Positions 1 to 51,431 of a DNA stretch of 51,431 bases are shown here, piece after piece; position 1 is the stretch's first letter, and every line of letters begins with the position of its first letter. Made by a program: the position numbers and the translations under genes. This DNA comes from Byssothecium circinans (Eukaryota; Ascomycota; Dothideomycetes; Pleosporales; Massarinaceae): contig ML976980.1 in the NCBI GenBank assembly GCA_010015675.1, forward strand, positions 1,451,959 to 1,503,389, written 5' to 3'. The notes under the pieces were generated by a model. The model ran no database searches, was not told the origin of the DNA, and worked only from the letters and a program-made list of their open reading frames with translations.

Positions 1-2405
1 ATTTTTCTGTATAGTAATTTACTGTATTTTCGATGACTTTCGATGGCCAAAGCTCTAAAGCAGGGGGGCCGCCCGCTCATGCCTCCCCCTTGTATACCTT
101 GCTCGCTATCTACATGGACACTCAAAGGAACGACAAGGTCAAGGTAAAACGACGTGCCTTATCAGTTGGCCTGCTTCGCGCCGCCTGCGATTATTCCATC
201 GTATTATGTTTTGCGGCGAGGACTGGCGAACCGTTCAGAGCCTTGGGGGAAGAGGGAGTCAATTGCCTAGCCACATATCAAAACGTGCTCGACCGTACGG
301 GGACCAGGGAACGATGTTCGCTCGTTTCTATCGGCCCGTCTCTGTACCACCTAGCACTGCGCGGAAGGTATGGACATAGCATGGCATGGCATCAACTGCA
401 TCGCACCATCGAATGAGCACGTTTTGCGCAATCGGGGAAATTTGTTGAGGATACGCTTCCCGCTACGTCTCTGTGGTGCAACTTTGCGAAGCGGTACCTA
501 GGTACCAACTGATTCGATTTCTACTTTCGTCAATACAACATCTTTCCAACCGATCCGTACCTTGCAAGATCGTCCGTTCAATTGCACCGTTTTACGATCT
601 AATCTCCCTCTATACGCTTTCGGTCCGCAACATGTCTTTGGAAGAACTTGCAGCTCTGCCTCAGTCTTGAGGCATACACTAAGTTACTTGGTACATGCAA
701 TCGACACATGTCCAAATGCCACCAATGCCTAGCCTCGGGTTGCAGAAAACTGACAGCTATCTATCACTCTTCCTTTGCATCAATTGGTAGATGGTTGGGT
801 TGATGCGACGATAAGCTCGCCTTTTACCCCTGGTCCGCGTCCCAGAGTGCTGGTATGGCCACAACCACAACCGCAGCCGACCCAACATCAACCCAATCTC
901 ACCCAACCCATACACTTCGCTTCGACTCGGTAGTGGCAGCATTTCCGCAGTACATAACCCACCGTTAATATACGAGATCGCCCAGAAGCTTGCAATAATT
1001 TGTCTGAGGTACTTCTGCGATTCCGACAGCGTGTTCTGGTTGGAAGCGTACCCTGATGTCGCCCCTGAGTATTGAGATGAGTATATTGGTATTGAAACAT
1101 GGCCTGCCCTGGCGTTCCGTATGCGGATCCGCCGCGCACGCCATTTCATAGGCAGAACCAGGATCCGTCTTCGCAATTGCTTCTCGAAAAACAACTGGAG
1201 AAGAACACGCACGTCGAAAATCTACATTTGCCCTGGGCATGATTCGAAGATTCATCACTCCGCAGAGATCTTCTACAAAGCCCCAAGTTTATCGTTGAAG
1301 CAGCAGGATGTCCTGCTTGTTGCACATCCTCTCCGTACGGTGGATGATGGCGAGCTCGAAGGACCGACAGCCCGCATATCAGCCTGAACTTTTTCCTACG
1401 CTATGGCAACTCAGGTGTGAACAGCCCCACCACAGCAACGACCAGCATCAATAATCATCCTTCGACCGCTCGCACTGGATACTGCAGTAGTGTCAAGCAG
1501 CTACCACCGCCAATTCCCACCCGTCCGCCGGCAATCTGCAGTTGACGTAGGCCACCGATGCGTGAGTGTGCCACAATGCATGGACTGCCTTATCGGAGTT
1601 CCACAGTACAGTTTGTTGAATTCGAATATCGCTTGATAGCCACATGTTACACAGAGATGAGTCACATCAATTACTATTGCGGCATTGAGCCAGGCTATCC
1701 CGCAAACATGCGCCTCATGGACCGAATGTAACGGGAAGTATACAAGGCGGGATGTTGCTGATGATCCGGAAGAAATGGATGTGGTCGAAGCTCTCTGTCC
1801 CCGTTGGAGCGCAGCACCATCGACCAAGCGATCCATGCCTGCAACAATCCCTACCCCAGCTGTATTCCCGGTCAGTATCCACTTGCGGGGATCTAGCCTG
1901 ACATATAAAAAAGCGTTACCGGGATAAAGAAAAAGGCGGCGCAACGTACAATACAAGCCATGATAGCCCATACCATACCATGTCCATGACATCCCGAGAG
2001 AAGTACGGTCACTCCACACCCTGCACATCCGTAACCACGTATGCCGTACGCGCCAGATTGACCCGGACTCATCGCCGCACCACCAGCAAATGACGTGGAC
2101 GCTTCCTTGGAGCAGATATTTACTTTTCGCGATTACACTATCTCGCCTCGATGCACGAGGCGCCGAATAGTCACGGACCTAGCGGTGCAATGACGGGGAG
2201 AAATGCTCTGTGCTCCAGTGTCTTTGGAATTGGCCTCCCCCTCCCCTTCCCGAACTAAGATGTATATCAGCCTCCACGCCTCCCGTGGGGTGCTGCTATC
2301 ATTCCCACCCTTTTTTTGAGTTTGTGGCCTCCTTCCGAATCCTTCATTCCCGCCGTGTCATCCCACCCTTACATCACTCACTCTCAAAAAGCAAAACATT
2401 TCGTA
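1..2405. other. Long stretch without a supportable gene; right end is the promoter of the dehydrogenase
   Basis: Open frames of up to about 175 codons occur on both strands (for example minus 1501-2028 and 757-1212). None shows a recognisable domain or splice-supported continuation, and they overlap each other, so I do not call them genes. The last 200 bases are pyrimidine-rich (2230-2260) and contain GTGGGG at 2285-2290, which fits the SYGGRG consensus of the fungal carbon repressor CreA about 115 bp before the dehydrogenase ATG. That match is short and could be chance. Confidence 0.4.
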
Positions 2406-3812
2406 ATGGCTCCCTCTGCCCTCGCGGATATCTATCCAATCCCAGCAAGACACTACTCCAAAACTACCACTGTTGTAGCGTCAGTCTTGCATGGGCCAAG
2501 AGACTTGCGACTCGTATGTTTTAATTCATCGCTCCCACTCGCCTGCCTACCGCCTGCCATCCCACTCTTAACCAACAAGTTCGTGGGGGTCCATATACGT
2601 TGACGAAGGCGTAAGCTAACACTCGCAACAGGAAACTAGAACCATTACAGAGCCAGGACCCCACGAACTCCAGATCGTTATCAAGGCCACCGGCGTCTGC
2701 GGAAGCGATGTCTCTTACTACAACAAGTTCCGCAACGGGGATCTTCAGGCCGTGCAGCCGCTATCCTTGGGCCACGAGTCTGCCGGGATTGTTGTCGCTG
2801 TTGGAGATGCAGTGACGGGCTTTCAGATTGGCGAGCGCGTAGCATTGGAGGTTGGCGTGCCGTGTGACAACTGTCGGTCATGTCAACGGGGAAGATACAA
2901 CCTTTGTCCTGGTATGCGGTTCCGAAGTAGCGCCAAATCGGTGCCCCATTTCCAGGGTACGCTCCAGGATCGCATTAACCATCCCGCCAAGTGGTGCCAC
3001 AAGTATGTCTTGAATGAACCGTTGGGGAAAAGCAAAGTGGCTGACAACCCTAACCCAGGATTCCTCAGCATGTGTCCATGGAGTCAGCTGCTCTTTTGGA
3101 GCCTCTTGGTGTTGCGATCCATGCAGCGCGAAGAGCGTCGGTAGAGCAGGGTGATACTGCTATTGTTTTTGGTGCAGGTACCGTCGGCCTATTGACGGCT
3201 GCAATGGCCAAAATGTCTGGTGCCACAACTGTGGTCATTGCCGACATCGATCACGGCCGAGTGAACTATGCTCTTTCGAACGGTTTCGCGAACAAGGGGT
3301 ACATTGTGACTCCGCGAAGGCATTTAACTGAAACGTCCGAGAAGTTCGCAGTTGCAAAGGAGCTTGCTGGAGATGTGATGCGAATTGCGTCGCAGAACGA
3401 TCCTGACTTTGAAGGCGCCGATGTATCCTTCGACTGCACCGGAAAGGAAATTTGTATGCAGGCTGGTCTCTACGTACGTATTGTGAGGTCTGCTCAAACT
3501 CAGCAAGCTAACGTATCAAAGGCAACAAGACCGGGTGGAAAGCTCATCATGGTCGGTATGGGCACTCCAACACAGACACTTCCCATGTCGGCGTCTCATC
3601 TGAAGGAAGTCGACATCCTCGGTGTATTCCGATATGCCAACACCTACCCAACCGGCATCAAAATCCTGTCTTCTGGCTGCTTACCCAGTCTCGACAATAT
3701 GGTCACGCACCGGTTCAAAGGCCTGGGCGCCGCAAAAGAAGCCTTCGAATTGGCTGGTAAGACGGTCGATAAAGAGGGTAATCTCGTCCTCAAGGTCCTT
3801 GTGGAAGCTTAA
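2406..3812 (+). CDS. Zinc-dependent sorbitol/xylitol-type polyol dehydrogenase (medium-chain dehydrogenase/reductase)
   Basis: Four exons, 2406-2513, 2632-3002, 3059-3473 and 3522-3812, join in frame to 394 aa. All introns are GT-AG and two are short (56 and 48 nt). The protein should oxidise a sugar alcohol (sorbitol, xylitol or L-arabitol class) to a ketose with NAD(+) in the cytosol. The catalytic zinc ligands appear in GVCGSD (Cys59) and GHESAG (His84, Glu85). The structural-zinc cysteines are Cys114, 117, 120 and 128 in PCDNCRSCQRGRYNLC. The Rossmann motif GAGTVGLLTA follows, encoded near 3175. The start at 2406 gives the usual N-terminus, though the protein is somewhat longer than the common 350-360 aa enzymes. 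The exact polyol cannot be read from the sequence. A possible CreA-type site lies upstream. Confidence 0.93.
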
Positions 3813-4500
3813 AGTTTACGGGGAAAGTTCTCGGCATGGCACATAAAGACCGCTAATTATGGGCCTTGCTCTTTTTCCTTCGTTGCCGATGATGATTAGA
3901 TAAGATCTAGATGGATTGGGGTCAATTGGCTGTGGGTTTGGCGTTTTTTGGGCTTGCTATATCACGATGGTTCAATTTGCTTCGATGGAGATACCAACTG
4001 GTCTTGCTTAGACGCGGTTTATGGGTTTGGTGGCGTTGATACGGGTTACCATACGAGCAGGTGCTGTAGAAATTGCGATGACTCCATGGGTCTGGAAGAG
4101 TGAGAGGGTAGAACTGGGTTGATCAGCAGCGTAGTAGGAAGTATTGGAGTGATGACTTTGACTCATTCGGTTCCTCGCGTTGCTATCGTCGAATCCTTGT
4201 ACTGTGAAACTAAAAACAATTCACCATTACAACATTACAGTATGTCTCGCAATCCCAACCATATTCTGATGGAAGCGATGACTCACTTGTGATGGATGGA
4301 AAGTTGGCGACCGTCGCTCACCGTTGCTAGAGCTAACCCGGAACATCGTTTCGCCGGGTCCCCGCCGCTATGAGCATCATCACGACTGCCTAACCCACAA
4401 GCACCAAACTCTACGACAACCACAGGAAGCTCTCAATTGCCACATTGCCGATACCAAAAAACCCGAAAAGCAGTTTCAAAGTACAATAATAGCCACAAAT
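3813..4500. other. Intergenic region between the dehydrogenase and CSN6
   Basis: Holds the 3' region of the dehydrogenase and the promoter of CSN6, both on the plus strand. An open frame does run from 4324 into CSN6, but the conserved protein begins at the ATG at 4501. I see no other gene or repeat. Confidence 0.5.
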
Positions 4501-5854
4501 ATGGCGGATGCTTCAGCGAACCCGCTCCTCTCAACATTGCGCGCCTCCGACACGAGCCCCACCGTACAGCTCCATCCGCTTGTCCTCCTCACAATCTCAG
4601 ACTGTATCACGCGGCATACGCTACGGCAGCAATCGGGGCCGGTAGTGGGAGCTATACTCGGTCGGCAGAATGGTCAGGATGTCACAATGGAGGTCGCGTT
4701 CCAGGCTAAGTTGAACTCGGATGGGGAGGGTGCGGTAGTGCTTGATGCGGCATGGTTCAGCAATCGATTAGAAGACTGTGAGTTCCTACCTTCTTCCTCT
4801 AGCCGTTGAATTGTTCCCATGGACTTGGAAATGAGAACTGACATCTTTCATAGTCAAAGCTGTGCACAAACAACCCCCGCTTGACATAGTCGGTTGGTTC
4901 ACCCTCGGCTCGGCTTCTGGACCACAACCTCACATCCTCCCTATTCACTCACAAATATCGCAAGTCTTCGTCGAGTCGCCCATCCTCTTTCTCTTCCACC
5001 CCGCAGATGCCGACTCAGAGGCTACGGCAGCTGGCAAGCTACCCCTCACACTATACGAATCCGTCTACGAGAGCGCAGCAGGCGGACCGAATGACAAGGC
5101 TATGGATATCGACGGCGCGGTGCGGGATAAGGCGCTAAAGTTCCGTGAACTGGTCTACTCAATCGAGACGAGCGAAGCGGAGATGATCAGCGTAGACTTT
5201 GTTGCCCGCGGAGGTGGCAACGCAACCGCAGTCGAAGGACCGAAATCGAAAGACTCGAGCTCTACTGAAGACAAGAGCAGCACTTCGAAAGGGAAAGACA
5301 AAGGCAAAGGAAAGGCAAAGCAGGCAGAAGAAACCATCGACGAGTCCGCCGTCCTGACCGCCGAAGACGAGGAGCTCCTCTCCACCCTCACGGCAAAAAT
5401 GAACGCCATCCGCATGCTGAGTCGCCGCATATCACTCATCCGTGCATACCTCGCCTCCCTCCCACCATCATACCTCTCCGACCCTTCACTCCCCACAAAC
5501 CCCGCCCCATCCACCGACCACCCCCTCCCTCTCAACCAGCCCATCCTCCGCAGCATATCCGCAATGATCGCCCGCATCAACATCCTCGCCCCCTCGGACG
5601 CTGAAGCCTTCAATCTCGAATCCCAGCAAGAGTCCTCCGACGTCCAGCTCGTCCAACTCCTCTCCTCGCTCACAAACTCAATCTCCGCGGCCAAGGACCT
5701 GGGTCGCAAGAACCAGATTGTTGAGAACGGTAAGACTCAGACCAGAAGGGGCATTGGGCAACTCATGGGCGGCGGCAATCAGTTATTTGGCGACTATATG
5801 GGCGGTGGAGGTGGTTCAGAGGGGCGGTCGTTTGGCACCGAGCGGGGGTGGTGA
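4501..5854 (+). CDS. CSN6: COP9 signalosome subunit 6 (MPN domain)
   Basis: Two exons, 4501-4777 and 4854-5854, give 425 aa across a GT-AG intron of 76 nt. CSN6 is the non-catalytic MPN subunit that pairs with the JAMM subunit CSN5 in the COP9 signalosome, which removes Nedd8 from cullins in the nucleus and cytosol. The N-terminal half carries the MPN fold: VQLHPLVLLTISD near residue 20, GPVVGAILGRQNG near 45, and DIVGWFTLGS just after the splice junction. The JAMM metal ligands (HxHx10D) are absent, as expected for CSN6. A Lys/Glu/Ser-rich linker (about residues 215-255) precedes the helical C-terminal half, which ends in a Gly-rich tail. eIF3f is the nearest alternative MPN family, but the GAILGRQNG core and overall layout fit CSN6 better. 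Confidence 0.88.
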
Positions 5855-6512
5855 AAGCGCTGGATGGCTGTGCTGTGGCAACAGCTAAACCGCTTTTCAC
5901 TTCCCCCCGTGATTATGGTCATCCAGCGGGTGTTTTGGAGCTTGGTGTCAATCGAGGCCCAAAGTAGCGACAGCTCCGAATTGGATCGTATGGGACCGGA
6001 TTAGCACCCTCGATTGCCTCGGAGTAGGCAGGGTCGAGGAGGGGTTTGATGCTTATAGGGCGTGGTAATGATCTGAATTTACCTGGTGTGGGGTTTCGAC
6101 GGCCGGTATGAATAACTGAATAACATGGACGTCATGATAGCGAGCATTAGAAGAATACAATACCCCCCACGACATGCTTTACATGGTAGAACGGGTTCAT
6201 CATCAATCCAATTATCAATATGTACTGTATCTTCTTGTTCCTCGCATAGTGTGAAGTGCAGTGAAGTGCAGTGAGGGTCATGACGCTGAAGCTTTGGAGT
6301 AAGTACCCTGTCTATTACTCAAGATTCTTTATCAAGAAGCAGTTGACCTATCGAGGGTATCATTGAAAAAACCCCACAAATCCAAACCAAAACACCGACA
6401 TCAATATCCCGCGCTCCCCATACCCAATCCCCCGCAATCCCCAAACCGTACCAGCCTCCCCAACTCAGACTCTAAACCCAACTATATGCCCATTACCTTA
6501 CCTCGCCGCCCC
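5855..6512. other. Convergent 3' intergenic region
   Basis: Lies between the 3' ends of CSN6 (+) and the 534-aa gene (-). It contains a short tandem GTGAAGTGCA repeat near 6250. No gene is seen. Confidence 0.4.
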
Positions 6513-8117
6513 TCATCCCACCGCCCTCCCAACAACCCAAAGCCCCGTCCTCCCATCCCTCTCCCAAACCCCCTCCTCTGCATCATCGAGTCTTGGCTCA
6601 TATATCCTGGCGCCCTCGGGCCCTACAAAAGCCATAATCTCCATGCGTGAGACGTGGAGCCAGTTCTTGAAGTACAGGTTCAGGTCTGTGTGTCTGAGGG
6701 GTTGGATCAGGGTGCGGAGGGAGTGGTGTTTTGCCTGCGTGGAGTTTTCTGCGCGGGGGAGTGTGAAGGGGTGGGGTGGGGGAAAGGTGAGGATAAGGGA
6801 TGGTGGTGGTGGTGGTGATGGGGTTGATTTTAGAGAGAAGGGGAGGGGAGTGTCTTGGGAGCCATCGAGGTGAAGATGGAGATGGAGGGCGTGGGGGTGG
6901 TTGCGGAAAGTGAGGGTGGAAGAGATGGCGGAGGACGTGGTGGTGGTGGAGGCTGAGGTTGTGGATGTGCGGTCGCTATCGTCGTCGTCGTCGTCGTCGT
7001 TGTTTTGGGAGGATTCATCGTCGCTATCGGGCGTGTTAGAGAGGGGGGGATGGTGGGTCTTTAGACTGTGAAGAGTGAGGAGGCTCTTACTTTCTGTTTC
7101 TGGCATTGGAACGGTTTGGTGGCTTTCTTCCTGTAGAGGATGGGGAGGAGGAGGAGGCGTGCAAGAGGTATCATTTACGGTTTCCCAGAAAGCTTTGATG
7201 ACGTTGTCGATTTCCTGCTGCGAGACTTCGTCCTGGTCTTGGACTTGATCTTGGAGTGTGAGGCCTTGCATGGTGATCGTGGAGGCGGTTTTGGTATGAG
7301 GAGTTTCTGATTCTGGGGCCCATCCCATCAAGTCCCTAGGAGTTTGATTGGTTGTTGTCGTTGCTGTCCATTCATCGAACTCTCGGTTTTTATCAATGGA
7401 TTTGATTTTTTCGTTCTCGCCCCAGTCCCATCCAGCACTCGCGTCGAACCCCCCAGTATCAGCATCGTCATCAGGCTGTCCAATGAGCTCTTCTTCGGAG
7501 AAAAATTCCTCGTAGATCTGCGCAACATCGATGTTGTCCAGCGGGTGCTCATAGTTGGTATTGTCGATGGGATGAAGCGGGTCATAACTGACTCCGAAGT
7601 TCCCATCATCTTCGTCTTCGAGCGTCGCTTGAAGTCCAGGAAGCACAACATGCTCGGGGTGAACCTCGTGCTTTAGCAATGATAGCGATGCTCGCTTGGA
7701 ACCACTTATCCTATCGCGAAGGACCTTCGGCTTCACCCTATTCACCGCCGCTTTCTGCACATGCGGAAACACCTTCCGGATACTCCATGCAGCATTGGCG
7801 TACTCCTCATCCAGTTCCTTCACCAAAGCAGAAACCGCATCGATGATAGCGCCGGAAACCTCCTCCCTCTTCTTCTTCTCAGGGAGGCGATCCCGGAACT
7901 CCTTCGCTTTCCGTAGTTTCTCCTTCCAGGCAGCATCCCACAGAGCGTGTTGGCAGTTTGAGCAATCAATCGCAAAAGCAATGATTATATATGGCTCAGC
8001 GGTACACGCGGCTTTTACACTAGTCCGTGTGCTTTTTGCTCGCGTGCCGTTGCACTGGGAACGGCGGAACTTGTACGTGTGCTCGCAGGCGAATTTGTAT
8101 TGGATCACCTTGCACAT
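6513..8117 (-). CDS. Unrecognised 534-aa protein with a Cys/His N-terminal motif and acidic C-terminal half
   Basis: A single open frame read right to left. I place the start at the ATG at 8117 because the N-terminus MCKVIQYKFACEHTYKFRR looks like a conserved fungal beginning, whereas the frame upstream of it is nondescript. Cysteines and histidines at positions 2, 11, 13 and 22, followed by a CSNC pair near residue 60, suggest a small metal-binding domain. Residues about 70-135 are charged and helical. The second half is disordered, with a poly-Asp run (reverse complement of the GTC repeats near 6975-7005) and Pro/Thr/Ser-rich stretches. The C-terminus regains order with FKNWLHVSRMEIMAFVGPEG. 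I cannot name a family. The gene is convergent with CSN6. Confidence 0.72.
   Translation of the reverse strand: MCKVIQYKFACEHTYKFRRSQCNGTRAKSTRTSVKAACTAEPYIIIAFAIDCSNCQHALWDAAWKEKLRKAKEFRDRLPEKKKREEVSGAIIDAVSALVKELDEEYANAAWSIRKVFPHVQKAAVNRVKPKVLRDRISGSKRASLSLLKHEVHPEHVVLPGLQATLEDEDDGNFGVSYDPLHPIDNTNYEHPLDNIDVAQIYEEFFSEEELIGQPDDDADTGGFDASAGWDWGENEKIKSIDKNREFDEWTATTTTNQTPRDLMGWAPESETPHTKTASTITMQGLTLQDQVQDQDEVSQQEIDNVIKAFWETVNDTSCTPPPPPHPLQEESHQTVPMPETESKSLLTLHSLKTHHPPLSNTPDSDDESSQNNDDDDDDDSDRTSTTSASTTTTSSAISSTLTFRNHPHALHLHLHLDGSQDTPLPFSLKSTPSPPPPPSLILTFPPPHPFTLPRAENSTQAKHHSLRTLIQPLRHTDLNLYFKNWLHVSRMEIMAFVGPEGARIYEPRLDDAEEGVWERDGRTGLWVVGRAVG
6970..7010. repeat. GTC/GTT trinucleotide microsatellite inside the 534-aa gene
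   Basis: A run of GTC units in the plus strand encodes consecutive aspartates on the minus strand, so its length changes only the poly-Asp tract and does not shift the frame. Confidence 0.8.
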
Positions 8118-9766
8118 GGTTGCAATTGCACTATCATAACTCTTTTGCAGTGCCACTATGCTGTCAGATGTGACTGAGATCGTGTGTACTAAACTGGACG
8201 AACCTCCAACCGTCGGGCGCTGAACTGGTTTGCCCTTTCGCAAACCAGCAGCTTCGGGCGCCCAAACCTGCAGCAGCCGCTTGTCGTGCCCTCTTCTTCA
8301 GAAGCTTTCTATCACCTTGTCCGCCACAGCGGAAAGTATTTCGTAGTGTCAGCACGTCAGTCGTCGTCGTCGTATCGTGAAGCTGTCATAGTCAGATCTC
8401 GACCGCTCGCTGTCGCTTCTGTCGGTGTCTCTAGGCGTCGCTGTTGGTATCGGTGTCGGTGTCGGTATCGGTATCGTCGCCTGGGCTTATCGTCCCTGCA
8501 GGGCACTCAAGTGAAGGTGGAATGCGCAGAACTGCAGCGACACTGATAAGCAGCGCCACGTTTGACACGATGTTGGACATACATCATCATGCCCGAAAGA
8601 AGTGAAGTGTATCGCTCCAAATAATAGTGAGAGAAAGTGGTTGTGCGATGTGGGAATGTTTGGAGCCTGAAGGATGTGGAGTTGAGTTCAGTTGGGGTAA
8701 GGGAAGAGACGCGTTACGTCACGTCTACACGGTATATAGGGATGCGGTATCACATGACCACATAGGTATATGTCAGGAGCTCTGGATCATCCATCCTCGC
8801 AGCACTCCATGAACGGTAGGAACGACCGCAACATCCAAAAATGCGTCCTTTCTTCACCGCGTCCGTAGTCGACATCACTGCAGTCCTAATCAGCGTAGGT
8901 AACCGATGGTCCCGTTTCCAATAATCCCGAGGTGCTCCCTTCCCCCTCTCCCAACAACCTATATATATATCCCCACCAAACCTTTCCCGAACCTCATCTT
9001 CATGCGTTACTATTCCAAGAAACACAAGCCCCACCCCCCAAAAAGGTACCGAACCGCTTACGACCCACCCCCGAACCCGAACCCCACCCTTGCTCTAGTT
9101 GCTCAACATGAAACAGGACATGTACGAGTCATGATTCATCCACGACAGAAAACGAAAAACGAAACGAAACCGCAAACCCTCTTTCCGCGTTTGACAGCCG
9201 CCCCCCATGCGTAATCCCCTGCGTGAGCGTCCACATGCCCAGGTGTCAAAAACGTTGGAGAAGCTTTTGGTGCCTTGATCTGCCCTGTGTTGCCCCGTGC
9301 TTTTGATCCGAGAAAGGTCATACACCTTAAGAGGCGTACATACATGTAATAGCATAGCAATAGGAAAGAGAAACAGTGAACTGAAGAGCAAATTCGCGCT
9401 GGAAGCATTTGTGTCTGGAGGTGAATAATGGCTTGCAATAGACAGACGTTAACGACGCATACTCCAGCCCCAGTTCCACCTCCAGCGCCGGCTATATACA
9501 AAGGAGATAATACTGGTTGCGATATATAAATGCTCCTGCCATTTCCTTCTGAGACGCCAGCAGAAGGGCATGAATGGTATGGGGGTTAGGAGTACTCGGA
9601 AAAGAAGAACAGACCCGCTGAATACACGAAAAGAATATCTATTACCAACGGAAATCCACCGGCCATCGTATCATCGTCTGCGCATTAAGCATTACTTACC
9701 GTCGTGCCATAACCTCAAAAGAGACTTTGATAGCGACCTGACCGACTCAGAGGGGGAAATGTATCG
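8118..9766. other. 1.65-kb intergenic region between two minus-strand genes
   Basis: The left part is the promoter of the 534-aa gene and the right part is the 3' flank of the 607-aa gene. It holds short low-complexity tracts: CGTCGT near 8360-8375 and alternating GGTATC/GGTGTC hexamers at about 8447-8478. Several frames of 60-120 codons are present but none is convincing. Confidence 0.4.
8447..8478. repeat. GGTATC/GGTGTC hexamer microsatellite
   Basis: Five imperfect copies of the 6-base unit GGTRTC run in tandem in the otherwise gene-free region. Confidence 0.75.
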
Positions 9767-11642
9767 TTAGTATCGCACAACAGGCGGAAGCGCAGCCTCA
9801 TCTTGTGTCATGACACCATTTTTTATCCCCTTCTTTTCAAATTGTCCCATCCAATCTTCCTTTTTTTCCTTCTTGCTCATCCAACCACCAAGTACCTTCC
9901 TCAACGATCTCTTTTGTTCTTCCTTGTGGTCCTCCTTGCGCGGCCCTGAGACGTGCACGGCGCGAACGTATTCTGTGTCTGGCGTCGTGACTGTTGCCGT
10001 GACTGTTGTCGTGGCTGTCTGTGGCGGTCGCGGGACCTCGGCGCTGATCTTGCGGGAGAAATTGGGCGCGTGGAGTCGTCCGTCGCTGCCCACTTTGGTG
10101 CTGGGAGAACGAGAGACGGAGCTTGTGCTGCGCTGTGGAGCGTGGCTTCCAGCATTGAGCTTGAGGTGTTCGTCAAGGTTTCGGCTCGAAGACATGGCCG
10201 ACATCATGTGATCAAAGTCCATCGAATGGTCCATGGACGCCATCACAGGCTTGTGTGAAAAGCTGGATTGGACCGGAGACGCTATGCGGGAGGAAGATGT
10301 CTGAGCATGCGCATTCGCATACCGCAAAGCCATGGTATCTGATCCGCTTTTTCGGTGATGTTTGCGAACTGCGGCGGCGTAGTCTTGTTGTTGCTGGTCT
10401 TGTGTACGCATCATATTGGCGATATGGGCGGCTGGCACCTGCGACTGGCGTTTCTCCTTGTCTCTTGTTTCCGTGTCTTCCCACGTATCGAGACTAGGCA
10501 GGGGAGGGAGTTTTCGGTTCAGGTCGAGTTCTGCTTTCCTCTCCTGCTCTTGACGCTCCATGCGACCACTCGAAGTGCCCGGTCGGCTGTTGCTGCGAGA
10601 GCTAGTCATGCGGCTCAAGCCCCAGCTTCGCCATCCGGTCACCGATCCGCCACGTCTGAGCTGTCCCGAAGCTTGACTGTTCGCAGTCTGTATGGAATCT
10701 CGTGACTGGGACCGCGTCAGATTCCTGGCTCCGGGGAAGATGTAGTCTTTGATGCCCGCTCTTATGCTACCAGAGCGACTCGGCGGTCGATGCGACGACT
10801 GTGCTTGTTCTACCTGGGGGTTTGAGGAAGCTTCCCTCTGCCGCCGCTTCTCCAGTTCTTGACGCATCCACTCGGCAGCCTGGGCGTCGGCGGCGGCGGC
10901 GGCGCTCTCATATTGTCGCGATGCTCGATGGGAAGCCACCGACGTAGGCGCGGTTGAGTGACTGTTGATATGGGTATCGGTCGAGGCAGTCAATGGCGTT
11001 TCCAGGCTCTTTGCATCGTCCGAGTCAATTTCGGACCGCATATGTGCCGCCCTGGCGGCGTCGTGGGTTGGTGTCTTGACCAATCTGCCCATCTCCGCTT
11101 CTTTCTCCGCTGTCCGACCTTCTCTCCGTCGTCCGCTGTTGGCCAGCATGGGCAGGTCGGGATATGCCTTGACTGAGTAATCCACTTTGCGAGGGTGGTT
11201 CTTTGCATCGTGTATGCTCTTCATGTCTTGGGGTGCGCCCGTAGGTCTGTGGACTCTGACCTCTCTGGCTACGTGCGACGGCTGCGACTGTTCGGTGCGA
11301 TGCTCTTTGCGCTTGTAGGGGCCACTGAAGTCCAGCTTAGGGTCTTGGTCGGCGAAGTCTGCATCGGAGGGCTTGAAGTTCTGGAGGATCAATTTGCATG
11401 CTGCGCGTAGCTCTCGCTCGGTCGTCACATCCAGGGGACGACGGCTGATGTAGGGCGAGCTCAGCGGCGACACGCTGTCGTTGGAGACGTGTCTGCGGTG
11501 GGACGAGGTGGGGTTTGTGTATTTGCCGTGGGACTCAGACCGTAGAGGCACCTTCTACATGATGTGAGCTGGGCGTAGCAAGAGTGAGTGTAGCATTGCC
11601 ACGTACGATGGGCGGAAGATTGAAAGAAAACTTCCTCTTCAT
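9767..11642 (-). CDS. Unrecognised 607-aa Ser/Arg-rich, mostly disordered protein
   Basis: Two exons. The tiny first exon 11607-11642 encodes MKRKFSFNLPPI, then comes a 52-nt GT-AG intron (GTACGT donor, TAG acceptor), then 9767-11554. The junction keeps frame and gives LPPIKVPLRSESHGKY, a better start than any ATG inside exon 2. A short ordered patch follows: TTERELRAACKLILQNFKPS, about residues 55-75. The remainder is low-complexity Ser, Arg, Gln and Lys sequence, with a charged helix (AADAQAAEWMRQELEKRRQR) near the middle. The basic C-terminus includes KVLGGWMSKKEKKEDWMG. No catalytic motif is visible. It could be a cytoskeletal, septum or signalling scaffold, but that is only a guess from composition. 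Confidence 0.75.
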
Positions 11643-11863
11643 GGCGGGCAACGGTTGGAGAGCCGCGGATGTATGATTGCGCGTCGTTGCAGGAGGGGCG
11701 TGGGAGGCGTGCTATATGTGCTACACTACTACGTAGTCGTCGGTGCGCGACCCAGCTCCAATTAATGCCCGTGTTGGAGAAGGGGATCGACGGGTGAATC
11801 AATGGTACGGCACGCGACTATCTCATGTCCGTGGGCACTGAGTACATAACAATACCAACGTAG

Positions 11864-11897
11864 AGATGGATGGATGGATGGACAGATGGATGGATAA
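11864..11897. repeat. GATG tetranucleotide microsatellite
   Basis: Consecutive GATG units, interrupted once by ACAG. It creates an artificial Met-Asp-Gly-Trp-rich frame on the plus strand. Confidence 0.85.
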
Positions 11898-12256
11898 AGA
11901 GGAGGGCGAGCGACGGCCCAACAGAGTCGGTAGCGGAGACCTGCGCAGTAACGGCAGTGTTTCTCCCCAGACCGGTCTGGCTACCGGTAGCCTGTGGGTG
12001 GCAGGAGGCTGTTTCAAGATGGCTCTCGACGATGCAGGGGTTCCGCATTCCGGGCCGATGGGCGCTGGTGCTTGTTTCGGCCGCAACTTGCCGAGCCAAT
12101 CATGGCCCTTGAACAACCACCACAACGACCGCCACCGATCCAGCACCCACCCGCCGTATTTGGGTACATGTCGTGCATATATGGCTTATGGATCCAACAT
12201 CGCTCTCCATTCACGCCTCAGCCCATCTCACGCCATTGCCTCTCGTGGCTGTCTTG

Positions 12257-12284
12257 GCTGCACCACGCTGCACCACGCTGCACA
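12257..12284. repeat. Short tandem repeat of a CTGCACCACG unit
   Basis: Two and a half direct copies of the 10-base unit lie side by side. Confidence 0.7.
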
Positions 12285-13405
12285 TTCCCCCGCTTCCTGG
12301 CACCCGGATGCTCCTACACTTTGTGTAGATGGTGCCACCATCACAAAGTAAGTAATCGAATCAGACCATTGTTATTGTGCAGAATGTACTATTTCGTGTC
12401 TGGGAAGGACTGAGTGGGGATACGAAAGGGGCTCTCCCCACCCATTTTAATGCTACTCAGCTCACATGCTACTCGTCTCCGAACTCTGCCCCACCACGTC
12501 CGCCTCCTCCATTGCTACACCGCTCCACTGTCCGCTTTGCTTGCTCTGCCGCAGAAGTGGCTGTCATATAGCCGCCTGGATAGCGCTGCCGACATGGATT
12601 GAATCATCTGCACATGCTTAGGCTCGTCCCCTATTCAACATCCTGGCCAGATGTGTCCGCTGGACGCCTCCGAAAGCGCCTCAAAATCTGACGTCATGAA
12701 TGTTCTCATGCTTAAGGGCGGCGTGGTTGATCACTTGAATGCAAGGCATCGGAAGACGGTGAAGAAGCCAGCGACAACTGTCCTCTCACCACTGCTGGAA
12801 GACATGGCAGCATGTATCTCGAAGAGACAGAGAAGCCAACAACATCGGGACGGGTCTAATGGTGATTAGGTGTCAACCTTAATTTCGGTAGGTTTGTGCA
12901 CAGCACGGAGTGGGTCGGCACAGGAGCAGTCCCAGCAGCCAGATACCAAAGGTATCACAGTCGGCGACTGTTCATAATCGGATCCTTAGTCTCGTTATTC
13001 CGCCGCAATTTTCTAACGCCCTTCCTGAAGCTTGCCTCTTGTTAGTGTTGAAATGCTAGTCAGGGAAGGCCTCCACACCTTCAGGAACTGATCTCCTCCG
13101 ATTTAACACAGTCGCAAATAATTTAGATTCAAGCAACTTCAAAATGTAGCCTTCGGAAACTTGTATAATCTACTCAGGCGTACCGTTAGATGTGCGGTAA
13201 TACAGCGAAACACGTGAACAGCAGATATTCCAGCACAACACCAGATGAAATCGGGCTCACTCTACAGAGCCCAAGACAACTTCAAGTTCCACAACACTAT
13301 GGCCCCAGCTAGGCAGCGACAACGCACCTCACGAAGAGATCAATCCCATACTTTGCTTCATTTCACTACAACACCCTTCACCACATCCACTCACTTATCT
13401 CCATC

Positions 13406-14026
13406 ATGGCACCGAAAGAAAAGACCCCTGTCAATCCCACCTCCTACCGCAAAACAATCATGCTCTGCGGAGTCATGACACTCATGTTCGTCAATTACCT
13501 CCTCGACTCCCAGCCGCACCACGTCGCGTATCGAGAAGCCCAGCTCGCCCAGGAGACCCAACAAACCCAAGGCTTCGTCGAAGAACTCTCGGACGATGAT
13601 CCTCTAGAACGATCAGACCACGAGCCCTCTAAATCCCACTCCGAGTGCCCGGATCGATCGAGGGATTCCACTCCTTCCCGCCAATGCCAATACCACCGCC
13701 CGCACTTTCCCACCCGACAGGAACCGAAAACGAAATGGCCGTATCCGAAACACAGAGATAGGTTTTACGATGTCGAGATGCGGACTTTGCAGTCGGAGTA
13801 TGAGAGGAGGGCGAGGGATAGAGGACCGGTTGGGAGGAAAGAGGCGAATGATGCGTGGGTGAGGATGAGGGCGGCTTCAACAAGGCCTTCTGCGAGGATG
13901 GGATGGGATGGGAATGGGTATGCGAAGAGGAGGAGGGTTCGTTGGGGGGATATTGAAGTGTTTACTATGATGGATGAGCTTGCTTGTGGCCGTGGTAGGC
14001 ACGATGGCACTGGTGCGTTGATGTAG
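13406..14026 (+). CDS. Small single-pass membrane protein, unrecognised (206 aa)
   Basis: One uninterrupted frame, with ATG at 13406 preceded by a CA-rich leader ending CCATC. The N-terminus is a short basic segment, then a hydrophobic stretch at about residues 17-34 (IMLCGVMTLMFVNYLL) that should anchor it in a membrane. A charged, Gln/Glu/Asp/Arg-rich tail of about 170 residues follows, with KHRDRFYDVEMRTLQSEYERR in its middle. This layout resembles small mitochondrial or ER-membrane proteins of fungi, but I recognise no family. The strongest reason to believe it is the clean start with a transmembrane helix directly after it. Codon bias is mixed. Confidence 0.55.
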   Translation: MAPKEKTPVNPTSYRKTIMLCGVMTLMFVNYLLDSQPHHVAYREAQLAQETQQTQGFVEELSDDDPLERSDHEPSKSHSECPDRSRDSTPSRQCQYHRPHFPTRQEPKTKWPYPKHRDRFYDVEMRTLQSEYERRARDRGPVGRKEANDAWVRMRAASTRPSARMGWDGNGYAKRRRVRWGDIEVFTMMDELACGRGRHDGTGALM

Positions 14027-14381
14027 GTCGAGACATTGTACAGAAGTGTTAAGGCACGCTGCTAACGATAATATAAAGCAACCACCACATATGAATAACG
14101 AATCAATACATACTATCTTCTTCTCACTTTTACGCTTAAAACCCCAAGTCGCCTCGCCAGTTTCTGGCCATACGCCCACGCAGCACCCCACGCAGCCACA
14201 CTCCCCAACCCAACAAGTAACCCCGTATTACCAACATACGTCTCTTCTCTCACTCTCCCAACCCTACTCGCCTCCTTCCCATCCCCAAATACAACCTTAC
14301 TCGCGCCCTCCCCTTTGCTCCAGCACCACCCTCTCGCCCACAACCTCAAAGTCCTCCCACACGCCTCCTAATCAACATTAC

Positions 14382-15360
14382 TCAGTTTTCAGCGGGTACA
14401 AGGATTCCACGGTGTGGAAGCCGGTGGCCGGGGTGAATGAGGAGGTCGTGTTCGTGGACCTTGGTGCCGCCGTTGCCGTCGTCGACTTCGACCCCGTTCT
14501 CCATCCACCACTCGGACAATCTTGTTCGTTTCCAGGGTCGTTTTTGGATCCGAGATGGCGGGTAGTAGTCACCACTGTTGATGACGCGTTTACACCCCAG
14601 CGCGTAATTTGGGAGGAATTTCTCTCCCATAGATCGGAGCGGTTGGGGATCTGTTGCTTCATCGTCATCTCGTAGGGTGCGTTGGAAGATGGGAGAGGAG
14701 GAGGTTGCAGTTACGGATAAGGATATGGATGGGAGAAAGGGAAGGGGGGAACTCACATTTACGAATAACCCCAATCCTCCTCCCCTCACTATTATAACTC
14801 CAATCCCACCGCGCCGAACGCATAACCTTCCCCCAAAATTTCTCTAACTCCTCAATATCAGGATACCGCGACTGATTCAACTGCCCAACCGCACTGACGA
14901 GGGAATCGCATTCGATGGTGTACTCTGGAGTGAACTCGGCGTCCTTGCCGCCTGTAACTTTGACATCAACCTTTCAACGACAGGAAGCATCGTCCCATGT
15001 CGCAGATTCTACTGATGTGTTGAAGCGGATGTATTTGTAGAGATGGTATTTGTGCGCGATGCTGCGGAGGCAGTCGAGGATTTCTTCCTGCCCGGGTATT
15101 CGCGTGTCCAGTCGGGTTTTTGCTCGAAAGGAGTAGGAGTAGAGCATGCTCCATACTGGAGAGTTGGGTTAGTGTTCACTTGGTGTGGTGGCTTTGAAGG
15201 GGAATGGTTGGGATATACCATCGCAGCAGCACTCGGGGTACTTGTTATCACTGGAGATATTGTTAATTATTCTCTAAGGTATTGGGAGGAGAGATATATA
15301 CTTTCACGTCCCACCAATCCCCGAGCTCTTCTCCAGAATGATGAAGTTGTGGCATTGGTT
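14382..15360 (-). pseudogene. Broken Baeyer-Villiger / FAD-containing monooxygenase (cyclohexanone monooxygenase-like)
   Basis: Reading right to left, pieces of a flavin monooxygenase appear in family order but in different frames. First comes NFIILEKSSGIGGT followed by TGA (15304-15306) where Trp is expected, then DNKYPECCCD. After an intron-like gap come KPDWTREYPG, HKYHLYKYIRFN and ESATWDDASCR with a second TGA (14974-14976), again for Trp. LVSAVGQLNQSRYPDI and VMRSARWDW follow, then GCKRVI near 14600 and TGFHTVESLYPLK near 14390. An extra base interrupts SYSF/EQKPDW and one base is missing in YPGQEE. The second GxGxxG region (VIGNG) is mutated to VIRK. The segment normally between it and GCKRVI is mostly deleted, and no full N-terminal FAD motif or C-terminus remains. 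It cannot make an active enzyme. Confidence 0.85.
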
Positions 15361-15798
15361 GCCTGGTGAGTCTAGTTTCGCGACTTGGGTTGTAACGTGA
15401 TCGCTGTGGTTGAACGCAGTTTCCCATACGAGATCGGATGGGATGGGTTGCGGAAGCCGGGAATCTCGACATGACCGAGGCGTTCGCGCAGTAAAATACT
15501 AAATACTATCTTTTTTCTGGTACTTTGTCATGTTCCTCGTGTGTTACAAGATACCATTGGTCTGCGAGCAAGAAGCTAGTGATTGTGGTGCCTTGAAGTA
15601 GCGGCTTATGCTGCAGGTGTTCCGAGGGGCGGAGGCCGACCCCACCTCTCTGGGAGACGTGTTGCGTCCCACATCTGGTACGACAGTCATGAAAAAATCC
15701 CGCGGTCGCGTGAGAGCTCGCCTAATGCGTTTGAAAGCGCACTTAGGAACTGTTATATATATTATTTATTCCAAAATTCTCCCATAATTCAATAACCA
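15361..15798. other. Gap between the monooxygenase remnant and the tRNA gene
   Basis: May contain the lost N-terminal part of the pseudogene (15361-15470), but I cannot recognise it. The region just before the tRNA is AT-rich (15745-15795), common upstream of Pol III genes. Confidence 0.4.
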
Positions 15799-15805
15799 GC
15801 CCGGT

Positions 15806-15817
15806 TAGCTCAATCGG
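15806..15817 (+). promoter_or_regulatory. Pol III A box of the tRNA-Lys gene
   Basis: TAGCTCAATCGG follows the TRGCNNARNNGG consensus and overlaps the D arm. Confidence 0.8.
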
Positions 15818-15835
15818 TAGAGCGTGAGACTCTTA

Positions 15836-15866
15836 GGTTTCACTTTCTCAGAAAGCGATTGTCGGT
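15836..15866 (+). other. Canonical tRNA intron, 31 nt, between positions 37 and 38
   Basis: It lies one base 3' of the anticodon, the site cut by the tRNA splicing endonuclease in eukaryotes. Within it CTTTC and GAAAG can form a small hairpin. It has no GT...AG ends, unlike the second insertion. Confidence 0.85.
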
Positions 15867-15881
15867 ATCTCAAGGTTGCGG

Positions 15882-15933
15882 GTTAGTCTCATCGATCTTA
15901 AAATTCAAAAAATTCGTCTAACAGTCGTTACAG
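15882..15933 (+). other. 52-nt spliceosomal-intron-like insertion in the tRNA T arm
   Basis: The sequence begins GTTAGT and ends TTACAG, with CTAAC at 15918-15922, 11 nt before the end. It is AT-rich in the middle (TTAAAATTCAAAAAATTCG). Its length and branch-site spacing match protein-gene introns in this same window; for example, the SRP72 intron ends CTAACAGAAGCAG. Excision between G15881 and G15934 restores the T stem and TTCGACC loop exactly. A GGTT direct repeat (15881-15884 and 15933-15936) flanks it, so the boundaries can slide by up to 4 nt without changing the mature tRNA. I infer splicing; the sequence alone does not show it. Confidence 0.75.
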
Positions 15934-15943
15934 GTTCGACCCC
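15933..15943 (+). promoter_or_regulatory. Pol III B box, completed by the last base of the insertion
   Basis: GGTTCGACCCC matches the GGTTCGANNCC consensus. Its first G (15933) belongs to the insertion, so a full B box survives downstream of it. The A-to-B distance becomes about 125 bp, within what TFIIIC tolerates. Confidence 0.75.
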
Positions 15944-15963
15944 CGCATCGGGCTTGAAGTAAA

Positions 15964-15969
15964 TTTTTT
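15964..15969 (+). terminator. Pol III terminator, T6
   Basis: Six T residues begin 10 nt after the tRNA 3' end, as expected for a tRNA transcript. Confidence 0.75.
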
Positions 15970-16136
15970 GTTCTTTTGTTCTCCTCCTCTGCATGCCGCC
16001 TTTCCTTTCCTTTTTCCTTTTACTCCTTTTTAATTTGGAGTGGAAGAGACAGCTAAAAAAGGCTAGACGTAGTTACGTAGTGCATAGAAATATTGTCTCA
16101 TCACAGACTTTGAATAACTAAATAGTGTACTTGGGT

Positions 16137-17420
16137 TTAGTCATAACAGTTTGGTTGTAAATTCATATGTATTCCATCCCACCATCGACTCAAATCAGCT
16201 GGCTTGCCTAGCGCATACACGGGGTCGTTCTCGGGCTGATAGCGAAACGCCGCCTCTGCGGCAAGCCATTTCTCTGATCTCTCCGACGTGTACTCGCCCC
16301 ATTCTTCGCTAATTTCGAAAATCATCTCCCGCTGTTCTTTGGCCAATCGTTCCAGCCTCTTCTCATTCTCGGAAAACAAATCCTTGAGGGGTTCCGGCGC
16401 AGAGTAATGATGTCCAGTGCGAATTATATGCATCGTATATTCTTCTGGTTGCTCAAAACAAGCATTGCAGTCCGGGTCAGAGCAATAAAGGTGTATTTTT
16501 CGTCCGTAAAAATGGTGTCTTTCAATAGCCATGATAGCCAACACGTCAGCGGCGTCTTGCTGACGGCGAACGCTTGAGAATTTATGGACGAAGTTTTGGT
16601 ATGCTCCTACGGGCCCATAGAACACCTTCGGCGGCAACAAGATCCTCGGCTGAAACTGGGTCGGACATTCCTCCCATTCGTGCACCTGTTGCCAAAGAGT
16701 CCTCCCTAGTCGGGATTCATGGCGGAGACCATTGTCTTCTTTGACCTGCGATAGAAAAGACAGAGAAACGCTGATGTTGGGAGGACACATCTGAGCTACT
16801 TTCTTGTGCATAATCGGTGGGAACTTGTCGACTTCTTGTTGCTGGTCTTCGCTCAGCATAACGTGGGTCGTGTTTGGAAATAGGTGCTGCAGCCTTCGCC
16901 AAAAATCATGTATGTGTTCGTTCATTCCCCCAGCTGATTCAGCCACAGCTTTCTCGCCATAAAAATCGTAGAGGTCCCACGTGTCGACGACTTCGGCATC
17001 CATCCAGGTCCTGTGCGACATGGGATGGAAATGAATGTCAAGCCGCTGCACGTAGGCCAAGAACGTCATATCGTGAAGCGCATCGCCAGGGTAACCTCCC
17101 TCCAAAAGCCATTTTGCGTCAACGCAATACCACACCTCTGGGTCGGAAAAAAGGAGCTTTTTAGCTTCGGTGCGCAGGAAGGACGATGTTTGCATGAGCT
17201 GGGAGAGCGTTGGACTGTCGCAGGACTGAAGGACACGCAGTTGTAGTTCAACTGGTAGGTTGGAGAACTGGGGAAAGGCTGCGTCCGGTGAGCACGTTGA
17301 CTCCGACGGACGGATGTAGCGTGCGAAAGGGATGCGGAGTTCTCCGTTCGTGGTAGCATGGAGGTCGAAGTTGAGTGGCCTTTGCCAGAAGCCCTTGGGG
17401 ATTGCACGGTACCAGGTCAT
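16137..17420 (-). CDS. F-box-like protein (427 aa), substrate unknown
   Basis: A single intronless frame. Residues about 46-90 (FSNLPVELQLRVLQSCD... LMQTSSFLRTEAKKLLFSD) look like an F-box: the LPxEL core, then the helical LMQTSSFLR segment and the hydrophobic end. Such proteins usually hook substrates to an SCF ubiquitin ligase through Skp1. The rest, with HFYGRKIHLYCSDPDCNACF near residue 310, has a Cys cluster that may bind metal, and a charged helix near residue 350 (ENEKRLERLAKEQREMIFEI). This general plan is common in lineage-expanded fungal F-box families. The gene lies beside the tRNA on the opposite strand, and their 3' ends converge. Start chosen at 17420, the first ATG of the frame. 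Confidence 0.78.
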   Translation of the reverse strand: MTWYRAIPKGFWQRPLNFDLHATTNGELRIPFARYIRPSESTCSPDAAFPQFSNLPVELQLRVLQSCDSPTLSQLMQTSSFLRTEAKKLLFSDPEVWYCVDAKWLLEGGYPGDALHDMTFLAYVQRLDIHFHPMSHRTWMDAEVVDTWDLYDFYGEKAVAESAGGMNEHIHDFWRRLQHLFPNTTHVMLSEDQQQEVDKFPPIMHKKVAQMCPPNISVSLSFLSQVKEDNGLRHESRLGRTLWQQVHEWEECPTQFQPRILLPPKVFYGPVGAYQNFVHKFSSVRRQQDAADVLAIMAIERHHFYGRKIHLYCSDPDCNACFEQPEEYTMHIIRTGHHYSAPEPLKDLFSENEKRLERLAKEQREMIFEISEEWGEYTSERSEKWLAAEAAFRYQPENDPVYALGKPADLSRWWDGIHMNLQPNCYD

Positions 17421-17794
17421 GGCCGTTTGAGTGGATTGAGGATGAGAGGGAAGGGCTTGATTGAATGGGTGGACGAGTGTTATGATGTTGTTGTTAGGTG
17501 GGGTCTCTGATGTTCTGCTCCGCCACAGTTGTGCATACCATGGTATTCATCTCGCGCACAGAGCATTTCCTTCGACCATCATCAACCTCGAAACCTATTC
17601 TGAATGAGCGTACAATAAGATGGAAGATCTTAGTAAGTTAGCAGTAGTAACATTGAGCCAAAATCTATCTATAAATCAAATAATAAGATACCTTAAAGTC
17701 GAATGAAACAAGAAAAGCACGACTAAAGCCCCTCAACAAACAATCAAAGCCTCCAAACAAATGACCAATAACAGACCTAGCGATTACACTCACC
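17421..17794. other. Promoter of the F-box gene and AT-rich spacer
   Basis: The left part should hold the minus-strand F-box promoter. From 17640 it becomes AT-rich. No other feature is seen. Confidence 0.35.
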
Positions 17795-18251
17795 CTAAGA
17801 CATAACATCCAACGATGACATAGTAGACTGGCAATTCGGTTTAATCTTAGCATCCACACCCGGCCCATCAACTTCTCCATCGTACCAGAAACAATTCACC
17901 GCAATATACAATCGCCTGGGAAGATAGCAGCGTGCCCCCCCCCAGTACCTCCTGATTCAGTTCTTCATAGTAGCACGCTGACGCATCTTCAGCATAATAC
18001 TTAGACCCTTGGACCTTTTTCACAGTCTTATCTTTCATTTTGATAGTTTTAGCTGCGGCTGTCCGTTCTTTTATCTTGGACCATAGCCTCGGCGCACTCC
18101 TTGGAGCTACTTCTGCGAGCTGCCTAATATCTGCCTTCTCGTTGTCCCAGCCAGGAACGTCAAGCTTCTGGGAAATACTTGCATACGATTGATCGAGACT
18201 ATCTATGTCGCTGAGAAGATAGGGCAGTTCTTGTTCATTTTACTTGTATCC
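17795..18251 (-). pseudogene. ORF fragment split at a 9-base C run, no start codon
   Basis: Reading right to left from 18251, a frame gives EQELPYLLSDIDSLDQSYAS, a charged Lys-rich segment, and YYAEDASACYYEELNQEVL. At the nine C residues 17935-17943 it runs into a short tail, while the +1 frame continues sensibly (LYIAVNCFWYDGEVDGPG, then KIKPNCQSTMSSLDVMS and a TAG at 17795-17797). Eight bases instead of nine would join both halves into one protein of about 150 aa. An in-frame TAA directly precedes the fragment and no ATG begins it, so the 5' part is missing or in an unseen exon. Family not recognised. The homopolymer may also be a sequencing error. Confidence 0.45.
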
Positions 18252-18742
18252 GAGCAAGCATGGAGCATCGACGGGCGGATGTAAACGGGTTATACGATGT
18301 CGGAAGCAGGAATTAAACAACTGCGTATTCCGACTTCCAGGATTGGCATGAGGGTCGGAACGGATGCAGCACTGCCACCGTGCCGTGCCGGCCGACCAAT
18401 CTAAACGCGCCCCATCAGGTCATTGTATCCGGCTCCAAAACTAAACGTCACCGCCAAATCTTACAAATTCTCATCAGACTCGCAATCAGGCACTTCTTGG
18501 CAGATTAACCTTGCACGAGCTTGTTCGCACTTCCTTGTTTGAGCAGAATTTTAGTCAGCGGCCTATTGAGGTTATGACTGTTGAGCATTTAGATCACGTA
18601 TGTGTGCTTACCATTGTTCAGGGGACTTTTGAGCACGAACCTTAAAATGTAGCATAAAAGAGCGGGCATGGAAACTCAAGTTCAATCTGTAGAAGTCGCT
18701 CAACATCGAATACTTCAGTCTTCTTCAGTACACTTTTTCAAA
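18252..18742. other. Intergenic region upstream of the HD-domain gene
   Basis: Contains the promoter of the cyanamide hydratase-like gene, with CATAAAAG at 18653-18660 as a possible weak TATA element about 85 bp before the ATG. An alternative in-frame ATG at 18668 would add 25 residues. Confidence 0.4.
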
Positions 18743-19583
18743 ATGGTCGCAATACTGCCCTACATGACCCGCTTGATCGCGGGTGTTGCCATTCCCGACA
18801 CTCCAACGATCAATGCCTCCATTGCGCTCGCGCAAGAAAACCTTCCAACGAACGGCTTCAACCACGTCATGCGAGCTTGGCTGAATGGCCAAGCTCTCAT
18901 CAACCATCTGCCGTCCGCGAACCGTTCGACGATTGATGATGAGGCCTTTGGCGTTGCTACTATTCTTCACGACCTTGGATGGTACGTCCTTATTTGTCTC
19001 GCATCCAGTACATGCTGACGAGTACAGGGCATTTAACACCAGCTTCGTGTCCACCGACAAATGTTTCGAAGTCGATGGTGCAGAGGGTGCGAGAAAATTT
19101 ATTCGCGAAGTTGGTGGAAGCCGGTGGGATAAGCACCGACTACAGCTCGTCTGGGACGCCGTTGCTCTGCACACCAACCCAGACATCGCGAGGTTCAAAC
19201 AGCCTGAAGTGGCATATACGAGTGCAGGGACGTTCACAGAAATCGTAGGCCCAGAGGTTGCAAAGGGAATATTTGTATGACCTCTCCTCTCCTCTCCTTT
19301 TCCACTCTTACTTCCATTCATGATCACTCTGTTGGATCTAACCAATGATCAGGGCGATACCATTACTGTTAACCAGTCAGAATGGGAGGCTATTCTGGAA
19401 GCTTACCCGAGGACAAATTTCCGAGATTACTTCGTCGATACTTTAGCCACACTTTGTCGGATTAAGCCGCAAACGACGTATGACAACTTTTTATCTGGTT
19501 TCGGGGAGGATTACGTCGAAGGCTATAACACTACCGGGAAACGAACAGTTGACATCGTTGTGCCAGTGATACGTGATCATTGA
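18743..19583 (+). CDS. Cyanamide hydratase-like HD-domain protein
   Basis: Three exons, 18743-18981, 19028-19274 and 19353-19583, with GT-AG introns of 46 and 78 nt, give 238 aa. This is close to the usual 230-250 aa of fungal cyanamide hydratase family members. HD-domain metal ligands are visible: FNHVMRAW (His41) and ILHDLGW (His76-Asp77), with the downstream AVALHTNPDIARF motif after the first intron. Founding members hydrate cyanamide to urea using zinc. Most homologues have no proven substrate, so nitrile or cyanamide detoxification is only a family-level inference. The ATG at 18743 has a good context (AAAATGG). The gene is intact although both neighbours are damaged ORFs. Confidence 0.87.
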
Positions 19584-19786
19584 GAAGTATGTATAATATG
19601 TTGCACTCCATTCCCTTGGATGCGGGCTTACCATGGTACTAGGAACAGGTGGAAGATGTCCTAGGAAACGTGCGGAATAGAATGAACAACATCGAATTGG
19701 GGCTCTCAGGGGGATATCACATGAGCTAAAGTATTTATGGATTACAACTGTTGTCTATCGTCCGCAGGCGCTACTATTGTACGCAA

Positions 19787-20665
19787 TTAGTGCATCAGAA
19801 AATATACGGCAATATAACCTAGTGTATATTGATCTTTTTTTGTTGAAACAGGTGACAAATCAATAGACCCTTCACCATTGTTCCCCATAAATGTAGGTGC
19901 CATGTTACATTCCGGCCCATCAATTATCTCCACTAATCTCCCAAACACAAGATCAGGCTCCTCTAAATGTGCTAAATCCTCCAAGATAGACATGAGATAG
20001 TTTGATGGTTTTCTTGGAAGAATCGGTTTTTGCGTGTACCCAGCGAAGATGGTCCCGTACCGGGCCCAAGTGTATTTACTGTCAGACAAATAAGATACTA
20101 TTCTTCCCCTGCGTTCCTTGCTAAAAGCCCTTCCACATAGCAGTCAAGGACAAGTAAGCCATCTGAAGTAAGGGTCGGAATGCCAATTGCGGGACTGTAG
20201 CCAATCCGGGTGTTCGATCGTCGTTATATTTGCTAGTTGGAATTTGTTTGAAACATTTCCAATCGTAACAGGTACTTACCGCAGCTGCGTGAAAGGAAAA
20301 GCTCTCATATCCATAAGACCACGTGTTGGACCCTGCAACCCTTTCTTTATGCCTGTGAGGTAATACAACGTTTGAAGATCTTTCTCATCGATAGAAGAGG
20401 ATTCTGTCCGAGGCCAAGACGTTGGATCATATCGCGCATTGACATGACGATAGATCGTATCGTGCATTGACGTGATAATGACAGCTTCCCGTGCGACCTT
20501 GCAGCCGGCCCGTGTGTTGTTTTTAGATGCATGGCTGAAGACCAACAGGTCGGTGTTAGGCATGAAGGTTGCATGGTGTGATTGGATTTTGATGAAAACT
20601 CCAGCTGCCTCATATAAGATGATGATTGTATGGGATCTGCTATAATTAATCGAGGAAGGAAGATG
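19787..20665 (-). pseudogene. Damaged or mis-framed two-exon ORF, family not recognised
   Basis: Reading right to left, a frame open from about 20665 gives ILYEAAGVFIKIQSHHATF before its first ATG (20563), then continues MPNTDLLVFSHASKNNTRAG to MDMRAFPFTQLR. A GTAAGT donor follows and a CTACAG acceptor restores frame into AIGIPTLTSDGLLVLDCYVE, which meets TAG after NAGEE. A second frame then carries on (SDSKYTWARYGTIFAGYT ... YTLGYIAVYFLMH) to 19787. Protein-like sequence before the first ATG and a frame break in the middle both suggest a decayed gene. Alternatively it is a shorter functional protein of about 130 residues ending at NAGEE. I recognise no domain. Confidence 0.42.
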
Positions 20666-21772
20666 ATTGTTCTATTCATATTTTGCGCAGAAGAGGGAGA
20701 CGAATTTTATTTTTGCTTCTCTAGAGTTGGCGATACAGTAAAGATACTCAACTCGGCCAAGGTGGGCTTTTGATATCCATCGTTTTCCACCTCACGCATG
20801 AGGGCACGCGAGACAGAAGTGAGCACACAAATAGTAAAATTGCTATCTGATACGGGCTAATTAATATTCTAAAAATTGTAGAAGTGATGAGCCGAGGTTG
20901 CGTGCATGTCCTCTAACAGGTCGCATTGCTTCACCAACCTAGCGCGGTTTGAAACAGCCTTTGAAACTTCAACTTCACATCGGTCCCTCACAGCATTCTA
21001 TATATGTCCCTGAGAAATGAACTCTGGGTTTTAATTCGCTCCGTAATTAGTAATTCCTCGGTGACGAAGCTTCAGTGTGCCGTTGGTGCCGTCCTGCCAG
21101 TAGACTGTGTGGAGAGCCCCAGCGTAGTATTGCAACGAAACACGTCAGGTTTCCTGTTTGGCCGGGAGTCGAATACCCCACATGCTAAACAAAGTGTGCA
21201 CGCGTCGATCATTAATTAGATCAGAAAATTGTGCAAAGCAAGATGCTATCAACCAAATGCGATTTTACGAGCATTCAACAGCTCTTCAACATCGAACGAA
21301 CAGCGCAGAACGCGAGTAATACCTCGTCTTCATATGACAAATGATCTGAAGAGGAGCAACGAGGCATTGCTGATTGCCGTAGCAAGATGTGGCGATCGAT
21401 CGACCAAAATAGACCGTGCACAATGGTATCCAGTAGGACTCGACATGGGCATTAGCCTTGTAGTCGACCACCATGGTATGTTTGAGAGGTCTTAACAGAC
21501 AACCTGACACAACCGACAAAGTTTGTGTATTCTTAGTAGGGCGCGCTGGTAGCGTCGTAGGGAAGTGCTACGGGGCCTTTGTAAAGATAGACGAGGGCGG
21601 TAGAGCATTTATAAAGGCTTCCGCCTCACCTCCTCAGGACCCAGAATCACCAGCCCTTTTTGCATAACTCCAGCTCCTTCCTTTGCAAGTCGGAAATTTT
21701 CGTTCCTTTCAATTTATCAACACCTTTGCCACACAAACTCTTCAACCACAGATCTTTCCGTCTCACTTCAAG
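20666..21772. other. Intergenic region upstream of the secreted repeat protein
   Basis: Frames of 70-90 codons at 21004-21219 and 21229-21495 show no recognisable domain. The right end is the promoter of the repeat-protein gene. AT content is high around 20830-20890. Confidence 0.4.
21610..21617 (+). promoter_or_regulatory. TATA box candidate for the secreted repeat protein
   Basis: TATAAAGG lies 156 bp before the ATG at 21773, a reasonable spacing for a strongly expressed fungal gene with a CT-rich leader (21665-21760). Confidence 0.55.
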
Positions 21773-22563
21773 ATGCGATTCGCTGCCGCAACTCAGGCTG
21801 TCCTCATCGGTCTTCTGGCTTCTCAGCCTGCCTTGGCTGACTCTCCTGATCATGGCACAACTGGATTAACTCGCCGTTTCATTGTAAGTCTACCTTTACA
21901 GTTCCAGCCTGTTCGATAGCTAAACATTCACAGGGCGGCCTGACAAACGGTGCTACTATGTATGCCCACACGGCGCGTACAATCTTGGTGCCCCGAGAAG
22001 ACGACGATGACGAAGAGGAGGGGGCCGCAGCTTCTCAAGGACAGACTGGAGCCGACTCTACAGCTCCTCAAGGACAGCCTGGACCCAACTCTACAGCTCC
22101 TCAAGGACAGCCTGGACCCAACTCTACAGCTCCTCAAGGACAGCCTGGACCCAACTCTACAGCTCCTCAAGGACAGACTGGAGCCAACTCTACCGCAACT
22201 GTGGCAGAAGACGATGATGATGAGGAGGGAGCCGCGGGGGGAGAGGGTGCTGCTGCTGGTGGAGAGGATGACGACGACGAGGAGGGGACTGCGGCGGGAG
22301 AGGGTGCTGGGGCTGGTGGAGAGGGTGCTGCTGGTGGAGAGGAGGATGATGAGGAGGGGGCTGTGGCGGGAGAGGGTGCTGGGGCTGGTGGAGAGGGTGC
22401 TGCTGGTGGAGAGGAGGATGATGAGGAGGGGGCTGCGGCGGGAGAGGGTGCCGCGGCGGGTGGAGAGGCTGCTGGGGCCGGGGGAGAGGCTGTTGCAGCG
22501 GCAGAAGATGATGACGACGAGGAGGGTGCTGGTGCCGGTGGAGAGGAAGAAGACGATGACTAG
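21773..22563 (+). CDS. Secreted acidic Gly/Glu-rich tandem-repeat protein
   Basis: Two exons, 21773-21883 and 21934-22563, give 246 aa over a 50-nt GT-AG intron. A signal peptide is clear (MRFAAATQAVLIGLLASQPALA, positively charged start, hydrophobic core, Ala-x-Ala-type end). A dibasic site, TRRFI, at residues 33-37 could be cut by the Golgi protease Kex2. The mature part has two repeat zones. The first is an 11-residue unit STAPQGQPGPN repeated about four times (collagen- or wall-protein-like, with N-S-T glycosylation sequons). The second is a Gly/Ala/Glu/Asp zone with a 24-residue unit. No cysteine is present after the signal peptide, so it is not a hydrophobin or a disulfide-rich effector. 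A wall-associated or matrix role is inference from composition. Confidence 0.82.
22047..22194. repeat. 33-bp coding minisatellite, about 4.5 copies
   Basis: The unit (TCTACAGCTCCTCAAGGACA plus 13 more bases) encodes STAPQGQPGPN. The middle copies are nearly identical at the DNA level, and the first and last carry an A for P change (GQTGA). Near-identity suggests recent expansion or homogenisation. Confidence 0.88.
22292..22445. repeat. 72-bp coding direct repeat, two copies plus partial
   Basis: Two copies of a 24-codon unit (GEGAGAGGEGAAGGEEDDEE then GAVA or GAAA) differ at about one base. They lie in the acidic Gly-rich zone of the secreted protein. Confidence 0.82.
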
Positions 22564-24312
22564 AAGGAGCAGGGAGTGATAATTTGATAGTCCTTGGGCG
22601 TGGCGTTTTCAGTTACAGGCGAATGGAATAGTTTCTGATAGGGAGAGAAGACGGTGCACCATCTTTAGCAATACATATGGCAGAGTCTCGTGTTACAATT
22701 CCTTCTCACCGTCAGTGATTACTACTCCCTTCTGAGACGCTTGTGTCGAGGTACTAAACCCCGCAAGCCTGTTAGTCGAGGACGGCCAGATCCAAAAGCT
22801 TCCCGAGAGTCAAGGCAAAAGGCCTATTAAACGGAAACCGATGTAGGATGATGAGAATGCAGACCGGAGGATCAATGTTGAACGAAAGGTTGCCACGCGA
22901 TTGAAACAATTTTGCCGCACACCGAAATACTTCAGCTTATATTTACTTACCCCCAACGAAGCCCTTTTAACCTCTTCCTACTCCTGCGTAAAAGAGCAGG
23001 CCTTGCTTTACAATTCTATATTTGTTAAAGTTAAAGGAGGGTGATTAACGTGTTAGTTATTGTGGGTGGTCTTTGGTGAGAGAGTATTATGTGTGCGGGG
23101 AATTCTTTCAACCGCGTGGTTGCATAGGAGTAATGTCTCCGACGTTCGGATATCATACCGTCCGAAATCGGCTAGCGGTAGCGCGCTCTTTCCATGATGC
23201 CCGATGACTGCTGTGCTCCACGACCACGACACTCAACATAAAACGTAGCCCTCCCCTCGTACATCTCCATTGCCGACTCAACTTCCTCATGTCGAACCGC
23301 TGCCACTAGGTATCGTCATGATGACAAAGCCCACAGCGACAAAACAAAAAAGAGCCCGACGCGACTCTCGCACCACCGACGTCAACGCGGACGATGCAGC
23401 CTCCTCGACATCAAGTCGTCGTCAATACCAACCTATGGACGTAGATGACCGTCGTCCGCCGTCGAATTAGCCACTCAGACAGTTCATGGCCATGATGCAG
23501 GAGTGGCTGCATCGTCGTTGTTCGTATCGGCACTGACGCCCTTCTTGTCACATCGCGAATGCCGACTCCTGCTTCCTTGTCTGCCTCCCCGCCTATCCCA
23601 AGCAACCACAGGCATGTCAACCAGGACTTCTTTACCCTATGCGTCAAAGAACTTCCCCCGTCTATCTGCCTGTCATCCGCAGCATCGCTGGGCAAAGGCG
23701 TGTTTTCGTCAGGGTACACGCGGCATGTCCATCACGAAGCTTCAAGACGGCGGTGCGTGCCAAACGCCTGCTGATTCTTTGGTGAAGAGCGCCAATGGCG
23801 ATTGAAGGATCTGTATACCGTGTTTGGTAAGCTTCAATTTTAGCGGGGATTTCTACAGCATGATCAATCGCCCCTCCACACGAAGTGTTGCCGTACTTGC
23901 AGTTACCCCCATCCACCATCCTGATTTCATTTTTGGATTACAGGGCTTAGCTGTTGGCGGTCACATTTTCAAACCACCATGCTCGAGCCCATGTCCCTCG
24001 GGCACCGTTTGCCTATCCGGTCCATCTGCGCCCCGCTTTTCCCTTGTGGATAAGAGCTACACCTTCCTGTTCTCATGAACAATTCACTCGGCTTCTTGGA
24101 GAAGCATCAATTTCTTACTGTGAACAGACATTCAGCTTCTCCAAGAGGCAGCTGGTCGCTTTGCCTAATTTCACGACCCCTTCTTCCCTCACCTGCCGTG
24201 CAACCATTCGAGGCTAGACTCACGCGGCAGGTACGCCTCCTTTGCCACATTGTACTTCTCAAGCCTTTATAATTACTACTCAGCCCCAGAACGCCTCAAC
24301 TTTACCTTCAGC
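22564..24312. other. 1.75-kb intergenic region without a supported gene
   Basis: Plus-strand frames at 23270-23470 (with a Lys/Arg-rich start) and 23503-23805 are short, lack known domains and are not joined by good splice sites. TTTATAAT near 24268 may serve as a TATA element for the following gene. I see no transposon ends. Confidence 0.4.
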
Positions 24313-25897
24313 ATGGGAAATCCACTGCTACTGGTACTAGGCTTGGCCTTCACGGTGAGTACCTCTGTTCTGCTACTCTCCAGACAAGCAAGCCGCGATG
24401 TAATTCTCAACCGACTGCGCTTTCGGCGTCGACGGGGTTCTGGTTCCAAGACCCCACCTCGTTCTCTATCGCCTGGAAAGGACCAGCCAAAGGAAGTTGA
24501 ATGTCCAGACTATTCCGCCATCTATCCGCCATCACGACGATTCGTCCTGGCCGAAACTCCAGGCCTTTCCTCAAAACTCAGAAAGACCAAGGCACAGATA
24601 ATAGCTACACCCGAGAAGAAGGAAAGCCTGCCAATTACTACGGAGCTCAATGATGTAAAGAAAACCATGTACACTCCATGCGAATTTTCGGTGGAAGAAA
24701 TCAGCACACTTGGAGATTTCCCGGACTACGCCGCTTTGAGTGGCGTCCCTCTTCCCCAACCATACCATGGATTCGACATCAACAAGGCAAAACCGAGACC
24801 TTATAGGCCATTTCGTTGGGCCTACCATCAGACTATGGGTACGTACAGTCTGGGAACTCCTCAAACGTCTGCTAATTATCATTAGCTCTGACGAAGATGG
24901 AGCCAGATTGGTGGCTTGAGCTCGAGAATACGTACGCTAAGCGCATTAAGGAACGTCAGGAACTTTTTGCAAAGCATGGCACGAGTGTCATGGACGCACT
25001 ACCAGGTTCTCAATTTGCCTGCAAGGAATTGATGGAGATGTCGCTACAGTTCCTGTGCGCACGCTATCCGCACTACTTCCGCCTGGACCAGGAGGCGATG
25101 GTATTCTTCAACGACATATTGCACACAGAAACCGACCTCAACACTACGCACCCACTACACGTGCTATTGAACAACGTTCCAGAGGACTACGCCATCATGA
25201 TGCGAGATGCAGACAATGGCTACTACACCTTCCGAGCGGGCATAATCTGCAGCGCATTGGGCTGGAATTTGGGTACAAAGATTGGGCTGTCGCTCTCCGA
25301 AATCCATAAGCCGATACCGGATTATAAGGAGAAGATGCAGTTTTCAATGGACAGGCAAGTTTCACGACGCTTAGCCCCGACTTTCGAAGGTGGTACAAGA
25401 ACTGATGTTCCGATAGGTATTTCACAAAGAAGCCCACCGACAAGGCCATCCAGCGCGGTTCATGGGGCTTAGAAGTCGATCAGCCGCTCTACATGCCGCC
25501 CGGCGATCTGCACGAAAATCATCGTGACGTGCAGATGGCCGATCTCGATATTTCGCGCTGTCATCTGCGCGTTGACTGGCAGACGTTGCGGCGAATGCCA
25601 CTGTCAGGTGCTGTGGTGTTCAACTTCAAGGCGCTGTTCACCCCGATCCAGGACTTCCGTGACGAGCCGTTTGTGCCAGCTCTGGTCTTGAAGGTCTTGA
25701 ACGAGGGCAAGCGCAACTTGATGGAGTACAAAAATACTTGGCATGTGGAGCATGTGGTGAAGCCGGCTTTGGAGCAGTATGCGAAAGAACAGGTGGAGAA
25801 GGGCTGGGTGCCTGCAGATTGGGATGTGCATACGCTCGATGAGAGTCCATGGTATCCGGGTTGGGAAGAGAAATGGCATCGCGACCAGGGATTCTGA
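24313..25897 (+). CDS. DUF3445 / haem-dependent oxidative N-demethylase-like protein, membrane anchored
   Basis: Three exons, 24313-24838, 24886-25354 and 25417-25897, give 491 aa. The second intron is GC-AG: donor AG|GCAAGT, acceptor ATAG|G, 62 nt. The frame across it reads SMDRYFTKKPTD. The N-terminus has a hydrophobic segment (NPLLLVLGLAFTVSTSVLLL, residues 3-22) that should anchor it in a membrane. The DUF3445 signature follows: the YHQTM...LTKMEPDWWLELENTY block, LPGSQFACKELMEM, FLCARYPHYF, then a C-terminal half with YMPPGDLHENHRDVQMADLD. Related bacterial alpha subunits (HODM) bind haem and demethylate amines. The fungal substrate is unknown, so only the family is claimed. Confidence 0.85.
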
Positions 25898-26891
25898 TTG
25901 TCTACCATCACGTTCCACGAGTGTGGATGTACTTACGGCCACAATGGCATAGAAGCATTCGGTGGTACCTATCGGTGACTTCCCAGGACAAAAAACATTT
26001 CTCATTTCTTGCTCACAATGTGTCCTGACTTCTCTACGCCGCGGCGATACATAAATATCTCCTTGGCGCCCCCGCCACTACGACGTTTGTATTGAGATCT
26101 GCACAGCCGTTGCAATGTAGTGGATGGGCAGTGATCATAAGCCCTAGGTGTGCCGTTTGGAGAGCTCCGCCACGACGTGACGCGTATTTAGTTCAGGGGC
26201 CATTATCGACAGAATTTTGCATCTCGATGTGAACTTTGAAGCTACCACAGGGTGGCTAGATGAACTTCAGTTACGTGTAAATAATATCTTTACTTTGCAA
26301 TGATAATAGAGGACGGTCCACGGGTGTCTAGCGCACACGTGATTGATGGTCCACCTCCACAACGTGGCACGCCGCGTCCTGATATGTTGAACGATTCAAC
26401 AATAATTGCATCGCGGTACCACATTGCACCTTTGCGGCATTGCAGTGGATCTTGCGATACTTGAACCGGGGGAGACAACGCGGCAAGGGTGTCACCGCGC
26501 GCTTACGACTGCGTGGATTCCCGGAGTCCGTGCCTCCTCTGCCTCCCTCTAAGCCTCCCCAATCGTTCGCTCTAGCATAATCCCAATTACCATCTGCACA
26601 CACACACCTACTGTCGCTGCCTCTGTTTGCTGCTCGCACCACCTTCACCTTCACCTGCACATTGATCGCGCCTCCGTGCCCAATCCGTCTTTCGAAACGT
26701 TGGCCAAGACTGCGGAGCTTCGGAGGCTGTGTTGAAGAGACGGACGAGTCTTGCGCTTCTCGACACCCCCGACACCCCCGAACGCGCAACGAGATTCATA
26801 AAAGAGGAGGCTCGCTGTCTAAACAAACTGGATGATCCGGGCATCATAGGAGACAGAGGAGAGATACGCGCCCTCAATTCATTTGGCCGCA
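25898..26891. other. Promoter and 5' leader region of DRS2
   Basis: About 1 kb. CATAAAAG at 26798-26805 could be a weak TATA element, 90 bp before the ATG, although housekeeping genes often lack one. Minus-strand frames of 100-150 codons show no support. Confidence 0.4.
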
Positions 26892-29800
26892 ATGGCCGGT
26901 CGGCCACCAGGACCGCCGCCGTCTCACAGCGAGAACCTCATCGACTTCGATGACCATCAGCCCACCTACTACTCCTCCGGCGCGCGACCCCCCGTGAATG
27001 ATGACGACTTACTTCACCGATATGACATAAACAATTCCGATACGCCGCAGGGCCGGCCTTCAGTATCCTATGATGACTTTGTGGGGGGAGGCAGGTCGAC
27101 CACAGGTCTGCCGGGAGGGCCAGGCGCTCTGCCGGCGGGGGAGGTGCCGTATTCGACAGGCGGGTCGAGACTGTACTCGCAGACATCGGACCTGCACAAC
27201 TACCAAAGATACTCGGATGCTGAGATACCAGCCGACGATAACCAGTCGGCGCAAGGATACTATGCCGGGGGCAGCTACGAGACTCCGGCGGGCATGGGCC
27301 GCTCCCAGTCTAAGAAGGCTAATAGGAATAGCGTTCTCAGCCTGGGCGGAGGCATAACTGGTCGCGTCAAGACCATGCTGGGACAAAGACCAGAGTACTC
27401 GGAAATGGACCTTCCCTTGACCGACAACGCTGCCCAACAAGGTGCGACAGAGCGTGGCGCTGCATTTGACGATGGTGGCTCGACGAAGAAGCGAAAGTCG
27501 GGCACCTTCAAATTTGGGTTTGGACGAGGAGCACCAGATCCGTCAACCTTGGGCCCCAGGATAATCCACCTAAACAATCCCCCAGCGAATTCACAAAACA
27601 AATACGTCGACAATCACATCTCGACCGCAAAGTACAACATCTTCACTTTCTTGCCAAAGTTTCTCTATGAACAATTCTCCAAATACGCCAACTTGTTCTT
27701 CTTGTTCACAGCGATTCTACAGCAGATTCCAGGAATCTCTCCCACGAAGCGATACACTACTATCGTCCCCCTTGGTGTGGTGTTGATGGTGTCGGCCGTT
27801 AAGGAATATGTGGAGGATTACAGGAGAAAACAGTCCGACTCGATATTGAACAATTCAAGAGCACAAGTACTGAAGGGCTCCACCTTTCAGGACACCAAAT
27901 GGATTAACGTCGCTGTGGGAGACATCATTCGCGTTGAGTCGGAACAGCCGTTCCCCGCCGACATTGTTTTGCTGGCCTCGTCGGAACCGGAAGCGCTGTG
28001 TTATATTGAGACCGCTAATCTGGACGGTGAGACGAACTTGAAGATCAAGCAAGGTATTCCAGAGACCGCGGACCTGGTCAGTCCAGCCGAGCTGGGCCGT
28101 TTAGGGGGGAGGATAAAGTCGGAACAACCAAACAGCAGCCTCTATACCTACGAAGCGACAATGACAATTGCAGCCGGCGGAGGGGAGAAGGAGCTGCCGC
28201 TGCAACCAGATCAGTTGCTGTTACGTGGAGCCACCCTTCGGAACACACCGTGGATCCACGGCGTGGTAGTCTTTACCGGACACGAGACCAAGCTCATGAG
28301 GAATGCGACAGCTACGCCTATCAAAACTACTGCGGTTGAGAGAATGGTCAACAAACAGATTCTCATGCTTGTATGTGTCCTCATGGGACTCAGTATCATA
28401 AGTTCTGTCGGAGATGTTCTTATTCGAACGATCAAAGGTGAGACTCTCGGCTACCTTCGATACGAAAGTTTCAATGGCGCGTCGCAATTCTTCTTGGATC
28501 TACTGACGTACTGGGTCTTGTACTCCAACTTGGTTCCGATCTCGCTGTTCGTCACGATTGAGATTGTCAAATACTGGACAGGCACCTTGATTGATTCGGA
28601 TCTCGACATTTATTACGAACCCAGCGATACGCCCGCAAATTGCCGTACTTCGTCTTTAGTGGAAGAGTTGGGTCAGATTGAATACATCTTCTCCGACAAG
28701 ACCGGCACCTTGACACAAAACATCATGGAGTTCAGACAGGCATCCATTGCTGGTATTCAGTACTCAAACGAGGTCCCCGAGGATCGGAGGGCTACGTTTG
28801 AAGATGGCATGGAGGTCGGTATCCACGACTTTGCTAAACTGGAGGAGAACCGGAAGACCCATCGCAACCGCGACATCATCCACCATTTCTTGGTACTGCT
28901 CTCAACGTGCCATACCGTCATCCCGGAAAAGAAGGGTGAAAAGTCGGAGATCAAGTATCAAGCAGCTTCGCCTGATGAAGGCGCGCTAGTTGAAGGAGCT
29001 GTACAATTGGGTTACAGGTTCGTCGCCCGTAAACCTCGCGCCGTCCGGATCCTGGTCGATGGGCGAGAATCTGAATACGAACTACTGGCCGTTTGTGAAT
29101 TCAATTCGACGAGGAAGAGAATGTCCACCATTTTTCGCACGCCAGAGGGCAAAGTCGTGTGCTACACCAAAGGTGCAGACACCGTCATCCTGGAAAGACT
29201 CTCCAAGGACAACCACTTTACTGAGGTTACTTTGACTCATCTTGAGGAGTACGCTGCCGAGGGACTTCGTACGCTCTGCTTGGCCATGCGTGAGGTTCCA
29301 GAACACGAGTGGCAGGAGTGGTACAAGATCTTCAACCAGGCTCAGACAACTGTTAGCGGAAATCGAGCCGAAGAGCTGGACAAGGCTGCCGAACTGATTG
29401 AGCACGATTTGACTCTACTGGGTGCAACTGCGATTGAAGACAAGCTTCAAGACGGAGTTCCGGATACAATCGCCACTTTGCAGACTGCTGGCATCAAGAT
29501 TTGGGTACTGACTGGGGATCGTCAGGAAACGGCCATCAATATTGGCATGAGTTGCAAGCTGATTAGCGAGGACATGAGCTTACTTATTGTCAACGAAGAG
29601 AACAAGGATGCGACGCGCGACAACATCCAGAAAAAGCTGCATGCCGTTGAAAGTCAGGGCGTTGGCGGCGCGGAACAAGATGTGCTTGCCCTCGTTATTG
29701 ATGGCAAGTCCCTTACATATGCTTTGGAACGCGATCTGGAGAAACAGTTCCTGGACTTGGCTGTCAAGTGCAAGGCTGTCATCTGCTGTCGTGTGTCGCC

Positions 29801-31012
29801 GCTGCAAAAAGCTCTAGTCGTCAAGCTAGTGAAACGTCATCTCAAGGCCATTCTCCTCGCTATCGGCGACGGCGCCAACGATGTTTCTATGATTCAGGCT
29901 GCGCATGTCGGTATCGGTATCAGCGGTATGGAAGGTCTCCAAGCTGCTCGAAGCGCAGATATTGCCATTGGCCAATTCCGCTATCTTCGCAAACTCCTCC
30001 TCGTCCACGGCGCCTGGAGCTACCACCGTATCAGCAAGGTCATTTTGTATTCGTTTTACAAAAATATCGCGCTGTTCATGACGCAGTTCTGGTATTCGGG
30101 ACAAAACGCTTTCTCCGGGCAGATCATCTACGAGTCTTGGACACTCACCTTTTACAACGTCTTCTTCACCGCTGCCCCGCCTTTTGTGCTGGGTATCTTT
30201 GATCAATATGTCAGTGCTCGCCTCCTGGACCGATACCCACAGCTCTACCGCCTCACACAATCCGGCACCTTCTTCAAGATGCACTCATTCTGGTCTTGGG
30301 TTGCAAATGGCTTCTACCACTCCCTCATCTTGTACTACGCATCCCAGGCATTTATCCTATGGGACTGGCCGCAATCCGATGGTCTCAACGCAGGTCATTG
30401 GGTCTGGGGATCAGCACTCTACACGGCCGCCCTTGCCACTGTACTGCTCAAGGCAGCGCTCATCACCAATCTCTGGACGAAGTACGCCGTGCTCGCCATC
30501 CCAGGCTCCATGGCACTCTGGTTCATTCTCTTCCCCGCTTACGCCATCGTAGCACCCAAGCTCAACATCTCAACCGAGTATATCGGCGTCATCCAGCGCC
30601 TGTTCCCAGACCTGAGGTTCTGGGCCATGGTCTGCGTTCTTCCCCCCCTCTGCCTGATTAGAGATTTTACGTGGAAATATGTTAAGAGGATGTACTTTCC
30701 CCAGAGTTACCATCATGTGCAAGAGATTCAAAAGTATAATATTCAGGACTATAGACCTCGGTACGTTATTTATCCCCTTCCTCCTCCTCTTTCTTTCTCG
30801 TTTTCTCCTGGAGACTGTTGCTGATGACGCTTGTTTGCAGAATGGAACAGTTCCAAAAAGCTATCCGCAAAGTACGCCAAGTACAGCGCATGCGCAAACA
30901 GCGCGGCTATGCCTTTTCGCAGACCGATGAGTCGCAGGCCCGCGTCCTACAGGCGTATGATACTACGCGGGAGCGCGATCGCTATGGGCATATGGCGAGT
31001 TCTAGGAGGTAG
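26892..31012 (+). CDS. DRS2: P4-type ATPase, phospholipid flippase of the Drs2 family
   Basis: Exon 26892-30760 and a short last exon 30841-31012 give 1346 aa; the only intron is 80 nt near the 3' end. It should move phosphatidylserine or phosphatidylethanolamine from the lumenal to the cytosolic leaflet of trans-Golgi membranes, together with a Cdc50-type beta subunit. Motifs are complete: DGETNLK near residue 378 (actuator), the phosphorylation site SDKTGTLTQN with Asp602, KGADTVIL in the nucleotide domain, LTGDRQETAINI, and GDGANDVSMIQ near residue 992. The transmembrane pairs and the acidic N-terminal tail (ENLIDFDD) fit Drs2 rather than Neo1 or Dnf1. The C-terminal tail ends with a basic QRMRKQRGYAFSQTDESQ segment of the regulatory kind. 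Confidence 0.95.
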
Positions 31013-31595
31013 TTTGCGTTTACTGTATTTGTCTATGATGGTTCGTGTTTTATTTTACTTTCTTTTCTCTTTTGCATTCCGACTCAAAACTCATCCCTGG
31101 GATCTTTGCTTGGCGTTTCTCCTCCATTGGTGAGGGGGGTTTCGGTACATGGCGTAGGGAATTCTTGGGACGATTCTTCATGTGTGTTTGTGTCGTTTTT
31201 CTTCTTCTCTCTTCTTAGTGTTTGGAAGGGAGTGGGATGGGATGGAATGGGAGATGAGGGATGGGGTAGAAAGGAGAGAGTGTGGAAGGAAGGTCTGGCA
31301 GTATGTATGTCTTATGCAAGTGGAGGTACGAGTACAACTGCACGATTGTCTGTTACAAGGGATGATATCGAGACAATCCACCCTGAATTGTCTATGTGAA
31401 CTTTCTTTCAACTCCCCACGTTGTGAGCAGCAAGTGAGTGTGCACGGACCACCGAACTTTAGGCGATTTCAACATCCCACTTTGAAGCGTTCGTTCCCCA
31501 CCAAAGACGCGAACCACACGCCATCACTCTCGGCCGCCCCTTAGCTGTCCCCGCCATTGTTCGCAGATGGATGCAAGATAGCACATACGTCCAAC
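31013..31595. other. Intergenic region DRS2-SRP72
   Basis: Holds the DRS2 3' flank and the SRP72 promoter. It includes a purine-rich patch (GGGATGGGATGGAATGGGAG near 31230). No gene seen. Confidence 0.4.
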
Positions 31596-33671
31596 ATGGC
31601 CGCTTCGAATACCTCCCTCTCGGCCCTCCTCGCCCAAACCTCCCTAGAAGACCACGCCGATGTCCTCAAAGCTGCCAATGCTGCGATCAAAAAGTCAAAG
31701 ACGGACCTCGATGCCCACCACGCAAGAGTCGTAGCTCTCTTAAAGCTCGACCGGTTCGATGACGCGGCCGACGCCTTCAAGGAGGTGAAGGCATTGCAGG
31801 AGAAGGCGCGGTTCGAATATGCGTATGCGCTATACAAGACGGGAGACGCGGCCAAGGCTGTCGAGATTGCAGAGGCCGAAAGCGCAACTTCGGACCGTGG
31901 AGTGAAGCATGTGCTTGCCCAAGCTGTATGTTGGCGCCAGCATACGGCGACTGGGGGATCTGGCTGATCAGATGTAGGCATACCGCTCGGAGAACTTTGC
32001 GCGCGCCCTGAGCATCTACCGGAACTTAGCCAGCCAGGACGTACAAGACGAGGAATATGACATTCGCATCAATTCGGGGGCGGTGGACGCACAGCTAGAA
32101 TGGTCCGGACAGGGTGAACTTGCACAGAAGAAGAAGCCGGTGCGTGAAGATCTAGAGTTCTTCGAGACGGCGTATAATGCGGCTTGTGGGAGCATAGCGA
32201 GAGGCGAACTGGCACAGGGAGAAATATGCCTGAAGAGGGCGATATCTCTATGCAATGCTTTGGAAGATATTTCGGACGAGGAGAAAGCGGCCGAGATTCT
32301 ACCCATGACGGTGCAGCACATCTACATCCTGACCCAGATGGGCAAGCTTGAGGACGCGGAGAAGCTGGCTGCCACACTCCGGGTTACTGAGTATGCAGTC
32401 CAGTTCTCGTAGCACTACACTTTACTAACAGAAGCAGCATCGAGGAGCTCTCGACACGCTACGTCGCCCAAGTGAACAGCATCGCTGCGTCCGAAGAGCA
32501 CGCCAACCCCTACATCTCCCATCGCCTCTTCCACTCGTCCCCGAAGCCTTCCAAAACCGATCAGCATTTCTCCTTCCAGACCAATCTGATCCAACAAGAT
32601 GCCTACGTAGTGTCCCTCCTGTCTCAGAAAGCTAGTGGTGTCGCCTCATCGACCGAAACAGTCATATCGGCAGCACCTGCACCAAACCTATCTCCAGCTG
32701 TCAACATGGCCGCCGTTCTCAATGCTGCAGCCCACACCAGAGATCCCACGACCTCCAAGACCGCACTGAAAGAGATCCTTCCCCTACTGGAGAAACGTCC
32801 AACAGATGTCGGTCTCATGCTAACAATACTTCACCTCTACGTTCTAACCGGAAACTATGCCGCCGCGACCCAACTTCTCGAGTCTTTCTTCAAACGACTC
32901 TCACAATCCGGCTCCGCAACTGACCTCGACGTGCGCTTTGCGCCCGGGTTAGTAGCCACGCTCGTCTCCCTCTACACCCAACAAGGCCGCCCCGGCGCAT
33001 CCCGCTCCGAACTCGCAAAAGCAGCAGAATACTGGCGTAAACCGCACAAGTCCAAGACAGCAGCCCCCTCAAAAGCCCTCATGGTAGCGGCAGGAACCGC
33101 ACTCCTCGACACGCACAACGTCGAAAACACGACCGCCGCCGGAGAAATCTTCAAAGACCTCTACGAAAAGGACGACGAAGATCGAGCCGCCATCGCAGGC
33201 CTCGTAGCCGCCTTCTCCATCACAGACCCAGAGAACCTAAGCCAAGACCTCATCGCCTACCTCCCCGAGCCCTCGCGCCTCATCTCCGACATCGACGCCG
33301 CAGCCCTAGAAGCCGCCGGCGTGCCCCTCGGCAGCCTCGCCACAACATCTCTCTCGCAACTCACATCATCCGAGTCCCGGAAACGCGCGGCGCCTTCTAA
33401 AGCCGTCCCGTCGAAAGCGAAGAGGATACGCAAAGCGCGCATGCCCAAGGACTTCGACCCGGATAGGAAGATGGATGCGGAGCGCTGGCTTCCGTTGCGC
33501 GATCGCAGTTATTATAGGCCGAAGGGGAGGAAGGGGAAGAAGAGGGCGGAGGGGTTGACGCAGGGTGGAGCTGTGAGCGAGGAGAGGGAAAGGGGGAGTC
33601 CGGCGCCGCAGGTACAGAAGACAGCGGGCGGGGGTGCGGGGAAGAAGAAGAAAGGGAAGGGAAAGTGGTAG
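31596..33671 (+). CDS. SRP72: Signal recognition particle subunit SRP72
   Basis: Three exons, 31596-31925, 31978-32390 and 32438-33671, give 658 aa. SRP72 binds 7SL RNA with SRP68 and helps target secretory proteins to the ER. The N-terminal half is a TPR-like helical solenoid (ALLKLDRFDDAADAFKEVKA, YALYKTGDAAKAVEIAEAE). The C-terminal part has the family's RNA-binding motif, DAERWLPLRDRSYYRPKGRK, followed by a Lys-rich tail (KKKKGKGKW). Length matches known orthologues. The intron in the middle ends CTAACAGAAGCAG, a good example of the local branch-site style. No irregularity is seen. Confidence 0.93.
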
Positions 33672-34101
33672 GGAGGGTATTATCTGAAGCGATCGTGATC
33701 ATGATCGTGATGCTATTGCACCTTGTTCGGATTCGGTGGATGAGGTGTTGGACGTTTGGCATGTCGCTCACTCACTATACAGCATCTATGCTAGTGAGGA
33801 TTCGGCCTCATATTACGAGCGTTGCGATGCAATGCAATGCAATGCTCTCTGCATATCTAGCTGTAGATTAATGCGCAGTACGTAATCTGCCTCATCATCA
33901 AAGGAAAAAGGAAAGAAATGCCGAAATCATAAAATCGTTACTAGTACAGTGGTACTTGATATACTGGAATTTTCCATTTTCATCAGAACGATACTAATAC
34001 AGAAAAGCAAGTGAGCAATCTATAGCCAACGGGAAGTGGTCGTATCTAAAATGCAAGAGCCAGAGCGCGGGAAAAAATAATTCGAAAGGTCGAAGCGCTC
34101 G
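33672..34101. other. Convergent 3' region with a GCAAT repeat
   Basis: Lies between the 3' ends of SRP72 (+) and the MFS gene (-). A pentanucleotide GCAAT run sits at about 33826-33844. AT-rich from 33900. No gene. Confidence 0.4.
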
Positions 34102-36099
34102 CTACGACGCCATCTCCTCATCCCCAACACTCTCTCGCCTCGAGGGCGCACCATCCGGTTCCAGATTCTCAAGATACACTGTTACAAAAAGACATTAGCA
34201 CTGCATCCATCCCACGGCATCAATCCAATCCAATCTTCATGAAGAACCACGGAGGGCCCTTTGTCGAAAGGAAAAAGGGGGGGAAAAGGAAAAAAAAGAA
34301 AAACTCACCATGCGGTCTAACAAACCAACTACACCCAAACGCGACCCCAAACGTAACCGTCAAGCACACAAACACAGTCTGCCGATACGATCCCACCGTC
34401 GCATAATAAATCCCGTTGAAGACGGACGGTCCGATGACTCTGGCGAATGCATGCAACAAGCCTATCGCCCCGAGTAATTGGCCCACCTGATCAGGACGGA
34501 CGTGCTTGGTCAGCGCAGACCCGAGAGTCGGTGACCCGATGCCACCGATCGCGGCGATAGCGCCGGATGCGATGAACAAGTTGCCGTTGCGAGCGAGCGC
34601 GTACCCGAGGAATCCCATCATGTCGAAGAAGACGGCGACACGGATGCTAGAGAGGTCGAAACGGTCGGATCCGGAATGCGGTTGGGATTTCGTACCCTTT
34701 TTACCGCGGAAGATGCGGGTTATTATGGGCAGGCCGACGAGGAGGCACAAGACGCGGCAGCTGTTTACTATGGAGACGAAGCGGCCGGATTCGAGTTCTT
34801 GCCAGTTGAACTCGAGGCGGACGTAGAGGATGATGACGCCCGTGGCACCCATGGCTACGCCGAACATGATGGTGTCTGTCGCGGCGAGGAGGAGCAGATT
34901 CCAGCGCACTGCCGAGCTTGTACCTGGACCTGTTGGCCAGAGGATCTTGAGGGGGGCGAGGAGATTGATGGAGCGGAGTTGGTTGATCCAGTCAGACGCC
35001 GGTCCCAACCTCTCCTGTTCTTCTTTATGTACGCGTCTAGCGGATTCCTGGCGTGCTTTGGAGAGCGACTCTGGGATGACGAAGGCGAGAAAGAGGATGA
35101 AGGTGATGTGGCAGGCCAGTGCCATGTAGAAGATGAGGAGCACGGCTTCCGTCTTGCCAACATATTTTTCGCGCATTTTGATGATGTAGCCGGCTACTAT
35201 GGGCCCGAGGGCTATGCCGGTAAAGAGGCAGGCATGGAAATATCCAAATGCAACATTCCGCTTCTGAGGCGCGGTGCAGTCTGTGGCGTACGAGTGCGCA
35301 AGAGCCATGCCCACGATGAAAGAGCCAGCAAGGCCGTCAATGGCATAACCCACGAGGATCCAGTTCACATGAACGGTTTTTGGATACTTTGCCGCCAAGA
35401 TTGTCAGGAGTTCTCCTATGACGGTGCCGCATGTAGTGATGGCGAGCAGTTTTTTACGCCCGAGTCTGTCTGATAATGCTCCCAATTTAGGGGATGTGAT
35501 GGCGCTGAGTATGCCGGATACCAAGCTACCGTAGAGCAAGAATAAAGATGACCGAGCGGACACAGCGTCGTTTCGGCAGCGATCGGGCTGCTGGCCTGGG
35601 TCGAGGGGACCGCTTATGGGATCGGGGTCTCGCAGCGAGGCGTAGTATTCCTCGCATACGAGGTCCATGATCAGGTTGAGCTTGGGCACTATGATGGCTC
35701 CGAACGCGAGGGTGAACAGAAGGAAAGGCGGAAGGAGCCAGAATATCTGTTCAGGGATTAGATGTGTCTTCATCGCTTCGGGAAAGAGACGGGACGTACA
35801 GAGGGTCTCTTCCACCAGGGCAGCCCTCGAAATTCGGCATAGCCAAACCATTCCTCCTGCTCAGAATCTCCTGTCCCATTGTCTGTACTTCCTTCCTCGT
35901 CGTCGCTCCTCGTGGTGTTGTCCAGCAATGGTGCCGTCTCATCGACCTCCGCATCTATGCTTTCACGCACGCCCGATTTGTTACGTGTCGTTGATGTTCG
36001 ATTGGGTGCCGACGAGGAGCCATTCTGTCGCGTGCGTTCCCGTAACTCTTGTTCAATATCTACATCTTCAGCGAACGGCGACTCGATGGAGGTGGCCAT
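34102..36099 (-). CDS. Major facilitator superfamily transporter (604 aa)
   Basis: Read right to left, exons 35800-36099, 34309-35746 and 34102-34178 join in frame across introns of 53 and 130 nt. The first exon encodes a 100-residue hydrophilic cytosolic tail with acidic patches (DETAPLLD and DDEEG). The second carries the membrane domain, about 12 helices. MFS motif A appears as LGALSDRLGRKKLL between helices 2 and 3. A long central loop separates the two six-helix halves (SLSKARQESARRVHKEEQER). The last exon adds VYLENLEPDGAPSRRES, a polar tail. The sequence most resembles fungal members of the tetracycline-resistance-like proton-antiporter group; the substrate is not known. The second intron contains a long G/A-rich run on the plus strand. 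Confidence 0.85.
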
Positions 36100-37073
36100 G
36101 TTAATGTCGAGCTGTGGTTTGCGGCGGATGCGCGCGGGTGCGGAGATGGCGGGGAGGCCGTGTACTACGACGTGTGAATCGTAAAGGAGTATCCCTTCTA
36201 CAATCGCGGAATCATCTCGAAGTCAAAGTAATTCCTACAGTGCAATCAGTCAGCACTCGAGACCGAACGATTGCACGGAATCGCTAGCCAAAAAGAATGC
36301 GATGACAAGTCCCTATCGGGCCGGGACGTTGCGCTCCTGCGACTTACCAAAACAAAGTCCCCAATCGGAAATAATGGCAACCGAACGAATGCTCTAAAAG
36401 AGGGCGTCGAAGAGGGCGACGATAACGTGAAGCAGGAGGTTCGTTAGCGATCTGCCACGCGGGCGTTTGCGTGGATTTACTCATGACGTCGCCATTCGTC
36501 CCGTCGCAGGTCGAGCTGGAGATTCCCGCGGTTCCGAGATAGATAAGCGATGGGGATAAAAGGCATCATGTGACTTGTCCTTCACCCCAGTCCCCCCCAC
36601 ATTCTTACTTTCTCACTTTGGAGCCCCTCGCATCTATCGCTCAGAACAATTGGACTGATTTCACCTTTTATTTCCTCGCTTTCCTGACCCTATGTCTTCT
36701 CTGCTTACGGAAATCTGCAGGCACCGCATTCCGAGGTTCTCGGCACATAACCTCACCTATCTGGACCAAGCAGGTTTCGTCATCTTGAGAATAGTTCATC
36801 TCTCTTCCTTTCCATTCCTATTCTTACATTCTCATAATCCCCCAATCATCCCTTCGGATAAACTTCTCTGTTGGACAGCTGAGCACCGAGAGCATTGGGA
36901 GACTATATAGCCGAGTGGCTGACGCTAGACCAGATGAGGCTGGAGAGAACAGTCGAGAACCGTTCAGTACCGTATCCGACATTCTCTCCTATGAAGCCGT
37001 CATATGGCCATGCCATACCACGTGTAAATTGTAAATGCAGGTGCAAAAAGTATCCATCTTGCTGTCGGCATCG

Positions 37074-37092
37074 GCATCGGCATCAGCGTCAG
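37074..37092. repeat. GGCATC hexamer microsatellite
   Basis: Three copies of the 6-base unit GGCATC lie in the intergenic region, ending in a degenerate copy. Confidence 0.7.
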
Positions 37093-37459
37093 TAGCACGC
37101 TGACAAAGCTGACAAAGCCATGAGACGCCACGTGCAATTAGGCGCCTATGCGCGGAACTCCACCATTTACACTTCTGTTTTAAGCCCCTCAACATCCAAC
37201 TTTTATCCTTTTCCTTCGTAGCTCGTAAAGATGAGAGACCGACGTCCACCTTACTCGGGGAGATGTGGCGCCGACGGATACATGTTCCTTGTTTTGTTGG
37301 TCAAGAGGGTACGCGGAATAGGTTGAGTACGGGCTGGCAATTAATGTAAGTGCATTGATTGATTATTCAGGAATCGGAGGCTCGGTACGCGAGTATGCAG
37401 GTCCTGTGTGTATGTCAGCAAGTAGCATACAGTAGGACAACGGAAGCTTCGGAGGAGGG

Positions 37460-37467
37460 TATATAAG
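37460..37467 (+). promoter_or_regulatory. TATA box of the NmrA-like gene
   Basis: TATATAAG, 129 bp before the ATG at 37589, with an A/C-rich leader (AAAAAACAACCAACC) directly before the start. This is a strong TATA-type promoter, common for inducible fungal genes. Confidence 0.65.
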
Positions 37468-37588
37468 AGTGGCAAGAGGAAGCTGGGAGTGGAGAATAAA
37501 AGAAAGCAACAGCTTCAACTTCGATATCTCGACTACAGCAACGCCATCGAATTCACTACATAACCTCAGCAAAAAACAACCAACCAAA

Positions 37589-38819
37589 ATGTCTGAAACG
37601 AAGACCATCGCTGTCGTAGGCGCAACAGGGAACCAGGCGAGTCTTTCAAACTTTCTTTATCCCCCTTCATTCCACACAATGCGTATCTGAGTGCCAGTCA
37701 CCACAAACAACCCTCTTCTTAAAAAATTAAAAAAGCATCCACCGTCTCACCAAACCCATCACAACCTCAACCCACTAACACTGTCCCAGGGCGGTTCCGT
37801 AGCCACTCTCTTCTCCACGCTCCCCGACTGGCACGTCGTCGGCCTAACCCGCGACCCATCAAAGCAACCAAAGACTGAAGGCGTCTCCTTCGTCGCCGCC
37901 GACCTCAACACGCCCTCCACCCTCAAAGCCGCCTTCGCCAACGCCAACGTAATCTTCAGCACGACGGATTTCTGGCAGCACATGGGCTCTGCCTCGGCCC
38001 TCACGGAATCCCAGTCCCGCGGCGTGACCGTCAACGACATCGCCTACGAGCGTGAAATCCAGCAGGGGAAAAACATCGTCGACGCCGCCGCCTCCACTGT
38101 CGCCACCCTCGACCGCTTCATCATGAGCACTTTGTCCGATGCGCGCGGATGGAGCAAGGGCGCCGTGACGTTCAATCTGCACTTCGACGCAAAGTGGAAG
38201 GTCGTCGAGTATGTTAAGGCGACGTACCCTGAACTCTGGGCGAAGACGAGTCTGCTGCAATTGGGGCTTTATGCATCGAATTGGAAGATTCCGGGAGGGT
38301 TGGGGGTGCCGAAGAAGGTGGAAGGCGGGGGATATGTGTTGGGGATGCCGATGGGTGGGGAGAAGAAGTTTCCTATTGTGGATCCTGTGGCTGATACTGG
38401 TATGTCTCGTCTTCTTTCCCTTCCCCCTTATATTCCATAAATCTGGGATGACTACGTGGTTTACTAAATCATCACTACCAGGCAACTTCACAAAAGCCCT
38501 CCTCTCCCTCCCCCCAAACACCCACCTCGTAGGCGCCGGCTCCCTCATCTCCTGGACCGACTACGCTGCCATCTGGGCCAAGATAAACAACGTCTCCGTA
38601 TCTTTTGCGCCGTTCCCCGGCGCCGTGCTGGAGCAGAACATGGGCACTGCGGGCAAGGAGTTGGCCGATATGTTCCGGTATATGGATGAGTTTGGGTATG
38701 ATGGCGGCGACCCGAGTGTGGTTTATCCGTGGGAGGTCAAGGAGAAGTTTGGCGTAGATGTCAAGTATACGACTATCGAGGAGTATTTGGCGAAGCAGGA
38801 TTGGTCGGCTTATTTGTGA
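37589..38819 (+). CDS. NmrA-like NAD(P)-binding protein
   Basis: Three exons, 37589-37636, 37790-38399 and 38482-38819, give 331 aa. The first intron is GC-AG (donor CAG|GCGAGT), 153 nt, and lies inside the Rossmann motif, which becomes VVGATGNQGG after joining. The fold is an atypical short-chain dehydrogenase of the NmrA type, which senses NAD(P) redox state or has lost catalysis. STTDFWQHMGS, NIVDAAAST and FIMSTLSDA are typical family segments; no classical YxxxK catalytic pair is obvious. NmrA itself restrains nitrogen-gene activator AreA, but most paralogues, probably including this one, have other or unknown roles. The TATA promoter suggests regulated expression. Confidence 0.86.
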
Positions 38820-39246
38820 GGGGTTGCTTGGGTGGGTGGGGAGTTGTGGTATCGAGTGTGAACAAGGCGTGGTCATCGAGATTTTTGATATTATGGAAAC
38901 GAGTGGCTGGATTTTAAGAGTGAGCTGAGCGCCACGTTATTATGGTATATATAAGCAATTTTAGAGTCCGTCACATCACCCGACCTGCGTATATAGAAGC
39001 CTACGATTCATGATGACAAGGTGTTGTACATTTTGTAGCTAGCTCAAATCTCTACCCTCCTTGAGCATACGATGAATTGCTTCGAAATGAGATTGAAAGC
39101 TGTAGTTCCGTTCTCATGCATACTTTTGCCTAAGGTCTGACGTGAACAATCTCGCAATCTAGATTCTAGAAAGACCACGGTCCAATCCATGGCGAGGAGT
39201 GCCTCTGGTATAAAACGCCAACCCAAAACGCCGTCGCTATGCAAAA
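38820..39246. other. Convergent 3' region
   Basis: Between the 3' ends of the NmrA-like gene (+) and TFIIE alpha (-). AT-rich near 38930-38960. No gene. Confidence 0.4.
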
Positions 39247-40533
39247 TTAAACATCAACGAATTCATCCTCATCACTCTCGTCCCCACCATCGCCGGTGGA
39301 TATGGCAGGTGTTGCTACGTTCGGGGGTGTTGGCGCGGCAGAAGAGTCCAGCTTGGTACGTTTCGCGTCGGGCAGCAAGCTCGGCGTGCCCACAGCAACG
39401 TCCTCAAACTCGTCCTCCTCTTCCTCTTCATCCTCGTATTCCTCTGCTGCCGCTGCCTCCTCTTCCCTCTTGCGCTCGGCATCCATTTGAGCGAAGATGT
39501 CATCCATATTTCGCTGAGCACTAGGTTTCGTCTCAACTGTCTCCGTCTTGATAGTAGGCGTGTCGATCCCATTTGTGTTAGTTGTCCCAGCCTGTGCAGT
39601 GGCTTCGTTCGTCTTGCCGACCGTGGACTTGGTATGCCACTCGGGTAACGCGTTCTGCAGAGCTATCTTCTCCTGGCGTGCTTTTTCCGCGGCGTGCGCA
39701 GCTTCGTTGTATTCGGACGTGCTGGCAATCTCGATCTGAATCTGCTCGACCACATTGTTTGTACCTTTGACCGCAGTTGGCTTGACTATTGATTCTTCAG
39801 CGACCTCATGTCTAGCGCCGGGATTAAGCTCCTTGTCTCGGGGTAGCTCAATGGCGGCGTCGAGAGCATCTTTGCCTTCGACGGCTGGTATGTTCACTTG
39901 ATCGATCTGCTGCATCAGTTTGACGATTGGGCCGAACAGCTTGTTGAACTTGGCAGGAGTGTCATCCGAGTCGGCTGCGTCGGCCTCGTCGTTGGTGATC
40001 TCGGTGAGGGGGTACTCGCACTTCTTGCACAGGAAGCCGCTGTCTCGACCGAGATCATCGACCAGATCCATGACGTCCATGGTGGTCCACTGGGACTTGC
40101 AACGCTTGCATGCGTACTCCATCTTCTCCGTCGTGGGCTTCGCGTCCCTCTTTATCCGCTCATCGATCTTGTGGATCTTGTACTTTACGGCGTCGATGGC
40201 ATGGCGGTAGTCGATATAGTAGTATTCACGGTTGATGGACTTCATGGCACCTTCGCGCGTCTCCTGGCGGGAGAAGACTGACACGAGGCCGCCCTCTTTG
40301 AGCTTGCCGCATATCTTACCGACGCCTTTGGTGTTTTTGCCCGCATCGAGCACGAGGACCAGGTCGGATAGCGAAAGCCTATGTTGTTGTTAGCGATACA
40401 CAACAGCGCGGGAATCGCATTAAGCCTACGCTACATGGTAGACCAGAGCGTCGACGACGACGATGTGGTCGGTCTCGTAGAACATGCGCACCACGGTCCT
40501 CACAAACGTCTTTGCGAGCTGGAGCGGATCCAT
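39247..40533 (-). CDS. TFA1: Transcription initiation factor IIE, alpha subunit
   Basis: Read right to left, exon 1 is 40430-40533 and exon 2 is 39247-40378. The 51-nt intron uses donor GC|GTAGGC and acceptor ATAG|G, giving YHVALSLSDLVLVLD in frame; the nearer GT at CAT|GTAGCG would break the frame. Total 411 aa. TFIIE alpha recruits TFIIH to the RNA polymerase II preinitiation complex. A winged-helix domain starts the protein (IVVVDALVYH ... KICGKLKEGGLVSVF). A C4 zinc ribbon follows (YACKRCKSQW ... FLCKKCEYPL). The C-terminus is acidic with long Glu/Asp runs (EEYEDEEEEEDEFEDV) and ends DESDEDEFVDV, as in orthologues. It shares a 289-bp divergent promoter with PUS1. Confidence 0.93.
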
Positions 40534-40822
40534 GGCGCTTTACACAGGATAGGACTCGCTTTCCGTAGTAATAGTGCGCGCGGAGCTCCGGATCCGCCGG
40601 GGTTGAGCGAGTGTCCACAGCGTTGACAGTGTTGACTATGAAGGGGAGCACTCGAGAGTGTCGAAGTCGAGGCTTTGAATGCGGAAGCGACAATGAAGTC
40701 GAACCATGTCCGAGCGTCCCTGCCGCGCCAAGCCCTGCCGCTTCCCCAAAAATTCAGTTCCGCCCGCCTACCCCACACAAGCTCGACCTTGACACCCGCA
40801 CACCTATGCCCGTTTGCTCGCC
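40534..40822. promoter_or_regulatory. Bidirectional promoter of TFA1 and PUS1
   Basis: The two ATGs are only 289 bp apart and point away from each other, so both promoters must share this interval. No TATA box is evident. Confidence 0.65.
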
Positions 40823-42808
40823 ATGGAGCAAGCTTCTGAGAAGCCCACTCCGCCAATGGCATCGAGTAACTCCCCGAATCGCTCGCGGAATCGTTCCCGC
40901 GACCGCTCGCCAAATCACGACAGGAAGCGCAGGCGAGGCGACGGTGACTACCGCAGAGGAGGCGGTCGGGGCAGGAATGGCAGGGGAAACCTTCAGCACG
41001 GCAGCCATTCGCACAAGAAGAGAAATATGGGGCGTAACGAGCACTTGTAGGTTGCCGTCGAACCGCATATGCGCTTCTCTAACTAAGCAGCCGCGAGCAA
41101 CTAGATCGACGGAGCCGCAATGAGGAACAGCAAGCGAAGAACAAGCAAAAGGCAGACCAGAGCGACCAGTCTATTCTGCCGTCAGCATTCCCCGCCGAAG
41201 AGGTCGAGGCGGAAGAGCGCCGTCCGAAACGCAAAGTCGCCGTGATGCTGGCCTACTCGGGCACAGGCTACAAGGGCATGCAGATCGACAACAAGCAAAA
41301 GACGATTGAGGGAGATCTATTCAAAGCCTTCATCGAGGCGGGCGCAATATCGAAAGCCAATGCCGACGATCCCAAGAAGTCATCGCTTGTACGATGCGCC
41401 AGGACGGACAAGGGCGTGCATGCCGCGGGGAACGTCATCTCTCTCAAGATGATCATCGAGGATGAGGATATTGTCGAGAAAATCAACAGCCATCTATCGC
41501 CGCAGATTCGGATATGGGGCATCCAGCGGACGACCGGATCTTTCAGCTGCTACCAGGCTTGTGACTCCCGATGGTACGAATACCTGATCCCGACGCACTC
41601 GTTCCTTCCGCCGCATCCATCAAGTTTTATGGGCAAGAAGCTGGAAGAATATGCAGCGAGCGAGAATGATCTGGAAGGGTATCGGCAACGTCAGGCAGAG
41701 GTGGCCGACTTCTGGCCGGAAATTGAAGAGAAGCACATCAAACCAATTCTGGATGCTATGGACGACTCAATACGACCGCTCGTGTTGGAAGCACTATACA
41801 ATGTCGAAGCTACTGATGCGTCGGAGGGTGATCCTTTGATAGATGCTGCAATTGACGTCAAGGATAAGAAGCCTCCAGCACCCACTGCTGATGATATGTC
41901 TAAGACCGACAAGCCCAATGAACCGACGGATGCCGAAGTGAAAGAGGCAGTGGAAAATGTTCAGAAACAGGAACCTGAGGTTATTCTCGACGACCAGACT
42001 GATGGCTCCGTAGCCCTGCCTGACTCAGTAGTGAATAAACCTGCACTGGAGACCGCCATCAAAGACCTCAAGAAGGCCTACATGGACGCAAAAAAGGCAT
42101 ATCGTATCTCACCACAGCGACAGGCCCGAGTCCAGGCCGCTTTGGATAGATACGTCGGCACCCACATGTACCACAACTACACAATTCAAAAGAAGTTCTC
42201 TGATCGCTCCGCCCAACGCTTCATCAAGTCGTTCAAAGTCGCCGACAAACCCATCATTATCAACAACACCGAGTGGCTATCTCTCAAAGTACACGGCCAA
42301 AGCTTTATGATGCATCAAATTCGCAAAATGGTCGGTATGGCTGCGCTCACGGTGCGTTGCGGAACCAATCCCGAGATCATGGACAAGTCCTTCACCAATG
42401 TTACTGTACGGATACCAAAAGTGCCTGGTCTGGGACTGCTTCTTGAGCGGCCGGTCTTCAAATCATATAACGAGAAGCAGGCCAAACAGAGCGGCAGAGA
42501 AGATATTGACTTTTCCAAGTATGACAAGGAAATCGAGGAGTTCAAGGAGCGTGAGATCTACCAGCGCATCTTCAGAGAAGAAGCGCAGGGCAACCAGTAA
42601 GTGGTAATAATTCTATATTTACAATCAAGAACTAATGTGGTGCAGATTCAACGCTTTCTTCACTCATCTCGACAACTACAAGGACCCGACCTTCCTTTAC
42701 TTGACCTCTGGCGGCCTCGCTGCAACGAAGAAGAAGCTGGACAGCAAGTCGATGCAGGCAAAATGGGAGGATTCGGACGACGAGAACGCCTCCGGTGGTG
42801 AAGGATGA
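40823..42808 (+). CDS. PUS1: tRNA pseudouridine synthase Pus1
   Basis: Three exons, 40823-41046, 41091-42596 and 42646-42808, give 630 aa. The enzyme converts uridines at several tRNA positions (and some in snRNA and mRNA) to pseudouridine. The N-terminus is a basic Arg/Ser-rich tail suited for nuclear import and RNA binding (RSRNRSRDRSPNHDRKRRR). The catalytic TruA-like domain begins at VAVMLAYSGTGYKGMQ. The nucleophile is Asp181 in RCARTDKGVHAAG. A long charged insertion (about residues 320-405) precedes GTHMYHNYTIQKK, and SFMMHQIRKMVGMA forms the last catalytic block. At 630 aa it is longer than yeast Pus1 (544 aa), mostly because of the tail and insertion. Confidence 0.94.
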
Positions 42809-43451
42809 GGTTTTGGTCTCGCGTACGATATCCACCGGTCAGCCTAAATCCCGTTAATGGGTGTCTATTGGTGGGCACGCGGTGACGCAACAAGAACATC
42901 CAAAGGGAACCTAGAATAACGCGCGAAGTCTATGAGAATTGTTGATAGAGATTTGCTGTGTTGGCCAACCGTAGAATCGTACGCAAGTTTCAACATGCAA
43001 AATCATTCAGATTACTAGGATCTATCTTCATTCAAGCTATGCGTCCAGGGCAATACACTTTTGGTAGCTCGGACGAAAGTGAATTGTGAAGGATCCGATG
43101 GTGACGACAAGCAAACATTGAATCAAGCTACCCGTAGAAAGTCAGCAACAGTCAGCAACGCTAGCGCGTTTTCGGCAACCGACGTCATGTCTACGCTGGA
43201 ACTTCCGAAGTTCCGAGACAAAAAGCCAACAAGAACAGCCGCGATAAGATACTTCAACCACTCCCAAAGTCTTCTACTATAGCCTTCCTCAATTTCCTTG
43301 TCTCTAGGATTTAGTTGATACCCTTTTCTTTCCAATTGACTCTTTTTTCGAAGCTTGAAGCTTGACGCGACGTCCGACAACACGCGGCCCATTCTCTCAC
43401 ATATTCCAATTAATAAAAAATCACCGTGATTGGAACATCAGATAACGCAAC
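42809..43451. other. Intergenic region PUS1-PIC2
   Basis: Holds the PUS1 3' flank and the PIC2 promoter. Frames at 43061-43282 (+) and 43123-43392 (-) overlap each other and are unsupported. AT-rich near 43405-43430. Confidence 0.4.
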
Positions 43452-44553
43452 ATGTCGGGCAAGTTGGAATCAATGAGGCCGCAGCACAAGATCGAGTTAT
43501 TCTCGGGGACGTACTTTGCGTCATGTACGCTGGGTGGTATCATTGGTACGCTCTTCAACAAGAAGCATGAACTTCTCGACGTACGATACTGACGTACAAT
43601 ATAGCCTGCGGACCTACCCACACCATGGTCACACCCCTAGATCTTGTGAAATGTCGCCGTCAAGTCGACGACAAACTCTACAGGTCCAATTCGCAAGCCT
43701 GGAAAATGATCTACAGCAAAGAAGGACTACGCGGCGTCTTCTTCGGCTGGACACCTACCTTCATCGGCTATTCATTCCAAGGCGCTGGCAAGTACGGTTT
43801 TTACGAAGTCTTCAAGTACCTATATGGCGAGAAGCTTGCGCCCGGGACAAATAAGACGCTCATCTACCTCGCTGCTTCTGCATCCGCGGAGTTTTTGGCC
43901 GATATTGCGCTGTGTCCTCTGGAAGCCATCAAAGTCCGCATGCAGACCACTCTACCGCCGTTCGCGCATACGCTTCGGGAGGGCTGGAGTAAGGTCATCG
44001 CTGAGGAGGGTGCAGCAGGCTTGTATAAGGGCTTATATCCGCTTTGGGGGCGACAGATTCCGTATACGATGGTCAAATTCGCGACGTTCGAGAAGGCAGT
44101 CGAGCAGATCTACAAGACGCTGGGCAAGCCGAAAGAATCGTTCAACTCTCTGCAGCAGACGGGAGTCTCGTTCTTGGGTGGGTATATCGCCGGTATTGGT
44201 TGTGCGGTCGTCAGCCATCCTGCTGGTAAGTCTAAGCTGATGTGCGCGTGAGGGAATGAACAGAGCTGATGTATTTAGATGTCATGGTTTCGAAATTGAA
44301 CTCCGACCGCAAGGCCGGCGAGGGTGCGGGACAGGCTATGACGAGGATATATGGCAAGATTGGCTTTCCGGGTCTGTGGAATGGTCTGCCTGTGAGGATA
44401 TTCATGATCGGAACGCTCACTGTAAGTTTGCTTTTCCACGACGACAGGAATGAGTGAAAATACTGTACTGACTCGCTGTCCTAGGCCTTCCAATGGCTCA
44501 TCTACGACTCTTTCAAAGTCTACCTTGGCCTACCGACTACCGGAGGACATTGA
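43452..44553 (+). CDS. PIC2: Mitochondrial phosphate/copper carrier, Pic2 type
   Basis: Four exons, 43452-43545, 43605-44225, 44279-44421 and 44485-44553, give 308 aa. The protein belongs to the mitochondrial carrier family, six transmembrane helices in three repeats of about 100 residues, in the inner membrane. The signature PxD/ExxK occurs in each repeat: [18 protein letters not shown], and [11 protein letters not shown] (formed across the third splice junction). [16 protein letters not shown] and the C-terminal [20 protein letters not shown] match Pic2, which imports phosphate and has also been shown to carry copper, better than Mir1. Length fits. The fourth exon is only 69 nt. Confidence 0.92.
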
Positions 44554-45791
44554 GCGGACGGGTCATCGACGTACCCCATGATTAGCCATGCCCGCGGTGC
44601 CTAGACAAGATGCGCGATTATCGACCGTACCCGGTCAAAAGTTTTGTACCCTTTCCATTTTCCCAAGGCCAAGGTTGGAAATTCATATTGAGTAATAGAG
44701 GAAACTAGTTTCGGAGCAACAGTATGGCCGTTAGCTGAACAGGAAGGCGCCTACGACGGCACGGTTGCGCCATTCGGCAGTTGGGATATATGGGTAGACC
44801 TTGTATGTACTGTACTGTACTGTACTGTACTGTAGTTGATTGACGCTTCAAACTCGACTTGAACGACTTGTACAGCAGACATGGAAGCCTCAAAGCATGA
44901 TATCGGAATTTGAGGACCATTATTGTTGAAGGAGATATCACCATCATAGTGTATCGCTCTCAAACGCCCCACATGGATAGACGTCATTGAAGCTGCGCAG
45001 TCGGTAGACAGTCCAGGGCCGGGTGTTCATCGGTATTGCACAGGGATCACCCCTCCAATTCTTAACCCATGTCCGTTCGGGTGACATTTACCCATAGCCC
45101 CGACAAACCGCCATTTCTGCCTCGGGGCGAACTCTGAACGACTTTACAACAACTCCAGAAGTTGGCTCACAATTGACAATTCTTGTCATTGGTATCCGAA
45201 CGCAAGGTTTCGTTAACAGCCTTTAAGGTCAATGTCGGTAAACTTGCATGTTTCCCGGGAACATCGTCATCTCCCCGCCTTAGCCCCGGTATATGTATGC
45301 CAAGTGCAGGCGAAATGTGGGGAAGCGAGCCGGCGGATCTAACTACAAGTGGGCCTCCACATCCCGCAGGGTGCATTCTGCGCCACCTCGCCTCCCCAAC
45401 TGTGCGATTTCGAGTGGAGAGGGCCATGTCTATCATCAATTTGACTGGGGCTGACAAGAGGAGAAGGGACGTGAGGGGGTGTTGTCCCTGGCTTTCTTCT
45501 GCCGCTTCGGTGGTGGAATGAAAGGCGGACAGGCCGAGGTTTGGTGTGATGGGAGAACGAAGGTGACGAACGTGGCACTGATGGTTTCTCGTCTGTATGT
45601 GTTTGTTTATGCATGATCGGATGCTGGACTACTTAGACGGGAGGTAGGTTAGAGTGAAACAACTACTTAAAGATGCCCGCTATGGCGCCTTTCGATATCC
45701 TTCGTCCCACTGCTGTGGCTTTGGATCTCCTGTCCAGCTTACACGGTCCCCCTGCTGTTCCCTCTTTCCTGTAATAGTCTTGTTCCTCGTC
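44554..45791. other. Intergenic region upstream of the carboxylesterase
   Basis: Contains a TGTAC pentanucleotide microsatellite at 44806-44833. Frames at 45167-45614 on both strands lack support. The right end is the esterase promoter and leader. Confidence 0.4.
44806..44833. repeat. TGTAC pentanucleotide microsatellite
   Basis: Five and a half perfect tandem copies. Confidence 0.85.
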
Positions 45792-47557
45792 ATGGCTTTT
45801 CTCAAAGTTTTTTCTGCCTCGCTTTTCGCGACCGCGGCGGTTGCGGTCCCGTATGGAACGCACAGCCGCGCGAATTCTGCAGAGGCCAGTGCAACGGGAC
45901 CTGTCGTCACTGTGAAGAATGGTACGCTTGAAGGCGTGCATTCAGAGCAGTACAATCAAGACTACTTCCTCGGCATCCCGTTCGCTCAACCACCCGTTGG
46001 CGACCTGAGATTCCGCACCCCGCAACCGATCAACACTTCCTGGACATCGACATACAGTGCAAAGGAGTACAGCGCCGCTTGCTATGGCTACGGAAGCGAT
46101 CAGTGGGCGTATCCCAAACTCTCTGAGGACTGCCTCTACCTATCGGTTGTTAGGCCCAGTGGGTATGAAAAGGAGAGCTTACCAGTAGCTGTTTGGATCC
46201 ATGGCGGTGGATTGACGCAGGGAAGCAGCGTTGATCAAAGGTATAACTCGAGCTTTATGATTCAGAGGAGCGTTGATATTGGGAAGCCGATTATCGTGGT
46301 TAATATCAATTACCGACTTTCGATGTGGGGATTTATCACGGGAGAGGAGGTTGTGGATAGTGGAAATGCGAATTTGGGGTTTAAGGATCAGAGATTGGCG
46401 TTGCATTGGGTGCAGGAGAACATTGCTGCTTTTGGAGGTATGATCTGTGAATCTGATTGAGAACTGGAAGGTTGGACTGCAAGCTAACAAAAGAAATAGG
46501 CGATGCCGACAAGGTCACCATCTTTGGTGAATCAGCTGGAGCACTGTCAACTGGTATGCACCTCGTCGCCTATGGCGGTCGCGACGACTCCCTCTTCCGC
46601 GGTGCCATCTTGCAATCGGGCAACCCCATCAGCTACAGTACCTGGAAGTACAACGCATCGCATCTCCAAGAAGCCGCCTCAGCACTCGGCTGCGGTAACG
46701 CAACCACCAAGCTCGACTGCCTCCGCACCATCGACACCTCGACGCTAAACACCTTCATCAACAGCACCGCCGGCCGAACTCTAGACTGGCAACCCATCAT
46801 CGACGGCGACTACATCCAAGGCCCGACCTCCGCCCAACTCGCCAACGGCGCCTTCGTCCACGTCCCCATCATCGACGGCGCCAACAGCGACGAAGGCACC
46901 GCCTTCGGTCCCAAACCCGTCAACACGGAACAAGACTTCCTCAATTTCCTGCAAACGGCCCCGCGACCCCTCCCCATCAGCGCGGAGAAAGCCCAACAAG
47001 TCATCGACGCCTACCCGGCCGATCTCTCCACCTACGGCGTCCTCGTCCCCGCCAACCAGCCCCTGAACTGGACTCCCCCGGTCTCCTCGGGCGCCGCGAG
47101 CCGTCGCTCAGACGCTTACTACGGCGACGTAACCTTCATCGCCCCGCGCCGCAAGACGTGCCAGACCTGGGCCGCCGCCGATGTCGACGCCTTCTGCTAC
47201 CGTTTCAACACCGTGCCGTCCTTCCTCCCCGACTCCATCGGCGCCACGCATTTCCAGGAAGTCGCCTTCGTCTTCAACAACCAGAAAGGCGTTGGGTATC
47301 CCCCCGTTGCTACGAATCCCTTCGAGGGCAAGCCGGAGAATTACTTCCGGCTGGCTGAGACGATGAGTGCGGCTTGGGTTAGCTTTGTGAGCGAGTCGAA
47401 CCCGGGCGCGTTTTGGCCGAGGTATGAGAGAGTGGGGGGACGGGACTGGGTGTTTGATGCTAATGTTACGGGCTTGGGGTATGCGGAGACGGATGATTGG
47501 AGGAAGGAGGGGATCGATTTGATTAATTCTTGGGCCGTGGAGGTTTATGAACGGTAG
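45792..47557 (+). CDS. Secreted type-B carboxylesterase/lipase
   Basis: Two exons, 45792-46437 and 46500-47557, give 567 aa. A signal peptide (MAFLKVFSASLFATAAVAVP) sends it out of the cell. The alpha/beta-hydrolase fold of carboxylesterase B is clear: GIPFAQPPVGDLRFRTPQP, SEDCLYLSVVRP (start-of-family signature with Cys), VWIHGGG (oxyanion hole), and the nucleophile in FGESAGALS, Ser227, just after the intron. A probable acidic residue lies in NSDEGTAFG and the His in GATHFQEVAF. Many N-glycosylation sequons are present. The substrate is an ester or lipid, not predictable. The gene is intact; the intron separates the oxyanion region from the nucleophile. Confidence 0.91.
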
Positions 47558-48031
47558 AGGAGAGAAGCGAAGGTTTTGGTTGTATATACTTTGGGTACCT
47601 TGAGGTATGGGATAAAGTTTGATGAGAGTGGAGAGTAATACATAAGTGACGGTGAAAATACACAATGATTGAAATACTTCACAAGAACGTGTATTAAACC
47701 CTGTGCTATCTTGGAAGCCCTACCAACGATGTGTCCGTTAGTCTTCGTACAGTCATGTGGCAAGTCCCCCCAGGTCTCCAGTGCTGGATGTATCCACAAT
47801 TTATGACTGGACGATGGAAGTATCACGAGATTTCTGCAACAGGTAGAATGGTGCTGTATTCGTTTGATACTTGATGAGATACTAACTCTTAGTCCACCCT
47901 ATTCCGAGCCTCTGACCATACGAGTAAAAGTTTCAATGTTGTTAGTATACAAACACGTGATTTGAAGTTAGGATGAAACGACCTTTCACCCTCTTTATAA
48001 AGTCTCCTATATACACCTTTTCCCCGTCCAT
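47558..48031. other. Convergent 3' region
   Basis: Between the 3' ends of the esterase (+) and ALG5 (-). AT-rich. No gene seen. Confidence 0.4.
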
Positions 48032-49347
48032 CTAATCTTTCTTATAAACTCCCAACATCCATGCCGCTCTTAAAATCGCCAATCCCCACGCCATCCCCAA
48101 ACTATCCCACACAACGTTCAGCTTACTTCCCATGACCTCTTTCCACCCAATTGCTACCTCAATCATGGCAATATCCGCGCTCTCGGCTAGCATCAGCATC
48201 TCGACGTCGAAGATCCATCCCTCGCTGTGCATATACGGTATGATGTAGGGCAAGGAGGGTCGGCTGAAGAGCTTGAAGCCACATTGCGTGTCTTTTATCG
48301 AGGCGGTGGCGGGTGGGGTCATGAGGCGAAGGAGTAGGTGGAAGGAGTGCATGAGGAAATTGCGGAGTTTGGAGCGCTGGAGGATTGTTAGTGGGGTGTC
48401 ATAAGTAGGTGGTTTGGAGGAAGATGAGAGTATACCTTCACAACTGCTTCACTACCCACGAGATGCGCTCGACTTCCTATAGCCACGCCCCGTCCCTCTT
48501 TATCCTCAATACTTTGACACCCTTCCACCAGCTTTCCCAAGTCACTGAATCTCGACGCTCCATCTGCATCTGCAAAAACGACATATTGACCCCTAACATG
48601 CCTCATGCCATGCGTAACCGCCCCTCCTTTGCCCCGATTCTCTTCCAATTGCACGACTCGGATGCTACCATGCGGGATGTTGTCCTTGTGCGTCAAGCCC
48701 GTTGCCCACGGTCCCGAGCGCGGGATTTTATGCAGTGAAAGTTGATGTTCGCGCGCAAACTCCAGCGCCTTATCAACCGTCTTATCCGTACTCCCATCGC
48801 TAACCAGAATAATCTCCCAGCCCTTCCCTTTCCCCTCCTTAGGCTGCGCATCATGCGCGCCTCCATACTCAGTCTGCAGGTAATCGACCGCTTCCTCCAG
48901 CATACCTACTAAGCGCTCTTCTTCATTATACGCGGGCACTACGACTGAGATGAAGAGCTCGCCGTCTTCAATCGGCATCTGAGGTGGTACAATGACCTCT
49001 CCTGGTCCGGCCTTCTTCTTCGCTGCTTCTTTCTCCGCGCTCCATTTGTCTATCCAGCAGGGGAGTTCTTTTGCGTCGCTGCGTTTTCCGTCGGGGAGGA
49101 TGGTGATGTATTGTTTCTCCGAGCGGCGGGGGCTGCGGGGTACGGGCGCGAAGAGGTGGATGGCCATGTACACCTGCCTTCCATTAATATGTTTACCAGT
49201 AAAATAGGTAGGGGAGGACATGTGTACCCAAAATAATAACGCGCAGCATAGAAACCCTAGGCCGAGCACCAGCGCCCACGTTGGCGGCATTTCTATGGGT
49301 TGCGTTGACCGTTGTCGCGCATTGTCGAGAGTGTACGGTCTTTCCAT
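48032..49347 (-). CDS. ALG5: Dolichyl-phosphate beta-glucosyltransferase
   Basis: Read right to left, exons 48436-49347 and 48032-48376 join in frame across a 59-nt intron (GTATAC donor, CCAG acceptor), 418 aa. Alg5 makes dolichyl-phosphate-glucose from UDP-glucose at the cytosolic face of the ER, the donor for the last steps of the N-glycan precursor. One transmembrane anchor lies near the N-terminus (WALVLGLGFLCCALLFWVHM). The GT2 domain follows: ISVVVPAYNEEERL, ILVSDGSTDKT, VFADADGASRFSD (the DxD-like metal site) and, after the intron, SIKDTQCGFKLFSR and EGWIFDVEMLMLAE. It is longer than yeast Alg5 (334 aa) because of inserted loops. It diverges from the next gene. Confidence 0.93.
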
Positions 49348-50079
49348 GGCTTGCTTGCTGAGGTGTCACAATAGTAGCCCCGGTGAATGGGCGCTGGACG
49401 GGCTTCTGCTATCGGTGGGGAGGTGTGGACATGGATGCGCTGAAGGTCAATTGGACGTTGAGACCAAATGAGAAGCAATTGCTCTAGGGAAGACGGATGA
49501 GGGATAGGAGAAAGACGGTGAAGGAAAGTGAAAGGGAGAAGGGCGCATGCGACATCAGATATTGCTTATGATTATGCACTTGACTGGTAAAGATGCAACG
49601 TGGACTGGTTACGTCGTCTGCCGAGCGGTGAAACGTCGGGCCGTTGCTGTCATTTAATGCGCTTTGGGAGACATTGTTTTTAATTTCAACCACGTCCTTT
49701 TACTTTCTTGGCTTGGAGCTTGCCTATCGGATGCATTGCATCTTTAGCTTCCCAGGGGGCTGGGCGTTGGGGAGAGGGTACATGCAGGCTGGGGCTTTGA
49801 AGATCACGTGCACACGCGTTGTGCACCTACATGTGGGCACTCAAGAAGACCTGGTTATGCAGACGCATCATACAAAGCATGACGGCTCTACGTATCGAAA
49901 TGTGTAGCTGTTGGGACTGTAACCTTATTTTCCACATAGGAAGTTTGTGATTGGTGACTGCCTGGTCATCTCGGACTTCTCTAGGCGGTGTTGCTGTGCT
50001 GCAGCGCAGCCATACCTGTATATTGCTGCTTCCCCATCCTCTACATCTTTCGCCGCTCCATGGTTGAACCTCCGTCAAA
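49348..50079. other. Divergent promoter region between ALG5 and the F-box-like gene
   Basis: Holds both promoters. No coding frame with support. A CT-rich stretch appears near 50030-50050 before the plus-strand ATG. Confidence 0.4.
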
Positions 50080-51431
50080 ATGTTCGTCAGTCTGCCCGTC
50101 GAGCTTCAACGCGAATGCGTCCGCGGTCTGGACCTTGAAAGCCTCAAAGCATTCCGTCTTGTCAGCAAAACTACACTTGCGCTGCCCACTGAAGAACTCT
50201 TTAGTACTGTTGGTCTCATGCCGAGTGACGAGAGTGTGGAAAGGTACACGAACATCATCAATGACGAGAAGTTGAATCCCCTCGTGCGAAAGGTTGTATT
50301 CAACACCTCGGATGACCCGAACTCCACCGACGAAGAAGAATCGAAGTTGTTAGAGTCTTATGCCGATGCAATGAAAAGCTTAGGGAGATTTGAAAAGCTG
50401 AAAGAGGTGGGAGTCAGGTTCGCACAGGAATGTGCCGACTCGCCGCCTTGGTCACTGTTTGTCCGCACCAAAGTGCTCGAAGCACTATTCGAAGGCACAG
50501 AGAACAGCAAGCATTCGGCAGTGAATGTAAACTGTCTGACGATTAAGAATCTTCAAGACGTTACCAGCAGTTCAATTTACGAATCTGACAATTTTCATTC
50601 CTTTCGGTCTCGGCTAAAGCAATTGCACCTCGACATCACCACCGAAACAGACGACTTATCTCCAGAGCACAGTATCGAATTAGATAATCTCCACATAGGC
50701 TTCGACTGCGATCTTCCACTGCATTGGCTGGAACCGCTGCAGCCCCAACTCACGGACCTCTCAATCTTCTCCAACACCTTTTGGGGCTTTTATCCTGATT
50801 GCAATCTTCAAGACATCCATTTCCCAAATCTCAAGTCTCTTTCGTTGGGCAACTGGAATATTGTCCATGACTGGCAGATCGATTGGATCCTGTCCCACGG
50901 CACCACCCTCAGAGAACTGTTTCTTGATGACTGCGGAATCGTCACCCTCCTCAGGATGACAGAAAAACAGATACCCGAAGAGTGGTCTGGCCTCCCCGTC
51001 TTCCTCGATGGTGGAATGGAAAGTCATTATGTGAAGGAGATCACGATGCGCTGGCATGAAGTCTTCCCACGTTTCCAATCGGACTTGCCGCAATTACAAC
51101 GTTTCTCCCTGGGCAAGGGAGATTGGGACTGGGGCACACAGTTTGAGGAACGCTATGAACTCACACCCAGACTCCTCGAAACCCGGTACCAAATGTTCGA
51201 TTGCGACTGTGGGATGTCCCTTCTCCAGGTGCTGAATGAGGAACAGGAGGAAGAAAACATTGAAGCTCCCATTGAGGGGAGTGAGAATAAAACTGCAAGA
51301 AAAGTGTATGTAATGCCGAACTGTGACGAGGAAGACCGTGTAGCGTTCACACCTGCCAACAATCAAGCCGCTAACAAGCGCTTGATTGTTTGGCTTGAGC
51401 TTGGCTTGGTTCTATCAATCCAAGCTAACGT
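50080..51431 (+). CDS. F-box-like / leucine-rich protein, 3' end beyond the window
   Basis: An uninterrupted frame of 450 codons opens at 50080 (AAAATGTTC) and is still open at the window edge, so the gene is partial. Residues 3-35 (VSLPVELQRECVRGLDLESL then KAFRLVSKTT) have the F-box shape: LPxEL, helix, FRLVSK. Leucine-spaced segments follow (LKQLHLDI, LTDLSIFSNTF, LKSLSLGNWN, LRELFLDDCG), resembling an irregular leucine-rich repeat array. That plan fits substrate adaptors of SCF ubiquitin ligases in filamentous fungi; the target is unknown. The last 25 codons are repetitive (KRLIVWLELGLVL) and may be past the true splice site or stop in the real gene. Confidence 0.7.
   Translation, partial: MFVSLPVELQRECVRGLDLESLKAFRLVSKTTLALPTEELFSTVGLMPSDESVERYTNIINDEKLNPLVRKVVFNTSDDPNSTDEEESKLLESYADAMKSLGRFEKLKEVGVRFAQECADSPPWSLFVRTKVLEALFEGTENSKHSAVNVNCLTIKNLQDVTSSSIYESDNFHSFRSRLKQLHLDITTETDDLSPEHSIELDNLHIGFDCDLPLHWLEPLQPQLTDLSIFSNTFWGFYPDCNLQDIHFPNLKSLSLGNWNIVHDWQIDWILSHGTTLRELFLDDCGIVTLLRMTEKQIPEEWSGLPVFLDGGMESHYVKEITMRWHEVFPRFQSDLPQLQRFSLGKGDWDWGTQFEERYELTPRLLETRYQMFDCDCGMSLLQVLNEEQEEENIEAPIEGSENKTARKVYVMPNCDEEDRVAFTPANNQAANKRLIVWLELGLVLSIQAN
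51360..51388. repeat. Perfect 9-bp inverted repeat near the right edge
   Basis: CAATCAAGC (51360-51368) and its reverse complement GCTTGATTG (51380-51388) flank 11 bp. A second inverted pair, AGCTTGG / CCAAGCT, lies about 10 bp farther on. These may be the border of a repeat that continues past the window. Confidence 0.5.

Follow-up and report, generated by a model that had tools for sequence, protein, structure and literature searches.

Transfer RNA genes of Byssothecium circinans were found to be interrupted, at many sites of the tRNA body, by short inserts resembling the introns of mRNA genes. In nuclear tRNA genes, introns are expected at position 37/38, where a protein endonuclease removes them; at least 15 genes, among 54 tRNA-like loci examined in this genome, carry an extra insert with GT (once GC) and AG ends outside that position. 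We put at about nine in ten the probability that functional tRNA precursors undergo spliceosomal excision here, alongside the action of the tRNA endonuclease, and production of these tRNAs probably requires the machinery that splices mRNA. This reading draws on the anatomy of the genes, the splice marks of the inserts, the pairing restored by their removal, the failure to find unsplit copies for several isoacceptors, and the retained Pol III elements, all of which are seen directly in the genomic DNA.

The window, i.e., the whole stretch of 51,431 nucleotides that was analysed, contains one of these genes on its plus strand, a tRNA-Lys-CTT gene matched by cmscan to RF00005 at positions 15799-15954 (+) with 42 bits, an E value of 1.3e-5, and two long unaligned inserts. 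Exon 1 (15799..15835, +) comprises the 5' strand of the acceptor, the D arm, and the anticodon part through position 37, and it holds an intact A box, TAGCTCAATCGG (15806..15817, +). It is followed by a canonical 37/38 intron of 31 nt, which is not of the GT..AG kind (15836..15866, +), and by exon 2 (15867..15881, +) with the 3' strand of the anticodon, the variable loop, and positions 49 to 52 of the T stem. The second intron (15882..15933, +), 52 nt long and of spliceosomal type, is located at T-stem position 52/53; it begins with GTTAGT, ends with ACAG, and features a branch-point motif CTAAC (15918..15922, +) from which 11 nt lead to the intron end. Exon 3 (15934..15954, +) provides the T loop, the 3' strands of the T stem and of the acceptor, and the discriminator T. 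The B box, GGTTCGACCCC (15933..15943, +), is unbroken in the DNA, its first G being the last base of the intron. A TATA-like element (15754..15763, +) is positioned approximately 45 nt 5' of the mature end, with TATAWW at -45, -43, and -41, and a T6 run downstream (15964..15969, +) is the likely Pol III terminator.

Excision of the 31 nt at 15836-15866 and the 52 nt at 15882-15933 resulted in a 73-nt tRNA in which 21 of 21 cloverleaf pairs are formed. The minimum free energy (MFE) fold of this spliced molecule was the cloverleaf, and ARAGORN, executed without introns, named it tRNA-Lys(ctt). Together with the cmscan match, the complete pairing confirmed the original prediction of a tRNA-Lys gene with an insert in its T arm. 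Using bacterial settings, ARAGORN called no tRNA in the whole window; with introns of up to 150 nt permitted, it reported tRNA-Lys(ctt) with a single 80-nt intron, which we think is a misparse of two separate introns. If the 37/38 intron alone was removed, ARAGORN without introns found nothing, a control that would fail for any 50-nt insert because no introns were permitted.

The start, the branch motif with its distance to the end, and the terminal bases of the 52-nt piece were all as had been claimed, and the claimed resemblance to mRNA introns of neighbouring genes held as well. Four mRNA introns of the window, all on the plus strand, were placed by homologous proteins: two in a PUS1-like gene (41047..41090, 44 nt, GTAGGT..CTAAC..CAG; 42597..42645, 49 nt, GTAAGT..CTAAT..CAG), one in an esterase gene (46438..46499, 62 nt, GTATGA..CTAAC..TAG), and one in a P4-ATPase gene (30761..30840, 80 nt, GTACGT..CTGAT..CAG), the latter being the best placement by the protein of a related species. 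For the intron at 41047..41090, the junction pair given is the only one of four protein-compatible pairs that is both GT..AG and close-branched. The PUS1-like protein matches a protein of B. circinans (Pleosporales, Massarinaceae) with 100% identity along 99% of the query, and a piece of the esterase does so along 96%. CTAAC is the sole CTRAY motif in the tRNA insert. Five placements of its junctions yield the same mature RNA, and only one of the five is GT..AG with a branch motif. Among 20,000 mononucleotide shuffles of the insert, none met the GT-branch-AG rule; this result, together with the presence of introns of this type in 14 further tRNA genes, supports the spliceosomal-type reading of the original prediction.

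The genome search covered 48.4 Mb on 109 contigs. The 54 loci consist of 44 Rfam hits and 10 loci retrieved with A-box, B-box, splice-motif, and B-box-plus-terminator patterns; since 63 of 1497 candidates were scored in the Rfam tRNA search, which missed L045, and the B-box-plus-terminator matches are partly listed, the ratio of 15 to 54 is no estimate of a genome-wide share. The latter pattern also counts one place several times at long T runs. Seven Rfam hits carry the insert, namely the window gene (Lys-CTT a), Ser-GCT (L009), Thr-CGT (L033), His-GTG (L036), Thr-TGT (L040), Arg-ACG (L041, hereafter Arg-ACG_b), and Arg-CCT (L043), as do eight pattern-found loci, namely Lys-CTT b (L045) and c (L046), Lys-TTT (L112), two Asn-GTT genes (L089 and L111), Val-CAC (L116), Arg-CCG (L117), and Pro-CGG (L118). 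Thus, three Lys-CTT genes, one Lys-TTT gene, and two Asn genes are affected, and all Lys and Asn tRNA genes found carry the extra intron. The two Asn genes were retrieved by a branch-to-acceptor pattern, so that their motifs cannot count as separate support, whereas splice marks played no part in finding the other 13. Three of the four new B-box-plus-terminator matches chosen for a tRNA-like 3' end contained such an intron, and the pattern-found Pro-TGG gene (L115) was ordinary, with a 37/38 intron and no extra insert. L060, described below, is the remaining one of the ten pattern-found loci. By eye, no tRNA was seen in L113 and L114. Of the further pattern matches, 3 of 29 with one mismatch, 3 of 15 with two or three mismatches, and less than half of those to the branch-to-acceptor pattern were inspected as loci. 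The 15 interrupted genes are spread over 13 contigs. An assembly or sequencing artefact, which might be considered given that a single assembly is the basis of the analysis, would have to account for different inserts with coherent splice marks in this many genes and contigs, and we regard its probability as negligible.

The inserts occupy nine distinct positions in tRNA numbering, which was assigned by hand: 3/4 (Pro-CGG and Thr-CGT), 4/5 (Arg-ACG_b), 16/18 (Arg-CCT), 18/19 (Arg-CCG), 21/22 (Val-CAC), the variable arm (Ser-GCT), 50/51 (Thr-TGT), 52/53 (Lys-CTT a and b, both Asn genes, and His), and 57/58 (Lys-CTT c and Lys-TTT). While the T-arm location predicted for the window gene was correct, the phenomenon is not confined to the T arm, as the acceptor stem, the D loop, and the variable arm are interrupted elsewhere. 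This number of positions suggests that the insert was gained many times independently. The introns of Lys-TTT (L112) and Lys-CTT c (L046) contain a stretch resembling the adjoining T arm (GTGGGTTCGAATC in L112), which may point to an origin by local duplication.

Insert lengths range from 48 to 64 nt with a median of 52 nt in the 15 genes, compared to 44, 49, 62, and 80 nt in the four window mRNA introns used for reference. A group I or group II intron was rejected as an alternative, the inserts being far shorter than a structured ribozyme of hundreds of bases. Fungal introns are described in the accessible part of PMC5832005 by the consensus elements GTRWGT, RCTRAY, and YAG, with 6 to 36 nt between branch and acceptor. 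Consistently, the donor sites of the inserts are GTRWGT-like: GT is found in 14 of 15 and GC in one (Arg-CCT), position +3 is A in 13 and T in 2, position +5 is G throughout, and position +6 is T in 14. The acceptor is YAG in 15/15 (10 CAG and 5 TAG). A CTRAY motif, present as the sole copy per intron and with 9 to 12 nt following its A, i.e., within the distance given for fungal introns, occurs in 14 of the 15, whereas Arg-ACG_b has a weak branch, with CTAAA only, 5 nt from the intron end. A strict rule for mRNA introns (GT[AT]NG[TC], CTRAY 6 to 25 nt before the end, and YAG) is obeyed by 13/15 inserts. For 12 inserts that were shuffled, the same rule was satisfied in 0 to 2 of 20,000 shuffles each, and for the 12 genes tested exactly one fitting junction exists among 1 to 5 equivalent placements.

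These marks bear on an alternative in which the tRNA endonuclease and ligase excise the inserts as non-canonical tRNA introns, a mode known from archaea and the red alga Cyanidioschyzon, and in which the GT, branch, and AG motifs arose by chance. Some positions of non-canonical introns in archaea, nucleomorphs, and Cyanidioschyzon, as given in the available text of PMC4090602, are indeed close to the sites observed here. Coincidence is, however, hard to reconcile with strict splice marks at the junctions of 13 genes and their rarity in shuffled sequences, and GT..AG ends are absent from all 29 of the 37/38-type introns extracted from this genome. Of these control introns, 21 were placed by ARAGORN and 8 by hand, the 37/38 introns of Thr-CGT and Arg-ACG_b not being included; for at least L015, L016, and L026 the ARAGORN anticodon is disputed and the exact ends may be off. 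The inserts also lie away from 37/38, the position of an endonuclease-type intron. A search for a bulge-helix-bulge (BHB) structure, by pairing at all equivalent junctions of 12 genes and by folding, gave at best 3 of 4 pairs in the central helix; as this crude test yields no more than 3/4 for 37/38 introns too, it is weak and does not by itself exclude an endonuclease origin. Taking these observations together, we consider endonucleolytic removal of the extra inserts very unlikely and spliceosomal removal the preferred reading.

All 12 genes tested retain an uninterrupted A box and possess a B box. In Lys-CTT c and Lys-TTT, the intron cuts the B box (GTTCG^A), and a new B box is located inside each intron (AGTTCGAATCAC and GGTTCGAATCAG, respectively); shuffling of the two introns produced a new B box in 1.4% and 1.0% of cases. 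The Thr-TGT intron likewise holds a B box (1.1% of shuffles), the gene's own B box being intact. Among tRNA genes lacking the extra insert, 18 of 29 have TATAWW 30 to 70 nt upstream, compared to 11 of 290 background places; among the interrupted genes for which 90 nt of upstream sequence was examined, 7 of 10 have it, the exceptions being Lys-CTT b, Asn a, and Thr-TGT. For Thr-CGT and Arg-ACG_b, whose first exon measures 3 to 4 nt and whose A box is situated beyond a 52- or 56-nt intron, the TATA element precedes that tiny exon by 42 to 44 nt, a placement that supports its transcription within the tRNA precursor. A search for a B box plus a T5 run recovered at least 10 of the 15 interrupted genes among the matches listed, two genes being unable to match the pattern. 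Among these matches, a T5 run in range was absent for His-GTG. The genes on C63 and C53 are outside the matches listed, and for the C63 gene a T5 run was seen in L110.

After excision, all 15 genes possess 7/7 acceptor and 5/5 T-stem pairs in an imposed cloverleaf, and ARAGORN recognized the expected tRNA in each of the 15 spliced sequences. MFE folding gave a four-arm cloverleaf in only 4 of 12, i.e., Lys-CTT a, b, and c, and Arg-CCG, the last with a shifted anticodon loop. In Lys-TTT, one D-stem pair is broken (20/21, with the register set by hand). The mature parts of Lys-CTT a and b are identical at 73 of 73 positions, while their T-arm introns agree in 38 of 54 aligned columns and the similarity of their flanks is near the shuffled level; likewise, Asn a and b are identical over 74 of 74 mature positions, and their introns agree in 36 of 59. 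Lys-CTT a and c differ at seven positions, all of them in stems and with pairing preserved, and in three pairs both partners are altered. Among the three, T-stem pair 50-64 flanks the intron, and the 50-64 change is shared by Lys-TTT and Lys-CTT c. We take these patterns as signs of selection acting on the spliced product.

The genome was checked for intact tRNA-Lys-CTT genes, as proposed with the original prediction, and none was found: the spliced 73-nt query returned only three loci, each broken at the insert. No unsplit close copy was detected for Lys, Asn, Ser-GCT, Thr-TGT, Val-CAC, Arg-CCG, or Pro-CGG, although diverged isodecoders could escape such a search. A joined query of eight other spliced tRNAs retrieved the known split loci, with every match interrupted at the junction, and in addition Arg-CCT (L043) at 83%; this query missed the intact His gene, and Thr-CGT and Arg-CCT were outside the copy queries. 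The Ser-GCT anticodon arm had one exact match and five matches with two mismatches (control, five). In the search for relatives, a 28-base exon pattern gave no match in viral contigs. Other copies without the extra insert were identified for His-GTG (L001) and for Arg-ACG (L016, whose anticodon was read by hand since ARAGORN misnames this locus).

Decay of a gene copy had been named as the main alternative for the window gene, and decayed copies or pseudogenes with insertions could in principle account for the others as well. Short insertions in the D or T arm of eukaryotic tRNA genes mostly affect a single member of a large synonymous set and are presumed to mark pseudogenes, according to the part of PMC4090602 available, and the unsplit copies of His-GTG and Arg-ACG would suit this view. 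It is contradicted by the split state of every Lys and Asn gene found and by the identity of paralogous exons, on which grounds it was rejected; the window gene and L045 share GTTAGT, CTAAC, and CAG although insert and flanks have diverged. The compensatory stem changes between Lys-CTT a and c, the A and B boxes in all genes tested, and the recovery of most interrupted genes by the B-box-plus-T5 search argue in the same direction. For single-copy genes, the pseudogene test consists of structure only. Overall, we consider decay extremely unlikely and retain the view of functional, spliced precursors.

A variant compatible with this view is that the introns are spliceosomal but mostly regulatory, conditional splicing limiting certain tRNAs, or that some of the genes are silent; the split His and Arg-ACG copies could be spare, other copies without the insert being present. 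For Lys-CTT and Asn-GTT, however, the copies found are all split, and these tRNAs are indispensable, which implies that splicing is at least efficient there. Our guess is that a mostly regulatory role is unlikely.

The following course of events is proposed. The interrupted genes would be functional nuclear genes, with Pol III using the internal A and B boxes, presumably together with the upstream TATA element, to transcribe them, and the primary transcript would contain one or two introns. Where a 37/38 intron is present, which is the case in 10 of the 15 genes, the tRNA endonuclease would excise it and tRNA ligase would join the exons, as is usual; the other intron, at one of many sites in the tRNA body, would be short, of U2 type (GU-AG), and taken out by the spliceosome. 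Spliceosomal excision is expected to come before end trimming by RNase P and RNase Z and before export, all of which require the acceptor and T arms, with the endonucleolytic removal of the 37/38 intron following thereafter. Only once the spliceosomal intron is out could the interrupted element, be it the acceptor stem, the D arm, or the T arm, fold and become recognizable to end-processing enzymes, synthetases, and ribosomes. On the evidence of the gene sequences, it appears quite likely that spliceosomal introns invaded the tRNA genes of this lineage repeatedly, that the reading of Lys, Asn, and Ser-AGY codons, and of several codons for Arg, Pro, Val, and Thr, has become obligatorily spliceosome dependent, that two unrelated splicing systems must act one after the other on many tRNAs, and that introns breaking the B box bring a replacement Pol III element.

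Several known systems share features with the one described here. Some lichen fungi carry spliceosomal introns in nuclear rRNA; these resemble the present inserts in being spliceosomal introns of a non-mRNA transcript and differ in that the rRNA host is a Pol I transcript. In comparison to canonical eukaryotic 37/38 introns, with which they coexist in the genes noted above, the extra inserts differ in place, in sequence, and, as we infer, in the enzyme that removes them. U3 and U6 were described in 2017 as the only small structured RNAs so far known to be often interrupted by introns, with direct evidence from Saccharomyces cerevisiae and Neurospora crassa for excision of U3 introns by the pre-mRNA machinery (PMC5832005, accessible part); the abstract of that paper calls U3 a Pol III transcript. 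Like the fungal U6 snRNA and U3 snoRNA introns outlined there, the inserts reside in a small structured host RNA and bear GTRWGT, RCTRAY, and YAG marks; unlike them, they interrupt a tRNA, lie in the body of that tRNA, and often accompany a 37/38 intron. The U6 gene of this genome (C14:277621-277720) covers model positions 1-105 in 100 nt without an intron and hence lends no local support to the U6 precedent. A second, shorter U6 match in opposite orientation (G000:C14:277874-277936) lies approximately 150 nt from it.

In eukaryotic tRNA genes with an intron, the canonical position is the usual one, exceptions being nucleomorphs and Cyanidioschyzon, and archaeal non-canonical introns are found at 3/4, 20/21, 22/23, 45/46, 53/54, 56/57, and other positions, according to the available portion of PMC4090602. 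The detection of non-canonical introns in archaeal tRNA genes is described in the visible part of PMC8450103. As in the tRNA genes of Crenarchaeota, Cyanidioschyzon, and nucleomorphs covered by the former source, insertion sites here include 3/4, the D arm, the variable region, and the T arm, and a gene may hold several introns. In contrast, the archaeal introns, as far as these sources could be consulted, have BHB-type sites, and those of the Guillardia nucleomorph measure 3 to 24 nt, their splicing being said to be unknown (PMC4090602, same portion), whereas the inserts in B. circinans measure 48 to 64 nt and feature GT, a branch motif, and AG. The accessible parts of PMC6726248 and PMC4457414 contain nothing on tRNA introns. 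Searching by title and the beginning of the abstract, with preprints and most subscription journals not covered, we found no report of spliceosomal introns in nuclear tRNA genes. As far as checked, the intron type and Pol III-type hosts (U6 and U3) are known, and what is new is the tRNA as host, the many sites, and the presence of introns in the only copies found of several isoacceptors.

If the proposal is correct, translation capacity would be tied directly to the spliceosome, which would work on short Pol III transcripts having as few as 3 to 4 tRNA bases in the first exon, and the genes would provide a natural system for intron gain under structural constraint at every base. tRNA finders built for 37/38 introns would miss or misread such genes, and related fungal genomes may seem to be without whole isoacceptors. 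The 44 Rfam hits obtained from the candidates scored included no Met, Trp, Tyr, or Phe tRNA, anticodons being read by hand, and some of these genes may be hidden behind further spliceosomal introns.

A few additional tRNA-like elements were noted. At L060:1408-1522, the acceptor and T arm are paired and the anticodon stem is not clear; a locus at G000:C18:252286 has the same 3' end, and the two possibly represent another unusual intron. L029:1501-1572 and L039:268-339 each show an anticodon loop of 8 nt ('tcac' in ARAGORN), with a second B-box-like stretch following closely downstream. Five similar 81-nt elements (like GGTGGGATGGCTTAGTGGTAGAGTG...) on different contigs (L031, L032, L035, L037, and L042) are perhaps tRNA-derived repeats. 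Finally, at approximately 1501-1530 of L054, a B box, GGTTCGAATCC, is closely followed by a T7 run, with no evident tRNA body upstream, and this element is possibly another Pol III RNA.
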